From positions 2,046,001-2,110,000 of the forward strand of contig NZ_CP125655.1 of the NCBI RefSeq assembly GCF_030053835.1: a DNA stretch of 64,000 nucleotides. Reading direction: 5' to 3'. The notes under the pieces were generated by a model. It did no database searches and was not told the origin of the DNA. It saw nothing but the letters and a program-made list of their open reading frames with translations. The position numbers and the translations under genes were made by a program. This stretch comes from Cellulomonas sp. ES6. Its GTDB lineage: Bacteria; Actinomycetota; Actinomycetes; Actinomycetales; Cellulomonadaceae. This document shows positions 1-64,000 of this stretch, piece after piece (positions within the stretch are counted from its first letter, which is position 1; each line of letters starts with the position of its first letter).

Positions 1-856
1 GTCCGGGGACGGCGCGCATCGCGCGCGTCACGTCGCGCCGCTCGCCCCCGACCAGCCCGGGGTGCCCGGCCATCGCGGTCGCGACGCGCGCGAGCGGCGA
101 CCCGGGCTCGGCCGCCGGGGCGGTCGCGATCCGCGCGAACGCCCGCGCCAGCCCGGTGAGCGTCGTCGAGAACAGCGCGGCCCCGCAGCCGTCGACCGTC
201 ACGTGCCACGCCTGGACGCCCGTCAGCTCCTCGACCGCCGCGCGGCACGCCACCTGCACCGGGTGGTCGGCCTCGCGGTAGCGCTCCGGCTCCCACCCGG
301 GCTCGCCGGCGTGCGCCACGCAGGTCGCGAGCATCGCGGCGTGCTTGCCGGAGCAGTTCTGCGCGACGGGCTCGGGCCCGTGGCCGTCCCGGCGCCAGGC
401 GAACGCGGCGTCGGGGTCCAGCGGCACGTCGGGCGTGTTGTCCAGGGCGGACTCGTCCAGCCCCGCGCCGAGCAGCGTCTCCCGCACCACCCGCAGGTGC
501 TCCGGGGTGCCGTCGTGGCTCGCGCACGCGAGCGCCAGGTGCGGGCCGTCCAGGTCGAGGCCGGCGCGCAGCATGCCGACCGCCTGCAGCGGCTTGAGCG
601 ACGAGCGCGCGAGCACCGTGACGTCGGGGTCGCCGAGCGCCAGCCGGACGTCGCCGCCGGGACCCAGCACCACGAGGTGCCCGGTGTGCACCGACTCGAC
701 GACGTCGCCGCGGACCACGCGCGCCAGCGGCACGGCCGCCGTGCCGACGTCACCGGTCGCCGCCGCGTGCGCCGCCGTGACGGACGCGGCGGCTCCGACC
801 TCGTGCAGCCGGGCCGCGAGCTGCGGCCCCCCGGGGCGGGCCCCCGGCACGCTCAC
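1..856 (-). CDS. L-asparaginase II family protein (partial, C-terminus off the edge)
   Basis: The protein belongs to the asparaginase II (PF06089) family, which hydrolyses L-asparagine to aspartate and ammonia, probably in the cytoplasm. The family signatures are visible: VVESVHTGHLVVL near residue 36, LARSSLKPLQAVGML near residue 62 and the conserved NCSGKHAAML near residue 150. About 285 residues are present; family members are usually 310 to 340, so some 30 to 50 C-terminal residues are missing. The GTG start is chosen because it overlaps the stop of the upstream DUF2516 gene as GTGA, which suggests translational coupling. The family assignment is firm; the substrate is inferred from the family. 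Confidence 0.85.
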   Translation of the reverse strand, partial: MSVPGARPGGPQLAARLHEVGAAASVTAAHAAATGDVGTAAVPLARVVRGDVVESVHTGHLVVLGPGGDVRLALGDPDVTVLARSSLKPLQAVGMLRAGLDLDGPHLALACASHDGTPEHLRVVRETLLGAGLDESALDNTPDVPLDPDAAFAWRRDGHGPEPVAQNCSGKHAAMLATCVAHAGEPGWEPERYREADHPVQVACRAAVEELTGVQAWHVTVDGCGAALFSTTLTGLARAFARIATAPAAEPGSPLARVATAMAGHPGLVGGERRDVTRAMRAVPG

Positions 857-1191
857 CACCCGCCGCGCGACGGACCGCCGCCCCCGCGCCGGCCGGAGTG
901 CGGGCCGACCGCCGGGCGCACGTCGACGAGGTAGACGATCGCCGCGACCGCGCTCAGCAGGGCCAGGAACAGCGGGAACGCGCCGATGCCGAGCGGCGGC
1001 GGCACGGCGATGAACGCCACGACCGTGGCGACGCCCAGGATGATGGACCAGATCTGCTTGGTCTGCTTGCCCGCCGCGGCGAACGCCGACGCCGGCCGGC
1101 GCAGGGCGTCGACGAGCGCCCAGACCGCCAGCACGAGGATGACGAGGCTGAACGCGAGCAGCAGCAGAACCTGCGCGGAGGCGAAGATCAC
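853..1191 (-). CDS. DUF2516 family small membrane protein
   Basis: A 112-residue protein with three hydrophobic segments (about residues 5-28, 48-66 and 70-90) and a Gly/Arg-rich tail ending GGGGPSRGGW. The pattern, including WALVDALRRP after the first segment and QTKQIW before the second, matches the actinobacterial DUF2516 family, whose function is unknown. The GTG start at 1191 lies 6 bases downstream of a TAGGCT -10 element (1203-1198) with no Shine-Dalgarno sequence, so the mRNA is probably leaderless. The stop overlaps the asparaginase start, making a two-gene operon. The asparaginase partner may be incidental. Confidence 0.8.
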   Translation of the reverse strand: MIFASAQVLLLLAFSLVILVLAVWALVDALRRPASAFAAAGKQTKQIWSIILGVATVVAFIAVPPPLGIGAFPLFLALLSAVAAIVYLVDVRPAVGPHSGRRGGGGPSRGGW

Positions 1192-1229
1192 GCGCCGAGC
1201 CTACGGGGCGGAGCCGGACGACGACGAGG

Positions 1230-2339
1230 TCAGATCTCCGGCAGCGTCTCCCGGGCGGTGCGGGCGTCCACCCCGGCGGCCTCCAGCAGGTCCACGACGA
1301 GCGACCGCAGCAGCAGCACGAGGCTCTGGGCCTGCCAGTCGCCGGGCGTGAGCGTGAACGGGTCGAGCCCGGCCGCCAGGCGCAGCAGCTCCTCGCGCGT
1401 GCGCAGCGGCTCGGACCCGGTGCCGAGCGCGGCGGCGAGCGCGTCCGCGGCCAGCGCGACGCGGTCGACGGCGTCCGCCACGGCGGCCAGGTCGTGCGGC
1501 GGCTCGGCCTCGACGGTCGCGAGCGTGCGGCGCGCCAGCACGCGGGCGTTGCGCACGGCCCGGTCCACCCGCACGGCGGACCGGCCCACCCACACGAGCT
1601 CGGCCCGGTGCCGCCGCCCCGCCGGGGACACCCGCGCGAGGTCCCGGGCCGCCGTCGCCGCGTCCTGCCATTCGTCGAGCGCGGGCTGGCTGGCGCGACC
1701 GCGGATGAGGGCGTCCTCGACGTCGGCCGGCGAGCGGTCGCGCATCCCCCGGGCGAGCACGCGGAGCATGGCCGCCAGCTCCTCGACCGCCGCCCGGCCC
1801 TGCGCGCGGGGGCGCCGGCGGGGGTCGCTCGGGGTCAGCGCGGCGACGGCGAGGGCGACCGCGCCGCCGACCAGGGCGTCGGTCCACCGGCCGACGGGAC
1901 CGCCCGACGCGCCCACCGCCGGCAGGCCCACGATGACGATCGCCTGGACGCCGGCCTGCGTGGTCAGCATCGGCCCGCGGTCGAGGAACCGGGCGACCAG
2001 CGCCGCGACGCCGAGCACCAGCGCCACCTGCCACGGCCCCGTGCCGATGCCGTGCACCACCAGGTCGCCCAGGGCCACCCCGAGCGCGACGCCGACCGCG
2101 AGCTCCGCCACCCGGCGCAGGTCACGGTCCGCGGTGAACCCGAGCGCGATCCACGCGCTCACCGGCGCGAAGAACGGCGCGCTGTGCCCCAGCACGTGGT
2201 AGCCGATCGCGTAGGCGACGCCGGCCGCGACCACCGCCTGCAGGACGGGGGCGAAGGCGCTGCGCACGCGCGACCACCCCTGCCGGGCGCGCGCGGCGAC
2301 CTGCACGCGGACCGAGGACGGCCCCCTGCCCCCGCTCAC
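1230..2339 (-). CDS. FUSC-like / aromatic acid exporter family membrane protein
   Basis: A 369-residue protein. The N-terminal half has five or six membrane segments (about residues 31-160), beginning LQAVVAAGVAYAIGYHVLG and including the FFAPVSAWIALG motif typical of FUSC/ArAE-like proteins. The C-terminal half is a soluble Ala/Arg-rich helical domain. Relatives are inner-membrane components of efflux systems for aromatic acids and similar compounds, but actinobacterial members are mostly uncharacterised. The GTG start follows a short Ser/Arg-rich leader. It is followed after 7 bases by the ygfZ-like gene, so the two may share a transcript. No substrate can be named from sequence. Confidence 0.7.
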   Translation of the reverse strand: MSGGRGPSSVRVQVAARARQGWSRVRSAFAPVLQAVVAAGVAYAIGYHVLGHSAPFFAPVSAWIALGFTADRDLRRVAELAVGVALGVALGDLVVHGIGTGPWQVALVLGVAALVARFLDRGPMLTTQAGVQAIVIVGLPAVGASGGPVGRWTDALVGGAVALAVAALTPSDPRRRPRAQGRAAVEELAAMLRVLARGMRDRSPADVEDALIRGRASQPALDEWQDAATAARDLARVSPAGRRHRAELVWVGRSAVRVDRAVRNARVLARRTLATVEAEPPHDLAAVADAVDRVALAADALAAALGTGSEPLRTREELLRLAAGLDPFTLTPGDWQAQSLVLLLRSLVVDLLEAAGVDARTARETLPEI

Positions 2340-2346
2340 CGGGCGG

Positions 2347-3573
2347 TCACAGCATCGGGTGGCCGCCCAGGCCGCGCGTGAGCGGCCCGTGCGGCTCGGG
2401 GCGGTCCGCGGTGACGCCCTCCCCGGGGACCACGACCTCCTGTCCCGCCGTGACCAGCCCGCCGTCGCACTCGACGACGACGTCGGCGTCGACCGGCGCG
2501 GAGCGCTTCACGACCGCGAGCGCCACGGGACCCAGCTCGTGGTGGCGTGCCACGGTGGTGACGCGCCCGATCTCCCGGCCGGGTTCGCCCGACGTCAGCA
2601 GGTCGCCGAGGTCGCGCACCACCGCACCGGCCTCGGGCAGCAGGTGCCCGGACCCGTCGAGGTGCAGCATGACCAGCCGGCGGGGCGGGCGTCCGAGGTT
2701 GTGCACCCGGGCGACGGTCTCCTGGCCTCGGTAGCAGCCCTTGTGCAGGTGCACCGCGGTGCGCAGCCAGTCCAGCTCGTGCGGGATGGTGCGGTGGTCC
2801 ACCTCGCGGCCCGCGCGCGGCCGCCACGCCTCGACGCGCACCGCCTCGCTCGCCCACGTGCCGGCGAGCGGCCAGCCCGCGGCCTCCCGGGCGCGCACGG
2901 CGTCGACCAGCCCGGCGCGGGGCACCAGCACCAGCCGCCACGCGCGGTCGGCGCCGGGGTGCCGGTCGTCCGGCAGGCCGTAGCGCGTCCCGCCGGGCAG
3001 CGTCCGCGGCCACGGGTCCGCCCACGTGACCGGCTCGTCGGGACCGCCCTCGGCGGCCAGCGGCTCGCCGATCGCGGCCCACTCGTCGGTGACGTCCTGG
3101 ACCTCGACGCGCAGCATGAACCGCATCCGGTCGAGCCACGCCGCCAGGCCGGGGGCCGTCTCGGAGATCAGCCAGGTGGCCTCGCCGTCGTCGACGACCG
3201 CCGCCGCGTGCTCGACGTGCCCCTGCGGGCTGAGCACCAGCGTCTCCGTCGAGGTGCGCGGCGCCAGCCCCTCGAGCTGCTGGGAGGTGATCGAGTGCAG
3301 CCACGACAGCCGGTCCGGGCCGGTCACACGCACGACGCCCAGGTGGGACTGGTCGACCACCGCGCCGCCGCGCGTCAGGGCGCGCTGCTCGGCGGTCGGG
3401 TCGCCGTAGTGCCACGCGACGCCGGCGTCCGGGCCCGACGCGGCGACCGCCCCGTGCCGGTCGAGCAGCGGGCTGCGGTGGCGCGGGGCCGCCTGCGGCT
3501 CGGTGCTCGGTCCGGCCGGTCCGGCCGGTCCGGTCGGCGCGGCAGGCCCCGCGGCGACGCCGTCGGCGGCCAC
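2347..3573 (-). CDS. ygfZ: YgfZ/GcvT family folate-binding protein
   Basis: A 408-residue tetrahydrofolate-binding protein of the YgfZ (IbaG57/GcvT-like) family, which supports repair or assembly of certain Fe-S enzymes in the cytoplasm. The decisive signature KGCYRGQETVARVHNLG sits near residues 278-294; the Cys in KGCYxGQE is the conserved functional residue. The N-terminus has a low-complexity Gly/Pro/Ala run encoded by a short GGTCCGGCC-type tandem repeat, which probably lies outside the fold. The GTG start is one base downstream of the nitrobindin stop (TGA-C-GTG), so the two genes are co-transcribed and coupled. Family call is secure; the target Fe-S enzymes are unknown. Confidence 0.88.
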   Translation of the reverse strand: MAADGVAAGPAAPTGPAGPAGPSTEPQAAPRHRSPLLDRHGAVAASGPDAGVAWHYGDPTAEQRALTRGGAVVDQSHLGVVRVTGPDRLSWLHSITSQQLEGLAPRTSTETLVLSPQGHVEHAAAVVDDGEATWLISETAPGLAAWLDRMRFMLRVEVQDVTDEWAAIGEPLAAEGGPDEPVTWADPWPRTLPGGTRYGLPDDRHPGADRAWRLVLVPRAGLVDAVRAREAAGWPLAGTWASEAVRVEAWRPRAGREVDHRTIPHELDWLRTAVHLHKGCYRGQETVARVHNLGRPPRRLVMLHLDGSGHLLPEAGAVVRDLGDLLTSGEPGREIGRVTTVARHHELGPVALAVVKRSAPVDADVVVECDGGLVTAGQEVVVPGEGVTADRPEPHGPLTRGLGGHPML

Positions 3574-3574
3574 G

Positions 3575-4153
3575 TCAGCCGACCTGCACGCGGCTGAGCC
3601 GCGCCGACGCGTACGACTGCAGGTCGTGCCCGAACGCGGCCAGGTCGTGCGCCCACATCAGCTCGCCCTGCACCAGGCCGTACAGCCGCTTGCCCGCGGT
3701 CACCTCGGCGCCGGTCGCGGTGCGCGCGATGACGTCGCTGACCAGGTCGATGCGGCCGTTGCCCGTCGCCCCGACGAACACGGCGACGTGCCCGGACGGG
3801 TCGGCGAGCAGCAGCTCGACCGGGAACAGCTCCGAGCCGAGGCCCTCCGGCCGCTCCGGCGGGATGCGCCAGTACCCCTGCTCGGTCTGCCAGACCGGCC
3901 CGGGCTCGTCGGGGCCGGCGGCCGCGGCGGGGTCCCCCTCGAGCGCCGAGGCGTCGTCCGGCGCCACGACGAGCCGGATCGTCGACGTGTACGACAGGTA
4001 CGGCCCGCCGTCGTGGTCGACCACGAGGTCCTGCGTGAACGCCGTCTCCTCGATGCCCGGGTACCCGACGACCCCCTCGCCGTGCCACCGGCCGACCAGC
4101 CAGGCCAGCGGGTACATCTCGGGCGCGAGGCCCTCGGGGAGGGTGAACGCCAT
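3575..4153 (-). CDS. Nitrobindin-like FABP family heme-binding protein
   Basis: A 192-residue beta-barrel protein. The N-terminal motif LVGRWHGEG (residues 18-26) fits the GxWxGxG signature of bacterial nitrobindins (THAP4-like/FABP family), which bind ferric heme and react with nitric oxide or peroxynitrite. Alternating polar/hydrophobic strands follow (YLSYTSTIRLVV, HVAVFVGATG), and the C-terminus has the family's GLVQGELMWAHDLAAFG stretch. The ATG at 4153 is preferred over longer in-frame starts because it is preceded by GGAAGGG and follows a separate small gene by 14 bases. It is translated immediately before ygfZ. Confidence 0.83.
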   Translation of the reverse strand: MAFTLPEGLAPEMYPLAWLVGRWHGEGVVGYPGIEETAFTQDLVVDHDGGPYLSYTSTIRLVVAPDDASALEGDPAAAAGPDEPGPVWQTEQGYWRIPPERPEGLGSELFPVELLLADPSGHVAVFVGATGNGRIDLVSDVIARTATGAEVTAGKRLYGLVQGELMWAHDLAAFGHDLQSYASARLSRVQVG

Positions 4154-4167
4154 GGGAGCCCTTCCGG

Positions 4168-4275
4168 TCAGCGCTGTCCCTTGAACAGCCGGTAGACGAC
4201 GAAGCCGGCGAACCAGCCGATCGCGATCGTCGCAGCGACGAGCAGACCGATGAACACGATCTCGAGTGCCTGCAT
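4168..4275 (-). CDS. 35-residue single-span membrane peptide
   Basis: A short gene missed by normal length cut-offs. It encodes MQALEIVFIGLLVAAT followed by IAIGWFAGFVVYRLFKGQR, i.e. one membrane span (about residues 5-28) with a basic cytoplasmic tail. The ATG lies 6 bases after a TAGGAT -10 element (4287-4282), so a leaderless mRNA is likely. The stop is 14 bases before the nitrobindin ATG, and the intervening GGAAGGG would serve that gene. It is therefore the probable first cistron of an operon with nitrobindin and ygfZ. I do not recognise a family; being a membrane anchor or partner for nitrobindin is speculation. Confidence 0.6.
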   Translation of the reverse strand: MQALEIVFIGLLVAATIAIGWFAGFVVYRLFKGQR

Positions 4276-4319
4276 GCACCGATCCTAACGACGGAACCGC
4301 CGCGCGCCTTCCCGGCGGC

Positions 4320-4787
4320 TCAGGCCCGCGCGGCGCGCAGCCGGACGCCCAGCAGGTACAGCTCGCACCCGAGGCACAGGCCGAAGGCCGCGTTCAGCAC
4401 CGCGGCCGCGAGGGCCAGCGCCGCCGCGACCGGCACCGCCGCGGCGACCCCGAGCAGCGCCAGCGCGACGCCGGCACCGGTGATGACCAGCCCCACGCCC
4501 TGCGCGAACCGGGGCGGGCGCGGGTCCTCCAGCTCGGTGGGCGGGGCGAGCCGGGGGCGCACGAGACGCCGGAACAGCACGCCCTGGAGCGAGCCCTGGG
4601 CGCCCCGGACCGTGCCCACGGCGAACAGCGCGGCCACGACCGCGAGCGCGGTCGTGGCCGCGGCACCGGGCAGCAGCAGGACGACGACGAGCAGGACGGC
4701 GGTGACGGCGGCGCCGACGCGCGGGCCGCGGGGGTCGATCCCCTGCGGGGCGGCGGTCGCGCTGCCGGCGGAGAGCGGTGCGGGCAC
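4320..4787 (-). CDS. DUF4395 membrane protein
   Basis: A 155-residue protein with four membrane segments (roughly residues 24-48, 46-62, 95-117 and 117-150). It carries the DUF4395 hallmark FGLCLGCELYLLG near the C-terminus, where a CxxC pair sits at a membrane boundary. DUF4395 proteins are often encoded beside thioredoxin-fold proteins, as here, where the upstream gene is a membrane-anchored thioredoxin. The CLGC pair could exchange electrons with that partner (inference). GTG start with an AGAGG ribosome site 8 bases upstream. The function of the family is not established. Confidence 0.82.
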   Translation of the reverse strand: MPAPLSAGSATAAPQGIDPRGPRVGAAVTAVLLVVVLLLPGAAATTALAVVAALFAVGTVRGAQGSLQGVLFRRLVRPRLAPPTELEDPRPPRFAQGVGLVITGAGVALALLGVAAAVPVAAALALAAAVLNAAFGLCLGCELYLLGVRLRAARA

Positions 4788-4817
4788 GGGAGGTCCTCTC
4801 AGGGGGACGGGCGGGGC

Positions 4818-5264
4818 TCAGACGTCGGCGGTCGCCGGACAGCGGTCGAGGGCGTCGACCGCCTGCGCCCGCGTCGTCGCGCCGGACATCCGCCCCCGGA
4901 CCGCACCGGAGCCGTCGAGCACCAGCACGGTCGGCGTCCGCAGCACGGAGAACCGGCGCACGAGGTCGAGCCGCTCCTCGGCGCGCACCTCCACGTGGGC
5001 CACGCCGCTCCGCTCGGCGGCGAGCGCCCGCAGCACCGCGGCGGTGCTGCGGCACGGCGCGCACGCCTCGGAGGACAGCTGCAGGAACGTGGCCGCGGTC
5101 CCGAGCGGCGCGCCCAGGTCGGCCGCGGTCAGCACCGGGTCGGCGGCGGTCGCGTCGGGGACGGCGCGGGCGGCCACGAACCGCCCGTTGCGCGAGCGCC
5201 AGACGAGGCCGGCGGTCGCGGTGAGCACGAGCACGGCCAGCACCAGCAGCACCCGCAGCTCCAT
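4818..5264 (-). CDS. Membrane-anchored thioredoxin-like protein
   Basis: A 148-residue protein with an N-terminal hydrophobic anchor (residues 3-21, LRVLLVLAVLVLTATAGLV) and a thioredoxin-fold domain. The active-site motif is EACAPCRS (CxxC, near residue 68), followed by the conserved cis-Pro loop in RTPTVLVLD. It resembles TlpA/ResA-type extracytoplasmic thiol-disulfide proteins. It lies upstream of the DUF4395 gene, whose CxxC may be its redox partner, and one base downstream of the stop of the preceding membrane-protein gene. The substrate is unknown. Confidence 0.8.
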   Translation of the reverse strand: MELRVLLVLAVLVLTATAGLVWRSRNGRFVAARAVPDATAADPVLTAADLGAPLGTAATFLQLSSEACAPCRSTAAVLRALAAERSGVAHVEVRAEERLDLVRRFSVLRTPTVLVLDGSGAVRGRMSGATTRAQAVDALDRCPATADV

Positions 5265-5265
5265 G

Positions 5266-6033
5266 TCACCCCACCAGCACGCGTCCGACGACGTAGACGA
5301 GGATGCCGGTGACGGCGACCGGGAGGACAGCGGCCGCCCAGCCCGCGAGACGATGTTCCAGGGCGGGCAGCCGGTCGAGCAGCGCGTCGGCGGCGGACAC
5401 CAGCACCCCGACGGCCACGCCGACCAGCGCGCCCGGCAGCAGGCCGACGGCGGGCAGCGCGGCGCCGGCGACCAGCGCCCCGGCGACCGCCCCGCCGAGC
5501 GAGACCCCGGCGCCGGTCCACCCGCGCAGCGGGAGCGCGGTGAGCGCCGAGCCCACGGCGAGCGCGACGGCGCCGGTCACGACCACCGCGTCGCCCGCGG
5601 CGGTGCGCTCGGCGGCGAGCCAGCCCGCGGCGCACACGGCGACGAGGGCGCCCGTCACGGTCCCGGCGACCGACTCCACCAGCCGCTCGCGCCCGTCGCG
5701 GCGCGCGAGCTCGGCGACGAACGCGGCGAGCACCGCGCCGGCGAACACGGCCGGCAGGTCGCCGAGCAGCGGCTCGGTCCGCGTGAGGTGCACGGCGACC
5801 ACCGCCCCGACGCCCGCGAGGCCGATGACGACGGAGCTCCCGACCCGCGCGGGCAGCCCGGCGAGGTACGGCAGCCCGGCGGCCAGCGCCAGCACGAGGA
5901 CGACGACGAGGCCGGCCAGGACGACTCCGTCCCGCCCGGCGAGGGAGACGTCCCCGAGGACGCCGGCGACGGCGACGAGCGTCGCCAGGACCGCCGTGGT
6001 CACGGCACGATTCGACGCCTGCACGCCGGCCAT
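5266..6033 (-). CDS. Polytopic membrane protein of unknown function
   Basis: About 255 residues, almost entirely hydrophobic, with seven or eight predicted spans from VTTAVLATLVAVAGVLGDV to the C-terminal PVAVTGILVYVVGRVLVG. No enzymatic motif or recognised family signature is visible. A longer form starting at 6063, or a shorter GTG start at 6024 (which would have GAGG at a better distance), cannot be excluded; I chose the ATG at 6033. It is divergent from glnR and directly upstream of the thioredoxin/DUF4395 pair, with which it overlaps in transcription. Those neighbours hint at an envelope redox unit, but this is weak. Confidence 0.5.
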   Translation of the reverse strand: MAGVQASNRAVTTAVLATLVAVAGVLGDVSLAGRDGVVLAGLVVVLVLALAAGLPYLAGLPARVGSSVVIGLAGVGAVVAVHLTRTEPLLGDLPAVFAGAVLAAFVAELARRDGRERLVESVAGTVTGALVAVCAAGWLAAERTAAGDAVVVTGAVALAVGSALTALPLRGWTGAGVSLGGAVAGALVAGAALPAVGLLPGALVGVAVGVLVSAADALLDRLPALEHRLAGWAAAVLPVAVTGILVYVVGRVLVG

Positions 6034-6209
6034 CCTCGCAGACACCGGCGCCCGACCCGGCATCGCGGGACCCGCAGGACGGGTCCGCCCGGGGGTCCCG
6101 GACACCGCCCGGCGTTCGCCCACGGGACGGAATGTGACGGACCAGGACACGGTGACGTGACACGCACGCGGTACCGTGTCCCCCAATTCGGACGCCGGAG
6201 GAGGGGAAC

Positions 6210-6941
6210 GTGGCCGATCTGCTGCTGCTCACACCCGCGTCCGGCGGTTCGTCCCAGGTGCTGCCGGCCCTCGGTCTGCTGTCGCACCGGGTACGCGTCC
6301 TGCCGGTCGAGCCCTCGGCGCTGGTCGACGCCCCCGACGCGGACATCGTCGTGCTCGACGCGCGCCGGGACCTCGTGACCGCCCGCACCACGTGCCGCCT
6401 GCTGCGCGCGACCGGGCTCACCGTCCCACTCGTGCTCGTGCTGACGGAGGGCGGCCTGACGGTCGTCACCGCCGAGTGGGGCGCGGACGACATCGTGCTG
6501 GAGAACGCCACGCCCGCCGAGGTCGAGACCCGGTTCCGGCTCGTGATCGAGCGCGCGGCGTCCTCGTCCTACGACGACCAGCCGCAGGAGATCTCGTCCG
6601 GCGAGCTGATGATCGACGCCGGCGGCTACACCGCCCGCCTGCGCGGACGCCCGCTGGACCTCACGTACAAGGAGTTCGAGCTCCTCAAGTACCTCGTGCA
6701 GCACCCGGGGCGCGTGTTCACCCGCGCGCAGCTGCTGCAGGAGGTCTGGGGCTACGACTACTACGGCGGCACGCGCACGGTCGACGTGCACGTGCGGCGC
6801 CTGCGCGCGAAGCTCGGCCCCGAGCACGAGCAGCTGATCGGCACCGTCCGCAACGTCGGCTACCGGTTCGACCCGCCGAAGGACCGCCGCACCGGCGACC
6901 CCGGGCCGGCCTCGCCCGCCGAGGTGTCCGCGGAGGTCTGA
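6210..6941 (+). CDS. glnR: GlnR-type orphan response regulator
   Basis: A 243-residue OmpR-like regulator. The N-terminal domain (residues 1-120: [34 protein letters not shown]) closely matches Streptomyces GlnR, the global nitrogen regulator that acts without a cognate kinase. The homodimer residues known from GlnR, Asp50 and Arg52, are present. The C-terminal winged helix (about 125-232) has the very conserved [20 protein letters not shown] and [15 protein letters not shown]. The GTG start has a strong GGAGGAGGGG site 4 bases upstream. Expected targets are glutamine synthetase and ammonium transport genes; none lies in this window. A TACCGT element at 6172-6177 may be its -10. Confidence 0.92.
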
Positions 6942-6980
6942 CGCGGCGCGCGCCGACCCGGGCGCGTACGATCCGCGGCG

Positions 6981-7030
6981 GGGTGTGCCGGGAAGTCTGG
7001 TCGGCGCCCGTTCGCCGACCCCAGGAGCAC
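6981..7030 (+). promoter_or_regulatory. Candidate structured RNA leader (possible cation riboswitch) of nhaA
   Basis: A perfect 8-bp hairpin (GGTCGGCG at 6999-7006, CGCCGACC at 7013-7020) ends just before the AGGAG ribosome site (7023-7027). A second, mutually exclusive pairing (TGCCG at 6986-6990 with CGGCG at 7002-7006) would open it. CTGG (6997-7000) can also pair with CCAG (7021-7024), covering part of the ribosome site. The sequence GGTGTGCCGGGAAGTCTGG looks conserved-motif-like. Li+/Na+ riboswitch classes upstream of nhaA are established knowledge, but I cannot say whether this fits any known class. Confidence 0.5.
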
Positions 7031-7032
7031 CC

Positions 7033-8325
7033 GTGCCGCACCCGCCCGCCAGCTCGCCCCGGTCCCCGCGCGCCGAGCGCCCCCGGCTCTTCTCCGCGCT
7101 GACGCCGGGCGGCGAGCGCAACCTGCTCGACACGCTGCGCGCGGAGCGCACCGGCGGCCTGCTGCTGCTGGCCGGCGCGGTCGTGGCCCTGGTGTGGGCG
7201 AACTCGCCGTGGTCCGCGGCGTACGCCACCGTCTCGGGGACCGTCGTGGGGCCGTCCGCGCTGCACCTCGACCTCTCGCTCTCCGGGTGGGCCACCGACG
7301 GCCTGCTGGCGGTCTTCTTCTTCGTCGTCGGCGTCGAGCTCAAGCGCGAGATCGTGGACGGCGAGCTGCGCCGGCTGCGGACCGCCGTGGTCCCGGTCGT
7401 GGCGGCCGTGGGCGGCATGGCGGCGCCCGCGCTGCTCTACGTGGCCGTGAACGCGGGGGCCGGGGGCGACACGCTGCGCGGGTGGGCGGTGCCCACCGCC
7501 ACGGACATCGCGTTCGCGGTCGCGGTGCTGTCCGTCGTGGGGCGCAGCCTGCCCTCCTCGCTGCGGGCGTTCCTGCTGACGCTCGCGGTGGTCGACGACC
7601 TGCTCGGCATCGTCATCATCGCGGTGGTCTACACCGACGCGCTGCACCTGGTGTGGCTCGGGGCCTCGCTGCTCGCCGTCGCGGCCTTCGCGGTGCTCGT
7701 GCGGGTGCGCCGCCGCGGGGCGACGGGCGTCCTGGTCACGGTGGCGCTGCTGGTGCTCGCGGTCGCCGCGTGGGCGCTCATGCACGCCTCGGGCGTGCAC
7801 GCGACGATCGCCGGCGTCGCGCTCGGCCTCACGGCGCCGGCCCTGGCCCGGACCGGCGAGCGCGAGAGCGTCGCGGAGCGGCTCGAGCACCGGTGGCGGC
7901 CGGTGTCCGCCGGCTTCGCCGTGCCGGTCTTCGCGCTGTTCGCGGCGGGAGTGCCGCTGGCGGACGGCGCACTCGGCGCCGCGCTGGGCGACCCGGTGGC
8001 CCAGGGCGTCGCGCTCGGGCTGGTCGTCGGCAAGCCCGTCGGCATCGTGGCCGCGACCTGGCTCGTGGCGCGCTTCACGCGGGCGGAGCTCGCCCCGGAG
8101 CTGCACTGGCGCGACATCGGCGCCGTCGGCCTGCTGGCCGGCATCGGGTTCACGGTGTCCCTGCTCATCGGCGAGCTCGCGTTCGGCGCCGGCAGCCCGC
8201 ACGACGAGCACCTCAAGGTCGCCATCCTGGTCGCGTCCGCGACGGCGGCGGTGCTCGGCGGCAGCGCGCTCGCGTGGCGGGACCGGCACCACCGGCAGGC
8301 CCGGGAGACCGCCCCGACGCGGTAG
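7033..8325 (+). CDS. nhaA: Na+/H+ antiporter NhaA
   Basis: A 430-residue, 11-12 span antiporter that exchanges internal Na+ (or Li+) for external H+ across the cytoplasmic membrane. Key residues are visible: [11 protein letters not shown] (Asp equivalent to E. coli D133) and [12 protein letters not shown] (the D163/D164 pair that carries the ions). The family landmarks [19 protein letters not shown] and [19 protein letters not shown] are also present. The GTG at 7033 is chosen because AGGAG precedes it by 5 bases; an upstream in-frame GTG at 6985 falls inside the leader hairpin region. The first 40 residues are a Pro/Ser-rich cytoplasmic extension. Expression is probably controlled by the RNA leader. 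Confidence 0.93.
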
Positions 8326-8336
8326 GTTCGGCTCCG

Positions 8337-9260
8337 ATGACCGTCGACTCCTCCGCCCTGCTGCTCGAGGGCCCGTGGCGGCACCACTTCGTCCCCGCGA
8401 ACGGCGCGCGGTTCCACGTCGCCGTCGCGGGACCGGACGACCGTGACGTGCCCCTCGTCGTGCTGCTGCACGGCCTGCCGGAGCTGTGGTGGGCGTGGCG
8501 CCACCAGCTCCCGGCGCTCGCCGAGGACGGGTACCGCGTCGTCGCGATGGACCTGCGGGGCACCGGGGGCTCGGACAAGCCGCCGATCGGCTACGACGTC
8601 CCCACCCTGACGCGGGACGTCGCGGGCGTCGTGCGGTCGCTCGGGTGCGACCGGGCCGTCGTCGTCGGGCACGGCGTGGGGGGCGGCGACGTCGCCTGGG
8701 CCATGCCCGCGTACCACCCGGACCTCACCCGGGGCGTCGTCGCCGTGTCCTCCCCGCACCCGCTGCTGCGCCGGGCGGACCCGCGCTCCGGCCTGCGCGC
8801 CCGGGCCGCGCGCCGGATGGCGGCGATCCAGCTCCCCTACCTGCCGGAGCGCTCGATGACGCGGGGCGACCTGGTGGCGCGCCTGCTGCGCGAGTGGGGC
8901 GGGCCACGCTGGCCGGACCCCGCAGCGCTCGCGGTGTACCGCCGCGCCGCGCAGGTGCCGTTCGCGGCCCACTCCGCCCTGGAGCAGGTGCGCTGGCTCT
9001 ACCGGTCCGGCGCGCGCGCCGACGGCCGCCGCCACGCCCAGGCCCTGCGGGCCGCCGCCCCGGTGCCGACCCTCCAGGTGCACGGCGGGTCCGACGGGTG
9101 CTACCCCGTGGCCCGCGCCATGGCCGACGGCCCCGTCGGGCGGGCGCTGGGCTCGCAGTACCGGTTCGAGATGCTCTCCGGGGCGGGGCACTACCTGCCC
9201 GAGGAGGAGCCCGACCGGGTCACCGCGGTCCTGCGGGACTGGCTGCGCGACCTGCGCTGA
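8337..9260 (+). CDS. Alpha/beta hydrolase-fold protein with atypical nucleophile elbow
   Basis: A 307-residue epoxide-hydrolase-like protein. The oxyanion-hole motif LLHGLPELWWAWR (residues 42-54), the MDLRGTGGSDKP loop, a candidate acid in VHGGSDGCYP and a C-terminal His in GAGHYLPEEEPD are all canonical. The nucleophile elbow, however, reads VVVGHGVGGGDVAW: Gly occupies the place of the expected Asp or Ser (compare GHDWGG in epoxide hydrolases). It may be non-hydrolytic or use other chemistry. The ATG is 8 bases after a TAGGTT element overlapping the nhaA stop, suggesting a leaderless internal promoter. Fold is certain, activity is not. Confidence 0.78.
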   Translation: MTVDSSALLLEGPWRHHFVPANGARFHVAVAGPDDRDVPLVVLLHGLPELWWAWRHQLPALAEDGYRVVAMDLRGTGGSDKPPIGYDVPTLTRDVAGVVRSLGCDRAVVVGHGVGGGDVAWAMPAYHPDLTRGVVAVSSPHPLLRRADPRSGLRARAARRMAAIQLPYLPERSMTRGDLVARLLREWGGPRWPDPAALAVYRRAAQVPFAAHSALEQVRWLYRSGARADGRRHAQALRAAAPVPTLQVHGGSDGCYPVARAMADGPVGRALGSQYRFEMLSGAGHYLPEEEPDRVTAVLRDWLRDLR

Positions 9261-9279
9261 CCCGCGCCGGGCGCGGGCG

Positions 9280-10044
9280 TCAGGCCGAGGCGCTCCCGGG
9301 CGCGGGCGGGACGGGCGCCGGCGGGACGGGCGCGGGCGGGACGGGCGCGGCCGGGACCGGGACCGGCGGCACCGCGGCGCGGACCAGCGCCGAGGGGCAG
9401 TCGCGCGTCAGCGGGCACGTCGCGCAGTCCGGTCGGCGCGCGTGGCAGGTCCGCCGGCCGTGGAAGATCAGCCGGTGGCTCAGCAGCGTCCACTCGGCGC
9501 GCGGGATCAGGGCCGCGATGTCCTGCTCGACCTTCACCGGGTCGTCCTCGGTGGTCCAGCCCAGCCGCCGCGCGAGGCGCCCGACGTGCGTGTCGACCGT
9601 GATGCCGGGGATCCCGAACGCGTCGCCCAGCACCACGTTCGCGGTCTTGCGCCCGACGCCGGGCAGCGTCACGAGGTCCGCCAGGCGCGGCGGCACCTCG
9701 CCGTCGAACCGCTCGACGAGGGCGCGCCCGAGCCCCTGCAGCGAGCGGGCCTTCGCCCGGAAGAACCCGGTCGGGCGGATCAGCTCCTCGAGCTCCGCCG
9801 GGTCGGCGCCCGCGTACGCCGCGGCGTCGGGGTAGCGCGCGAACAGCGCGGGGGTGACCTGGTTGACCCGGACGTCCGTCGTCTGCGCGGACAGCACCGT
9901 GGCCACGAGCAGCTCCAGCGGCGTCCGGAAGTCGAGCTCGCAGCGCGCGTCCGGCCAGCGGACCGCGAGCGCCCGGTTCACCCGGCGGGCGCGCCGGACC
10001 AGGGCGAGCGGGGGCCGGTCGGCGGACGGCGCGGGCGACGTCAT
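9280..10044 (-). CDS. nth: Endonuclease III
   Basis: A 254-residue DNA glycosylase/AP lyase that removes oxidised pyrimidines. The helix-hairpin-helix with catalytic Lys ([14 protein letters not shown]) and catalytic Asp ([16 protein letters not shown]) are present. The four Fe-S cysteines lie in [17 protein letters not shown] (C-x6-C-x2-C-x5-C). The last 30 residues are a Pro/Ala/Val repeat (PVPPAP units) encoded by a GGCGCG-rich tandem repeat and are not part of the enzyme. The ATG at 10044 is 6 bases after TACGCT (10056-10051), consistent with a leaderless mRNA. The nth-x-crp order is shared with Mycobacterium and Streptomyces. Confidence 0.93.
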
Positions 10045-10198
10045 CGGGCCAGCGTAGGTCCCCCCGGGGGAACGGGCTGCTTCCCCCGGGTGACCGAGGC
10101 ACGGTTCACACCCCCGACCGCTCAAGTCCGCGCCGGTGCACGTCGAACGACTGGGAGACGGCCCGCGACCCGCGGTCCCGAGGAGGACGGCGGAGCGC

Positions 10199-10618
10199 AT
10201 GACCCTGGCGGGGACGGCCGCGGAGCTCGTCGAGCTGCGGCGGCAGCGGGGCGCTCTGCGCCTGGAGCACCAGCACGTGGTGCGGTGGCGCCGCCTCGTC
10301 CGGGACCGCCTGGAGCTGGCCGTCGCCGCGGCCGCGCCACCGCAGGCCCCCGGGGCGGACCCCGACGTGCGCGACCTGCTCGGTCCCGCCGGCGACGTCC
10401 CGCCCGCGGCCGAGCTCGCGGCGGCGGTGCGCGGGGCGCTCCCGATCGCCGAGGTGCAGGAGCTGCCGCGGCTCCGCGAGCTCGAGGGCCGGCTCGCGCG
10501 GTACGAGCACCGGCTCGCCGACGCCCTGCGCGAGCTGACCGACCGGTACATCGAGCACCTCGCCCGCGACGTCACGGACGGCGGCACCCGCGCGCTCGAC
10601 GGGGCCGCACGCGCCTGA
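10199..10618 (+). CDS. RsiG-like putative anti-sigma factor (degenerate c-di-GMP motif)
   Basis: A 139-residue, all-helical protein with two probable coiled-coil segments (about residues 5-45 and 83-125). The first aligns without gaps to the Streptomyces anti-sigma factor RsiG around its c-di-GMP signature E-x3-S-x2-R-x3-Q-x3-D: here [16 protein letters not shown] supplies H24, V28, R31, R35 and E39, so only the Arg is kept. The C-terminal helix pattern ([19 protein letters not shown]) also fits. I infer the RsiG superfamily fold with loss of ligand binding. The ATG follows GAGGAGG by 9 bases. It lies between nth and crp; no sigma factor gene is nearby. The alignment is from memory, so moderate confidence. 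Confidence 0.5.
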
Positions 10619-10669
10619 TGAGGCAGACTGAGGGTCGTCACATCCCGGTCAGAAGGTGAGGTTCCTCCC

Positions 10670-11347
10670 GTGGAGGACGACGTCGTGCTCACGGCGCCCC
10701 TGTTCGCGAACATGGACCCCGAGGCGTCCCGGACGCTGCTCGCGTCGATGGCGCCGGTGCACGTCGCGCGCGGAGAGGTGCTGTTCCACGAGGGCGAGCC
10801 GGGTGACCGGCTGTACGTGATCCGCTCCGGCAAGATCAAGCTCGGCCGCCGCTCCTCGGACGGGCGGGAGAACCTGCTCGCCGTGCTGGGCCCCGGCGAG
10901 ATGTTCGGCGAGCTGTCGCTGTTCGACCCCGGCCCGCGCACCGCCACCGCCACCGGCCTCGCGGACGCCGTGGTGCTGGAGCTCGACCACGGCGCCCTCA
11001 TGCCGTGGCTCGAGCAGAACCCGACCGTCGCCAAGCACCTGCTCGGCGCCCTGGGGCGCCGGCTGCGGCGCACGAACGACGCGCTCGCCGACCTCGTGTT
11101 CTCGGACGTCCCGGGCCGCGTCGCGAAGGCGCTGCTGGACCTGTCGCACCGGTTCGGCCAGCAGACCGACGAGGGGGTGCGCGTCGCGCACGACCTGACG
11201 CAGGAGGAGCTCGCGCAGCTCGTCGGCGCCAGCCGCGAGACGGTCAACAAGGCGCTGGCGGACTTCGCCGCGCGCGGCTGGGTGCGGCGCGAGGGCCGCG
11301 CGATCGTGCTGCTGGACCTCGAGCGGCTGGAGCGTCGCGCGCGCTGA
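10670..11347 (+). CDS. crp: Crp/Fnr family transcriptional regulator (GlxR-type)
   Basis: A 225-residue global regulator. The N-terminal cyclic-nucleotide domain contains [20 protein letters not shown] and the phosphate-binding cassette [19 protein letters not shown]. The dimer helix is followed by a winged HTH with recognition helix [20 protein letters not shown]. It matches the actinobacterial Crp/GlxR orthologue (Mycobacterium Rv3676), which binds cAMP and TGTGA-like sites. The location between nth and ridA supports orthology. GTG start with GAGG about 9 bases upstream. A strong bidirectional terminator follows. Confidence 0.92.
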
Positions 11348-11363
11348 GACCGCCCCCGGACGC

Positions 11364-11403
11364 CGACGGCCCGGTCGCCCCTCGCGGGGTGACCGGGCCG
11401 TCG
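11364..11403. terminator. Bidirectional hairpin terminator between crp and ridA
   Basis: A perfect 13-bp stem (CGACGGCCCGGTC at 11364-11376 with GACCGGGCCGTCG at 11391-11403) whose 14-base loop contains a further CCCC/GGGG pairing. There is no T-tract on either strand, as is usual in this GC range. It separates two convergent genes. Confidence 0.8.
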
Positions 11404-11425
11404 TGGTCCCGCGACCGGCGCGGGG

Positions 11426-11908
11426 TCAGTCCTCCGGGGCGAGCTCGACGACGATCTCGACCTCGACGGGCGAGTCGAGCGGCAGCACCGCGACGCCCAC
11501 GGCGGAGCGCGCGTGCACGCCGGCGTCGCCGAACACCTCCTGCAGCAGGGTGCTCGCGCCGTTGATCACGCCGGGCTGGCCGGTGAACGCGGGGTCGCTC
11601 GCGACGAAGCCCACGACCTTGACGACCCGGACGACCCGGTCGAGGTCGCCCACGACCGAGGCGACCGCGGCGACCGCGTTGAGCGCCGCCGTCCGCGCGA
11701 GCTCCTGCGCGGTCTCCGGCGACACCTGCCCGGGTCCCGTGCCGACCTTGCCCGCGACGGGCAGCGCGCCGCCGACGAACGGCAGCTGGCCGGACGTGTG
11801 GACGTGGGCGCCGGTGCGGACGGCCGGGACGTAGGCGGCGACGGGCGCGGCGACCTCGGGCAGCTCGATGCCGAGCGCCGCGAGGCGCTCGAGGACCCGC
11901 CCGCTCAC
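11426..11908 (-). CDS. RidA family protein
   Basis: A 160-residue member of the RidA/YjgF/UK114 family, trimeric proteins that hydrolyse reactive enamine/imine intermediates. The core reads VHTSGQLPF near residue 36, and the C-terminal catalytic-region pattern [21 protein letters not shown] contains the conserved Arg followed by short aliphatic strands. This subfamily (Rv3678c type) is longer than canonical RidA. The GTG start overlaps the DUF4177 stop as GTGA, so the two are coupled. It sits in the conserved crp-ridA-DUF4177-whiB block. Family call is secure; the specific metabolite is unknown. Confidence 0.87.
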
Positions 11909-12066
11909 TTCTCGCCCGTCGGGCGCTTGAGGTAGGCGACCAGACCGGTCTCGGACTGGAGGACCTGGACGAGCTCCCAGCCGTCCTGACCCCACTGGTC
12001 GAGGATCGCCTTGGTCGCGTGCACGATGAGCGGGACGGTCGCGTACTCCCACGTGGTGGTGGCCAT
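11905..12066 (-). CDS. DUF4177 small protein
   Basis: A 53-residue protein beginning MATTTWEYATVPLIVH and containing the DUF4177 core WGQDGWELVQVL, then a short C-terminal strand [11 protein letters not shown]. It corresponds in position to Mycobacterium Rv3678A between the ridA-like and whiB4 genes. The ATG is 6 bases downstream of a TAGGGT element (12078-12073) without a Shine-Dalgarno sequence, suggesting a leaderless transcript. Its stop overlaps the ridA start. Function of the family is unknown. Confidence 0.8.
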   Translation of the reverse strand: MATTTWEYATVPLIVHATKAILDQWGQDGWELVQVLQSETGLVAYLKRPTGEK

Positions 12067-12150
12067 GACGCCACCCTAGCCCGGGAGCCCGGTGGGTCGG
12101 CCGGCGTCCCGGGGGACGGCGGGCCGGCGGGCGCCGGACGGCCGGGGCCG

Positions 12151-12459
12151 TCAGGTGGCCAGCGCCTGCGCCCGGCTCACGTCGGCCTCGCCGACGAGCT
12201 CGTCGCGCCAGCACTCCACCTCCGGGCGCCGGCGGCGCAGCGCCCGGCGCTCGCGCTCGGTCATGCCGCCCCACACCCCGAAGTCCGCCCGCGAGTCGAG
12301 CGCGTCGGCCAGGCACTCCAGGCGCACGACGCAGGCCGTGCACACGGAGCGCGCGTCGCGCTGCGCCGCACCCTCGACGAACAGCTCGTCCGGGGGCACC
12401 TTGCCCGACCCGCACGCCGCCCGCGCCGTCCAGTGGCCGTCCGGCCCCGCGATCGACAT
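12151..12459 (-). CDS. WhiB family regulator (WhiB4/WblA locus)
   Basis: A 102-residue Fe-S protein. Four cysteines (ARAACGSG, then SVCTACVVRLEC) form the cluster site, followed by the WhiB turn GVWGGMTERERRALRRRRP and a basic C-terminus that contacts DNA and sigma factor. WhiB proteins sense oxygen, NO or redox state. The position divergent to a PonA2-type PBP gene, next to ridA/DUF4177, matches Mycobacterium whiB4 and Streptomyces wblA. The ArsA-type ATPase genes that usually separate it from DUF4177 are absent. ATG with GGGAG upstream. Confidence 0.88.
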   Translation of the reverse strand: MSIAGPDGHWTARAACGSGKVPPDELFVEGAAQRDARSVCTACVVRLECLADALDSRADFGVWGGMTERERRALRRRRPEVECWRDELVGEADVSRAQALAT

Positions 12460-12632
12460 CGGCACTCCCTCGTCCCTGAGACACCGGGACGCGCCGGGGC
12501 GTCCGCCCGCACCGAGGTGCGACGACGGACGCTGCGGCAGTCCCCCCTGCACGGCGACCGTACCCGGTCGTGTCGCCCCGGGGCATCCACCGTTCGGTGG
12601 AACCAGTCGCGTTCCCGCACGCGGCGGGCCGT

Positions 12633-12651
12633 GTGCAGGTACCGTGCAGGT
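12633..12651. repeat. Direct repeat in the whiB-ponA2 intergenic region
   Basis: Two copies of GTGCAGGT (12633-12640 and 12644-12651) are spaced exactly 11 bases apart, about one helical turn. They lie about 50 bases upstream of the ponA2 -10 element. A small inverted repeat CCACCG-TT-CGGTGG lies at 12587-12600. Either could be a regulator site; no consensus is recognised. Confidence 0.35.
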
Positions 12652-12710
12652 CCCCGTGCGCCCTGTGGACCGCACGATCACGCGCCGCCTCCTCCCGTAC
12701 CCTGGCAGGC

Positions 12711-15158
12711 ATGGCTCCCTCCCCCTCGCCGCGCGGGCGGCAGGTCACCGTCGTGCAGGCGCTCGCGCTGCTGCTCGCCTTCGTGCTGACGGCAGGCGTC
12801 GGCGGGCTCCTGACCGCCGGGCTGGTGCTGCCCACCGTGGCGGTCGCCGACACCGCGACCGACCTCAGCATCGAGGCGTTCGAGGACCTGCCGAGCGAGC
12901 TGGAGCCGGGCCCGCTGTCGGAGAAGTCCACGATGCTCGCCGCCGACGGCACCGTGCTGGCGACCTTCTACTCCGAGAACCGCGTCGTCGTCCCGCTGGA
13001 GGACGTGTCGGAGGCCATGCAGCAGGCCGTCATCGCCACGGAGGACAAGCGGTTCTACCTGCACGGCGGCATCGACCCGGCCGGCATGATGCGCGCCGCG
13101 GCCCGCAACCTGCTCGGCAGCTCACGCGAAGGCGCGTCGACGCTCACGCAGCAGTACGTGAAGAACGTCCTCATCGAGACCGCGGTCCGCGAGAACGACC
13201 TCGCCGCCGCGGCCGCCGCCCGTGAGGCCGAGGGCCCCGAGGGGTACTCGCGCAAGCTCCGCGAGGCGAAGCTGGCCATCGCCCTCGAGAAGCGGATGAC
13301 CAAGGACGAGATCCTCGAGAACTACCTCAACATCGCGCAGTTCGGCGTCGCGACCTACGGCGTGGAGTCCGCCGCCCAGCGGTACTTCAGCAAGTCCGCG
13401 AAGGACCTGACGTACCTCGAGGCCGCGACGATCGCCGGCATCACCAAGAGCCCCAGCGCCTTCGACCCGGTGGACTACCCGGAGGACGCCCAGGGCCGCC
13501 GCAACGTGGTGCTCGGCCTGATGAGGGACCAGGACTACATCACGAAGAAGGAGTACGACGAGGGCGTGAAGACGCCGATCGCCGACACCCTCCACGTGAG
13601 CGAGCCCCGCAGCGGGTGCATGTCCGCCGGCAGCGTCGTCGCCGGTTCCGGGTTCTTCTGCGACTACGTGACCCGCGTCATCGAGAACGACCCGGCCTTC
13701 GGCGAGACGCCCGAGGAGCGCCGGGAGCTGCTGCTGCGCGGCGGCCTGACCATCACGACCACCCTCGACCCGCGCCTGCAGACCTCCGCCGACGCCGAGG
13801 TGAAGGCCGGCGTGCCGGTGGACGACCCGACCGGCATCGGCTCCGCGATCTCCGTCGTGCAGCCGGGCACCGGCCAGATCAAGGCCATGGCCGAGAACCG
13901 GAACTTCAACAACTCCGCGGACGCCACCGGGCGCGACACGTCGGTCAACTACAACACCTCGTACGACTACGGCGGCTCGACCGGCTTCGCCCCCGGCTCG
14001 ACGTTCAAGCCGTTCACCCTGCTGGAGTGGCTGAAGCAGGGCCACAGCCTCAACGAGCGCGTGAACGGCTCGGTCCGCCCGCTCAACGAGAACCAGTTCA
14101 CCGCGTGCGGGCAGCCGGGCATCAACAAGACCTGGACGCCCGGCAACGCCGAGGGCGGCCGAGGCGTCATGACGGTCGCCGACGCGACCAAGGGCTCGGT
14201 CAACCTGGCCTACCTGTCGATGGCCATGCAGCTCGACCTCTGCAACATCATGGACGGGGCCGCGCAGCTCGGCGTCGTCAAGGCGGGCGGCAAGTCCGGA
14301 ACCGGCACGTTCGACCCGTTCCCCGCCAACGTGCTCGGCTCGCAGTCGACGACGCCGCTCGCGCTCGCCGCGGCGTACGCGACGTTCGCCTCCGGCGGCA
14401 CCTACTGCCAGCCGATCGCGATCACCAGCGTCAAGAACGCGAGCGGCGAGGAGCTGGACATCCCGTCCGCGAACTGCACGCCCGCGCTCAGCCCCGAGCT
14501 CGCGAACGCCATGAACTTCGGTCTCAGCCAGGTCTGGAACGGCACGGGCAGGACGATAGGGACGCCGCAGTACACCGCGTCCGGCAAGACCGGCACGACG
14601 TCGGAGAACGAGTACACCTGGTTCGTCGGCTACACCCCGCGCCTGTCGACGGCCGTGTGGGTCGGCTACCCGGACCGCTTCACCCCGATGCAGCACATCA
14701 CCGTCGGCGGCCAGTGGGTCAACTACATGTACGGCGCGACGATCGCCGGCCCGACGTGGAAGCGGTTCATGGACACCGCCCTGCTCGACGGCGACCCGAA
14801 CCCCGGGTTCGGCGAGCCGACCAGCGAGTACGTGTACGGGCGGCCGGTGCCCGTCCCGTCCGTCGTCGGCCAGGACCAGGCGACCGCGACGAGCACGCTC
14901 GAGGGCGCCGGGTTCGCGGTCACGATCGGGACGCCCGCCAACTCCGACAGCGTCCCGGCGGGCTCGGTCATCAGCCAGGACCCGGCCGGGGAGGCCACGC
15001 TCGGATCGGCCATCACCCTGACCGTCTCGAGCGGTCCCGCCCCCCAGGCTCCCGACGAGCAGGAGGACGGGCAGCAGAACGGCGAGGGCGGAGGCCGCGG
15101 CGGTCGCGGCGGCGGCGGCGGCGGTGGCGAGGGCCAGCCCAGGCCGAACGACCCGTGA
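12711..15158 (+). CDS. ponA2: Bifunctional class A penicillin-binding protein with PASTA domain
   Basis: An 815-residue peptidoglycan synthase. After a short cytoplasmic tail and one membrane span (residues 13-40) comes a GT51 glycosyltransferase with the catalytic Glu in ATEDKRFYLHGG and the GASTLTQQYVKN signature. The transpeptidase follows with the active Ser in PGSTFKPF, the second motif SVNLAY and KTGTTSENEYTW. A single PASTA domain begins near VPSVVGQDQATATSTLEGAG, and the protein ends in a Gly/Arg-rich tail. The ATG is 7 bases after TACCCT (12698-12703), so a leaderless mRNA is likely. The stop overlaps the phosphoesterase start (GTGA). It is the orthologue of the Rv3682 locus by synteny. 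Confidence 0.92.
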   Translation: MAPSPSPRGRQVTVVQALALLLAFVLTAGVGGLLTAGLVLPTVAVADTATDLSIEAFEDLPSELEPGPLSEKSTMLAADGTVLATFYSENRVVVPLEDVSEAMQQAVIATEDKRFYLHGGIDPAGMMRAAARNLLGSSREGASTLTQQYVKNVLIETAVRENDLAAAAAAREAEGPEGYSRKLREAKLAIALEKRMTKDEILENYLNIAQFGVATYGVESAAQRYFSKSAKDLTYLEAATIAGITKSPSAFDPVDYPEDAQGRRNVVLGLMRDQDYITKKEYDEGVKTPIADTLHVSEPRSGCMSAGSVVAGSGFFCDYVTRVIENDPAFGETPEERRELLLRGGLTITTTLDPRLQTSADAEVKAGVPVDDPTGIGSAISVVQPGTGQIKAMAENRNFNNSADATGRDTSVNYNTSYDYGGSTGFAPGSTFKPFTLLEWLKQGHSLNERVNGSVRPLNENQFTACGQPGINKTWTPGNAEGGRGVMTVADATKGSVNLAYLSMAMQLDLCNIMDGAAQLGVVKAGGKSGTGTFDPFPANVLGSQSTTPLALAAAYATFASGGTYCQPIAITSVKNASGEELDIPSANCTPALSPELANAMNFGLSQVWNGTGRTIGTPQYTASGKTGTTSENEYTWFVGYTPRLSTAVWVGYPDRFTPMQHITVGGQWVNYMYGATIAGPTWKRFMDTALLDGDPNPGFGEPTSEYVYGRPVPVPSVVGQDQATATSTLEGAGFAVTIGTPANSDSVPAGSVISQDPAGEATLGSAITLTVSSGPAPQAPDEQEDGQQNGEGGGRGGRGGGGGGGEGQPRPNDP

Positions 15159-16132
15159 CGCACCCCGCCGCCCGCACCCTCGGCGGACTCGCGCTCGCAG
15201 GTGCCGGCGCGCTGGCCTGGGCGTCTCTCGTCGAGGTCCGCTGGTACACCCTGCGCGAGGTCACCGTCCCGGTGCTGCCCGCCGGGCAGGACCCGCTGCG
15301 GGTCCTGCACCTGTCGGACCTGCACCTGACGCCCGGGCAGCGCCGCAAGGTCGACTGGGTGCGTGACCTCGCGTCGCTGCGACCCGACCTGGTGGTGGAC
15401 ACCGGCGACAACTGGGCGCACCTCGACGCGATGCCCACCCTCCTGGAGGCGCTCGAGCCGCACCTCGGCACCCCCGGGGCGTTCGTCTGGGGCTCGAACG
15501 ACTTCGTCGCGCCGACGCCCAAGAACCCCGCGCGGTACCTGCTGCCCGACGCCCGGACGACCCGCCGGGAGCCGCCGGTCGAGCTGCCGTGGCGCGAGCT
15601 CGGACGCCGCCTGTCGTCCGCGGGCTGGGTCGACCTCACGAACCGCCGCGGCGTGGTGGAGACCGCCGGGCGCCGGATCTCGCTGGTCGGCACCGACGAC
15701 GCCCACCTGGACCGCGACCGGTTCCCCGCGGCCGGCGGCCCGGACGACGTCCGCCCGGCCCCCGTGCGGGACGACGCCGGCGTGACCCGGGCGGAGGGCG
15801 GCGACGTCGACCTGCACCTCGGCGTCACGCACGCCCCGTACCGGCGCGTCCTGGACGCCATGCTGGCCGACGACGCCGACCTGGTGCTGGCCGGCCACAC
15901 GCACGGCGGCCAGCTCGCGGTGCCCGGCTACGGCGCCCTCGTCACCAACTGCGACCTGGACCGCGGTCGCGCCAAGGGCCTGCACGGCTGGCCCGGCCCG
16001 CGTCCCGACGAGCGCGGCGGCGCCGACTCCACGTGGCTGCACGTCAGCGGCGGCCTCGGCACCTCCCCGTACGCGCCGGTGCGCTTCGCGTGCCGCCCGG
16101 AGGCGACCCTCCTGACGCTGGTCCCCGCCTGA
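15155..16132 (+). CDS. Metallophosphoesterase
   Basis: A 325-residue calcineurin-like phosphoesterase with an N-terminal hydrophobic segment (residues 6-25) that probably tethers it to the membrane. Metal-binding motifs appear in order: HLSDLHL, VDTGDNW, GSNDF (the usual GNHD replaced by GSND), GVTHAPY and AGHTHGGQ. The Ser/Asn exchange in the third motif is noteworthy, but Asn-Asp is retained. It is coupled to ponA2 by a 4-base overlap, an arrangement conserved across actinobacteria, so a role in envelope phosphate chemistry is likely. Substrate unknown. Confidence 0.87.
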   Translation: MTHPAARTLGGLALAGAGALAWASLVEVRWYTLREVTVPVLPAGQDPLRVLHLSDLHLTPGQRRKVDWVRDLASLRPDLVVDTGDNWAHLDAMPTLLEALEPHLGTPGAFVWGSNDFVAPTPKNPARYLLPDARTTRREPPVELPWRELGRRLSSAGWVDLTNRRGVVETAGRRISLVGTDDAHLDRDRFPAAGGPDDVRPAPVRDDAGVTRAEGGDVDLHLGVTHAPYRRVLDAMLADDADLVLAGHTHGGQLAVPGYGALVTNCDLDRGRAKGLHGWPGPRPDERGGADSTWLHVSGGLGTSPYAPVRFACRPEATLLTLVPA

Positions 16133-16177
16133 CCGACGCGACGTCGGTCACACCCCGCGACGGCCTGCCCGTCCCGG

Positions 16178-16208
16178 TTAACGACCACCCCCGGACCTCG
16201 GCTATGCT
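16178..16208 (+). promoter_or_regulatory. Promoter of tRNA-Pro
   Basis: TTAACG (16178-16183) and TATGCT (16203-16208) are separated by 19 bases, and the -10 ends 13 bases before the mature tRNA 5' end. This is one of the closest sigma70-type -10 elements in the window. Confidence 0.55.
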
Positions 16209-16221
16209 GGGCGGGCTTCAC

Positions 16222-16295
16222 CGGGGTGTGGCGCAGCTTGGTAGCGCGCCTCGTTCGGGACGAGGAGGTCGTGGGTTCGAATCCCGCCACCCCGA
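16222..16295 (+). tRNA. tRNA-Pro (CGG)
   Basis: A complete 74-base cloverleaf. The acceptor stem CGGGGTG pairs with CACCCCG and the discriminator base is A. The D arm is GCGC-AGCTTGGTA-GCGC, the anticodon stem CCTCG/CGAGG encloses the loop TTCGGGA (anticodon CGG), and the T arm carries GTTCGAAT. The 3' CCA is not encoded. Confidence 0.95.
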
Positions 16296-16320
16296 CCGGT
16301 GATGTCGCGGCAGGACATCG

Positions 16321-16354
16321 ACGAAGGCCCGGACCGGACGGTCCGGGCCTTCGT
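16321..16354. terminator. Terminator after tRNA-Pro and the diguanylate cyclase gene
   Basis: A perfect 15-bp stem (ACGAAGGCCCGGACC at 16321-16335, GGTCCGGGCCTTCGT at 16340-16354) with the tetraloop GGAC. It lies between the tRNA and the convergent GGDEF gene and can serve both. Confidence 0.82.
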
Positions 16355-16369
16355 GGTCCGTCGGCGCGC

Positions 16370-17653
16370 TCAGCAGCCCGACCGGGTCTCCTGCCTGCCG
16401 GGCTCGACGCCCGGGTGGCCGACGTCGGTCCCGGCCGGCCGCTCCCGACCGGGCACGTCGGCACCGGAGACCTCGGCACCGGGCACCTCCGCACCGGGCA
16501 CGTCGGCACCGGGCACCTCCGCACCGGGCACCTCGGCACCGGGCACGTCGGCACCGGACGACCCCGGCGCGGTCCGTGGCGCCCCGAGCGCGGCCGTCGC
16601 GATGCGGAAGCGGTCGCGTCCCGCCTGCTTCGCCCGGTACAGCGCGATGTCCGCGGCCGCCAGGGCGCTGCCCGGCGGGGTCGCCGCCGTGACGCGCGCG
16701 ATGCCGGCGGAGAACGTGACGCCGGTGCCCTCCTCCGCCCACTCGGCGCGCAGCGCGCGGAGCATGTTGACGGCCTGGACGGGCTCGGTGCGCGGCAGGA
16801 CCAGCACGAACTCCTCACCGCCGTACCGGGCGGCGTAGTCGCGGCGGCGCAGGTGCTGGTCGACCGCGTGACCGAAGCGCTCGAGCACGTGGTCCCCCAT
16901 CACGTGGCCCTGCGTGTCGTTGACGTCCTTGAAGTGGTCGAGGTCGCAGATGACGACGCAGTCGCCCGGGCGCGCGGCCGCCAGCCGGTCGTCGAGCCCC
17001 CGGCGGTTGCCGAGCGACGTGAGCGCGTCCGTGCGGGCGTCGGCGCGCAGCCTGCGGAGGATGGCGCGCTGGTAGGCGATGGTGAGCGCCAGCACCTGCG
17101 CGATCGCCCACCAGATGACCCCGTAGACGGCGAGCCGCACCAGGACGTGGCCTCCGAGCTCCGTCACCATCACGGCGTACGCGCACCACGCCACGGGCAG
17201 CAGCGCGAGCGCGTCCCGGCCGCGGTGGAACAGCCCGACGTAGACGAAGCAGAGCGGGACGAGGCCGACGAACGCCTCCGCGACCCCGGAGGTGGTCAGG
17301 CCCAGCCCGCCCAGCGCGAGGAGCAGCGCGGCGGGGAACGCGAGCGTCGCGCGGGAGCCGCGGCGCCACGGCAGGCGCAGGCTCGCGAGGACCAGCAGCA
17401 GCATGGCGGCGGACGTGGAGGCGAGGACGGCGAGCTCGTGCTGGTCGACGCCGAGGAACGCCGCGCCGAGCACCACGACCGCGCCGGCGAACAGCAGCAT
17501 GACGCGCCCGGCGGTGGCCGCGTTGCCGCCGACGCGGAACGGCGCCGGCACGTGGGCGAGCAGACGGACGACCACGGGCGCGTCGGTGCGCTCGCGGAGG
17601 TCGTCGGTCGCGGAGGGGGTCACAGGTGACCCATCGGCCGACCCGGGCGCCAC
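16370..17653 (-). CDS. GGDEF diguanylate cyclase with integral-membrane sensor
   Basis: A 427-residue membrane enzyme that should make cyclic di-GMP from two GTP. Six or so spans (about residues 45-200) form the sensor region. The GGDEF domain (about 205-365) has DALTSLGNRRG, CDLDHFKDVND and the catalytic RYGGEEFVLV. A product-inhibition I-site RxxD (RRRD) lies exactly five residues before GGEEF. The last 60 residues are seven or so G-A-(D/E)-V-P pentapeptides encoded by a 15-bp tandem repeat. The GTG at 17653 is the longest plausible start; a GTG at 17623 is possible. It runs convergent to tRNA-Pro and shares its terminator. Confidence 0.88.
   Translation of the reverse strand: MAPGSADGSPVTPSATDDLRERTDAPVVVRLLAHVPAPFRVGGNAATAGRVMLLFAGAVVVLGAAFLGVDQHELAVLASTSAAMLLLVLASLRLPWRRGSRATLAFPAALLLALGGLGLTTSGVAEAFVGLVPLCFVYVGLFHRGRDALALLPVAWCAYAVMVTELGGHVLVRLAVYGVIWWAIAQVLALTIAYQRAILRRLRADARTDALTSLGNRRGLDDRLAAARPGDCVVICDLDHFKDVNDTQGHVMGDHVLERFGHAVDQHLRRRDYAARYGGEEFVLVLPRTEPVQAVNMLRALRAEWAEEGTGVTFSAGIARVTAATPPGSALAAADIALYRAKQAGRDRFRIATAALGAPRTAPGSSGADVPGAEVPGAEVPGADVPGAEVPGAEVSGADVPGRERPAGTDVGHPGVEPGRQETRSGC
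16451..16556. repeat. 15-bp minisatellite in the diguanylate cyclase C-terminus
   Basis: About seven tandem copies of a 15-base unit (GGGCACGTCGGCACC or GGGCACCTCCGCACC variants on the plus strand). The period is a multiple of three, so copy-number change keeps the reading frame and only lengthens or shortens the Val/Pro-rich tail. Confidence 0.8.
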
Positions 17654-17708
17654 CTTCAGGAAGTGGTTGACCCGTCCACAAGATCTGCGCGAGATGCTGC
17701 GGTCCGCC

Positions 17709-18479
17709 TCAGCGCCACCGGAACACGCGCGCGGCGACCGGCACGAGCACGACGGTCCACCCGGCCATCACGAGCAGCTCCCGCACCGGGACGCCGTCGC
17801 CCACCCACCCGGCGAGCATCGCCTGCGACCCGGCGCCGAGCGGCGTCCACACGGCGATCCGCTGGATCGCCTCGGGCATGATCGGCAGCGGCAGCCACAC
17901 GCCCGCGAAGAACAGCGAGACGAAGTACAGCGTCATGCCGATGCCGTTCGCGGCCCCGGCGGTGGGCGCCCGCGCCGCGACCAGCGAGCCCAGCCCGAAG
18001 GTCGACGCGGCGGTGAGCAGGAACGCCGCCAGCACGACGCCCGGCCGCTCGGGCGCTGTCACGTCGACGACCAGCATGCCGACGGTGAGCGTGAGGACGG
18101 CCGCGAGGAGCAGCGCCGCGACGTTCACGACGATCTGCGCGACCAGGAGCCGCGACGGCGGCAGCGGCGTGGTCGACAGCCGGCGCAGCACGCCCTGCCC
18201 CCGGTACGTGGCGATGACCGTCGGGTAGGACGAGAGGGCGACGGTGCCGACCGCCAGGGTGAGCACGATCGGCGTGTAACCGGTGATGCCCGAGATGGTG
18301 GCGAGCAGCGGGTCGGACGGGTCGTACGGCGCGGACCCCCACGGCGTCGCGAGCCCGAGCACCGTCAGCAGCACGGCCGGGAAGAGCAGGGCGAAGAACA
18401 CGGTGGCGGGGTCGCGCAGCGCCAGGCGTGCCTCGACGGACGTCACCCGGGCGAGCACCCGGGGGCTGGTCGCGGACAT
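17709..18479 (-). CDS. ABC-2 type transporter permease
   Basis: A 256-residue permease with six membrane segments, from PATVFFALLFPAVLLTVLG to VMAGWTVVLVPVAARVF. The pattern of a first span followed by a large external loop and then a run of spans, with GQGVLRRLSTTPLPP in a cytoplasmic loop, is typical of drug/lipid-exporting ABC-2 permeases (DrrB/NodJ-like). Its ATG starts one base after the stop of the ATPase gene, so the two form one transporter. Substrate unknown, possibly a drug or lipid. Confidence 0.85.
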   Translation of the reverse strand: MSATSPRVLARVTSVEARLALRDPATVFFALLFPAVLLTVLGLATPWGSAPYDPSDPLLATISGITGYTPIVLTLAVGTVALSSYPTVIATYRGQGVLRRLSTTPLPPSRLLVAQIVVNVAALLLAAVLTLTVGMLVVDVTAPERPGVVLAAFLLTAASTFGLGSLVAARAPTAGAANGIGMTLYFVSLFFAGVWLPLPIMPEAIQRIAVWTPLGAGSQAMLAGWVGDGVPVRELLVMAGWTVVLVPVAARVFRWR

Positions 18480-18480
18480 G

Positions 18481-19428
18481 TCAGACCTCCTGGACGGCGG
18501 GCCGGGCGTCCGCGCCGGTGAGCCGGACGAACGCGTCCTCGAGGGTGGCCCGGCCGACGCGCAGGTCGTCCGGGCGGATGCCGTCGGCCGCGAGGGCGAC
18601 CATGACGTCCTGGACCACGTTGCCGGTGCCGCGGACCTCGACGGTGCCGCCCGGGCGCTCCTCCACGCCGGACACCGCGGGCAGCGCGCGCAGCACGGCG
18701 AGGTCGGGCGCCGACGACGGGCGGAACACCAGCGACTGGTCGGCGCCGACACGGGCTGCGACCTCGGCGGGCGACCCCTCGGCGACCACCCGGCCGGAGT
18801 CGACCAGGACCACCCGGTCGCACAGCCGCTCGGCCTCCTCCATGATGTGCGTGACCAGCAGGATCGTCACGCCGCGCTCCCGCACGCGCTCCACCACGGA
18901 CCACGTGTCCCGGCGCGCCTGCGGGTCCAGTCCCGTGGTCAGCTCGTCGAGGACCGCGATCTCCGGGTTGCCGACCAGCGCGAGCGCGATCGACAGGCGC
19001 TGCTTCTGCCCGCCGGACAGCGCGGCGAAGCGGGTGCCGGCCTTGTCGAGCAGGTCGAGGTCGCGCAGCAGCGTCTCCGGGTCGGCCGGGTCGTCGTAGA
19101 AGCAGGCGTACTCCTCGACCGCCTCCCGCACGGTCAGGCGGGCCGGCAGGGCCGACTCCTGGAGCTGCAGGCCGACGCGCTCGCGCAGGGCCGCCCGGTC
19201 GCGCGCCGGCCCGCCCGGGTCGAGCCCGAGGACCCGGACGTCGCCGCCGTCCCGGTCGCGCAGGCCGCCGATGATCTCGACGGTCGTGGTCTTGCCGGCG
19301 CCGTTGCGCCCCAGGATGCCGACGATCTCCCCCTGCTGGACGGTGAGGCCGACGTCGGCGACGGCCACGGTGCTGCCGTAGCGCTTGTGCAGGTGCTCCG
19401 CGTGGATCACGGGTTCGGTGCGGGTCAT
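18481..19428 (-). CDS. ABC transporter ATP-binding protein (DrrA-like)
   Basis: A 315-residue ATPase partner of the downstream permease. Walker A is GRNGAGKTTT, the signature LSGGQKQRLSIALAL and Walker B EIAVLDELTTGLDP, where Glu-Leu replaces the usual Glu-Pro. A His switch follows in LLVTHIMEEAERL. The C-terminal 90 residues resemble the DUF4162 extension of drug-export ATPases. The ATG has a GAGGAGG site upstream. The order ATPase-permease with one base between them supports a two-component exporter. Confidence 0.88.
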   Translation of the reverse strand: MTRTEPVIHAEHLHKRYGSTVAVADVGLTVQQGEIVGILGRNGAGKTTTVEIIGGLRDRDGGDVRVLGLDPGGPARDRAALRERVGLQLQESALPARLTVREAVEEYACFYDDPADPETLLRDLDLLDKAGTRFAALSGGQKQRLSIALALVGNPEIAVLDELTTGLDPQARRDTWSVVERVRERGVTILLVTHIMEEAERLCDRVVLVDSGRVVAEGSPAEVAARVGADQSLVFRPSSAPDLAVLRALPAVSGVEERPGGTVEVRGTGNVVQDVMVALAADGIRPDDLRVGRATLEDAFVRLTGADARPAVQEV

Positions 19429-19511
19429 GCGGGTCGTTCCTCCTCGGCTCGGACGTGCGGGAGGTGCGGGGGTGCGCGGCCGCTCCCGGGCCGCCGCGCG
19501 CGGTGCGCGGG

Positions 19512-20315
19512 TCAGCCCCTGCGGGGTGCGATCGCGCGACGGCGGGTCAGGACGGAGAAGGCGGCCGCGAGCGCCGCCGCCAGGACGGTCGCCACGGCCA
19601 GGACCGCGAGCGGTGGGGTGCCGGTGCCCGGCTCCCCGCCGACGACGTCCGCGAACGGCCGCCAGTCCCCGCCGTCGCCCACGAGCGTCGCGACGAGCAG
19701 GACCGGGCCGACGGTGAGCGGGAGCGTCAGGGTGCCCCACCACCCGCCGCCGACCGCGTAGACGGTGCCGACCAGCAGCCCGGAGAGGTGGGCCACGAGG
19801 TAGGTCGCCAGGTAGCTGATGAAGACGGCGACCAGGCCCTCGGACGGCGCGAACCAGCCGTCGACCAGTCCCCAGTCCCACCCCATCGCCCGGTACCAGG
19901 TGCGCTCGGCGAGCAGCGCGGCCGTCATGCCGGCCGAGAGCACGGCGGCGATCACGACCACCGCGCCCAGGGCGCCGCGCACGTAGCTGCGGCGCGTCAT
20001 CCCGTTCGCGACGTGCACGGGCGGGTACGCCGCCGCCACGCCGATGAGCACCGAGAAGGGGAACCAGATGCCGCTCTGGCGGGCGAACCAGACCACGGAC
20101 ATCTCGACGTGGCCGACGGAGGCGACCACCAGCGGCACCGCGACGACCACCACGACGACGATCGCGGCGTAGATGCCGGCGATGGGCGCGAACCAGCGCA
20201 GCAGGTTCCGCGCGGTGCGGAGCGCGGGACCGCGCCGGCGGCCGGTGCGGGCCGGCCACAGCGGCCTGCCGCGGGCGGCGCCGGGCGCAGGTGACGGTGC
20301 GTGCGCGGTGGTCAT
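19512..20315 (-). CDS. Membrane protein, probable ABC-2 type permease partner
   Basis: A 267-residue protein with six hydrophobic spans (IYAAIVVVVVVAVPLVVASV to AVATVLAAALAAAFSVL). The sequence HVANGMTRRSYVRGALG after the second span is typical of permeases in YtrA-controlled ABC operons. It overlaps the ATPase gene by four bases (ATGA), so both are translated together as a transporter with the product of the upstream gene. No substrate is evident. It could be a hypothetical membrane protein rather than a true permease, but the context favours transport. Confidence 0.65.
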   Translation of the reverse strand: MTTAHAPSPAPGAARGRPLWPARTGRRRGPALRTARNLLRWFAPIAGIYAAIVVVVVVAVPLVVASVGHVEMSVVWFARQSGIWFPFSVLIGVAAAYPPVHVANGMTRRSYVRGALGAVVVIAAVLSAGMTAALLAERTWYRAMGWDWGLVDGWFAPSEGLVAVFISYLATYLVAHLSGLLVGTVYAVGGGWWGTLTLPLTVGPVLLVATLVGDGGDWRPFADVVGGEPGTGTPPLAVLAVATVLAAALAAAFSVLTRRRAIAPRRG

Positions 20316-21220
20316 CGGACCCTCCCCAGCTCCTGGACGGCCTCGCCGGCGCCCTCCGCGGTCAGGTGGACGAAGAGGTCCTGCAGGGGCACCGGGCCCA
20401 GCTCGAGCCCCGCGGCGCGGGCGTCCGCCCGCTCGGCGTCCGACGGCGACGCGAGCACGGTGGCCTGCGCGGTCCCGCCGAGCTGCTGGCGCCCGAGCAC
20501 CGTGCGCCCGACGACGAAGCGCTCGACCTCCCGGACGGGCCCGGTGACGGAGACCCCGCGAGCGGTCAGCGCGTCGGCCTCCTGCGCGAGCAGCACCCGC
20601 CCGTGGTCGATCACGACGACGTGCTCCAGCAGGCGCTCGACCTCCGCGATGAGGTGGCTCGACAGCAGGACGGTGCGCGGGTGCTCGACGTAGTCCTCCA
20701 GCAGCGCGTCGTAGAAGGCGTACCGGGCCGGGGCGTCGAGCCCCAGGTGCACCTCGTCGAGGATCGTCAGGTCGGCGCGCGCCGCGACGGCCAGGACGAT
20801 CCCGAACGCGGACTTCTGGCCGCGGGACAGCTTCTGCGGCTTGGCGCCGGGGTCGAGCGCGAACCGGTCCATGAGGCGCTCGGCGACCTCCCGGCTGAAC
20901 GCGGGGCGACTGTCCGCCGTGTAGCGCAGGTTGGTGCGCAGCGTCTCGGAGTCGAGCACGTCACCGGACTCGCGGACCAGCAGGATGCGCGGCACGACGT
21001 CCTCGTCCTCCCAGGGCTCGCGGCCCCCGACGAGCACCCGCCCGGCCGTCGGCCGCCGGAACGCCGCGACCACGGACGCGAGCGTCGTCTTGCCGGACCC
21101 GTTGCGGCCGAGCAGCCCGGTGACGGCGCCGGCGGGGACGCTGAGCGTCACGCCGTCGAGGGCGACCGTCCGCCCGTAGCGCACGGTGAGGTCCTGGACC
21201 TCGACGTCGAGGGCGGTCAC
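20312..21220 (-). CDS. ABC transporter ATP-binding protein of a GntR-controlled operon
   Basis: A 302-residue ATPase. Walker A is GRNGSGKTT; the signature is LSRGQKSAFGIVLAV (Arg in place of the second position Gly), and Walker B is LTILDEVHLGLD, with Val after the catalytic Glu. These variants recur in YtrB-like ATPases. It is the middle gene of a three-gene operon: the GntR repressor stop overlaps its GTG, and its stop overlaps the permease ATG. Such operons often respond to cell-wall-active compounds, but that role is inferred here from relatives. Confidence 0.83.
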   Translation of the reverse strand: MTALDVEVQDLTVRYGRTVALDGVTLSVPAGAVTGLLGRNGSGKTTLASVVAAFRRPTAGRVLVGGREPWEDEDVVPRILLVRESGDVLDSETLRTNLRYTADSRPAFSREVAERLMDRFALDPGAKPQKLSRGQKSAFGIVLAVAARADLTILDEVHLGLDAPARYAFYDALLEDYVEHPRTVLLSSHLIAEVERLLEHVVVIDHGRVLLAQEADALTARGVSVTGPVREVERFVVGRTVLGRQQLGGTAQATVLASPSDAERADARAAGLELGPVPLQDLFVHLTAEGAGEAVQELGRVR

Positions 21221-21594
21221 GACGCCGCCCCGTCCTCGAGGGCCGCGCGGTCCCGCAGCCGGGCGACGACGTCCTCGAGCGGGATGCCGAGCGCGCGGGC
21301 CCTCTCCGCGACCGGGTCGACGACCTCCGCGAAGAACGACTCCCGCCCCTCGGCGCGCAGCCGGTCGGGCGCACCCGGCGCCACGAACATGCCGACGCCG
21401 CGGCGCTTGTACAGGATCCCGTCGTCGACGAGCTGCGCGAACGCCTTGGCCGCCGTGGCCGGGTTGATGCGGAAGGTGGTGGCGTACTGCGTGGTGCTCA
21501 TCACCTGCTCCTCGGGCTGGAGGTCGCCCCGCAGGACGTCCTGGCGGATCTGGTCGGCGATCTGCACGTAGATGGGGTCACGCCCGTCGAACAC
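21217..21594 (-). CDS. GntR family repressor, YtrA type
   Basis: A 125-residue regulator. The N-terminal winged helix (DPIYVQIADQIRQDVLRG, then INPATAAKAFAQLVDDG) is followed by only a short dimerisation helix pair, which is the YtrA subfamily layout. The GTG at 21594 is preferred to the one at 21600 because GGAGG lies 9 bases before it and only zero to one base before the other. An inverted repeat with 9-base arms lies 28 bases upstream, so autorepression of the repressor-ATPase-permease operon is very likely. Confidence 0.87.
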   Translation of the reverse strand: MFDGRDPIYVQIADQIRQDVLRGDLQPEEQVMSTTQYATTFRINPATAAKAFAQLVDDGILYKRRGVGMFVAPGAPDRLRAEGRESFFAEVVDPVAERARALGIPLEDVVARLRDRAALEDGAAS

Positions 21595-21621
21595 GCGCAC
21601 CCACCTCCTCGCCGGTCCTGC

Positions 21622-21645
21622 GGTTCATTACTCCACTAATGAACC
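21622..21645 (-). promoter_or_regulatory. Operator of the GntR/ABC operon
   Basis: A perfect inverted repeat: GGTTCATTA (21622-21630), six-base spacer CTCCAC, TAATGAACC (21637-21645). It is AT-rich compared with its surroundings and lies where the promoter of the operon must be. The layout agrees with known YtrA operators, which have GT...AC ends. Confidence 0.72.
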
Positions 21646-21692
21646 ACAGCACCTCGCCCCCGCACAAGCCCGGGCAGCACGGAGCCCGCCGC

Positions 21693-21725
21693 GGCGGGCG
21701 TGACGGTGCGGCCGTCACGCCCGCC
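21693..21725 (-). terminator. Terminator downstream of asd
   Basis: A perfect 14-bp stem (GGCGGGCGTGACGG at 21693-21706, CCGTCACGCCCGCC at 21712-21725) with the loop TGCGG, 19 bases after the asd stop. No T-tract. Confidence 0.75.
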
Positions 21726-21744
21726 GGGCGGGCTCGGGGAGGCG

Positions 21745-25606
<3,862 letters not shown>

Positions 25607-25691
25607 GGCGGTCTCCCCTCGGGTCGGTGCGGCGCGGGCGTGGCCCCTCGCGCCGATCCAGTCTGGCATGGCGGCGCCGGGCGTGGTTCAC

Positions 25692-25715
25692 TGTAGACGT
25701 ACTAGTTCGTCTACA
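25692..25715. promoter_or_regulatory. Palindromic operator between tetR and ohr
   Basis: TGTAGACG (25692-25699) and CGTCTACA (25708-25715) are perfect inverted arms. Between them ACTAGT (25701-25706) is itself palindromic, so the 24-bp site is symmetric except for one T/T pair. It is AT-rich compared with its surroundings and overlaps the expected ohr promoter, 25 bases before the ohr ATG. Confidence 0.72.
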
Positions 25716-25739
25716 TACATCGAGCACGAGGAGCACCGC

Positions 25740-26165
25740 ATGAGCGCCGTCTACACCGCCATCGCCACGTCGACCGGCGAGGGCCGCGCCGGGGGCCGGG
25801 TCGCCTCCGACGACGCCGTGCTGGACCTGACGCTCGCCGTGCCGCCGGCCATGGGCGGCCCCGGCGGCGGCACGAACCCCGAGCAGCTCTTCGCGGCCGG
25901 GTGGGCGGCGTGCTTCCACTCCGCCCTCAAGGGCGTGGCGGCCGCGGCCAGGACGCCGATCCAGGACTCCGCCGTCGTCGCCGAGGTCGGCATCCTGCCC
26001 AACGGCTCCGGCGGTTACACGCTCGAGGCGGCGCTGCACGTCGAGCTGGGCGGCGTCGACCAGGAGACCGCCGAGCGGCTCGTCGCGCAGGCGCACCAGG
26101 TGTGCCCCTACTCCAACGCGACCCGCGGCAACATCGAGGTCACGCTCGAGACCACCGTCGGCTGA
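25740..26165 (+). CDS. ohr: Organic hydroperoxide resistance protein (Ohr/OsmC family)
   Basis: A 141-residue thiol peroxidase that reduces organic and fatty-acid hydroperoxides in the cytoplasm. The two catalytic cysteines are in [14 protein letters not shown] (peroxidatic) and [14 protein letters not shown] (resolving); the N-terminal Arg in [13 protein letters not shown] is the expected partner. Both Ohr motifs, rather than OsmC-specific ones, are present. The ATG has GAGGAG 7 bases upstream. Canonical ohr genes are controlled by MarR-type OhrR; here a TetR regulator is divergent, so control may differ. Confidence 0.92.
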
Positions 26166-26172
26166 CCCGGTC

Positions 26173-26197
26173 CCCGCGCCGCCTCGCGCGGCGCGGG
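26173..26197. terminator. Terminator between ohr and the DUF5063 gene
   Basis: A 10-bp perfect stem (CCCGCGCCGC at 26173-26182, GCGGCGCGGG at 26188-26197) with the loop CTCGC, followed by TTC. It separates convergent genes. Confidence 0.7.
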
Positions 26198-26230
26198 TTC
26201 GGCACCGCGCGCGGAGTCCCCGGGGCGGCC

Positions 26231-26851
26231 TCAGCGCTGCAGGGCGTCGTACTCCGCCTCGGCGGCGACGTCGTCCTCGACGTCCAGCCGCAGGTGGGCG
26301 AGCAGCGTCTGCAGGGTGCGCAGCACGCTCGACGCGCGCTCGCCCCACGTGGACAGGTACGAGAACTGCCACCACCACAGCGCCTCGAGCACGTGCCCGC
26401 GGTCGTAGTGCCGCAGGCCCTGGACCAGCGCACCGGCGATCGCCACGAGGTCGCCCGACAGCGTCGCCGCGCCGACCTCCGTGCCGAGCACCGGGTCGAC
26501 CACCTCGGCGTACTCGTCCACGCCGTCCAGGACGTTCGCCAGCGCCGACCGCAGCGGGTCGACGTCCGGGTCCGGGCCGACGTCCGGCTCGTAGCGCTCG
26601 CTCGGCACCACGTCGACGATCGCCCCGAGCCGCGCGCCGACACCCAGCACGTCCGACACCGCGAGCAGCAGCAGCGGGATCGCGGCGTCCGGGTTCGCGC
26701 CGGCACCGACCTCCGTGACCGTCGAGAGGAAGGCCCGGGACTCCCGCGCGACCGACTCGGCGACGGCGCGCAGGTCCGCGGCCTCGCCGTCGGGCACCGG
26801 GGCGGCGTCCGCGGTGACGGGTGCGTCGTCAGATCGGGTCACGCGGGCCAT
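26231..26851 (-). CDS. DUF5063 domain protein
   Basis: A 206-residue soluble helical protein. The stretches AIPLLLLAVSDVLGVGARLG and ALWWWQFSYLSTWGERASSVLRTL fit the DUF5063 family, which in actinobacteria is commonly encoded directly after recR, as here. Function unknown. The ATG has AGGAGG 7 bases upstream. The gene is 60 bases from recR and runs in the same direction, so co-transcription with dnaX-recR is plausible. Confidence 0.75.
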   Translation of the reverse strand: MARVTRSDDAPVTADAAPVPDGEAADLRAVAESVARESRAFLSTVTEVGAGANPDAAIPLLLLAVSDVLGVGARLGAIVDVVPSERYEPDVGPDPDVDPLRSALANVLDGVDEYAEVVDPVLGTEVGAATLSGDLVAIAGALVQGLRHYDRGHVLEALWWWQFSYLSTWGERASSVLRTLQTLLAHLRLDVEDDVAAEAEYDALQR

Positions 26852-26911
26852 CGTGCCCCTCCTGCGGGCGACACGCCCAACGGCCGGCCGGCGCGGTGGC
26901 AGGCACCCAGG

Positions 26912-27511
26912 TCAGGCGCTGATGCGCCGGCGCCCCTCGAACGCCCGGCCCAGCGTCACCTCGTCCGCGTACTCGAGGTCGCCGCCCACCGGCAGGCCCG
27001 AGGCCAGCCGGCTGATCGTCAGGCCCATCGGCACCAGGAGGCGCGCCAGGTACGTGGCCGTGGCCTCGCCCTCGACGTTCGGGTCGGTGGCCAGGATCAC
27101 CTCGGTGACCGTCCCGTCGGCCAGGCGGGTCATGAGGTCCTTGATCCGCAGGTCGTCCGGGCCGACGCCCGCGATCGGGTTGATGGCCCCGCCGAGCACG
27201 TGGTACCGCCCGCGGAACTCGCGCGTGCGCTCGATCGCCACGACGTCCTTCGGCTCCTCGACGACGCACAGCACCGCCGCGGAACGCCGCGGGTCGCGGC
27301 AGATGCGGCAGAGGTCCTCCTCCGCCACGTTGCCGCACTGCACGCAGAACCGGACGCGGGCCTTGACCTCCGTCAGGGCGTCGACCAGACGGCGCACGTC
27401 CGTGGGGTCGGCCGCGAGGATGTGGAACGCGATGCGCTGGGCGCTCTTCGGCCCGACCCCGGGCAGTCGCCCGAGCTCGTCGATCAGGTCCTGGACCGCG
27501 CCCTCGTACAC
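26912..27511 (-). CDS. recR: Recombination mediator RecR
   Basis: A 199-residue protein acting with RecF/RecO to load RecA. It has a helix-hairpin-helix ([18 protein letters not shown]), a zinc finger ([16 protein letters not shown]) and a Toprim domain from about residue 80 ([19 protein letters not shown]). The C-terminus ([19 protein letters not shown]) is near-invariant in actinobacteria. The second GTG (27511) is chosen since it gives the usual [15 protein letters not shown]-terminus and lies 6 bases after a TAGGCT -10, suggesting a leaderless mRNA from a promoter internal to the dnaX-recR region. Confidence 0.93.
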
Positions 27512-27596
27512 GCGCACAGCCTACGGCCCGGCACCCACACCGGCCCCCGCGCCGCTCCGGCCGGGCGCACCCGCCCGGCGCGGGCGGTCGTCCGGA

Positions 27597-30385
27597 TCAG
27601 AACGGGCGGTCCTCCGGCTCCTCGACCACGGTGGCGCCGAGCATCTGGGCCAGCAGCGGCACGCCCGACAGCCCGGAGGACCCGATGTCGGGGTCGTCCA
27701 TCGACGGCTCGTCGTCCGCCCACGTCACGCGGGGAGCACCCGGTGCCGCACCACCCGCGCCGCCGCCCGCGGCCGCGGCGCGTGCCGCCGCCCGCACACG
27801 GTCGGCACCGCTCGGCGGGGCGGGGGCCCAGTCGTCCTCGGGCGGCGGCTCGGCAGCACCGGGGTCGTCGGGGTCGGTGTCCCACGGCGGCGGGGCGGAG
27901 GGCGCCCGGTCGCGGGCGGCCCCGGGCCGCGGCGTCGCGTCGTCCCCGGGCGACCCGGGGCGACCCGCACCGCCGGCACCGGTCGAGGGCCGGGCCGCAC
28001 CGCCGGACGTGGACGGGGCGGGGGCTCCCGCCGGGCGGCCGTCCCCGGGCTCCCCACGGCGGGCGGTGCCGACGGCCCGGCGGACCGACGCGTGGCCGCG
28101 CCCGGCTCCCCGGCCGCGCGCGGGCCGTCCGGCGCGGGCCGGGTGGCCCCGTCGGGGTCGTCGTCGGCCGCACCGTCCGCGCTCACGTCGGGGGCCGGCC
28201 CGTCGTGCGGCGCACGCGCGCCGGGCTCGGACGTCGGCCGGGGCGCGGGCGCGTCCCACGAGGCCGCCGCCTCCGCGGCGGACGGGGCGCCCCCGCGGCC
28301 ACCGGCGGGCGCCGGGCCCTGCGGCTCGGCGGACCGACCCGGGGCGGAGCCCGGGCCGGCGAGCACGGGCTCGACCTTCACCGAGAACCCGAGCGTCTCG
28401 CGCACCGCCTGCTGCACGAGGTCCGCGTGCGGCCCGGACCGGAACGCCGACGCCAGCCCGGGGGCCGAGAAGCCGAGGCGCAGGGTCGTCGCGTCGAGCT
28501 CGACCACCTGGGCGTTCTGGCTGATGAGGACCCACGTGGTCTTCTTCAGCCGACCGAGCGTGTCGAGCACCTCCGGCCACCGCCGGCGCAGCACCTCGGT
28601 GTCGCCGCCGCCGGGCGCGCCGACCGGGCGCTCCACCGGGGCGACGGGCTCGGCGACCGGCACGTCGTGGACCACCGCCGCCGGCTCGGCGGGGCCGGCG
28701 GGCTCCGGCTCCTCCGGGGCGTCGGACGGCTCCTCGTCGGGGATGGGGCCCGCGGCCTCGCGCCGGCCCGGCGCGGGGACGTCCGGCCACGAGGTGTCGC
28801 CGTCGGCGTCCGCGGCGGCGACGGGGGCCGGCTCGGGGGCGGGGGGTGACACGTCGTCCGGCGGCGCGAGCGGTGCCTCGTCGGCGGGCGCGTCGACGAC
28901 GGACCCGGCCTGCGCCGACCCGGCCTGCGCCGCGCCCTGCGCCGACCCGGCCGGCGTCTCGTCCTGCGCCGACCCGCCCGGCGCCGACCCGGCCGGCGTC
29001 TCGTCCTGCGCCGACCCGCCCGGCGCCGACCCGGCCCGCGCCCCCGCGTCCTGCACGGGAGCGTCCACCGGCGCGACGACCGCGACGCGCTCGACCGGTG
29101 CGGCCGGCGTCACGACCGCGACGCGCTCCACCGGTGCGGCCGGCGTGAAGCCCCCGGCCGACGGACGCGCCCCGGCCACCTCCGCGGGCTCCCGCCCGGC
29201 GGCCGGGGCGGAGCCACCGCCCACGCGGACGCCGTCCCGCTCGAGCCGGTCGAGGCGGGCACCGAGCCCGGCCGCGGAGTCGTCCAGCGCGGGCAGGAGC
29301 AGCCGCGCCATGAGGAGCTCGAGGTGGAGCCGGGGCGACGTCGCCCCGGTCATCTCGGTGAGCGCGGTGTTGACGAGGTCGGCGGACCGGGACAGCTCGG
29401 CCGCGCCCAGATGGGCGGCCTGCGTCTGCATCCGCGTCAGCTGGTCGCCCGGCACGTCGCGGAGCACGGCCGCCGCGGCGTCGCCGGACGCCGCGAGGAC
29501 GATGAGGTCGCGCAGCCGCTCGAGCAGGTCCTCCACGAACCGGCGCGGCTCGTGTCCCGTGGCGATGACGCGCTCGACGACGCGGAACGCACTGGCGCCG
29601 TCCCGGGCGGCCACGGCCTCGACGAGGTCGTCCAGCAGGGACGCGTGGGTGTAGCCGAGCAGCGCGACCGCGGCCTCGTAGTCGAGCCCCTCGGGGCCCG
29701 AGCCCGCGATGAGCTGGTCGAGCACGGAGAGCGAGTCGCGGACGGACCCCCCGCCCGCGCGCACGACCAGCGGCAGCACGCCGGACCCGACCTGCACGCC
29801 CTCGGCGCGGCACAGCTGCTCGAGGTAGCCGACCATGACGTCCGGCGGCACGAGCCGGAACGGGTAGTGGTGGGTGCGCGAGCGGATGGTGCCGATGACC
29901 TTGTCGGGCTCGGTCGTCGCGAAGATGAACTTCACGTGCTCCGGCGGCTCCTCGACGATCTTCAGCAGGGCGTTGAACCCCTGCGGCGACACCATGTGCG
30001 CCTCGTCGAGGATGAACACCTTGTACCGGTCCCGCGCCGGGGCGAACGTCGCGCGCTCGCGCAGGTCGCGCGCGTCGTCGACGCCGCCGTGGCTGGCCGC
30101 GTCGATCTCGACCACGTCGAGGCTGCCGGGGCCGCCGCGCGCGAGCTCGACGCACGACTCGCACACGCCGCACGGGGTGTCGGTCGGCCCCTCGGCGCAG
30201 TTGAGGCAGCGCGCGAGGATGCGCGCCGACGTCGTCTTGCCGCAGCCGCGCGGGCCGGAGAACAGGTACGCGTGGTTCGTCTGCCCCGTGCGCAGCGCCT
30301 GGCGGAGCGGACCGGTGACGTGGTCCTGCCCCACGACCTCCGCGAAGGTCTCGGGCCGGTAGCGGCGGTAGAGGGCTGTCGTCAC
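27597..30385 (-). CDS. dnaX: DNA polymerase III subunit gamma/tau, reading frame split by a -1 shift
   Basis: The clamp-loader ATPase. Walker A is GPRGCGKTTSARILARCLNC, the four zinc Cys span CLNC-CGVCESC, and the sensor region EEPPEHVKFIFATTEP is intact. An acidic Pro/Ala linker (with an exact repeat of GSAPGGSAQDETPA) and the domain IV/V region (TTWVLISQNAQVVELD) follow. The actinobacterial C-terminus (DDEPSMDDPDIGSSGLSG...EEPEDRPF) is only in the -1 frame; the original frame runs out to a stop at 27725 through Arg/Pro junk. The switch lies between about 28035 and 28130. The GTG at 30385 is 7 bases after TAGAGT (leaderless). The cause is either a single-base deletion/assembly error or genuine frameshifting. 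Confidence 0.85.
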
Positions 30386-30600
30386 CCCCAGAACTCTAGA
30401 GGTGGCAGCCCACACGCCGGGACCCCGGCGAGGTCGGCTGGGGACGGCGCGAGCGCTTCTCCTCCGGCGGGGGCGCCCGGCGCGCGCGACTCCCCGCCCG
30501 GGGCCTCGGCGCGCGCGGGCCGCGGCGGCAGCGGACGGGGCGGTGCCGGCGCGGCCCGCGTCACGCGCGCGACACGGCGTCCCGCATGTCGGACGCGCCG

Positions 30601-30629
30601 TTCCATGCTGCGAGACGCGACGCTAGTTT
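30601..30629 (+). promoter_or_regulatory. Candidate promoter of the first metQ unit
   Basis: TTCCAT (30601-30606) and TAGTTT (30624-30629) are separated by 17 bases, in a stretch with visibly lower GC. Transcription from here would begin about 50 bases before the leader peptide ATG. Confidence 0.4.
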
Positions 30630-30685
30630 CACCGCGTCGCGGACCGCCCACGGTCCGCCCGGGCGCCCGAGGAGGAGGCAGCACG

Positions 30686-30772
30686 ATGCGCGAGCACGCC
30701 ACGACCACCTGCCGCCTCTCGATGTGCGCCGCCGCGCAGGCCGTCGCCTGTCGCTGTACCGCCACGGCCTGA
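30686..30772 (+). CDS. 28-residue Cys-rich leader peptide upstream of metQ1
   Basis: An ATG preceded at the ideal distance by GAGGAGGAGG (30670-30679) opens a 29-codon frame. The peptide starts MREHATTT and continues CRLSMCAAAQAVACRCTATA, with four Cys and an internal Met. It has no signal or domain features and ends 235 bases before metQ1. Cys-rich upstream ORFs that sense cysteinyl-tRNA levels are known in mycobacteria, and short sulfur-linked leader peptides are annotated in Streptomyces. By analogy this is an attenuator ORF for a sulfur amino-acid transporter. A second such ORF precedes metQ2, which supports the call. Confidence 0.65.
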   Translation: MREHATTTCRLSMCAAAQAVACRCTATA

Positions 30773-31007
30773 CGGCCCGCCGCACCGCGACCGCACGAGC
30801 CGCCGGCACGGCCCCGTCCCGCACGCGGACCCAGCGGCGGCGCCCCGTCGCCCGCCACGGCCCGCGGTGCGACCACCACCGCCCGCGCCCGACGCCCCGG
30901 GGCGGCGCCGCGCACCGCCGGCCCCCGGTCGCCGCACGACCCCCGAACCCCGCACCACCCCCGACCCGGCACGACCCCCGCCGGGCCTACGCGAGAGGCA
31001 CACCCCC
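30773..31007 (+). promoter_or_regulatory. C-rich untranslated stretch between leader 1 and metQ1
   Basis: 235 bases with no gene. The second half (30930-31007) is strongly C-rich and G-poor with runs of CCCC separated by ACGAC or CAC, which is what a Rho loading (rut) site looks like. No strong intrinsic terminator is visible. Stalling or completion of leader translation could decide Rho access (inference). GAGAGG before the metQ1 ATG is its ribosome site. Confidence 0.45.
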
Positions 31008-31919
31008 ATGAAGCGCAGACTGACCGCCTGGATCGCCGCGATCGCCGCCACCGCGTCGCTCGCCGCCTGCGCGTCCGGCGGCGGCGAGAGCTCGGCCGGG
31101 GCCAGCGCGACGGCCGACGCGGACAACCGCGTCACGGTCCGCGTCGGCGTCACCGACAAGGCCCAGGAGTACTGGACGACGTTCACGGACCTCGCCGCGG
31201 ACGAGGGCATCGACGTCGAGCTGGTGAACTTCACCGACTACACGCAGCCCAACCCGATCCTCAGCTCGGGCGACCTGGAGCTCAACCAGTTCCAGCACCT
31301 GCTGTACCTCGCCAACTACAACGTGAGCTCGGACGACGACCTGCAGCCCATCGGCTCGACGGCGATCTACCAGCTCGGGCTCTACACGACCAAGGGCTAC
31401 GCCTCCCCGGACGACATCCCGGACGGCGCCGAGATCGCGATCCCGAACGACGTGGTCAACCAGGCCCGTGCGCTGCTCGTGCTGCAGTCGGCCGGGCTGA
31501 TCTCCCTGACCGACGGGGGCAACGCGTTCTCCACGCCGGCCGAGATCGACGAGGCCGCGTCGACGGTCACGGTCGTCCCCGTCGACGCGAACCAGACCGC
31601 GGTCCAGCTGCAGAGCCTGGACGGCGCCGTCATCAACAACAACTTCGCGACGGACGCGGGCATCGACCCGACGACGGCGATCTACTCCGACCTGCAGGAC
31701 ACCGACACCGCCCGGCCGTACCTCAACATCTGGGTCGCCCGGGCGGAGGACGCCGACAACCCGGTGTACGCGCAGCTCATCGAGATCTACCACTCGCCCG
31801 AGGTCACCGACCAGCTGATCGAGGAGAACGGCGGCACCGCGGTGGTCGAGGACGTGCCGGCCGAGGAGCTCCGGTCCGACCTCGCGGACCTCGAGGACCT
31901 GGTCCGCGAGAACGCCTGA
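31008..31919 (+). CDS. metQ: Methionine ABC transporter substrate-binding lipoprotein (copy 1)
   Basis: A 303-residue NLPA/MetQ family lipoprotein. The signal peptide MKRRLTAWIAAIAATASLAA ends in the lipobox LAAC with the lipidated Cys at position 22. The mature domain has RVGVTDKAQEYWTTF, ELVNFTDYTQPNPIL and LNQFQHLLYLANYN, the D/E-rich MetQ core that binds D- or L-methionine. It is about 80 percent similar to copy 2 and probably arose by tandem duplication. It has its own leader and terminator, so it can be expressed apart from metN/metI. It would deliver substrate to the same MetNI. Confidence 0.9.
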   Translation: MKRRLTAWIAAIAATASLAACASGGGESSAGASATADADNRVTVRVGVTDKAQEYWTTFTDLAADEGIDVELVNFTDYTQPNPILSSGDLELNQFQHLLYLANYNVSSDDDLQPIGSTAIYQLGLYTTKGYASPDDIPDGAEIAIPNDVVNQARALLVLQSAGLISLTDGGNAFSTPAEIDEAASTVTVVPVDANQTAVQLQSLDGAVINNNFATDAGIDPTTAIYSDLQDTDTARPYLNIWVARAEDADNPVYAQLIEIYHSPEVTDQLIEENGGTAVVEDVPAEELRSDLADLEDLVRENA

Positions 31920-31932
31920 GCCCCGCGCCGAC

Positions 31933-31969
31933 GGACGGCGCCGGTCCCGCCCCGGGGCCGGCGCCGTCC
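31933..31969 (+). terminator. Terminator after metQ1
   Basis: A 12-bp perfect stem (GGACGGCGCCGG at 31933-31944, CCGGCGCCGTCC at 31958-31969) with a 13-base loop, 13 bases after the metQ1 stop. No T-tract. Confidence 0.72.
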
Positions 31970-32029
31970 GCGCGCGGGAGGGCGTGGCGACGCCGTGAGA
32001 CCGGCGGACGCGGCGCTCCGGGCAGGTGT

Positions 32030-32035
32030 TAGGGT
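32030..32035 (+). promoter_or_regulatory. Candidate -10 element of the metQ2-metN-metI unit
   Basis: TAGGGT (within GTGTTAGGGT) lies between the metQ1 terminator and leader 2, 38 bases before the leader start codon. No clear -35 is visible. Confidence 0.35.
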
Positions 32036-32072
32036 CGCCCGCGTCCGCCCCCCAGGGACAGGAGTCGAGCAC

Positions 32073-32171
32073 GTGAGCACCCACGCCGCTTCCGAGCGCC
32101 GCGCGCAGCAGATGCGCGCCATGGCCGGGGCGTCCTGCGGGCTCATGTGCTGTCGTCAGCGAATGTGCTGA
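32073..32171 (+). CDS. 32-residue Cys/Met-rich leader peptide upstream of metQ2
   Basis: A GTG with AGGAG 8 bases upstream (32060-32064) opens a 33-codon frame. Its second half is unusually rich in Met and Cys: QMRAMAGASCGLMCCRQRMC is immediately followed by the stop. Five of 32 residues are Met (counting the start) and four are Cys, the last codons before the stop being Met-Cys. It does not resemble leader 1 over its whole length, but shares position, size and Cys/Met content. It is best read as an attenuator ORF sensing charged Cys- or Met-tRNA for the methionine transporter (inference). Confidence 0.68.
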   Translation: MSTHAASERRAQQMRAMAGASCGLMCCRQRMC

Positions 32172-32435
32172 CGCTGCACCCTCGCAGCACGGCCCTCCCC
32201 CGGCGGACGTCCCGCCCGGCCCGACGCTCCTGACGAGCGGCCCGACCGGACGCCCCACCCCGGCCCTGACGCCGACGGCTCCGCGCCGCCCGGTACCGGA
32301 CCGCCGCCGGAGAGCCACACCCCCCGGCGCCGCGCACCCCCGCACGCCACCGCCCCGCGGACCCGGCCACCGGCCCGCACCGGGCTCGCCCCCGGGGCGG
32401 GTCCCCGCTCAGAACCACCGGAAGGCAGCACCACC
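32172..32435 (+). promoter_or_regulatory. C-rich untranslated stretch between leader 2 and metQ2
   Basis: 264 bases with no gene. Like the stretch after leader 1 it is C-rich and G-poor on the transcript strand (e.g. CCCTCCCCCGG, CCACCCCGGCC, CACACCCCCC). It could act as a Rho-dependent terminator exposed when the leader is not translated. GGAAGG before the metQ2 ATG is the ribosome site. Confidence 0.45.
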
Positions 32436-33335
32436 ATGAAGCGCAGACTGACCGCCGTCCTCGCCGCCCTCGCCGTGGGCGCGCTGGCCGCCTGCTCCGG
32501 CGGCGGGCCCGCCGCCGCCCCGACCGCCGCGGACCCGGACAACCGCGTGACCGTGCGGGTCGGCGTGACGGACGAGTCCAAGGCCTACTGGACGACGTTC
32601 ACCGAGCTCGCGGCCGAGGAGGGCATCGACGTCGAGCTGGTGAACTTCACGGACTACCAGCAGCCCAACCCGGTGCTCAGTGAGGGCCAGCTCGAGCTGA
32701 ACCAGTTCCAGCACCTGCTGTTCCTGGCGAACTACAACGTGAGCGCGGACGACGACCTGGCGCCCATCGGCGCGACGGTCATCTACCAGCTCGGCCTCTA
32801 CACGACGAAGGGCTACGCCTCGCCGGACGAGATCCCGGACGGCGGCGAGGTCGCCATCCCGAACGACCCGACCAACCAGGCGCGCGCGCTGCTGGTGCTC
32901 CAGTCGGCCGGTCTCATCACCCTGGAGGGCGGCGGCAACGCGCTGTCCACCCCGGCGGAGATCGACCAGGCCGCCTCCCGCGTGACGGTCGTCCCCGTCG
33001 ACGCCAACCAGACCGCGATCCAGCTGCAGGACCTGGACGCCGCGGTGGTCAACAACAACTTCGCCGCCGACGCGGGCATCGACCCGACCACGGCGATCTA
33101 CTCCGACCTCGAGGACACGGACACGGCCCGGCCCTACGTGAACGTCTGGGTCGCCCGGTCCGAGGACGCCGACAACCCGGTGTACGCGGAGCTCATCGAG
33201 ATCTACCACCGCGACGAGGTCATCGGCCAGCTCCTGGACGAGAACCAGGGCACCGCCGTCGAGCAGGACCTGAGCGCCGAGGAGCTGCAGACGAGCCTCG
33301 CGGAGCTCGAGGACCAGGTCCGCACCGCAGGCTGA
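32436..33335 (+). CDS. metQ: Methionine ABC transporter substrate-binding lipoprotein (copy 2)
   Basis: A 299-residue MetQ/NLPA lipoprotein with signal peptide MKRRLTAVLAALAVGALAA and lipobox LAAC (Cys20). The mature part (RVGVTDESKAYWTTF, ELVNFTDYQQPNPVL, LNQFQHLLFLANYN, VVPVDANQTAIQL) parallels copy 1 almost residue for residue. It is followed after 124 bases by metN and metI, so it is the transporter's operon-encoded binding protein. The two copies may differ in affinity or in response through their different leaders. Transport of methionine is the family expectation. Confidence 0.91.
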   Translation: MKRRLTAVLAALAVGALAACSGGGPAAAPTAADPDNRVTVRVGVTDESKAYWTTFTELAAEEGIDVELVNFTDYQQPNPVLSEGQLELNQFQHLLFLANYNVSADDDLAPIGATVIYQLGLYTTKGYASPDEIPDGGEVAIPNDPTNQARALLVLQSAGLITLEGGGNALSTPAEIDQAASRVTVVPVDANQTAIQLQDLDAAVVNNNFAADAGIDPTTAIYSDLEDTDTARPYVNVWVARSEDADNPVYAELIEIYHRDEVIGQLLDENQGTAVEQDLSAEELQTSLAELEDQVRTAG

Positions 33336-33459
33336 CGACCCGGCGCCGGGCGGCCCGCGGGTCGCCCGGCGCACGACCGCCCGCCGGCGCGACGCCGGCA
33401 CCCGAGACCCACACCCGCACCCGCACCCGCGGGCGACCCCACCCCAGGACGGTGACCCG

Positions 33460-34530
33460 ATGACCGCGATGGTCTCCCTGCGTGACGTCACGAAGGTGTT
33501 CGACGGGACCTCCGGTCCCGTCCGCGCCGTCGACGGCGTCACGCTCGACATCGAGCGCGGCGACGTGTTCGGCGTGATCGGCTCCTCCGGCGCGGGCAAG
33601 AGCACGCTCGTCCGGCTCGTCAACGCGCTCGAGACGCCGACCTCCGGGCAGGTGGTGGTCGACGGCACCGAGCTCACCGGGCTGTCCGAGCGCGGCCTGC
33701 GCCCCGCCCGCGCGGGGATCGGCTTCATCTTCCAGCAGTTCAACCTGCTGAAGTCCCGCACGGTCGCCGGCAACGTGGCGTACCCGCTGCGGGTCGCCCG
33801 GTGGCCCCGGGCCAAGCGCGAGGCGCGCGTGAAGGAGCTGCTGGAGTTCGTCGGGCTGTCCGACAAGGCCAAGCAGTACCCCGACCAGCTGTCCGGCGGG
33901 CAGAAGCAGCGCGTCGGCATCGCCCGGGCGCTCGCGACGTCGCCGGCCCTGCTGCTCGCGGACGAGGCGACCAGCGCCCTCGACCCCGAGACCACCAAGG
34001 ACGTGCTGGACCTGCTCCGCCGGGTCAACCGGGAGCTCGGCGTCACGATCGTCGTCATCACCCACGAGATGTCCGTCGTCTCGTACCTGTGCAACCGGGT
34101 CGCGGTGATGGAGCACGGCAAGGTCGTCGAGGAGGGCGACGTCTACCGCGTGTTCGCGGAGCCGACGCAGCCCATCACGCGGCGGTTCATCGGCGCCGCG
34201 CTGCACGACCGCCCGCGGCCCGACGTGGTCGCCCGGCTGCGCGAGCGGCACGCCGGCCGGATCGTCACGATCGCGATCCGGGAGAGCGAGGCGACCGCCG
34301 GCGTCGTCGTCACGGAGCGCCTGCGCGCCCACGGCATCAACGGGCACGTCGTGTTCGGCGGCATCACCGAGGTGAACTCCCGCCCGCTCGGCTCCCTGAC
34401 GTTCGCGCTCGAGGGCCCGGACGCCGCGGTCGACGCGTTCCTCGCCGACCTGCGCGCGCACACCGAGGTGATCGAGCACGCCCCGGACGGCGACCACGCC
34501 GGCCCCGCGAGCAAGGAGGTGGGCGCGTGA
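33460..34530 (+). CDS. metN: Methionine ABC transporter ATP-binding protein
   Basis: A 356-residue ATPase. Walker A is GSSGAGKSTLVRLVNALE, the signature LSGGQKQRVGIARALA and Walker B LLLADEATSALDPE. The C-terminal region (about residues 265-345, with RIVTIAIRESEATAGVVVTE) is the NIL/ACT-like domain that binds methionine and shuts transport down when the cell is replete. The upstream gap of 124 bases to metQ2 has no clear terminator. Its stop overlaps the metI GTG. The Q-N-I order differs from the N-I-Q order of E. coli but is common in actinobacteria. Confidence 0.94.
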   Translation: MTAMVSLRDVTKVFDGTSGPVRAVDGVTLDIERGDVFGVIGSSGAGKSTLVRLVNALETPTSGQVVVDGTELTGLSERGLRPARAGIGFIFQQFNLLKSRTVAGNVAYPLRVARWPRAKREARVKELLEFVGLSDKAKQYPDQLSGGQKQRVGIARALATSPALLLADEATSALDPETTKDVLDLLRRVNRELGVTIVVITHEMSVVSYLCNRVAVMEHGKVVEEGDVYRVFAEPTQPITRRFIGAALHDRPRPDVVARLRERHAGRIVTIAIRESEATAGVVVTERLRAHGINGHVVFGGITEVNSRPLGSLTFALEGPDAAVDAFLADLRAHTEVIEHAPDGDHAGPASKEVGA

Positions 34531-35192
34531 CCACGCCCAACGGCACGTCCCTGTGGCCGACTCTCTGGGCCGCCCTCGGCGAGACCCTCCAGATGGCGAT
34601 CGCGGCGCTGGCGATCGGCGGGCTCTGCGGCCTCGCCCTCGGCGTCGCGCTCTACGTCACGCGGCGCGGGAACATCCTGCAGAACCGCGCCGTGTTCACC
34701 GTGCTCAACATCGTGGTGAACATCATCCGGCCGATCCCGTTCATCATCTTCATCACGGCCGTCCGCCCGCTCACGATCGCCCTGACCGGCGCCTCGTACG
34801 GCGTCGAGGCGGCGATCCCCGCGCTGTCGATCATGGCGACGGTGGCGACCTCGCGCATCGTCGAGCAGAACCTCGTGGCGCTCGACCCGGGCGTGATCGA
34901 GGCGGCGCGCGCCATGGGCGCCGGACCGCTCCGGATCATCATGACGGTGATCGTCCCGGAGACGCTCGGCCCCCTGATCCTCGGGTTCACGTTCCTGTTC
35001 GTCGGGATCGTCGACATGACGGCGGTCGCCGGGGCGATCGGCGCCGGCGGGCTCGGCGACTTCGCGATCGTCTACGGGTACCAGCGGTTCAACGACGTCG
35101 CGACGTTGGCCGCCGTGGCCGTGATCGTCGTGATGGTCCAGCTGGCGCAGCTGCTGGGCAACACGCTGGCCCGCAAGATCCTGCGCCGCTGA
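34527..35192 (+). CDS. metI: Methionine ABC transporter permease
   Basis: A 221-residue permease with five membrane spans. The EAA loop that contacts MetN reads EAARAMGAGPLRIIMTVIVPE, and the motif VNIIRPIPFIIFI is typical of MetI. The GTG start overlaps the metN stop (GTGA) and has AAGGAGG 7 bases upstream. It forms the membrane pore of the methionine importer with MetN. A strong terminator follows at once. Confidence 0.94.
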   Translation: MTTPNGTSLWPTLWAALGETLQMAIAALAIGGLCGLALGVALYVTRRGNILQNRAVFTVLNIVVNIIRPIPFIIFITAVRPLTIALTGASYGVEAAIPALSIMATVATSRIVEQNLVALDPGVIEAARAMGAGPLRIIMTVIVPETLGPLILGFTFLFVGIVDMTAVAGAIGAGGLGDFAIVYGYQRFNDVATLAAVAVIVVMVQLAQLLGNTLARKILRR

Positions 35193-35195
35193 CGG

Positions 35196-35227
35196 GTGCC
35201 CGCCCGCGGGCGACCGCGGGCGGGCAC
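35196..35227 (+). terminator. Terminator of the met operon
   Basis: A perfect 14-bp stem (GTGCCCGCCCGCGG at 35196-35209, CCGCGGGCGGGCAC at 35214-35227) with the loop GCGA, 3 bases after the metI stop. Confidence 0.85.
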
Positions 35228-35261
35228 ACTGGGGGCACCGACCGGCCGGAGGGGGCGCACC

Positions 35262-35465
35262 GTGGGCGAGGACGAGCGCGAGCAGGAGCCGTGGCGCGAC
35301 GAGCGCGGGATCGGCGAGCGACCGGGGATGAACCAGAACCCCCTCGCCCCGAGCTTCCGGGACGGGCCCCGCACGACGCCCGCGTCGACGCGGTCCCTGC
35401 TGCTGGGGGCGGCGCCCGTCGTCGTGGTCGCCCTGGGGGTGCTGGTGTTCGCGTTCCTGCGCTGA
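35262..35465 (+). CDS. 67-residue protein with C-terminal membrane anchor
   Basis: The GTG follows GGAGGGGG by 6 bases. The product has an acidic/basic soluble head (MGEDEREQEPWRDERG), a linker (NQNPLAPSFRDGPRTTP) and a C-terminal span (about residues 45-66, LLLGAAPVVVVALGVLVFAF) ending two residues after Leu-Arg. I recognise no family. It lies after the met terminator and convergent with the FAD oxidase gene by one base, so it is probably a separate transcript. Small tail-anchored proteins of this type are common and poorly known in actinobacteria. Confidence 0.55.
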   Translation: MGEDEREQEPWRDERGIGERPGMNQNPLAPSFRDGPRTTPASTRSLLLGAAPVVVVALGVLVFAFLR

Positions 35466-35466
35466 G

Positions 35467-36921
35467 CTAGAGCTTCTTGCCCGGGTTGAGGATGCCGCGC
35501 GGGTCGAGGACCGCCTTGATCCCGCGCTGGATCGCCAGGACGCGCTCGCCGAGCTCGCCCGCCAAAGCGCCGCGCTTCTCGGTGCCGATCCCGTGCTCGC
35601 CCGTCACGGTGCCGCCGAGCTCGACCGCGAGACCCAGGATCCGCGCGTGGGCGTCCGCGGCCGCCGCGACCTGCGCCGGGTCGGCGGGGTCGAACGCGAT
35701 GACCGGGTGCAGGTTGCCGTCGCCGACGTGGCCGCCGGTGCCGATCGGCAGCCCCGACTGCGCGGAGATCTCGCCGAGCCGCTCCAGCAGCTCGGGCAGC
35801 CGGGTGCGCGGCACCGCGACGTCCTCGTTGATCGAGCCGCCGCGCACCGCCCGCATCGCCGGGTTGAACGCGCGCCGGGCGCGCATCAGGGCGTGCAGCC
35901 GCTCCTCGTCGTGCGCGACGTCGACCGTGACCGCGCCGTGCGCCCGGGCGATCGCCTCGTACGCCGCGACGTCCTCGGCGCCACCGAGCGCCTCGTCGGT
36001 GATGGCCAGCAGCATCGCCTCGGCGCCCGCGGGCAGACCGGCGTCCGGGTCGTACGCCACGAGGGACGCGAGCACGACGCCGTCCAGCAGCTCGAGCGTC
36101 GAGGGCCGGTGCGCGCTCGCGACGACGGCGTTCGCCGCGTCGAGCGCGTCGGCCACCGTGGCGAAGGTCGCGCACACCCCGCGGTCCGGGCCCGGGGCGG
36201 GCAGCAGCCCGAGCGTCGCCTCCGTGACGACCGCGAGCGTGCCCTCCGAGCCCACCACCAGGCCCGTGAGGTCCAGCCCGGCCACGGCCTTGACGGTCTC
36301 CGGCGACGTCCGGACGACCTCCCCGTCGGCGAGCACCACCTCCAGCGAGCGCACGAAGTCCCGGGTCACCCCGTACTTCACGCACCGCATCCCGCCCGCG
36401 TTCGTCGCGATGTTCCCGCCGATCGTGCTCTGCGCGTACGACGCCGGGTCCGGCGGGTAGAACAGCCCGCGCGCGGCCACCGCGTCGACCAGGTCCTTCG
36501 TGACGACGCCGGGCTGGACGACGGCGACCTGGTCGACCGGGTCGATCCGGCGGATCCGGGTCATGCGGGCCGTCGACAGCAGGATCGCGCCCGGGACGGC
36601 GTTGGCGCCGCCGGCCAGCCCGCTGAGCGCCCCCTGCGGCACGACCGGCACGCGATGGGCGTGCGCGGCGCGGAGCACGGCGGAGACCTCGGCGGTGGTC
36701 GACGGCTGCACCAGGGCGACCGGGTCGCCGGTGGGCGGGGTCGCCGAGCCGTCCTGCGCGCGGCCCCGCAGGGTGTCGGGGTGGGTGACCAGGGCCTCGG
36801 CGGGCAGCGCGGCGCGCAGGTCGGCGAGGACGGCCGCGAGCGCGGCGGCGTCCGGCGCGGGGACGGGGACCGGGGCCGGGCCGCCGGCGGCCGGGTCGAC
36901 GGGCGTGCGGGTCGCGGTCAC
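35467..36921 (-). CDS. FAD-linked D-2-hydroxyacid (D-lactate/glycolate) dehydrogenase
   Basis: A 484-residue GlcD/LDH-D type flavoenzyme. The FAD-binding region has PVVPQGALSGLAGGANAV and YAQSTIGGNIATNAGGMRC; the C-terminal FAD-oxidase domain carries GTGGHVGDGNLHPVIAFD and GTVTGEHGIGTEKRG. It should oxidise D-lactate, glycolate or a related acid and pass electrons to the respiratory chain. The GTG start overlaps the stop of the upstream FMN-dehydrogenase gene (GTGA). Paired D- and L-specific enzymes suggest use of racemic lactate. Substrate unproven. Confidence 0.87.
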   Translation of the reverse strand: MTATRTPVDPAAGGPAPVPVPAPDAAALAAVLADLRAALPAEALVTHPDTLRGRAQDGSATPPTGDPVALVQPSTTAEVSAVLRAAHAHRVPVVPQGALSGLAGGANAVPGAILLSTARMTRIRRIDPVDQVAVVQPGVVTKDLVDAVAARGLFYPPDPASYAQSTIGGNIATNAGGMRCVKYGVTRDFVRSLEVVLADGEVVRTSPETVKAVAGLDLTGLVVGSEGTLAVVTEATLGLLPAPGPDRGVCATFATVADALDAANAVVASAHRPSTLELLDGVVLASLVAYDPDAGLPAGAEAMLLAITDEALGGAEDVAAYEAIARAHGAVTVDVAHDEERLHALMRARRAFNPAMRAVRGGSINEDVAVPRTRLPELLERLGEISAQSGLPIGTGGHVGDGNLHPVIAFDPADPAQVAAAADAHARILGLAVELGGTVTGEHGIGTEKRGALAGELGERVLAIQRGIKAVLDPRGILNPGKKL

Positions 36922-38126
36922 GGCAGCCTCACGTGGTCGGGGGTGAGCTCGGCCAGCGACCGCACGCCGAGCAGGCGCAGGGTGCGGGCGATCTCGGTGG
37001 TCAGGATCGTGCCGACCCGGTCGACGCCGCGCTCGCCGCCCGCCATCAGGCCGTACAGGTAGGCGCGGCCGAGCATCACGGCCCGGGCGCCGAGCGCGAC
37101 CGCCGCGACGATGTCGGCGCCGTTCGAGAAGCCGGTGTCGACGTAGACCTCGGCGCGGTCGCCGAGCGCCTGCACGGTCTCCGGCACGAGGGTCAGCGGC
37201 ACGGGCGCGCGGTCGAGCTGCCGCCCGCCGTGGTTCGACAGCACGACGGCGTCCGCGCCGGCCCCCACGACGCGCTCCGCGTCGGCCACCGTCTGCACGC
37301 CCTTCACGACGAGCGGTCCGTCCCAGTGCTCGCGCACCCACGCCAGGTCGGCGAGCTCGACCGTCGGGTCGAACATGTGCGAGGCCAGCTCCTCGATCGT
37401 GCCCTGCCAGGAGTCGAGCGTCGCGAACCGCAGCGGCTCGGTGGTGAGGAAGTTCAGCCACCACGACGGGTGCAGCGCGCCGTCGACGACCGTCTTCACC
37501 GACAGCGCCGGCGGGATGCTGAAGCCGTTCCGGTTGTCCCGCAGCCGGGCTCCCCCGACCGGGACGTCCACGGTGATGACCAGCGCCTCGTAGCCGGCGG
37601 CCCTCGCCCGCTCCATCAGCTCGGTGGACGCGCCGCGGTCCTTCCACACGTACAGGCCGAACCAGTTCCGGCCGTCCGGCGCGGCGTCGGCGAGCTCCTC
37701 GATCGACGTCGTGCCCATGGTCGACAGCGTGTACGGGACCCCGGTGCGGGCCGCGGAGCGCGCGACGGCCCGCTCGCCCTCGTGCTGCATCATCCGCGTG
37801 AAGCCGGTGGGGGCGTACAGGAACGGCGCCTGCGCGGTGCGGCCCAGGACCGTGGTCGACAGGTCGACGTCGCCGACGTCCCGCAGCACCGACGGCCGGA
37901 ACTCCACGTCGCGCAGCACCCGCCGGGCGCGGCGCAGCGACACCTCGGCCTCCGCGGCGCCGTCCACGTAGTCGAAGACCGACCGCGGGGTGCGGGCCCG
38001 GGCGACCGTCCGCAGGTCCCGGACCGTGTACGCCCGGGACAGCCGGCGGGCCACCGGGTCCAGCTCCAGCGGACGCATCCGCAGCAGGGGTCTGAGCTCG
38101 GACCAGGTCTGCAGCCGTCGCCGCAC
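36918..38126 (-). CDS. lldD: FMN-dependent L-2-hydroxyacid (L-lactate) dehydrogenase
   Basis: A 402-residue (S)-2-hydroxyacid oxidase/dehydrogenase. The FMN motifs YAPTGFTRMMQHEGE and LYVWKDRG and the catalytic His region VVLSNHGGRQLDRAPVPL are clear; the C-terminal Arg-Gly phosphate site YVDTGFSNGADIV and AYLYGLMAGGERGV follow. Length and motifs fit LldD rather than isopentenyl isomerases. The GTG start has GAGGAGG 6 bases upstream and replaces several longer in-frame starts that would enter non-coding sequence. It is translationally coupled to the D-specific flavoenzyme. No permease or regulator is attached. Confidence 0.88.
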   Translation of the reverse strand: MRRRLQTWSELRPLLRMRPLELDPVARRLSRAYTVRDLRTVARARTPRSVFDYVDGAAEAEVSLRRARRVLRDVEFRPSVLRDVGDVDLSTTVLGRTAQAPFLYAPTGFTRMMQHEGERAVARSAARTGVPYTLSTMGTTSIEELADAAPDGRNWFGLYVWKDRGASTELMERARAAGYEALVITVDVPVGGARLRDNRNGFSIPPALSVKTVVDGALHPSWWLNFLTTEPLRFATLDSWQGTIEELASHMFDPTVELADLAWVREHWDGPLVVKGVQTVADAERVVGAGADAVVLSNHGGRQLDRAPVPLTLVPETVQALGDRAEVYVDTGFSNGADIVAAVALGARAVMLGRAYLYGLMAGGERGVDRVGTILTTEIARTLRLLGVRSLAELTPDHVRLP

Positions 38127-38260
38127 GGGTCGCCTCCTCGCCGGACGGGCCCGGCGGCTCCGGGCCCCGCCCCGCACCGTAGCCCCGCGGGTGGGGCGCG
38201 GGGCGGGACGTCTCAGTCGGCGAGGGGCGGTGACGTGCAGCGACGCGGGGTGCGGCGGGC

Positions 38261-39001
38261 TCACACCGCCCGCGCGAGCGCGACGACGGCGGCGGCCAGC
38301 ACCGCACCCGCGCCCGCCACCCCAGTGGCTCGGCGGCCGGCGGCACCGACCCGTCGCCCGAGCACCGCCCCGGCACCGGCGAGCACCGACTGCCACGCCC
38401 CCGACGCGGCTGCGACGCCGACCACGAACCAGACGCCGGCAGCGCGGCCCGGGACGGACGCGGCCACCGCGGCGAAGGTGACGACGGTCAGCGGGTTGAC
38501 CGCGGTGAGCAGCACGAAGCGCCCGGCCACCGCGAGCGGGCCCCGGGTCGACGTCGCGAGCCCCGGAAGCGGCCCCGGGCCGGGCACCGACCCCGGCTCC
38601 GGCGTCGACCCCGGGCCCCGCCTCGACCCCGGGCCCTGCCTCGACCCCGGGCCCGGCGCGGCGACGGCCTCCGCCAGCGGACCGCGGGGCGCCGTCAGCG
38701 CCGCGCGCAGCAGCACGAGGCCGACCACCACCAGCACCGCCGCGGCGCCGAGCGACAGCGCCCGCTCGCGCCCGGCGAGCGCCCGCGCGAGCGCCGCGCC
38801 GCCCGTCGCGGCGACCACCGCGTAGCCGCAGTCGACCGCCGCGACACCCCCCGCGGCGGCCATCCCGTGGCGCCACCCGTCGAGCGCGGCGGTCCGCGCG
38901 ACGAGCACCCCCACCGGGCCGAGCGGGACGGCCACGCCGAGCCCGGCGAGCACGCCCGCAGCAAGGGCGGACGCGGCCGGGGCGTCGAGCAGGGCGGGCA
39001 T
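38261..39001 (-). CDS. LysE family amino-acid exporter
   Basis: A 246-residue exporter with about six spans. The first span carries the LysE motif GVAVPLGPVGVLVARTAALDG. Between the third and fourth spans the cytoplasmic loop is enlarged by a Gly/Pro/Ser insertion (GPGSRQGPGSRRGPGST) encoded by a GACCCCGGG repeat. The ATG is divergent from an Lrp-type regulator 69 bases away, the arrangement known for lysE/lysG-like systems, so export of an amino acid sensed by that regulator is likely. The exact amino acid is unknown. Confidence 0.8.
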   Translation of the reverse strand: MPALLDAPAASALAAGVLAGLGVAVPLGPVGVLVARTAALDGWRHGMAAAGGVAAVDCGYAVVAATGGAALARALAGRERALSLGAAAVLVVVGLVLLRAALTAPRGPLAEAVAAPGPGSRQGPGSRRGPGSTPEPGSVPGPGPLPGLATSTRGPLAVAGRFVLLTAVNPLTVVTFAAVAASVPGRAAGVWFVVGVAAASGAWQSVLAGAGAVLGRRVGAAGRRATGVAGAGAVLAAAVVALARAV

Positions 39002-39070
39002 GCGGCGAGGATCCCGCGGGCCGGACCCGGGACACCACACATCGCGCACCTCGACTGCGACAATCGCGGC

Positions 39071-39502
39071 ATGGACACCGTGGACGACGCGATCCTCCGT
39101 GAGCTGACCGTGGATGCGCGGCTGCCGTACCGCGAGCTCGGGGCGCGCGTGGGGCTGTCGCCGAACGCCGCGGCGGCCCGCGTGCGGCGCATGCTCGACG
39201 ACGGACGGATCGGCGGCTTCACCGTCCGCGCGCCCGCGGCGGGTGACCGCGGACGCGCGGGGCTCGAGGTGTTCGTGGACGTGCGCCTCGCGCCGGACGC
39301 CGACTCCGAGACGTTCCGGCGCGCCACCGTCGCCCGGCCCGAGGTGCTCGACGCCGTGCACGTCACCGGCGGCTACGACTACCTGGTGCACGCCGTCGTC
39401 CCGGACGCGGCGGGGCTGGACCGCCTGGTGCGAGCCATGAAGCGGGACGACGGCGCCGTGCAGACGCTCTCGCGCCTGGCGCTGCGGAACCCGGGCGGCT
39501 GA
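39071..39502 (+). CDS. Lrp/AsnC family transcriptional regulator
   Basis: A 143-residue regulator. The N-terminal HTH (DDAILRELTVDARLPYRELG, then LSPNAAAARVRRMLDDGRI) is followed by a RAM/AsnC ligand domain with VTGGYDYLVHAVVPD. Its ATG is 6 bases after a GACAAT -10 (39059-39064), consistent with a leaderless mRNA. It is divergent from the LysE exporter and probably regulates it in response to an amino acid. The effector is not evident. Confidence 0.86.
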   Translation: MDTVDDAILRELTVDARLPYRELGARVGLSPNAAAARVRRMLDDGRIGGFTVRAPAAGDRGRAGLEVFVDVRLAPDADSETFRRATVARPEVLDAVHVTGGYDYLVHAVVPDAAGLDRLVRAMKRDDGAVQTLSRLALRNPGG

Positions 39503-39559
39503 CGGGACCCCCTGAGCCCGCGACGAGCCCGTTGCGAGCCCGTTGCCAGCCCGGCGCGA

Positions 39560-41206
39560 TCAGCCCTCGCCCGGGCCGCCCTTGCGGTCCTTCGCCCGCT
39601 CGTCCCCGGGGGGACCCGCACGGTCCTTCGCCTTCTCGGCCGTCGCGCCACCCGCGCCGCCGCCCTGCCCCCGGTCGGCCGGCGGGCCGCCGCCCGACGA
39701 CGCCGGACCGGGGCCGCGGTCCGTGGCAGCCGCACCGCCCCCGGACGGCGACCCGGCCGCCGGCTCGTCCGACGGGGCCGCCCCGTCGCTCTCCACCGAG
39801 GCGTCCACGAGCACCGCGGTGTCGGAGGGCTCGGTCGCCGCACCCCCGGGCGCCGTCGTCGTGCTGTCGGCGGGCTCCTCGACGGGATCGGCGGTGCGGT
39901 CGGCGCTCACGGTCGCGGCCGGTTCCGGGTCCGCCACCGGCGGGCGTTCGCCCAGCGCGCGGGCGCCCAGCAGGGCGGCGGTCACGCTGACGGCGGCGAC
40001 GGACACGGCCGCGACACGCAGCCCGCCACGACGCGGCGCGCCCGCCCGGCGGCGGGTCCGGCGCGCGCGGGAGAGGTCCACAGGGGGCGCGGCGGCCGCG
40101 ACCGCGGGGGCGTCGCCGTCGGCGCGCTGCGCCGGGGAGACCGCCTGCGTGGGCTCACCCTCGTCGTCGGCGACCTCCACGCCGGGCTCCGAGCGGCCGG
40201 GGCCCCCGACGACCGGCGGCACCACGACGCCGAGCGGCACGGTCGCGGAGCCGACGTCGCCGGTGACGGGGCCGAGCCCGGCCGCCGCGGGCCGCAGCAG
40301 CGCGCGCAGCTCCTCCGCCACCGCGACGGCGCCGGGGCGGTCGGTGGGCTCGAGGGCCGTCATGGCCGTCAGCAGCCCGGCCCAGCGCGGCCCCAGGTGG
40401 CGCGGGATCGGCGGGGCGTGGTGCAGGCGCGCGACGGCGGACGCGATGGGCGTGCCCGGGAACGCCCGCTCGCCGGTGAGGCACTCGACGAGCACGAGCC
40501 CGAGGGCGTAGACGTCGGACGCCGGCGTCAGCGGTCCCCCGGTCGCCTGCTCCGGGCTGAGGTACGACGGCGTGCCGAGCAGCTCGCCGGTCACGGTGAG
40601 GTGCTCGTCGGACGGCGCGCGGGCGATCCCGAAGTCCGCCAGCTTGGTCCACGGCACCGTCGCACCGGACCGCTCCTCCGCGGGCAGCAGGATGTTCGCG
40701 GGCTTCACGTCGCGGTGCACGACGCCCTCGTCGTGGATGTACGCGAGCGCCTCCGCGACGTGCGCGCCGACGACGGCGGTCTCGTCGGCCGACATCGGCC
40801 CGGCCGCCACCCGCGTCGCGAGCGACGGACCGCGCACCAGCTCCATGACGAGGTAGTCCTGCCGCTCCCCGCCGGCCAGCTCGGCCGTGCCGGCGTCGAA
40901 GACGGTGACGAGCCCCGGGTGGCTGAGCCGCGCGAGCAGCTGCATCTCGGCGCGGTGCCTCTCGTCCGCCACCGGCCCGGCGTTCGAGGGGTGGAACGCC
41001 TTGACGGCGACGTCACGGCCCAGCACGTCGTCACGCGCGGCGTACACCTCGGCCATGCCGCCGCGACCCAGGCGGTCGCCGAGGACGTACCGGCCGGACA
41101 GCACGGTGCCGCTGCCGAGCGCACGCTCGCGGGGCGGCGCGTCGGCAGCCGGCGCAGTGGGGCACGGCTCCTCGGCGCGTGCGTCCTCCGCACGCCTCTC
41201 GCTCAC
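39560..41206 (-). CDS. Ser/Thr protein kinase with membrane-anchored tail
   Basis: A 548-residue Hanks-type kinase. The kinase domain (about residues 35-300) has the P-loop LGRGGMAEVYAARD, VAVKAF, the catalytic HRDVKPANILL, DFGIARAP and YLSPEQATG. A single span (about 392-412) separates it from an outer tail of about 130 residues rich in Asp, Pro, Gly and Ser, ending in charged KAKDRAGPPGDERAKDR. No PASTA domains are present, so it is not the PknB orthologue. The GTG start has GAGGAGG 6 bases upstream. No phosphatase is adjacent; substrates are unknown. Confidence 0.88.
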   Translation of the reverse strand: MSERRAEDARAEEPCPTAPAADAPPRERALGSGTVLSGRYVLGDRLGRGGMAEVYAARDDVLGRDVAVKAFHPSNAGPVADERHRAEMQLLARLSHPGLVTVFDAGTAELAGGERQDYLVMELVRGPSLATRVAAGPMSADETAVVGAHVAEALAYIHDEGVVHRDVKPANILLPAEERSGATVPWTKLADFGIARAPSDEHLTVTGELLGTPSYLSPEQATGGPLTPASDVYALGLVLVECLTGERAFPGTPIASAVARLHHAPPIPRHLGPRWAGLLTAMTALEPTDRPGAVAVAEELRALLRPAAAGLGPVTGDVGSATVPLGVVVPPVVGGPGRSEPGVEVADDEGEPTQAVSPAQRADGDAPAVAAAAPPVDLSRARRTRRRAGAPRRGGLRVAAVSVAAVSVTAALLGARALGERPPVADPEPAATVSADRTADPVEEPADSTTTAPGGAATEPSDTAVLVDASVESDGAAPSDEPAAGSPSGGGAAATDRGPGPASSGGGPPADRGQGGGAGGATAEKAKDRAGPPGDERAKDRKGGPGEG

Positions 41207-41329
41207 GCGGGACCTCCTCGACGGGTGGCACCAGGATCGCCGCGGATCGGCGAGCGCGCGCGTCGAGCGGGACCGGCGTCCCCCGTCCCGGTGACGGGCG
41301 ACGCCGGCCCCGGAGGCGGCCACGGGGAG

Positions 41330-42706
41330 TCAGTCCGGCCTGACCTGCGTCTCCGCCAGGACGGTGCGCAGCAGCGGGCGGCTCGTCTCCGTCGCCGCGA
41401 GCACCAGCAGGCAGCCCGCGGTGAGGCACGTCACGAGCAGCAGCAGCCCGCGGGGGTCGCTGACGCCGGTCAGGCCGAGCAGGGGGGAGAACATGACGAC
41501 CGCGGCGGCAGCGGACCCGACGCCGACGAGCAGCATCGGCACCAGCACCTCGCGACGCCGCACCGAGTCGAGCAGCTCGACCGGCGTCCCCGCGAGCACC
41601 TGGAGCGCGTACTCGCGCCGGCGGTCCAGCACGCCCGCGGCCTGCGTGATGCCCGCGGAGGCCGCCGCCACCAGGAACGCGATGACGAGCGTCAGCATCC
41701 CGCCGCGCACCAGGTCCCCGGACATCGTCTCGGCGGCGGCCACGTCCGGCGCGCTCGCACCGTCGCCCGCGCCACCGGACGCCAGCACGGGCAGGACGGC
41801 GAGCGACCCGGCGACGAACCCGGCGAGGCCGAGCCCGCCGACCACCCGCCACACCGCGCGGGGGTCGTCCACCAGCCGGCGCGCGGCGAGGAGCTGCGCC
41901 GGGGTCCGCGCCCAGCGCACGCGCAGACGCCCGGCCAGCCCGAGCACCCACGGCCCGACGAGGTTCAGCGCGCCGAAGCCCAGGGCGAGCGACGCGACGG
42001 CGAACGTGGCCGCCGCGGCCCCGAGCTGCCCGAGCCCGGCCAGGACGACCATGAAGACGCCCATCGCGACGACGGCGACGACCGCGCGCACCGCACGCAG
42101 CCCCGGCGGGGTCTGCCGACGGGCCACGCCGAGCGGCGACACCACGACGCGGCGCAGCGACACGACCCCGCTGACCACGGCGAGCAGGGGCACCGCCACG
42201 GCCGCCGCCACCAGGACGGGCCACCCCACCCAGAGCTCGGCCGCCGAGAACGTCGAGCCCTGGAACGGCACGCGCGTCCACACCGGCAGCAGCGCGACGT
42301 ACCCGACCACCCCGGCCGCCGCCCCGACGAGCCCCTGCCAGGCGGTCTCGACCACGGTGAGGGCGACGACCTCCCGCGGCGTGACGCCCAGCAGGCGCAG
42401 CGTCGCGAGCCGGGCGTCCCGGCGCGCCACGCCGAGCCGCGCCGCCGACCCGCCCAGCGTCAGCAGCGGGACGACGAGCAGCACCAGGGCCGTCCAGGCG
42501 AGCACGACGTAGAAGTCGGCGTTCTCGCGCTGGTACGCACCCACCGGGTCGGCGGCGCGTCCCAGGAACCCGAGCAGCCCTCCCACCACCGACAGCGTCA
42601 GCGCCGTCATCACGGCGAACGCCGCCACCGCGAGGGCCGTCGTCAGCCGGCTGTCGCGGCCGCCCGCGGAGCGCAGGCGCGGGGCCAGCGCGAGCACGGC
42701 GCTCAC
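41330..42706 (-). CDS. FtsX-like ABC transporter permease
   Basis: A 458-residue permease with two FtsX-type halves and about ten spans in total. Patterns such as LATLRLLGVTPREVVALTVVE and LQVLAGTPVELLDSVRRREVL recur at the start of each half, as in MacB/LolE-like permeases. The GTG overlaps the ATPase stop (GTGA). This type usually moves lipids, antimicrobial peptides or drives envelope rearrangement rather than classical import. No dedicated sensor kinase is adjacent. Confidence 0.83.
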   Translation of the reverse strand: MSAVLALAPRLRSAGGRDSRLTTALAVAAFAVMTALTLSVVGGLLGFLGRAADPVGAYQRENADFYVVLAWTALVLLVVPLLTLGGSAARLGVARRDARLATLRLLGVTPREVVALTVVETAWQGLVGAAAGVVGYVALLPVWTRVPFQGSTFSAAELWVGWPVLVAAAVAVPLLAVVSGVVSLRRVVVSPLGVARRQTPPGLRAVRAVVAVVAMGVFMVVLAGLGQLGAAAATFAVASLALGFGALNLVGPWVLGLAGRLRVRWARTPAQLLAARRLVDDPRAVWRVVGGLGLAGFVAGSLAVLPVLASGGAGDGASAPDVAAAETMSGDLVRGGMLTLVIAFLVAAASAGITQAAGVLDRRREYALQVLAGTPVELLDSVRRREVLVPMLLVGVGSAAAAVVMFSPLLGLTGVSDPRGLLLLVTCLTAGCLLVLAATETSRPLLRTVLAETQVRPD

Positions 42707-43608
42707 CGGGCACCGCCGGGCGCGGTCGACGGGGCGGACGGGGACGCGGACCCGGCAGGAGCGGACGGGGCGCCGGCGCGGGGTGCCTGCCGCACGTCGG
42801 CGACGACCCGGCCGTCCCGCACCTCCACCCGCCGGTCGCACCACGCGGCGACGCCGGCGTCGTGCGTCACCAGCACCAGCGACGCACCCGCGAGCCGGGT
42901 CGTCTCGGTCAGCACCCGCATGACGTCCTCGCCCGTCGCCTGGTCGAGCGCCCCGGTCGGCTCGTCCGCGAACACCACCTCCGGCCCGGTGATGAGCGCC
43001 CGCGCCACCGCCACGCGCTGCGCCTGCCCGCCCGACAGCTCGCCCGGCCGGCGCCCCTCCATGCCCGCCAGCCCCAGCGACCCGAGCCAGCGCACGGCGA
43101 GCGCCGTCGCCTCCTTGCGGGACGTGCCGAGCAGCATCGGGGCCAGCGCCACGTTCTCGACCGCCGGCAGCTCCGCGAGCAGCTGCCCGAACTGGAACAC
43201 GAACCCGTACTGGCGCCGCCGCACGAGCGAGCGCCCGCGCTCGTCGAGGTCGTGCAGCGTCCGGCCCGACAGCGCGACGCTGCCGGAGTCCGGCACGAGG
43301 ATGCCCGCCAGGCAGTGCAGCAGCGTCGACTTGCCCGACCCGGACGGCCCCATCACGGCGACGGACTCGCCCGGGGCGACGTCCAGGTCCACCCCGGCCA
43401 GCGCCGTCGTCGCGCCGAAGCGCTTGACCAGCCCCCGGGCGGACAGGCGCGGGGGCGCCGGCGGGGCGCCGTACGGGGCGGCCGCGGGTGGCGCCGCCGC
43501 GGTCGGTGCCGCAGCGGGCGGGGTTGCCGCGGTCGGTGCCGCAGCGGGCGGGGTTGCCGCGGGCGGGGCGGCCGGGGAGGGGACGGGGAAGGCGTGCGGC
43601 TCGGTCAT
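42703..43608 (-). CDS. ABC transporter ATP-binding protein (LolD/MacB type)
   Basis: A 301-residue ATPase. Walker A is GPSGSGKSTLLHCLAGIL, the signature LSGGQAQRVAVARALI and Walker B VVFADEPTGALDQ; the short D-loop and THDAGVAAW switch are LolD-like. The first 45 residues are a Pro/Ala/Thr repeat (PPAAAPTAAT units) encoded by a tandem DNA repeat at about 43480-43575. The ATG at 43608 is preferred over upstream starts that would translate repetitive sequence. It is coupled to the FtsX permease downstream. Confidence 0.85.
   Translation of the reverse strand: MTEPHAFPVPSPAAPPAATPPAAAPTAATPPAAAPTAAAPPAAAPYGAPPAPPRLSARGLVKRFGATTALAGVDLDVAPGESVAVMGPSGSGKSTLLHCLAGILVPDSGSVALSGRTLHDLDERGRSLVRRRQYGFVFQFGQLLAELPAVENVALAPMLLGTSRKEATALAVRWLGSLGLAGMEGRRPGELSGGQAQRVAVARALITGPEVVFADEPTGALDQATGEDVMRVLTETTRLAGASLVLVTHDAGVAAWCDRRVEVRDGRVVADVRQAPRAGAPSAPAGSASPSAPSTAPGGAR
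43480..43575. repeat. Tandem repeat in the N-terminus of the LolD-type ATPase
   Basis: Repeats of a roughly 30-base unit containing GCCGCGGTCGGTGCCGC and GGCGGGGTT. The unit is in frame and codes for Pro/Ala/Thr-rich sequence outside the ATPase fold. Confidence 0.65.
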
Positions 43609-43758
43609 GCCCCCAGCGTCGTCGCGGGCACCGGGCGGTCGCGTCGGCCCGCGGTCGCGTCCTGCGGGCGGGGCCGGTGCGACCGCGGTCGGAGGCGCCG
43701 CGCCGCGTCCGCCCGCAGTCGGAGGCCTCGTCATCCGCGCTGCCAACCCCGGGCGTGC

Positions 43759-43850
43759 AAGGACCCCCCGCACACCCGCCAGAGCTCACCTGCCCTTGCT
43801 GCCTTCCGGCCCTGGGGGGGTTCAGCGAGATGACGCCGCACGAGGGGTCT
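43759..43850 (-). ncRNA. ffs: Signal recognition particle RNA (small bacterial type)
   Basis: On the minus strand the sequence contains the SRP core CCAGGGCCGGAAGGCAGCAA, the GGAAG tetraloop/helix 8 region that binds Ffh. Flanking strands GACCCC and GGGGGGTCC close the terminal helix, giving about 92 bases. A TAGGCT -10 element lies at 43862-43857, about 7 bases before the inferred 5' end. Ends are accurate to a few bases only. Confidence 0.88.
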
Positions 43851-43876
43851 GCCCCCAGCCTAACGCAGCCGCGGGG

Positions 43877-44623
43877 TCACTCCGCGTCGAGCCGACGCAG
43901 GTAGCGCTCCGGTCCGGCGAGGAACCCCTGCCACGAGAGCACGAGGTCCGTCTCCTCCCACCGGGTCTCCCGCAGCCCCCACCCGCCGACCTCCCAGACC
44001 CGCGCCCCCGGCAGGGCCGCGAGCACCGGCGAGTGCGTCGACAGCACCACCTGAGCACCCCCGGCCACCAGCCGCCGCAGGTGCGCGAGCAGCGCCAGCG
44101 ACCCGGTGAACGACAGCGCCGACTCCGGCTCGTCCAGCACGTACAGCCCCCGCCCGCGCATGCGGTCCTCCGCGAGCGCCAGGAACGACTCCCCGTGGGA
44201 CATCTCGTGGAACGCCAGGTCCGCCGGCGACGGGTTGTCCTCCAGGTAGGTGAAGAACCCGTGCATCGTCTCGGCCCGCAGGAAGAACCCCCGCTTCGCG
44301 GCGCCCGCGCCGCGCTCCAGCACCAGGTGCCGCCACAGCGCCGACTCCGACGCGCGCGTCACGCCCCGCGCGCCTGTCGACCCGCCCTCCGCGCCCATCC
44401 CGAACGCCATCGCGAGCGCCTCGACCAGCGTCGACTTGCCCGCGCCGTTCTCCCCGACCAGCACGGTCGCGGCCCCCAGGTCCCACCCGTCCCGCAGGAC
44501 CTGCGCCACCGCGGGGACCCGGGCGAACCACGCCCCGGCGTCGACGGGCTCGCGCGCGTCCGCACGCACGCGTCGGACCGGCAGCGCGGGACCTGTCAGG
44601 GGCACGGGGACAGCCCACCACAC
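43877..44623 (-). CDS. Solitary AAA ATPase (ABC-type, RecF/SMC-like nucleotide fold)
   Basis: A 248-residue ATPase. Walker A is VLVGENGAGKSTLVEALAMA, the signature-like SHGESFLALAEDRM takes the ABC signature position and Walker B is GLYVLDEPESALSF, followed by STHSPVLAALPG. This is the AAA_23/AAA_21 type of stand-alone ABC ATPase seen in defence and repair systems. No partner nuclease or methylase is adjacent, so a defence role cannot be claimed. GTG start at 44623 without clear ribosome site; a GTG nine bases later is possible. It is divergent from tRNA-Ser. Confidence 0.75.
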   Translation of the reverse strand: MWWAVPVPLTGPALPVRRVRADAREPVDAGAWFARVPAVAQVLRDGWDLGAATVLVGENGAGKSTLVEALAMAFGMGAEGGSTGARGVTRASESALWRHLVLERGAGAAKRGFFLRAETMHGFFTYLEDNPSPADLAFHEMSHGESFLALAEDRMRGRGLYVLDEPESALSFTGSLALLAHLRRLVAGGAQVVLSTHSPVLAALPGARVWEVGGWGLRETRWEETDLVLSWQGFLAGPERYLRRLDAE

Positions 44624-44660
44624 CGGGGCCGGCGCCCCGGGGACGCTGCTCGGGCGCGGT

Positions 44661-44690
44661 TTCCGAGCACCCCCCGGGCTCGGGTACCCT
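44661..44690 (+). promoter_or_regulatory. Promoter of tRNA-Ser
   Basis: TTCCGA (44661-44666) and TACCCT (44685-44690) are 18 bases apart, with the -10 ending 10 bases before the mature tRNA. Confidence 0.5.
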
Positions 44691-44700
44691 CTACGGGCCG

Positions 44701-44785
44701 GGAGGATTCGCCTAGTGGCCTATGGCGCACGCTTGGAAAGCGTGTTGGGTGCAAGCCCTCGGGGGTTCGAATCCCCCATCCTCCG
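44701..44785 (+). tRNA. tRNA-Ser (GGA)
   Basis: An 85-base class II tRNA. The acceptor GGAGGAT pairs with ATCCTCC and the discriminator is G. The anticodon stem CACGC/GCGTG encloses TTGGAAA (anticodon GGA), a long variable arm follows, and the T arm has GGGGGTTCGAATCCCCC. The 3' CCA is not encoded. A hairpin terminator follows, then an accessory gene pair. Confidence 0.95.
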
Positions 44786-44791
44786 CCGGAA

Positions 44792-44832
44792 GAAGGGCCC
44801 GTTCCCGCAGCGATGTGGGTGGCGGGCCCTTC
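44792..44832 (+). terminator. Terminator after tRNA-Ser
   Basis: A 10-bp perfect stem (GAAGGGCCCG at 44792-44801, CGGGCCCTTC at 44823-44832) starting 7 bases after the tRNA. Confidence 0.7.
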
Positions 44833-44997
44833 GTCGTCGGCTGGGTGCGGGCGGTCGGGCGCGGCGGTAGCAGTTCTGGCAGCCGTGCTTCGGCGGCGTC
44901 AACCTCAGCGCGTCGCGACCGAGCGACGGGCGGCCATGCGGTGACGGACGCGACGAGGCTCCCGCCTGGGAGCAGCGACGCGTGTCATCCACAGGCC

Positions 44998-45032
44998 TTG
45001 TTCCCTCGTTTGGCGAGAGATATCCTGCGCCA
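44998..45032 (+). promoter_or_regulatory. Promoter and probable operator of the NTase/HEPN pair
   Basis: TTGTTC (44998-45003), 17 bases, TATCCT (45021-45026): the best -35/-10 pair in the window. The -10 ends 7 bases before the ATG, so the transcript is leaderless. An inverted repeat TGGCG-N12-CGCCA (45011-45015, 45028-45032) straddles the -10 and may bind the HTH domain of the first gene for autoregulation. Confidence 0.6.
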
Positions 45033-45033
45033 T

Positions 45034-45630
45034 ATGAGAACGCGAGCACCCGCGCTGATCCCCATCTTCCGGTCAGCTCTGCAGGCTCGACTGCTCCTTC
45101 GCGTGCTGACCGACGACGAGCCGCGCACGATCACCGACCTCGCGCGCGCCCTCGACGCTCCGGAGCCGACCGTCCACCGGGAGGTTCGGCGCCTGATGGA
45201 TGCCGACCTGGTCACGGGCACACGTGTCGGCCGATCCGTGGTGGTACGGCCGGCCGACGACAACCCGGCAACAGCCCCCCTGCGCCAGCTCCTCGTCGTC
45301 ACCTACGGGCCGGTGTCCTTCCTCGAGCGCGCCCTCTGCGACGTCGAGGGGATCGCCGAGGCGTACGTCTACGGCTCCTGGGCGGCGCGCTGGCACGGCG
45401 AGGTCGGCCCGGCTCCGGGCGACATCGACGTGCTCGTGGTCGGCGTGCCCGACCGGGAGGCGGTCTACGACGCGCTCGAGGGTGTCGACTCCGCCCTGGG
45501 CCGGGAGGTGAACGTCACCTTCGTCTCGCCGGAGCGATGGGCGTCGGGCGAGGAGACCTTCCTCGCTGCACTCCGAGACCGTCCACTGGTCAGGCTCACG
45601 CTGGGTCGCGAGAGCGGAGCGGCTGCCTGA
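45034..45630 (+). CDS. HTH-nucleotidyltransferase protein (MNT-like antitoxin candidate)
   Basis: A 198-residue two-domain protein. Residues 12-72 form a winged helix (RTITDLARALDAPEPTVHRE). Residues 85-170 form a minimal nucleotidyltransferase with G114-S115 and the metal-binding D130-I131-D132 (YVYGSWAARW, APGDIDVLVVG). MNT proteins paired with HEPN toxins are antitoxins that AMPylate the toxin (known family biology); the HTH would add autoregulation (inference). The stop TGA shares its A with the ATG of the HEPN gene. Base composition is less GC-extreme than the neighbours, suggesting transfer. Confidence 0.72.
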   Translation: MRTRAPALIPIFRSALQARLLLRVLTDDEPRTITDLARALDAPEPTVHREVRRLMDADLVTGTRVGRSVVVRPADDNPATAPLRQLLVVTYGPVSFLERALCDVEGIAEAYVYGSWAARWHGEVGPAPGDIDVLVVGVPDREAVYDALEGVDSALGREVNVTFVSPERWASGEETFLAALRDRPLVRLTLGRESGAAA

Positions 45631-46088
45631 TGGTCTGGGAACAGGGACGAGCGGTCGTCGAGAGCCTGATCCGGACCGGCATGCTCGAACAGGTCCCGCC
45701 GAACCTCGACGCGGCGCAGTCGCTCGTCGACGTGGCCCAGACGCATCTTGCATCCGCGCTGACGCTGGCTGACACCGACACCGTCCTCGCCTACGACGCC
45801 CTGCACGGGGCGAACCGCAAGGCGCTCACGGCGATCCTCCTCGCCCAGGGGCTGCGGCCCACCCGAGCGGGCGGTCACATCGCGCTGTACGACGCCGTCC
45901 TGGCACAGCTCGACCCACCGCTCGGCCGCGACCTCGGTGCGTACCACCGGGTGCGCAGAGCACGGAACGCCGGGGACTACCGCGAAGAGCACGACGCCGT
46001 CGCCGACGACGTCCGCGCCGACCACCCTGGCTGCCGCAGGATCGTCGACGTCGCTCAGCGCGTCATCGGCCGGATGCCACCCTTCTGA
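45630..46088 (+). CDS. HEPN-domain-like protein (toxin candidate)
   Basis: A 152-residue helical protein, coupled to the NTase by a one-base overlap (TGATG). The stretch YDALHGANRKALTAILLAQG followed by LRPTRAGGHIALYDAVLAQL matches HEPN proteins encoded beside NTases in actinobacteria. The usual RNase motif R-x4-6-H is replaced by R112-N113-AGD-Y117, with no His in place, so RNase activity is uncertain; the Tyr could instead be the site modified by the partner. I infer a two-gene toxin-antitoxin-like module. No host gene target is evident. Confidence 0.65.
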   Translation: MVWEQGRAVVESLIRTGMLEQVPPNLDAAQSLVDVAQTHLASALTLADTDTVLAYDALHGANRKALTAILLAQGLRPTRAGGHIALYDAVLAQLDPPLGRDLGAYHRVRRARNAGDYREEHDAVADDVRADHPGCRRIVDVAQRVIGRMPPF

Positions 46089-46227
46089 CCGACGCCTGCC
46101 TCGCGAGGGACGTCCTGGCCGCGATCTCGGCTCCGACTGTCCGATCGGCGGTGTGCCGGCACCCGACGAACCTCTCTCGTCGTGATCGTCGCACGCTCCG
46201 CGAGCGAGGCCCCTGCGTGCTCGCGCC

Positions 46228-46602
46228 TCACGACCCGGCGTCGCCGCCGGTCGTGCCCTCGTACAGCCCGACCTGGTTGCCCTCCGTGTCCACGAACGCG
46301 GCCCACCAGCTCGTCGCGTCGATCTCGCTGCGCGGCACGACGACCCGTCCGCCGAGCTCGGTGACCCGGCGCAGCGTCTCGTCGATGGAGTCGACCTCGA
46401 CGTAGGACCGCGGCTGGTCGAACCCCTCGCTGCGCGGTGCGAGGCCGCCGCCGCTGACCTTGTTCGGGGCCTGCCACATCGGGTAGCCCTCGAACCCGGG
46501 GTACTCCTGGATCTGCCAGCCGAACAGCGCGCCGTAGAAGCCCTTCGCCCGCTCGACGTCGTCGACCGGGATGTCGATGTGCGTGATGTCGCCGTGTGCC
46601 AT
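46228..46602 (-). CDS. VOC (glyoxalase/bleomycin-resistance) family protein
   Basis: A 124-residue single VOC module. The N-terminal strand ITHIDIPVDDVERAKGFYGALFGW and the C-terminal AAFVDTEGNQVGLYEG are diagnostic, with candidate metal ligands His8 and Glu119-region. These proteins act on varied small molecules; no substrate is suggested here. ATG with GGGAG upstream. It is convergent with the HEPN gene over 139 bases that hold no recognisable feature. Confidence 0.82.
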   Translation of the reverse strand: MAHGDITHIDIPVDDVERAKGFYGALFGWQIQEYPGFEGYPMWQAPNKVSGGGLAPRSEGFDQPRSYVEVDSIDETLRRVTELGGRVVVPRSEIDATSWWAAFVDTEGNQVGLYEGTTGGDAGS

Positions 46603-46696
46603 GTCCGCTCCCCGGGCCGGTGACCCCGCACCGTCGCGGGGTCGGCTCCGTCCAGCGTACGGACGACCCCCGACAGCGCGCCCGGACGGCCGGCGG

Positions 46697-47659
46697 TCAG
46701 CCCTTGGCGCGGCGGGGCGACGCGAACGTGCGCAGGCGGCGGGCGGCGACGGCGAGCTGCACGTCGCGGTACTGCGCGGCCCGGTGCATCTGCCCGCGCA
46801 GGTCGCTGCCGGAGGGGCGGTGCCGCAGGTCGCACGGCACCTCCACCGCGACGAAGCCCTTGCGGAGCAGGTCGATCGTCATGCCGGTCTCCACGCCCCA
46901 CCCGCGGGCGAGCGGCGTGGCGGCCTCGAACGCCTCCCGGGTGAGGCAGCGCATCCCGGACAGCGGCTGCGTCGGCGTCCACCCGGTCATCGACTGGATG
47001 GCCCGGCGGGCGGCGCCGACCACGATGCCGCGGCCACCGGCACCGGGCTGCGGCGGCAGCAGGGCGATCGAGACGTCGGCGGTGCCCTCGAGCACCGGCG
47101 GCACCAGGGGCGCGGTGTTCACGGCGGTGTCGCCGAGGTCCCCGTCGATGAAGAGCAGCAGGCGCGGCGGCCGGTCGGGGGCGTCCCGCATCGCGACGAC
47201 GGCGGCGCCGGTCTCCATCGCGGACGCCTTGCCGCGGTTGTGCGAGTGCCGGACGACGACCGCGCCGGCCTCCCGGGCGACGTGCTGCGTGTTGTCCTCG
47301 GAGCCGTCGTCGACGACGAGCACGAGGTCGACGTGCGGGATCGCCCGCGCGGAGCGGACCGTCGCGGCGATCCGGCGGGACTCGTCCTTCGCGGGGATGA
47401 CGACCGCGACGCGCTGGCGGGAGCGCCCGGTGCGGGTGGTCGTCGTGGGGGTGTCGATCGGGGCCGTCGGCTGCGGCAGGTGACGGCGGGGCTTGCGCCC
47501 TGCCGGGGGCGTCGGGGCCGCGTCCGCGTCGGCGGTCGACGCGTCGGGGGCCGCTCCGGACCCGGCGTCGTCGGGGGCGTCGGTGGCGCCCGCGGGCTCA
47601 GGGGCAGGACCGTCGGCGACCGGTCGTCCCTCGGTCCTGTCCTGCGCCTCGCCCGTCAC
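46697..47659 (-). CDS. Family 2 glycosyltransferase
   Basis: A 320-residue protein. The first 80 residues are a Pro/Ala/Asp-rich, apparently disordered segment. The GT2 domain starts VAVVIPAKDESRRIAATVRS, has LVLVVDDGSEDNTQHVARE and the metal-binding LLLFIDGDLGDTA, and continues with SGMRCLTREAFEAATPLARG and WGVETGMTIDLLRKG. It resembles dolichol-phosphate mannosyltransferase/glucosyl-3-phosphoglycerate synthase-like enzymes. The GTG at 47659 is 7 bases after TAGGCT, so it is probably leaderless. The acceptor is unknown. Confidence 0.82.
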   Translation of the reverse strand: MTGEAQDRTEGRPVADGPAPEPAGATDAPDDAGSGAAPDASTADADAAPTPPAGRKPRRHLPQPTAPIDTPTTTTRTGRSRQRVAVVIPAKDESRRIAATVRSARAIPHVDLVLVVDDGSEDNTQHVAREAGAVVVRHSHNRGKASAMETGAAVVAMRDAPDRPPRLLLFIDGDLGDTAVNTAPLVPPVLEGTADVSIALLPPQPGAGGRGIVVGAARRAIQSMTGWTPTQPLSGMRCLTREAFEAATPLARGWGVETGMTIDLLRKGFVAVEVPCDLRHRPSGSDLRGQMHRAAQYRDVQLAVAARRLRTFASPRRAKG

Positions 47660-47820
47660 CCGAGACAGCCTAACGATCCGGCACGTCCTCGACCCCTTCC
47701 GGGCCCCGGACACGCGGAGGCTGCACAGGACGGTCACACCGGCGGCCCGGCCTCGCCACCAGCGGCTCGGCCCGGGCACGCGGACCGGAGGCGGGGAGGT
47801 CCGGGGGCCGCGGACGGCGA

Positions 47821-47852
47821 GGGCCGGGCCGGGACGTCGCCCGGCCCGGCCC
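47821..47852 (-). terminator. Terminator of the DUF5926 gene
   Basis: A perfect 13-bp stem (GGGCCGGGCCGGG at 47821-47833, CCCGGCCCGGCCC at 47840-47852) with the loop ACGTCG, 22 bases after the stop. Confidence 0.75.
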
Positions 47853-47873
47853 CCGCCGGTGCTGTGGTCCGCG

Positions 47874-48701
47874 TCAGCGCAGCGTGACCTGCCGGGCGAC
47901 GATGCCGGCGCGCGCACGGCGGGCGTTCGCGTCGAGCGGCTCGGTGTCCGCGATCGCCGCCTCGAACACGGGCGCGAACGCGGCGAGCGGCGCCTCGACG
48001 TCCGCCGCCTCCGACCCGCGCGCGAGCTCCCACACCGGGACGACGAGGCCGTTGGAGCGGAAGTAGCCGATGAACTTCGCACCGTCGAAGCCCGACTCGC
48101 GGCGCCCGTGCAGGCGGGCGAGGCCGTCGATGACCTGCTGCTCGTCGTGCGGCTGCGCCCAGCGCAGGTACTCGCGGGCGCCCATGCGGACCCAGTACGC
48201 CGCCTCGACGCCCGGCACCTTGTGCGTGTCGACGACGCCGGCGTCGGCCTCCTCGACGGCCGCCTTCAGCTCGGGCGTCATCTCGGTGTCCGGCGCGATC
48301 CAGTAGCCGAAGCCGTCCTCGACGGTGACCTCGAACGGCACCGTCAGGTCCAGCACGTCCTGCAGGCGCGGGCCGGGGCCGGGCAGGCCGGACTGCTGGA
48401 CGGCCGTGCCGGGCTCGGCGTCGAGCGCCTCGAGCAGCGCGGCGGCGAGGTCGCGGCTGGCGTCGCCCGAGCCCCCGACGGTCTGGAGCGCGAGCAGGAC
48501 CACGCCGTCGGCGCGGTGCAGCGCGGACCACCCGGACGGCAGGACCGTGGTGACCACCACGTCGCGCGCCCCGTGCTCGGCGACGGTCCGGGCGGTGGCG
48601 GTCGCGGCGGGCACGAGCTCGCGCAGGGCGACCCAGTCGGGCTCCCCGGGGAGACCCTCGAACGGGCGCAGGACGAACTCGACGTCGGATGCTGAGGCCA
48701 T
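47874..48701 (-). CDS. DUF5926 family protein
   Basis: A 275-residue soluble protein with conserved-looking patches [33 protein letters not shown] and [20 protein letters not shown]. This fits the actinobacterial DUF5926 family, often encoded beside a glycosyltransferase as here. No catalytic motif is apparent. The ATG is 6 bases after TAGCCT (48713-48708) with no Shine-Dalgarno, suggesting a leaderless mRNA. It is divergent from pgm. Function unknown. Confidence 0.72.
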
Positions 48702-48796
48702 GCCCCCAGGCTACCGGCCGGGACGCCCGCGTCCGGTTGTCCACAGGTTCCCGTCCGGCCCGCCGCGGCGCGCGCTTCGGTGGCAGGATCGACGGC

Positions 48797-50467
48797 ATGG
48801 ACCCCCGCGCCGGAACCCCCGCCCAGCCCTCCGACCTGGTCGACGTCGACGCGATGCTCGCGGCGTACCACGACCGCCGCCCCGACCTGGACGACCCCGC
48901 CCAGCGGGTGGTGTTCGGCACGAGCGGCCACCGCGGGTCCAGCCTCGACGGCGCGTTCAACGAGGCGCACATCGTCGCGATCACGGCGGCGATCGTCGAG
49001 TACCGCCGCGGGCAGGGGACGGACGGCCCGCTGTTCATCGGGCGCGACACGCACGGGCTCTCGCTGCCGGCGTGGCGGACGGCGCTCGAGGTCCTCGCGG
49101 CCGCGGGCGTCGAGGTCCGGGTGGACGCGCGCGACTCCTGGACGCCGACGCCGGCCGTCTCCCACGCGATCCTGCTCCACAACGGGGCCGCGACCTCGGA
49201 GGGCGTGCGGGCCAGCGGGCCCGGCCTCGCCGACGGCATCGTGGTGACCCCCTCGCACAACCCGCCCCGCGACGGCGGCTTCAAGTACAACCCGCCGCAC
49301 GGCGGCCCGGCCGGCTCCGACGCGACCTCGTGGATCGCGGACCGCGCCAACGAGCTGCTCGCGCAGGGCGTCGACCGGGTGCCGCGCGTCAGCGTGGACG
49401 CCGCGCTCGCCGCCGACACCACCCGCAAGCACGACTTCCTCGGCGCGTACGTCGACGACCTGGTGCACGTGGTCGACCTGGACGCCATCCGGTCGGCCGG
49501 CGTGCGGATCGGCGCCGACCCGCTCGGCGGGGCGTCCGTCGAGTACTGGGGGGCGATCGCGGAGCGCTACGGCCTCGACCTCACGGTCGTGAACCCGCGC
49601 GTCGACCCGCAGTGGTCGTTCATGACGCTCGACTGGGACGGCAAGATCCGGATGGACTGCTCGTCGCCGTCCGCCATGGCGTCGCTCGTCACGGCGATGG
49701 GTGCCGACGCGCCGTTCGACATCGCCACCGGCAACGACGCCGACTCCGACCGCCACGGCATCGTCACGCCGGACGCCGGGCTCATGAACCCGAACCACTA
49801 CCTCGCGGTGGCGATCCGCTACCTGTACTCCGGCGCCCGGCCCGGCTGGCCCGGCGACGCCGCGATCGGCAAGACCCTCGTGTCCTCGTCGCTCATCGAC
49901 CGGGTGGCGGGCAGCCTCGGACGCCGCCTGCTCGAGGTGCCCGTGGGCTTCAAGTGGTTCGTGCCGGGGCTGCTCGACGGCTCCGTGGGCTTCGGGGGCG
50001 AGGAGTCGGCCGGCGCGTCGTTCCTGCGCACCGACGGCTCGGTGTGGACGACCGACAAGGACGGGATCATCCTCGCGCTGCTGGCCTCCGAGATCCTCGC
50101 CACCACCGGCAGGACGCCGTCGCAGCACCACGCGGAGCTCGTCGGGGAGTTCGGCGAGTCCTGGTACGCGCGGGTCGACGCCCCGGCGACGCTCGAGCAG
50201 AAGGCCACGCTCGGTCGGCTCTCGCCCGAGCAGGTGACGGCGACGACGCTCGCCGGCGAGGACATCACGGCCAAGCTCACGCAGGCCCCCGGCAACGGGG
50301 CGGCCATCGGCGGGCTGAAGGTGACCACCGAGAACGCCTGGTTCGCCGCGCGCCCCTCCGGGACGGAGAACGTCTACAAGATCTACGCGGAGTCGTTCGT
50401 CAGCCCCGAGCACCTCGCGCAGGTCCAGGAGGCCGCGAAGGACGTCGTCTCGGACGCGCTCGGCTGA
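48797..50467 (+). CDS. pgm: Phosphoglucomutase (alpha-D-glucose phosphate-specific)
   Basis: A 556-residue enzyme that interconverts glucose 1-phosphate and glucose 6-phosphate. The phosphoserine loop is [17 protein letters not shown], the Mg site [11 protein letters not shown], the sugar-binding loop [13 protein letters not shown] and the C-terminal phosphate loop [17 protein letters not shown]. The N-terminus [19 protein letters not shown] is characteristic of this family branch. The ATG is 7 bases after CAGGAT with no Shine-Dalgarno, consistent with leaderless translation. It feeds glycogen, trehalose and cell-envelope sugar synthesis. Confidence 0.95.
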
Positions 50468-50607
50468 GCGCGCGCCTCGCCGCCGGCGGGCCTAGCGTGG
50501 GCCGCCCGGCGGTGCCGGTGCCCGCCTCCGCGGCGACGTGGCCGGCGACGGCCGGTGACCGCTCGCGGCGGCCCGCACCGGGTCGCGACCGAGCGAAGGA
50601 GCACGCG

Positions 50608-50772
50608 ATGAGCGAGTCCAGCACCCCCGTCCCCGACGACGCACCGGACGCCGTCACCGACCCCGACGTGGACGCCGTCCGCGACGAGGAGATCAGCGAC
50701 GAGGAGGTCGCGCGGTCGATGCCGGACGCCGGCACGAGCGACGCCGACCCCGGCTCGTTCCTCAACCCCTGA
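50608..50772 (+). CDS. Small acidic protein of unknown function
   Basis: A 54-residue, Asp/Glu-rich soluble peptide (MSESSTPVPDDAPDAV, then EEISDEEVARSMPDAGTSD). The ATG has AAGGAG 7 bases upstream, and the third codon positions are GC-rich, supporting translation. I recognise no family. It lies alone between pgm and the HAD phosphatase gene and may be part of either transcript. Confidence 0.5.
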   Translation: MSESSTPVPDDAPDAVTDPDVDAVRDEEISDEEVARSMPDAGTSDADPGSFLNP

Positions 50773-50823
50773 CCGCGGCGGCTCGGCGCGCGGGGACGCG
50801 CACCGGGCGGTAGACCGGAGGCC

Positions 50824-51501
50824 ATGACGCAGACCCCCGGACCCGGCGCCGTCCTGTTCGACGTCGACGGCACGCTCGTCGACTCCAACTACCTGCACGT
50901 GCACGCCTGGGTCCAGGCGTTCGCCGCCGCCGACCACCCGGTCGACGCCTGGCGTGTGCACCGGCGGATCGGCATGGGCTCCGGGCGGCTGCTGCGCGAG
51001 CTGCTCGGCGACGACACCGAGGCGCTGGCCGACCGGGTGAAGCAGGAGCACACCGCCCGGTACGCGGACCTCGCCGGGCTGCTCCGGCCGTTCGACGGTG
51101 CCCGCGAGCTCGTCCGGGACCTCGCGGACCGCGGGGCCCGGGTGGTGCTCGCGACCTCCGCGGCACCCGAGGAGGTCGAGCGGCTGCGCGAGGTGCTCGA
51201 CGTCGACGACCTCGTGCAGGTCACGGCCTCGCAGGACGTCGAGGAGGCCAAGCCCGAGCCGGAGCTGGTCGAGGTGGCCCTCGAGCGTGCAGGCGTCCCC
51301 GCCGACCGGGCGGTCTTCGTCGGCGACTCGGTGTGGGACGTGCAGGCGGCCGTCCGCGCGGGTGTGCCGTGCGTGGCCGTCCGCAGCGGCGGCACCTCCG
51401 CGGCCGAGCTGACCGAGGCGGGCGCCGTGGCCGTGCACGACGACGTGGCCGAGGTGCTGCGCGACCTCGACGCGAGCGCCCTGGCGGCCGTCCTGCGCTG
51501 A
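50824..51501 (+). CDS. HAD family hydrolase (phosphoglycolate-phosphatase-like)
   Basis: A 225-residue HAD subfamily IA phosphatase. Motif I is VLFDVDGTLVDSN with the nucleophile Asp, motif II VVLATSAAP, motif III Lys in EEAKPEPELVE and motif IV VFVGDSVWDVQAA. A C1-type helical cap fills the first half. The ATG lies 7 bases after TAGACC and 4 after GGAGG, so both a ribosome site and a leaderless start are conceivable. The substrate is a small phosphoester not identifiable here. Confidence 0.86.
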   Translation: MTQTPGPGAVLFDVDGTLVDSNYLHVHAWVQAFAAADHPVDAWRVHRRIGMGSGRLLRELLGDDTEALADRVKQEHTARYADLAGLLRPFDGARELVRDLADRGARVVLATSAAPEEVERLREVLDVDDLVQVTASQDVEEAKPEPELVEVALERAGVPADRAVFVGDSVWDVQAAVRAGVPCVAVRSGGTSAAELTEAGAVAVHDDVAEVLRDLDASALAAVLR

Positions 51502-51514
51502 GGCCGGCCCCGCC

Positions 51515-51811
51515 TCAGTCCCCGGTGCCGGCGACCAGGTCCGCGTAGTCCGGGTGCTCGGCGACGAACGCCCGCACGAACGGGCACGCCGGTTCGATCC
51601 GGTCGCCCGAGGCACGGACCAGGTCGAGGGCGGACCGGACGAGCGTGGAGCCGATCCCGTGCCCCTCCTGCCGGGGGTCGACCTCGGTGTGCGTGAACAC
51701 CACGACGCCGGGCCTGCGCTCGTACTCCGCGACACCCAGTACCGCACCGTCGGTGCCCACCGCCTCGAACCGCTGCCGCTCCGGCACGTCCCGCACGTCC
51801 ACGTCCGCCAT
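51515..51811 (-). CDS. GNAT-like N-acetyltransferase (YjdJ type)
   Basis: A 98-residue small acetyltransferase-like protein. The acetyl-CoA loop reads VDPRQEGHGIGSTLVRSALD, and the end, CPFVRAFVAEHPDYADLV, is the signature of the Gcn5-related YjdJ/DUF1794-like (N-acetyltransferase 'NATD1') group. The ATG at 51811 is chosen because longer in-frame starts would add an unconserved extension; a CATACT element lies 6 bases upstream. The substrate is unknown. Confidence 0.8.
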   Translation of the reverse strand: MADVDVRDVPERQRFEAVGTDGAVLGVAEYERRPGVVVFTHTEVDPRQEGHGIGSTLVRSALDLVRASGDRIEPACPFVRAFVAEHPDYADLVAGTGD

Positions 51812-51884
51812 CCCGCGAGTATGCGTCACCCGGGCCGCGCCCTCCACGGCGCCCCGTGTCACCCGCTGGTGGGACACTGTGCAC

Positions 51885-53411
51885 GTGCTGGGGACCTACC
51901 GTGACGTGCTGGACCGGCCCGGTGCCCTGGCGTTCTCCGGTGCCGGCGTCATCGCCCGGCTCCCGATGTCCATGGTGGGCATCGGCATCATCCTGATGAT
52001 CGAGTCCCTGCACGGCTCGTACCGGCTGGCGGGTGCCGTCTCCGCCGCGTACGTGCTCGCGCAGGCGGTGTGCTCCCCGCAGCTCGCCCGCCTCGTCGAC
52101 CAGCACGGCCAGGCGCGCGTCATGCGCCCCGCGCTCACCGTCTCCGCGGTCGCGCTCGTCTCCCTCGTGCTCTGCGCGACGCTCGACGCGCCGGTGTGGA
52201 CGCTCTACGCGACCGCCGTGCTCGTCGGCGCCACCATCGGCTCGTTCGGTGCGCTCGTCCGGGCCCGGTGGTCCCACGTGCTGTCGGACCCGCGCGCGCT
52301 GCACACCGCGTACTCGCTGGAGTCCGCGCTCGACGAGCTGGTGTTCGTGGTCGGCCCGATCCTCGCGACGACGCTGGCGACCGCGGTCGCCCCGGCGGCG
52401 GGCCTCGTCGTGCCGGTCGTCGGGATGGTGCTCGGCGGGTACTGGTTCCTCGCGCAGCGCCGCACCGAGCCGCCGCCGTCCGGCCCGCGCCCCGCAGGAC
52501 CGGACGGCGCGCCCGTGCGTCGCGTGTCCGTCATGCGCTCCGGCGGCATGGTGGTGCTCGCCGTCGTGTTCGTCGCGATGGGGTCGATCTTCGGGGCGAC
52601 CGACGTGAGCACCGTGGCGTTCGCGGAGGAGGCGGGACGGCAGGCGCTGGCGGGCGTGGTGCTCGCGGTGTTCGCCTGCGGCTCGATGATCTCCGGCCTG
52701 CTCTACGGCGCACGGCACTGGGTGACGCCCCTGTGGCGCCGGTTCGCGATCGGGATGGTCGCGCTGGCCCTCGGGGTGTCGCTGTTCGTCCTCGTGAGCT
52801 CGATGACGATGCTCGGCGTCGTCATGTTCGTCGTGGGCTTCGCGATCGCGCCGACGCTCGTGAACGGCAACGCGCTGGTCCAGCACTTCGTGGCCCGCGA
52901 GCGGCTCACGGAGGGGCTGACCTGGGTCGGCACCTCGCTCGGCGTCGGCGTCTCGCTGGGGTCCTGGGTCGCGGGGTCCATGATCGACCGGCAGGGGTCG
53001 CACGGCGGCTACCTGGTGGTCGTCGGGTCGGCGGCGCTCGCCGTGGTGGCGGTGCTCGCCTCGCTGCGCACCCTGCGGGCCGGCAACCAGGACCCGCGGG
53101 TGCCGGCCGGCGCGGGGCCGGACGACGAGGGCGGCACCTCCGAGGGCGGCACCTCCGAGGGCGGCACCTCCGAGGGCGGCACGTCCGAGGGCGGCACCGC
53201 GCCCGGGGCCGGCGCACGGGCCGCCGCGAGCGACGAGGACACGGTCGACGCGTCGGCAGCGCCCGCGGGCGGCACCGCAGCGCATGCCGTGACGCCGGTC
53301 GCCGCCGACGACGCCCCCCGGCGGGCCGGCGGCTCGACGCTCCCCGTGCCGATGGACGTCCCCGGGTCGGAGCGGCTGACGCCCGCGGCCGACGACACGC
53401 CCGCGGGCTGA
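51885..53411 (+). CDS. MFS transporter
   Basis: A 508-residue, 12-span major facilitator. The spans run from VIARLPMSMVGIGIILMIES to LVVVGSAALAVVAVLASL, with the central loop between spans 6 and 7 (QRRTEPPPSGPRPAGPDGA). The 100-residue C-terminal tail is soluble and begins with five GGTSE units (53126-53200 region), encoded by a 15-bp tandem repeat. The start is uncertain between GTG 51879 and 51885; GACACT 6 bases before the latter would suit a leaderless transcript. Likely a drug or metabolite exporter (inference). Confidence 0.82.
   Translation: MLGTYRDVLDRPGALAFSGAGVIARLPMSMVGIGIILMIESLHGSYRLAGAVSAAYVLAQAVCSPQLARLVDQHGQARVMRPALTVSAVALVSLVLCATLDAPVWTLYATAVLVGATIGSFGALVRARWSHVLSDPRALHTAYSLESALDELVFVVGPILATTLATAVAPAAGLVVPVVGMVLGGYWFLAQRRTEPPPSGPRPAGPDGAPVRRVSVMRSGGMVVLAVVFVAMGSIFGATDVSTVAFAEEAGRQALAGVVLAVFACGSMISGLLYGARHWVTPLWRRFAIGMVALALGVSLFVLVSSMTMLGVVMFVVGFAIAPTLVNGNALVQHFVARERLTEGLTWVGTSLGVGVSLGSWVAGSMIDRQGSHGGYLVVVGSAALAVVAVLASLRTLRAGNQDPRVPAGAGPDDEGGTSEGGTSEGGTSEGGTSEGGTAPGAGARAAASDEDTVDASAAPAGGTAAHAVTPVAADDAPRRAGGSTLPVPMDVPGSERLTPAADDTPAG
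53126..53200. repeat. 15-bp minisatellite in the MFS transporter tail
   Basis: Five near-identical copies of GAGGGCGGCACCTCC (the fourth with ACGTCC), encoding repeated EGGTS. The period preserves the reading frame. Confidence 0.85.
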
Positions 53412-53442
53412 CCGCCCGCCGGGGCGTCCCCCTCGGCGTCCG

Positions 53443-56400
53443 TCAGCGCAGGACGCGCGGCTGCTCGTCCTGCGCACCCTGCCCGGACCGGCGCCGCTCG
53501 GCGAAGATCCCGAGCACCAGCAGCAGCCCGCCCGCGGCGAGGAGCGTCAGCAGCCACGGGCCCGCCGACACCGTGCCGCCGAGCTGTGCCGCGAACACGC
53601 TGAGCACCGCCACGGGCAGGGTGGTCGCGCCGACGACCAGCGGCGCCCGGAGCAGCTCGCGCGCCCCGAGCAGCATGAACCCCAGCGCGAGCACCACGAC
53701 GAGGACGGCGCGCCAGGTCATCGGGTCGGTCCAGATCGCCAGCACGGAGGGACCGAGCGTGGCGAGCGCGCCCGGCGTCAGGGTGACCGCGGAGGTGCGC
53801 CCGCCCACCGGCCACCCGGCCGACGAGCGCGCCGGGGGCCCCGCGGGATCGGCGACGGCGTCGTCCCGGAGGGCCGCGCGCAGCGCGACGAGACCCATGG
53901 CGGTGAGGGCGAGGCCGACCGGCAGGGCGAACATCTCGACGCGCAGCAGCCGCGTGCTCCACGCCCCGATCGCCCAGGCGAGCGCGGCCAGCCACAGGAA
54001 CCAGCCCGGGGGCAGCACGACGGCCGGTCGCCGGGGGTCGGAGCCGGACGCGGCGGCGGACCCGAGGTCGGGCCGGGCAGCCGATCGGGCACCGGGTCCG
54101 CCGGACCGGACGTCGGACCGCACGGCGGTCAGGGCGAGTGCCAGGAGCAGCAGCTCGACGACCCACCCGGTCCACGCCGCCGCCCACGACGAGCGGACCG
54201 CGACGAGCGTGCCGACGGTCCCGGCGACGACGGCCGGGGCCAGGGCCCAGCGGAGCCGGGGGCCCGGTCCGGTGGGTCCCGACGCGGCACCCGGAGGCGT
54301 CACGGCGACCACCGCCGCCTCGTGCCGTCGGGCGAGAGACCGTCCGGCGACGCCGAGCAGCACCGCGCCCCCGAGCGACCACAGCAGCGCGGCCCCGAAC
54401 AGGCGGGCGTCGTCGGCCGCCGGCCCCGCCGGGGTGCTCGCGGCCAGGTGCAGGGCGCGCACCGGGCCGGCGAGCGCCGCGACGGCCGCACCGACGAGGA
54501 CGGCGTCCGTCAGCACCCGCCACGCGCGCCCGGCGGGCGTCGGAGCGGGATCGGGTCCCTCGTCCTCGTCGGACAGCAGCACGCTCCCCACCGCGACGGC
54601 GGCGAGGGCGAGGAGGGCCGCCGCCCGCGTGCCCGTGTCCCGTCCGAGGACCGCGAGCAGCAGCGTGGGCGTCACGAGCAGCGCGGTGCCGGCGCGCACG
54701 AGCGGGCGCCAGCGCTCCGCCGACCGCCGCGCGAGCAGAGCCCCGACCAGCACGGCCGCGGCGGCGGGGGGCGCGGTGTACGCCTCCACGAGGCCGACGC
54801 CCCACCACCCGAGCGCCGACCACAGCACCCCCGACCAGAGCAGCGCAGCGGCCCACCAAACGGGGCGCCGGTCCGGCCGCTGGGCGACCACCGTGGCCCC
54901 GGCGGCCAGGATCGCGCAGAGCACCAGCACGGTGTCCGCGCCGGTCGTGGCCCGCAGGACGGCGAGCAGCAGGGCCACCGCGGCGGTCCCGGCGGCCGCG
55001 ACCTCGAGCGCCACCCGGGCGGGCTCCGCCGAGACGTCCAGGGACCGGCGCCGCAGCCGCGTCGCCACGGGCGGGGCGGCGACGGCGGTGGCCGCGGCGA
55101 GGACGGCGACCACGGGCAGCAGCACCGGGGATCCCGACCCGGGCAGCAGCACCGCGCCGGCGCAGATGACGAGCACCGACACGGTCGGCAGCACGAGGGC
55201 CGCGGCCAGCACCCGCAGCCAGGCCGGCACCGGACGCGCGCGGGTGTCGAGGACCACCGCCTCGAGCACCAGCAGCGCGGCGGCGGCGCCCGCGGACCAC
55301 CAGGTCCGGTCGACGGCCACCGCGAGCACCGCCACGGCGGCCGGCACCGTGGCCACGACGAGCAGGGCGAGCCACGTGTCCCGGCCGACCCGCGGCAGCA
55401 CGGTCACGACGGCGGCGGCGAGCACGGCGACGACCGCCGTGCCCCCCACCACGCCGAACCCGTCCCACCCCAGCCACGCCAGCCCGAAGCCGAGCGCCAG
55501 CGTCGCGTAGGCCGCGCCGGCGCCGACGAGGACGCCCCGCACCGGCGCGGGCACGAGCGGGCGCGCCCGCAGCAGGAGCAGCACCACGGCCGCCGCGCCG
55601 AGGAGCACCGTCGGCCGCGCCACCCAGCTCAGCAGCACCAGCGCCGCGAGCTGCGCGAACGCGGCCACGACGAGGGTGCTGCGCCACGGGGCGCTCCGGG
55701 GCGTGGGCCCGCCGGGAGCCGGGGCCGCCGACGACGGCACCCAGCCGGCCGGCTCGCTGGCGACCGCAGCGGGGGCTCCGGCCACCGCACCGGCTGCTCC
55801 GGCGACCGCGCGCGACGGTCCGGGCCGGCGCGGGGCACGGCGTGCCGTCTCGACCAGGGCCACCGCCAGGAGCAGCTCGGCGAGCAGCAGCGCCGGGGAC
55901 CACGGCCGCAGCAGCGTCGCGGCCGCGGCGACGGCCAGCACGACCGCGGCGGGCAGGCAGGCGCGGCCCGCCGTGACGACGTACGGCTCGCGCGGCACGG
56001 CGGGCCGCGGGATGCCGGGCAGCGGGACGCCGGGGGGCGGGACGACCCCGGGCACCGTGCCGGCGGGGGCCGCCCAGCGGCGCTCGAGCACCGGGGCGAG
56101 CCGCTGCACCGCGATCACGGCGCAGGCACCGGCGAGCACGACGACCGCGAGCACCGGCCCGAGCGAGGAGGCGCCTTCGGCGAGGTCGCCGGCGGGGTCG
56201 AAGGCCGCGACGGGCAGCCTGGAGGGCGGCGGGATCCGGAGCGCCTCGAGCAGCGTCAGACCGTCGGCGACCGCCGCGAGCAGGCCGGGCAGCGTCACGA
56301 CCACCAGCGCGACCCACCCGCCGGACACCCGCGCCCGGTGCAGCGCGTCGGATCCGGTGTCGCGTCCCGTCGCGGCGGGCAGCAGCGTCACGAGCAGCCA

Positions 56401-57732
56401 GGCTCCGGCGCCCGTGAGCGCGGCGATGCCGATGCTGAGAGCGCCCAGGTCGAGGGGAGCGGCCGACGCGGCGAGGACGACCAGCGCCCCCGCGGTCGCG
56501 GTCCACGGGGCCGCCTGGCCCGCGCGGGCCTGGAGACCGGCGACGACCGCGGCGAGCAGCAGGCCGATCGCGAGCCCGCCGGCGGGCCAGCCGTCGGCCG
56601 TCGGCAGGTCGGGGGCGACCGCGAGCGCCGCGAGCAGCAGCACGCCGGCGAGGGCCACGAGCAGCCCGTCGACCACCTCCCCCCGGGCGCCGAACCGCTG
56701 GTCGACCGCGCGGCGGTAGGGGACTCGGACGAGCGTGGCCAGGGAGGCGGCGAGCAGCCCGACGTGCCAGGCCCAGCCGCCGCCGACGGCCGCCGAGACG
56801 CACAGGGGGACGGCGGGCAGCACGAGGACGGCGACGGTCCACGAGCGGATCCGGGTGGCGAGGCCCGCCGCGGGCAGTCCGACGCCGACGGCGAGCAGCA
56901 GGAACGCCAGGACGAGCGGCTGGACGCGCCCGCCGGCGAGCGCCCCCACGACCCACGCGTCGACGACCGCGAGCGCGGCGGTCAGGCCGCCGACCGCCTC
57001 CGCGGACCCGGTGACGCCGGCGCGCCGGAGCGCGAGCGCACCCACCGCGGCGCCGGCCGTCGTGAGCAGCAGCACGACCACCCGGGCGGCGGGCGCGTCG
57101 CCGAGCAGGAAGAACGCGAGGACGACGAACGCCGCCGCCACGAGGCCCGCACCGGCGAGGGCGAACAGGCGCGCGACGTCGAACGGCCGACCGGCCGGGG
57201 GCACCGGCTGCCGGGCGGGGGGAGGCACGCCCGGCCCGCCCGGCCAGCCGGCGGGGGGCTGCGGCGCGGCGCCGGGCCACGCGCCCGCACCGGGGACGTC
57301 CGGGCCCGTCGCCCAGGGCCCCGCCGCCCAGGGCGCCGCAGGGGGAGGCACCACCGGCGACGCGGAGGGTGGCACCACCGGCGAGGCAGGGGACGACGCG
57401 ACGGGCGACGCGGTCACCGCCGGCGACGCGGGGGGCGACGCGACCGGCGACGCGGTCCCGACCGGCGGCACGACCGGCGCCGCGGGCGCGACCGCCGCCC
57501 CCGGCACGGTCGCGCGCGCCTGCGCGGCCCGGACCGCCTCGATCAGCCGCTGCCGGTCGTCGAGCGCCCGGGCCGCGGTGCGCGACGCGTCGGCGATGCG
57601 GGCACCGTCCGCTCCCCCGAGGTCGAGCCCGCAGGTCCGGCAGCGCGGCCCGGCGAGCGTCGTCCCGCAGTGCGGGCAGCGGCTGAAGTCGGTGAGCTCG
57701 CGCCGGGCGGCGCCTGCCGAGGTCGGTTCCAC
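53443..57732 (-). CDS. Giant zinc-ribbon multi-span membrane protein (SCO7613-like)
   Basis: About 1429 residues. Near the N-terminus a zinc ribbon (CPHCGTTLAGPRCRTCG) is followed by a short helical segment and a Pro/Ala/Ser repeat linker (SPVASSPASPVVPP-like). The remaining 1200 residues contain some 35-40 hydrophobic spans with almost no conserved charged residues, broken by a few soluble loops. The layout (ribbon, linker, very many spans) matches actinobacterial proteins named after Streptomyces SCO7613, which have no known function. The GTG at 57732 is uncertain (no ribosome site). It is the largest gene in the window and stands alone. Confidence 0.7.
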   Translation of the reverse strand: MEPTSAGAARRELTDFSRCPHCGTTLAGPRCRTCGLDLGGADGARIADASRTAARALDDRQRLIEAVRAAQARATVPGAAVAPAAPVVPPVGTASPVASPPASPAVTASPVASSPASPVVPPSASPVVPPPAAPWAAGPWATGPDVPGAGAWPGAAPQPPAGWPGGPGVPPPARQPVPPAGRPFDVARLFALAGAGLVAAAFVVLAFFLLGDAPAARVVVLLLTTAGAAVGALALRRAGVTGSAEAVGGLTAALAVVDAWVVGALAGGRVQPLVLAFLLLAVGVGLPAAGLATRIRSWTVAVLVLPAVPLCVSAAVGGGWAWHVGLLAASLATLVRVPYRRAVDQRFGARGEVVDGLLVALAGVLLLAALAVAPDLPTADGWPAGGLAIGLLLAAVVAGLQARAGQAAPWTATAGALVVLAASAAPLDLGALSIGIAALTGAGAWLLVTLLPAATGRDTGSDALHRARVSGGWVALVVVTLPGLLAAVADGLTLLEALRIPPPSRLPVAAFDPAGDLAEGASSLGPVLAVVVLAGACAVIAVQRLAPVLERRWAAPAGTVPGVVPPPGVPLPGIPRPAVPREPYVVTAGRACLPAAVVLAVAAAATLLRPWSPALLLAELLLAVALVETARRAPRRPGPSRAVAGAAGAVAGAPAAVASEPAGWVPSSAAPAPGGPTPRSAPWRSTLVVAAFAQLAALVLLSWVARPTVLLGAAAVVLLLLRARPLVPAPVRGVLVGAGAAYATLALGFGLAWLGWDGFGVVGGTAVVAVLAAAVVTVLPRVGRDTWLALLVVATVPAAVAVLAVAVDRTWWSAGAAAALLVLEAVVLDTRARPVPAWLRVLAAALVLPTVSVLVICAGAVLLPGSGSPVLLPVVAVLAAATAVAAPPVATRLRRRSLDVSAEPARVALEVAAAGTAAVALLLAVLRATTGADTVLVLCAILAAGATVVAQRPDRRPVWWAAALLWSGVLWSALGWWGVGLVEAYTAPPAAAAVLVGALLARRSAERWRPLVRAGTALLVTPTLLLAVLGRDTGTRAAALLALAAVAVGSVLLSDEDEGPDPAPTPAGRAWRVLTDAVLVGAAVAALAGPVRALHLAASTPAGPAADDARLFGAALLWSLGGAVLLGVAGRSLARRHEAAVVAVTPPGAASGPTGPGPRLRWALAPAVVAGTVGTLVAVRSSWAAAWTGWVVELLLLALALTAVRSDVRSGGPGARSAARPDLGSAAASGSDPRRPAVVLPPGWFLWLAALAWAIGAWSTRLLRVEMFALPVGLALTAMGLVALRAALRDDAVADPAGPPARSSAGWPVGGRTSAVTLTPGALATLGPSVLAIWTDPMTWRAVLVVVLALGFMLLGARELLRAPLVVGATTLPVAVLSVFAAQLGGTVSAGPWLLTLLAAGGLLLVLGIFAERRRSGQGAQDEQPRVLR

Positions 57733-57950
57733 GTGCTGAGCGTGCCAGGCGGGAGCGCCCCAGGTGCGTCGTCCACAGTTCCTGCGCAGACTTTCACCAG
57801 GTCGTCCGGGGTCCGCCGGGTCCTGGTCGTCCCCGCCCGGGTCCGGCGAGCCGTGCGCGTGAGGCACGAGACACGCTTCCCGGTGGCACCGCCCAAGTCA
57901 TGGGATGACTATGGAGGCGGACCAGCACGCGACGACGACAGGAGGACGCG

Positions 57951-59723
57951 GTGGCACGCAGCAGCACGGTGGCGGACCAGCTCGTGGCGCAGGTGGTGGC
58001 AGCGGGTGCCACCCACGTCTACGGGATCGTGGGCGACAGCCTCAACCCGGTGGTGGACGCGATCCGCCGGGCGCAGAAGGACGGTGCCGACATCCAGTGG
58101 GTGCACGTCCGGCACGAGGAGGCGGCGGCGTTCGCCGCGGCGGCCGAGGCGGAGATCACCGGGCGGCTGGCCGTCTGCGCGGGCTCGTGCGGCCCGGGCA
58201 ACCTGCACCTCATCAACGGCCTGTACGACGCGAACCGCAGCCGCGTGCCGGTCCTCGCCATCGCGTCGCACATCCCGAGCGCGCAGATCGGCACCCAGTT
58301 CTTCCAGGAGACGCACCCCGACCGGCTGTTCGTCGAGTGCTCGGTGTACTCCGAGATGATCTCGTCGCCGGTCCAGGCGCCGCGGGTGATCCGCAGCGCC
58401 ATCCACCACGCCTACGGCGCCCCGGGCGTCGCGGTGCTCACGCTGCCGGGCGACGTCGCCGACGAGGAGGCGCCCGCGCCCGGTCCGGACCAGCTGGTGC
58501 GCCCCCGGCGGCCGCGCGTCGTCCCCGCGGACGTCGACGTGGCCGCGCTCGCCGACGCGATCGACGACGCGAAGAAGGTCACGATCCTGGCGGGGGCCGG
58601 CGTGCGCGGCGCCCACGACGACGTGCTGGCGCTGGCCGACAAGATCGCCGCCCCGGTCGGCCACAGCCTGCGCGGCAAGGAGCACATCCAGTACGACAAC
58701 CCGTTCGACGTCGGCATGACCGGGCTGCTCGGCTACGGCGCGCTGCAGGCCGCGATGGACGGCGCCGACCTGCTGCTGATGCTGGGCACCGACTTCCCCT
58801 ACGACCAGTTCCTGCCCTCCGACGTCCGGACGGCGCAGGTCGACATCGACCCGACGCACCTCGGCCGGCGCACCCGGACCGACCTGGCGGTGGTCGGCGA
58901 CGTGGGAGAGACGGTCCGCGCGCTGCTGCCGCTGGTCGGGCGCAAGAAGTCGCGGCGGTTCCTGGACTCGATGATCAAGAAGCACGAGCGGGCGATGTCC
59001 GGCGTGGTCGGCGCGTACACGAAGGACGTCGAGCACCACACGCCGATCCACCCGGAGTACGCCGCGGTGCTGCTGGACGAGGAGGCCGCGGACGACGCGG
59101 TGTTCACCGTCGACACCGGCATGGGCAACGTGTGGGCCGCGCGGTACCTGACCCCGAACGGCCGCCGCCGCGTCATCGGCTCGTTCCTGCACGGCTCGAT
59201 GGCCAACGCGGTGCCGCACGCGATCGGCGCGGCGTTCGCGGCGCGGGACGGCGGGGCGCGCCAGAAGCACGTGGTGGCGGTCGCCGGGGACGGCGGGCTG
59301 TCGATGCTGCTGGGCGAGCTCGTGACGCTCGTGCACTACCAGCTGCCCGTCAAGATCATCCTGTTCGACAACGCGACGCTCGGCATGGTCCGGCTGGAGA
59401 TGCTGGTCGACGGCCTGCCGTCGTTCGGCACGGACTCCCCGGCGATCGACTACGCCGCGGTCGCGCAGGCGATGGGCATCCCGGCCGTGCGCGTGGAGGA
59501 CCCGACGCAGATCCGCACGGCCCTGCGGGAGGCCTTCTCCCACGACGGGCCGGCGCTGGTCGACCTCGTGACGGACCCGCGCGCGCTGTCCATCCCGCCG
59601 AAGATCACGCGCCAGCAGCTCAGCGGCTTCACGGCGGCCATGAGCAAGGAGATCCTCGGCGGCGGCATGGGCGAGGTCATGGCGATGGCCCGCTCGAACC
59701 TGCGCAACGTGCCCCGGCCCTGA
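57951..59723 (+). CDS. poxB: Pyruvate dehydrogenase (quinone) / pyruvate oxidase
   Basis: A 590-residue thiamin-diphosphate flavoenzyme that oxidises pyruvate to acetate and CO2, passing electrons to quinone at the membrane. The catalytic Glu is in HVRHEEAAAFAAAAEAE, the FAD region is in the middle third (TILAGAGVRGAHDDVLALAD, MLGTDFPYDQFLP), and the ThDP motif runs from AGDGGLSMLLGELVTLVHYQ to FDNATLGMVRLEM. The C-terminal region would bind the membrane. The GTG has GGAGG 6 bases upstream. A bidirectional terminator follows. Confidence 0.92.
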   Translation: MARSSTVADQLVAQVVAAGATHVYGIVGDSLNPVVDAIRRAQKDGADIQWVHVRHEEAAAFAAAAEAEITGRLAVCAGSCGPGNLHLINGLYDANRSRVPVLAIASHIPSAQIGTQFFQETHPDRLFVECSVYSEMISSPVQAPRVIRSAIHHAYGAPGVAVLTLPGDVADEEAPAPGPDQLVRPRRPRVVPADVDVAALADAIDDAKKVTILAGAGVRGAHDDVLALADKIAAPVGHSLRGKEHIQYDNPFDVGMTGLLGYGALQAAMDGADLLLMLGTDFPYDQFLPSDVRTAQVDIDPTHLGRRTRTDLAVVGDVGETVRALLPLVGRKKSRRFLDSMIKKHERAMSGVVGAYTKDVEHHTPIHPEYAAVLLDEEAADDAVFTVDTGMGNVWAARYLTPNGRRRVIGSFLHGSMANAVPHAIGAAFAARDGGARQKHVVAVAGDGGLSMLLGELVTLVHYQLPVKIILFDNATLGMVRLEMLVDGLPSFGTDSPAIDYAAVAQAMGIPAVRVEDPTQIRTALREAFSHDGPALVDLVTDPRALSIPPKITRQQLSGFTAAMSKEILGGGMGEVMAMARSNLRNVPRP

Positions 59724-59726
59724 CCC

Positions 59727-59761
59727 CCGGTGCCCGGGCGGACGTCCCGCCCGGGCACCGG
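59727..59761. terminator. Bidirectional terminator between poxB and the methyltransferase gene
   Basis: A perfect 15-bp stem (CCGGTGCCCGGGCGG at 59727-59741, CCGCCCGGGCACCGG at 59747-59761) with the loop ACGTC, between two convergent genes. Confidence 0.82.
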
Positions 59762-59766
59762 CGGCG

Positions 59767-60513
59767 TCACCGCGCGATCAGCGCGAACACGCCCCAGCCG
59801 AGGTGCGCCCGCACGCCGGCGGCGTACTGCTGCGGCTCGGTGGCCAGCAGCCGCCGGACCTCGTCGTGCAGGTCGTGGCCGGGGTGGGCGTCCGCCCAGC
59901 GCCGCATGGTGAGCCACTGCGACGCCCAGTAGCGGTCCCAGGACCCCTCGGTCGCGCAGACCATCTCGACGACGTCGTAGCCCTGCTCCCCGAACGAGGC
60001 GAGCAGCTCCGGCAGCGGCAGGAAGTCCTCGACGGCACCCGCCTGGCAGGCTGCGAGCAGCTCCGCGGTGGCGGGGACGGTGCGCCAGTACGGCTCGCCG
60101 ACCAGCAGCATGCCGCCGGGGACGATGCTGCGGCGCAGCAGGTCGAGCGTGCCGGGCACGCCCCCGCCGATCCAGGTGGCTCCGACGCAGGCCGCCACGT
60201 CGACGGGCTCGTCGGCCACGTACCCGGACGCGTCGCCCTCGACGAACCGCACGGCGCCGGCCACGCCGAGCTCGTCGGCGCGCGCCCGCGCATGGGCGAG
60301 GAAGTCCGGGTTGAGGTCCACGCCGAGGCCGGTGACGCGGTGGTCGCGGGCCCAGGTGCACAGCAGCTCGCCGGACCCGCAGGCCAGGTCGAGCACCCGG
60401 GTGCCGGGCGGCAGGTCGAGCCCGGCGCCCCAGTCCGCGAGCTGCTGCGCGGTCAGGGGGTTGTGGATGCGGAGGCGGGACTCACGGACGGAGAACAGGC
60501 GAAGGTCGAACAC
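59767..60513 (-). CDS. Class I SAM-dependent methyltransferase
   Basis: A 248-residue Rossmann methyltransferase. Motif I is RVLDLACGSGELLCTWARDH, the acidic SAM ribose ligand is in GLGVDLNPDFLAHAR, and motif II region is VDVAACVGATWIGGG. The C-terminal third (FLPLPELLASFGEQGYDVVE, WASQWLTMRRWADAHPG) resembles small-molecule methyltransferases of the UbiE/SmtA type. GTG with AAGGAG 7 bases upstream. The 217 bases before it hold no recognisable gene. Substrate unknown. Confidence 0.82.
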   Translation of the reverse strand: MFDLRLFSVRESRLRIHNPLTAQQLADWGAGLDLPPGTRVLDLACGSGELLCTWARDHRVTGLGVDLNPDFLAHARARADELGVAGAVRFVEGDASGYVADEPVDVAACVGATWIGGGVPGTLDLLRRSIVPGGMLLVGEPYWRTVPATAELLAACQAGAVEDFLPLPELLASFGEQGYDVVEMVCATEGSWDRYWASQWLTMRRWADAHPGHDLHDEVRRLLATEPQQYAAGVRAHLGWGVFALIAR

Positions 60514-60674
60514 GGTGATGCTCCTTGCACGGGTGCTGACGGGTCGTCGTCTGGCGGCGGACGGGTCCGGCCACCGGCACCAGCGCGGTCATCTCGCATC
60601 GGCTCCTCGCTCGCGCGGCACGCCGCGGCGGCCGCCGGGGCCCCGTGCGGGCCCGCTGCAACCGTAGGGCGGGA

Positions 60675-60718
60675 CGGGCGGCGGGGGCGACGGATTTCCC
60701 CGTCGCCCCCGCCGCCCG
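60675..60718. terminator. Terminator downstream of gntP
   Basis: A very strong 19-bp perfect stem (CGGGCGGCGGGGGCGACGG at 60675-60693; complement at 60700-60718) with the loop ATTTCC, 12 bases after the gntP stop. It is also in position to shield the methyltransferase gene. Confidence 0.85.
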
Positions 60719-60730
60719 CGCGCCCGGTCG

Positions 60731-62113
60731 TCAGGCGATCGCGAAGATCACCGCGGCCAGGCCGAAGCCCATCACGCCGATGAGCGTCTCCATGACGGTC
60801 CACGTCTTGAAGGTCGTCTTCACGTCCATGTCGAAGAACCGCCCGACCAGCCAGAAGCCGGAGTCGTTGACGTGGCTGAGGACCACCGAGCCTGCCGCGA
60901 CCGCCAGGACGATGGTCGCCAGCTCCACGGCGTTGTAGCCGCCGGCGGCGACGGCCGGCGCGATGAGGCCGGCCGCGGTGGTCAGCGCGACGGTCGCGGA
61001 CCCCTGGGCGACCCGCAGCACCGTGGCGATGAGGAACCCGGCGACGATCACCGGGACACCGAGGTCGCTGAGCACGTCCGCGAGCGCGTCGCCGATGCCG
61101 GACGCGCGCAGGACGCCGCCGAACATGCCGCCGGCGCCGGTGATGAGGATGACCGAGGCGACGGGGCCGAGCGCGGAGTCGAGCACCTTCTCCAGGACCG
61201 TCCCGGACCGGCCGCGGCGCCGGCCGAGCACGTACGTGGCGACGAGGACGGTGACGAGCAGGGCGACGGGCGTCTGGCCGAGCGCACGGAAGGCCTGCAC
61301 CCACAGCGCGTCGCCGTCCACCACGCCGGCCGCGCGCAGCGCGTCGAGGCCGGTGTTGGCGAAGATCAGGACCAGCGGCAGCAGGAGCAGCGAGACGACC
61401 GTGCCGAAGGACGGCGGGTTGGCGGTGGCCTCCTCGTCGGCCTCGCCGAGGATCGACGGGACGGGCAGCGAGATCCGCCGGCCCGTGAACACGCCGTACA
61501 GGTACGCGGTCACGTACCAGGTGGGGATCGCGACGAGGACGCCGATCGCCAGCACCGTCCCGACGTTCGCGCCCAGCAGCTCGGTGGCCGCGACCGGCCC
61601 GGGGTGCGGCGGCACGAACACGTGCATCACGGAGAACGCACCGGCGACGGGCAGCCCGTACAGCAGCAGCGACCCGCCGAGGCGGCGCGCGACGGCGAAC
61701 ACGATCGGCAGCATCACGACGAGGCCCGCGTCGAAGAAGATCGGGAAGCCGAAGATCAGCGACGCGAGGCCGAGCGCGAACGGCGCCCGCTTCTCCCCGA
61801 ACTTGCCGATGAGGAAGTCGGCGAGCACCTGGGCCCCGCCGCTGGTCTCGACGAGCCGCCCGAGCATCGCCCCGAGCGCGACGAGCAGGGCGACGCCGGC
61901 CAGGGTGGAGCCGAAGCCCGACGTCATGACCGGCACGACGTCCCCGACGGGGATGCCGGTGGCGAGCGCGGTGAGCAGGCTGACGAGGATCAGCGCGACG
62001 AACGCGTGCATCCGCAGCCAGATGATGAGCAGCAGCAGCACGGCGATCGCGCCGGCCGCGATGCCGAGCAGCGGCCCGGCGGTCAGGGTCTGGGTCCAGC
62101 CCTCAGGCGTCAT
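60731..62113 (-). CDS. gntP: Gluconate:H+ symporter GntP family
   Basis: A 460-residue permease with 12 or more spans. Family marks are LIFGFPIFFDAGLVVMLPIV, HVFVPPHPGPVAATELLGAN and QGSATVALTTAAGLIAP, plus SHVNDSGFWLVGRFFDMDV near the end. It imports gluconate (or a related sugar acid) driven by the proton gradient. The ATG lies 49 bases after the gluconokinase stop in the same direction, so they form an operon with gntR divergent. A strong hairpin follows. Confidence 0.93.
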   Translation of the reverse strand: MTPEGWTQTLTAGPLLGIAAGAIAVLLLLIIWLRMHAFVALILVSLLTALATGIPVGDVVPVMTSGFGSTLAGVALLVALGAMLGRLVETSGGAQVLADFLIGKFGEKRAPFALGLASLIFGFPIFFDAGLVVMLPIVFAVARRLGGSLLLYGLPVAGAFSVMHVFVPPHPGPVAATELLGANVGTVLAIGVLVAIPTWYVTAYLYGVFTGRRISLPVPSILGEADEEATANPPSFGTVVSLLLLPLVLIFANTGLDALRAAGVVDGDALWVQAFRALGQTPVALLVTVLVATYVLGRRRGRSGTVLEKVLDSALGPVASVILITGAGGMFGGVLRASGIGDALADVLSDLGVPVIVAGFLIATVLRVAQGSATVALTTAAGLIAPAVAAGGYNAVELATIVLAVAAGSVVLSHVNDSGFWLVGRFFDMDVKTTFKTWTVMETLIGVMGFGLAAVIFAIA

Positions 62114-62162
62114 GGGTGTCTCCGTCGACAGTGGTGGCGGTGGTGGTGGGCAGAGGTACGGG

Positions 62163-62726
62163 TCAGCGGCCGAGGCGCCGGAGGATCTCGTCGACCAGCG
62201 CGGCGGGCTTGGCGTCGATGTCGACGGCGAACCCGTCCTCGTCGTCGGCCAGCGGCTCGAGGGTCGCGAGCTGGGACACGAGCATCTCGGGCTTCATGAA
62301 GTGCCCGGCCCGGCCCTGGATGCGCTCGGACAGCAGCTCGCGGCTGCCCGTGAGGTGGACGAAGCGCACCGGCCCGGCCTCGCGCAGCAGGTCCCGGTAG
62401 GCCCGGCGCAGCGCGCTGCACGGGACGACGGCGCTCTCGCCGGCGGCGGCGCGCTCGGCGAGCCAGTCCCGGATGCCGCCGAGCCACGGCCAGCGGTCGT
62501 CGTCGGTCAGGGGGGTGCCGGCCGACATCTTCTCGACGTTGGCCGGGGAGTGGAAGTCGTCGCCCTCGGCGAACGCCGCCCCCATGCGGCCGGCGAGGAG
62601 TGCTGCGACAGTGGTCTTGCCGGAGCCGGCGACGCCCATGACCACGACGAGGTCGGGGCGCTCGGCGCCCGACGGCGCGGCGGTGCGGTGCGGTGCGGTC
62701 TCGGCCTCGGTGACGTCGGTGTCCAC
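62163..62726 (-). CDS. gntK: Gluconokinase
   Basis: A 187-residue kinase that phosphorylates gluconate to 6-phosphogluconate. The P-loop is VVMGVAGSGKTTVAALLAGR, followed by FAEGDDFHSPANVEKM and the nucleotide-lid region SGTPLTDDDRWPWLG-like segment, then GRAGHFMKPEMLVSQLATLE. The start is ambiguous: an ATG at 62765 gives 13 extra residues, but a TGATGC element lies 7 bases before the GTG at 62726, and the operator overlaps the longer start, so the GTG is preferred. It is first in the gntK-gntP operon. Confidence 0.9.
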   Translation of the reverse strand: MDTDVTEAETAPHRTAAPSGAERPDLVVVMGVAGSGKTTVAALLAGRMGAAFAEGDDFHSPANVEKMSAGTPLTDDDRWPWLGGIRDWLAERAAAGESAVVPCSALRRAYRDLLREAGPVRFVHLTGSRELLSERIQGRAGHFMKPEMLVSQLATLEPLADDEDGFAVDIDAKPAALVDEILRRLGR

Positions 62727-62748
62727 CGGCTCAGCATCACCCACAGGT

Positions 62749-62773
62749 AGCACCTTTGTCCACATGTGGTGCT
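62749..62773. promoter_or_regulatory. Candidate GntR operator between gntK and gntR
   Basis: Inverted arms AGCACC (62749-62754) and GGTGCT (62768-62773) flank a second palindrome CCACATGTGG (62760-62769). The region lies 23 bases before the gntK GTG and 42 bases before gntR, and is less GC-rich. It is well placed to repress both directions. Confidence 0.5.
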
Positions 62774-62814
62774 CTCATAGTGTCGGGCGCCGTCCGCGGC
62801 CCTACCCTGGACGC

Positions 62815-63528
62815 GTGCCCGCCGCCGTCCTCCACAGCACCGTCCTCGACACGCTGGGGCGCCGCATCACCGCCGGTGAGCTGCGCGCCGGGGCCGTCCT
62901 GACGCTGCAGGAGCTGGGCGCCGAGTTCGGGGTGTCCCGCACGGTCGCGCGCGAGGTCATGCGCATGCTCGAGGGCCTCGGCCTGGTGCGCTCCAGCCGG
63001 CGCGTCGGCCTGGTCGTGCTCGGCATCGAGAGCTGGAACGTGCTCGACCCCCGGGTGATCGCCTGGCGGCTCGAGGGACCCGGCCGGCTCGCGCAGCTGC
63101 GGACGCTGACCGAGCTGCGCCACGCCGTCGAGCCGCTGGCCGCCGCCGGCGCCGCGCGGTACGCCCCCGTCGAGGTCCGCACGGAGCTCATGGACATCGC
63201 GCAGCGGATGCGGGCGCTCGGCGAGGCCGGGGAGGCCACGCAGGCGGAGTTCCTCGCGCTCGACATCCGGATGCACCAGCTGCTGCTGCGCGCCAGCGGC
63301 AACGAGCTGTTCGGGGCGCTGTCGGAGCTGGTGACGGCCGTGCTGTCCGGCCGCACGGCTCTCGGCCTCATGCCCGCCTCGCCCGTGCCCGCCGCTCTCG
63401 ACGGGCACGAGGCCGTGGCGCGCGCGGTCGCGCTCGGCGACCCGGTCGCCGCGCAGCGGGCCATGGCCGGCATCGTCGACGAGGTGCAGGGGTCCCTGCC
63501 GGACGACGCCGGCGTGGCCGCGTCCTGA
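62815..63528 (+). CDS. gntR: GntR/FadR family regulator of the gluconate locus
   Basis: A 237-residue repressor. The N-terminal winged helix has LGRRITAGELRAGAVL and ELGAEFGVSRTVAREVMRML; the C-terminal FCD ligand domain carries the metal-site helices LTELRHAVEPLAAAGAARY and HQLLLRASGNELF. It probably binds gluconate or 6-phosphogluconate (inference from the divergent gntK-gntP). The GTG is 6 bases after TACCCT (62803-62808) without a ribosome site, so it is probably leaderless and precludes longer starts. Confidence 0.87.
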   Translation: MPAAVLHSTVLDTLGRRITAGELRAGAVLTLQELGAEFGVSRTVAREVMRMLEGLGLVRSSRRVGLVVLGIESWNVLDPRVIAWRLEGPGRLAQLRTLTELRHAVEPLAAAGAARYAPVEVRTELMDIAQRMRALGEAGEATQAEFLALDIRMHQLLLRASGNELFGALSELVTAVLSGRTALGLMPASPVPAALDGHEAVARAVALGDPVAAQRAMAGIVDEVQGSLPDDAGVAAS

Positions 63529-63534
63529 CCGCCG

Positions 63535-63556
63535 CGCCCCGCCCGCCCGCGGGGCG
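63535..63556 (+). terminator. Short hairpin after gntR
   Basis: An 8-bp stem (CGCCCCGC at 63535-63542, GCGGGGCG at 63549-63556) with a six-base loop, 7 bases after the gntR stop. Confidence 0.5.
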
Positions 63557-63675
63557 GCCCGCGCTCCCGCACGCACAGGTGCACCACAGGCGCGTTCCAG
63601 CGGACGTGGAGCACCCGGCCGCACCGTAGGAGCCCTCACCGGGAGCCACCCGGTCCGGCAGCCCGGGAGGGCAGC

Positions 63676-64000
63676 GTGAGCGCTCCGCCGACCACCGCAG
63701 TGCCCGGCCCGCGCGCGCCGGGCGACACCACGCCGTCGCCCCGCCCGCCGGACGCCCGCGGAGGGCACGTCCGGCGCCTGCTCCCCCCGGCGCGACGACG
63801 CTGGTGGGGCGACGCGGTCGCCTGGCTCGTGGGTGCGCACCTCGGGGTCGTCACCGCGTTCTGGGTGAGCGCCGGTGGCGCCGGGCTGCTGCTCCAGGGC
63901 GGCGCGACCGCGCTGGGGTCCGCGGGCCGGCTCGCGGGCCTGTGGGCCAGCGCGCTGCTGCTGCTGCAGGTGCTGGGCATGGCACGCATCCCCGCCGCCG
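63676..64000 (+). CDS. Ferric-reductase-like transmembrane protein (partial, N-terminus)
   Basis: The first 108 residues of a longer protein. A Pro/Arg-rich cytoplasmic head (about residues 1-44) is followed by a first span (DAVAWLVGAHLGVVTAFWVS) and a second beginning AGRLAGLWASALLLLQVLGM, then ARIP. The GRLAGL...LLLLQVLxMARIP pattern is the start of the ferric-reductase-like domain of ferredoxin-reductase-family proteins (heme-binding spans followed by FAD and NAD domains, which would lie beyond the edge). GTG with GGGAGG 5 bases upstream. Function from the N-terminus only. Confidence 0.65.
   Translation, partial: MSAPPTTAVPGPRAPGDTTPSPRPPDARGGHVRRLLPPARRRWWGDAVAWLVGAHLGVVTAFWVSAGGAGLLLQGGATALGSAGRLAGLWASALLLLQVLGMARIPAA

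Follow-up and report, generated by a model that had tools for sequence, protein, structure and literature searches.

How would a cell control two adjacent copies of a methionine transporter gene when each is preceded by its own short ORF coding for Cys and Met? The question arises in the window analysed here, by which we mean the whole stretch of 64,000 nucleotides. The genes of the operon all lie on the plus strand: metQ1 (31008..31919), encoding a substrate-binding lipoprotein; metQ2 (32436..33335); metN (33460..34530), encoding an ATPase with a NIL domain; and metI (34527..35192), encoding a permease, whose start is probably the GTG of a GTGA overlap. Both metQ genes match Pfam PF03180 above its cut-off (E 4.8e-63 for metQ1 and 5e-62 for metQ2), and metQ1 also matches NCBIfam NF008285 at E 3e-37, under the cut-off of that model. 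The metN product matches PF00005 and PF09383, with TIGR02314 under its cut-off (E 7e-96), and the metI product matches PF00528, with NF008049 likewise under cut-off (E 7e-45). Upstream of the leaders, on the opposite strand, lies a gene that we take to be dnaX-like. Judging from the sequence patterns presented below, we favor the reading that each metQ has its own attenuator, a short leader that would sense the charging of Cys-/Met-tRNA, most likely through Rho.

Leader 1 is an ORF of 28 codons (30686..30772, plus strand) that encodes the 28-residue peptide MREHATTTCRLSMCAAAQAVACRCTATA, with four Cys and the end CRCTATA-stop. The ribosome site AGGAGGAGG (30670..30678, plus strand) stands 7 nt before its start, and the -10-like box TAGTTT (30624..30629, plus strand), the sole TANNNT within 70 nt upstream, begins 62 nt before it. 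Leader 2 (32073..32171, plus strand) starts with GTG and encodes MSTHAASERRAQQMRAMAGASCGLMCCRQRMC, 32 residues from 32 codons, ending in GLMCCRQRMC-stop. Its ribosome site AGGAG (32060..32064, plus strand), set in a conserved block, lies 8 nt before the start, and its box TAGGGT (32030..32035, plus strand), again the only TANNNT within 70 nt upstream, begins 43 nt before the start. Neither leader contains a Cys run longer than two. Spacer 1 (30773..31007, plus strand, 235 nt; C 55.3 %, G 30.6 %, skew -0.287) is the proposed Rho loading region ahead of metQ1, and spacer 2 (32172..32435, plus strand, 264 nt; C 53.0 %, G 29.9 %, skew -0.279) leads to metQ2. A preliminary description of this DNA had given both ORFs with the same coordinates, lengths and peptides, a ribosome site and a -10-like box before each, and two C-rich, G-poor spacers of these lengths; all of these points stand.

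Could such ORFs be present by chance, or merely aid translation by reinitiation, with no regulatory role? Actinobacteria frequently carry short leader ORFs according to the available part of PMC4833913, which lends this view some plausibility. MetQ matches (E <= 1e-30) were found in 166 of 221 family genomes, and the 600 nt before metQ were scanned at 89 loci from 21 genera (38 from the own genus, 51 chosen from others), with five distant homologues (L026-L030) excluded. A leader was called where the last 16 residues of an ORF of 15-60 codons included two or more Cys and, counting Cys and Met together, four or more. Such an ORF was found in 68 of the 89 upstream regions, as compared to 3/89 on the reverse strand and a mean of 0.85 in dinucleotide shuffles, an enrichment far above the controls that argues against chance. 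The distance from leader to metQ spans 135 to 497 nt, and the reinitiation proposal, in the part of PMC4833913 that is available, applies to short intervals that peak at 10-11 bp; this difference counts against the reinitiation reading. Taken together, an origin by chance or as a translation aid appears very improbable. Cys occurs in 68/68 of the called tails and Met in 66/68, making up 20 % and 13 % of tail residues, respectively, as compared to 0.6 % and 1.3 % in 19 predicted window genes. Within the 64-kb window, 7 of 291 short-ORF stops pass the same criterion, both leaders among them, and only leaders 1 and 2 combine Met and Cys in the tail. Of the 21 family loci with no call, several still carry an ORF of this type in weaker form (G090, G087, G095 and G220). 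Even under a relaxed criterion no Cys/Met leader turned up in G178 or G098, which both fall close to the tandem clade, and this counts against the attenuator reading; nor was a leader called at a second tandem metQ lying outside that clade (G218).

A lack of conservation in relatives had been named beforehand as grounds for refutation, but both leaders, their terminal Cys/Met residues and the C-rich spacer proved to be conserved. MetQ matches at E <= 1e-60 occur in 36 of 81 genus genomes, ten of which carry two adjacent matches; G001, of the same species, is truncated by a contig end. Leader 2 precedes metQ2 in 10/10 tandem-metQ genomes with sequence, and a related form stands before the single metQ of G049, G043, G037 and G063. 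Cys22 and Met31 are kept in 10/10 and Cys26, Cys27 and Cys32 in 9/10; codons 6, 23, 27 and 28 show silent changes. A TANNNT box is located at -43 to -46 in all 14 leader-2-type loci examined, the window's own included. The pattern ATGTGYTGYMG, which starts Met-Cys-Cys-Arg, has just two occurrences in the own genome, one of them within leader 2, as compared to 14 for the reversed pattern. In G035, three of the four tail Cys are replaced by Arg and a new Cys appears at codon 28, a change that counts against the attenuator reading.

Leader 1 is readable in six genomes, with contig ends truncating G068, G038, G041 and G035. In 6/6 of these the end CRCT..A-stop is in frame, with the aligned 3' end TGT CGC TGT ACC ... 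GCC TGA in the same frame and its two TGT codons invariant; the automatic Cys/Met-tail criterion called the leader in 4/6. The frame and stop are preserved despite indels (G058, G077). The ribosome site is also found in G009, G015 and G028, and a TANNNT box lies at -61 to -64 in four leader-1 loci, the window's own included, with TAGGTT or TAAGTT in the three relatives. The claim that the two leaders differ was borne out as well, since Cys alone (CRC) is kept across the six genomes in leader 1, and Met-Cys-Cys together with Met-Cys is retained in most of the ten in leader 2. By eye, the G058 leader 1 start GTG AGC ACC CAC GCC resembles the leader 2 start, and on the strength of this likeness we regard leaders 1 and 2 as paralogous.

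A third leader was found before a PF01053 gene, presumably metY-like. In the own genome this gene is preceded by ATGTCCCGCCGAATGTGTCGCTGA (MSRRMCR, 7 codons), and the core recurs in 27 of 30 genus loci (18 MSRRMCR, 5 MTCRMCR and 4 near variants); the three others comprise two with less than 100 nt of upstream sequence and one with an unplaceable start. These leaders are 7-8 codons long, and each of the 27 has a TANNNT box 6-7 nt before its ATG, which suggests a leaderless message. Scanning 1.5 kb at 12 other PF01053/PF00291 loci of the own genome left the metY-like gene as the sole one with a convincing leader. A further, unlike ORF is situated far upstream of the metY-like gene.

Codon usage sets the leader tails apart. 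TGT accounts for 94 of 218 Cys codons in the tails, as compared to 0/48 in window genes, 0/27 in 27 metQ genes and 55 of 256 TGY triplets (any frame) in the spacers. Likewise, CGA makes up 15/71 Arg codons in genus tails and 3/677 in metQ plus metY-like genes. The TGT enrichment agrees with a sensor that would be read at the codon level. Alternatively, these sequences might encode an arrest peptide: an R-rich nascent chain with QRMC or RRMCR at its end would respond, inside the ribosome, to SAM or another metabolite. The leader 2 tail and the metY-like leader are sequence-conserved within the genus, as such a peptide would be, but Cys, Met and Arg differ across genera in their order and spacing, the metY-like leader has just 7-8 codons, and the rare-codon enrichment points to decoding. 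We therefore hold metabolite-sensing arrest to be improbable.

The RNA itself also deserves consideration. Within the genus, leader-end nucleotides are nearly frozen, so that RNA pairing may matter as well as, or instead of, the peptide. The end of leader 2 can form the hairpin GUCAGC-GAAUGU-GCUGAC (32155..32172, plus strand), whose 3' arm includes the stop codon; 97 % of cells are paired across 12 sequences with no covariation, which is consistent with the hairpin and goes no further. Directly after leader 2, a GCUGC / GCAGC(AC) stem (32173..32190, plus strand) could offer an alternative partner for the Met-Cys-stop stretch. Here 92 % and 86 % of cells are paired, with one cell changed on both sides in the second case. 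With consistent pairing and one compensatory cell only, these hairpins were dropped as evidence for a switch. Leader ends pair with their own next 54 nt at -34.8 and with those of other loci at -34.9; own and foreign pairing are alike, and a specific local switch is therefore without support. A conserved RNA element, with leader-end hairpins perhaps bound by a protein or ligand and the peptide incidental, would account for the near-invariant nucleotides that run across the leader 2 stop and over the metY-like leader to ~25 nt past its stop, and for G035, which loses Cys and keeps the hairpin. It sits poorly with the drift between genera, where leader sequence and the positions and spacing of Cys and Met change while Cys/Met content persists, with the survival of the leader 1 frame through indels, and with the missing covariation support; Rfam yielded no match at the leaders of the window or at seven further loci. 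We judge an RNA element with an incidental peptide to be improbable, if somewhat less so than an arrest peptide. Protein family searches of the leaders gave no NCBIfam match at E up to 1 (the two leaders and three relatives) and no Pfam match for leader 1, and the only Pfam match for leader 2 was DUF6381 at E 0.1 and 12.8 bits, under cut-off.

The spacers bear on the Rho step. A skew of -0.27 or lower, as in both spacers, is reached in just 25 of 25,506 sliding 235-nt windows (64 kb, both strands, step 5). All 68 family leader spacers have more C than G (mean skew -0.250, below -0.15 in 66), and the 220 nt upstream of the same 68 leaders have a mean skew of +0.018, with 2/68 below -0.15; YC dinucleotides reach 0.28 in spacers and 0.18 upstream. 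The metY-like spacers are of the same sign in 27/27 loci (mean -0.224); elsewhere in the own genome, the skew of ten regions lying 50-300 nt before PF01053/PF00291 matches falls between -0.16 and +0.11. C also exceeds G in the 21 metQ upstream regions that are not among the 68 (mean -0.22), some having weaker leaders, and the gap between metQ2 and metN has a skew of -0.21; for these reasons an excess of C over G may be usual for the untranslated RNA of these operons. The spacers also fold slightly more stably than shuffles (mean z -0.94, n=67), which counts against the attenuator reading. A simple consensus scan for intrinsic terminators (a G+C-rich hairpin plus U run) returned none in 30400-33500, and a rho gene is present.

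These observations can be assembled into the following scheme, in which we infer that the leaders are translated and sense tRNA charging, in which direction expression responds, that Rho takes part and that the two leaders differ in specificity. The last codons of the leader are Cys and Met, often with the rare TGT and CGA. When Cys-/Met-tRNA is charged, the ribosome would reach the stop codon and depart from the leader, the bare C-rich spacer would then be open to Rho, and transcription would stop before metQ. When charging is low, the ribosome would halt on the terminal Cys/Met codons and cover the hairpin-forming leader end, whereupon the RNA would refold or Rho loading would be blocked, and metQ would be transcribed. 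Leader 1 would mainly follow Cys, and leader 2 both Met and Cys. The preliminary description had proposed that leader translation gates Rho and that each metQ copy would follow its own mix of charged tRNAs, a reading that the present results support in part. Rho is favored by a ribosome that is only slowed within a leader, so the gate would need a stalled ribosome that covers or refolds the leader-end RNA, an element absent from that description.

Stalling on the same codons might act on translation in place of transcription, with the leader end hiding the metQ ribosome site unless a stalled ribosome frees it. The available part of PMC13236596 mentions this mode in connection with cysteine genes of M. 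smegmatis, and there is a likeness between the metQ2 start region GGCAGCACC and the GCAGCAC opposite the leader end. The pairing of leader ends with their own start regions (-22.3) is nonetheless close to that of swapped pairs (-21.6, 21 loci), covering the leader end raises the predicted openness of the ribosome site at only 3/9 loci, and the broad range of spacer lengths is a further point against masking. RNA-fold tests thus lent masking no support, but failed to separate Rho from Shine-Dalgarno masking. We consider translational attenuation unlikely, while still the most credible of the alternatives.

The history of the genes offers a setting for two attenuators. The closest named MetQ2 relatives are from Cellulomonas species, including C. 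hominis, C. pakistanensis and C. triticagri, with a Micrococcales MAG and a record named Cellulosimicrobium cellulans DE0111 also near. In a tree of 33 MetQ proteins, copy 1 forms one group (support 100/98), copy 2 falls together with the single-copy genes of G049, G059, G063, G043 and G037 (98/94), and the branching order of copy 1 relative to G178/G095 is unsupported. The grouping of copy 2 with single genes indicates that the duplication predates the split between copy 2 and those genes, and both leaders persisted after it. PF01507, the sulfate-reduction family, has no match in the own genome, and a strong match is absent from 11/11 tandem-type genomes (G001 included), two of which, G009 and G038, hold weak fragments; among the other 70 genomes of the genus, of which some are incomplete, a strong match is absent from only 15 (Fisher p 6e-7, kinship ignored). 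Cells unable to reduce sulfate would rely on imported Met and Cys. It is tempting, if speculative, to suggest that the duplicated metQ brought its attenuator along and that the leaders drifted to a Cys-only sensor for metQ1 and a Met plus Cys sensor for metQ2, with the ABC transporter swapping binding proteins according to the scarce sulfur amino acid. Together with the metY-like leader, these would constitute a small ribosome-sensed sulfur regulon, essential once sulfate reduction was lost.

Several known systems invite comparison. For Streptomyces lividans TK24, the available part of PMC8079986 describes metL, a Cys/Met-rich leader (MSTTSDRTPATEATTTPGARCMCRRMCAF) before metNIQ. The two cases share a Cys/Met leader before the same Met ABC transporter operon and, within that part of PMC8079986, the typical Rho-independent structure is missing there too; the metL-metN spacers of 12 Streptomyces-like genomes (skew -0.240) are of the same kind as the metQ leader spacers. 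As described in the same portion of PMC8079986, metL is a single leader before metN on a transcript reported as leaderless, whereas here two leaders with Shine-Dalgarno sites serve one tandem metQ each, and their Cys/Met content has diverged.

Beyond the family, many operons begin with metN. In genus g48, 12 of 13 genomes have a clear metL-like ORF before metN, and the close resemblance of these ORFs to the published S. lividans metL makes g48 probably Streptomyces. Among 20 regions before metN, leaders are clear in 12 g48 genomes and L198, weak in L202 and lacking in six. On the metQ side, the Cutibacterium loci L241 and L243 have MTAAFSHTVDADLRAASMMMCRPCCLRMLGTC before metQ; a class survey of 30 loci before metQ, most with metN upstream, yielded 0 convincing leaders, and 20 further class-level regions, for the metQ side only, gave five clear leaders, three unlike ORFs and twelve with none.

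In Mycobacterium smegmatis, Canestrari (2020) is said to have described leaderless poly-Cys short ORFs on whose Cys codons ribosomes stall, a sensor for sulfur genes. Leaders 1 and 2 as proposed share stalling on Cys codons as a sulfur-gene sensor. They differ in having a box 43-62 nt before the start, a Shine-Dalgarno site and no poly-Cys run; the mycobacterial ORFs are leaderless and reportedly act on translation of the downstream gene. The tnaC leader of E. coli encodes an arrest peptide induced by Trp. Its logic would be shared, in that a ribosome held at the leader end bars Rho from the following RNA, but the proposed cause here is uncharged Cys- or Met-tRNA.

The same tnaC is named as the Rho model in the available part of PMC1262725, which also describes leaders with Cys runs at cys operons of Mycobacterium spp. 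and P. acnes and at cbs of B. longum. Cys codons near the stop, the lack of a terminator hairpin and polypyrimidine motifs are common to those leaders, as that text presents them, and to ours. Rho was suggested there too, in what the available text terms a weak prediction; unlike the leaders here, they control cysteine genes and have Cys runs. For methionine operons, the available part of PMC1262725 describes no conserved upstream RNA structures. Beyond these papers, no metQ leader or paired leader was found in the literature covered, outside which most subscription journals lie.

A Met transporter preceded by a Cys/Met leader is thus no novelty in itself. What is new is the family-wide conservation, the duplication of metQ with two paralogous leaders whose codon content has diverged, the coincidence with missing PF01507 and the 7-codon leader before the metY-like gene. 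Compared with the published systems, these data extend Cys/Met-coding leaders before Met transporters to several actinobacterial families, so that they are no Streptomyces oddity. Paralogous leaders on paralogous genes provide a natural pair for side-by-side tests of codon content, and the metY-like leader offers a compact conserved case for how terminator-less actinobacterial leaders work.

A short open reading frame of seven codons, MSRRMCR, lies upstream of the metY-like gene (a PF01053 gene) in the Cellulomonas sp. ES6 genome (L113, positions 1275-1298) and is probably a third Cys/Met leader. The leader is strongly conserved, as are approximately 25 nt past its stop codon. A TANNNT box is found 6-7 nt 5′ of the leader ATG in all 27 loci showing this leader, and the leader may be translated from a leaderless transcript.

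Leader 2, the short Cys/Met reading frame preceding metQ2, is altered in C. triticagri (G035; loci L008 and L234). There its tail reads MRRCRRMR, with Arg replacing three of the four tail Cys residues. The end hairpin is retained via a G-U pair despite these Cys-to-Arg changes, and this leader 2 could represent a sensor in decay.

Another tandem metQ pair was observed beyond the tandem-metQ clade, in G218 of genus g24 (L225). Its two products share 55% and 48% identity with MetQ1, and no Cys/Met leader was called at this pair.

Within the genus, strong matches to the sulfate-reduction family PF01507 were absent from all 11 tandem-metQ genomes and likewise from 15 of the 70 others. In G009, G038, G037, and G043, PF01507 is represented by weak fragments only (E values of 1e-4 to 1e-7).

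The window contains three further C-rich, G-poor blocks, at 44276-44540 (plus strand), 43396-43710 (minus strand), and 36641-37005 (minus strand). One of them, on the minus strand, adjoins the SRP RNA (43756-43852), which is itself ~10 kb from metQ2. Among seven loci searched, three (L079, L100, and L101) carry an SRP RNA <1 kb upstream of metQ.
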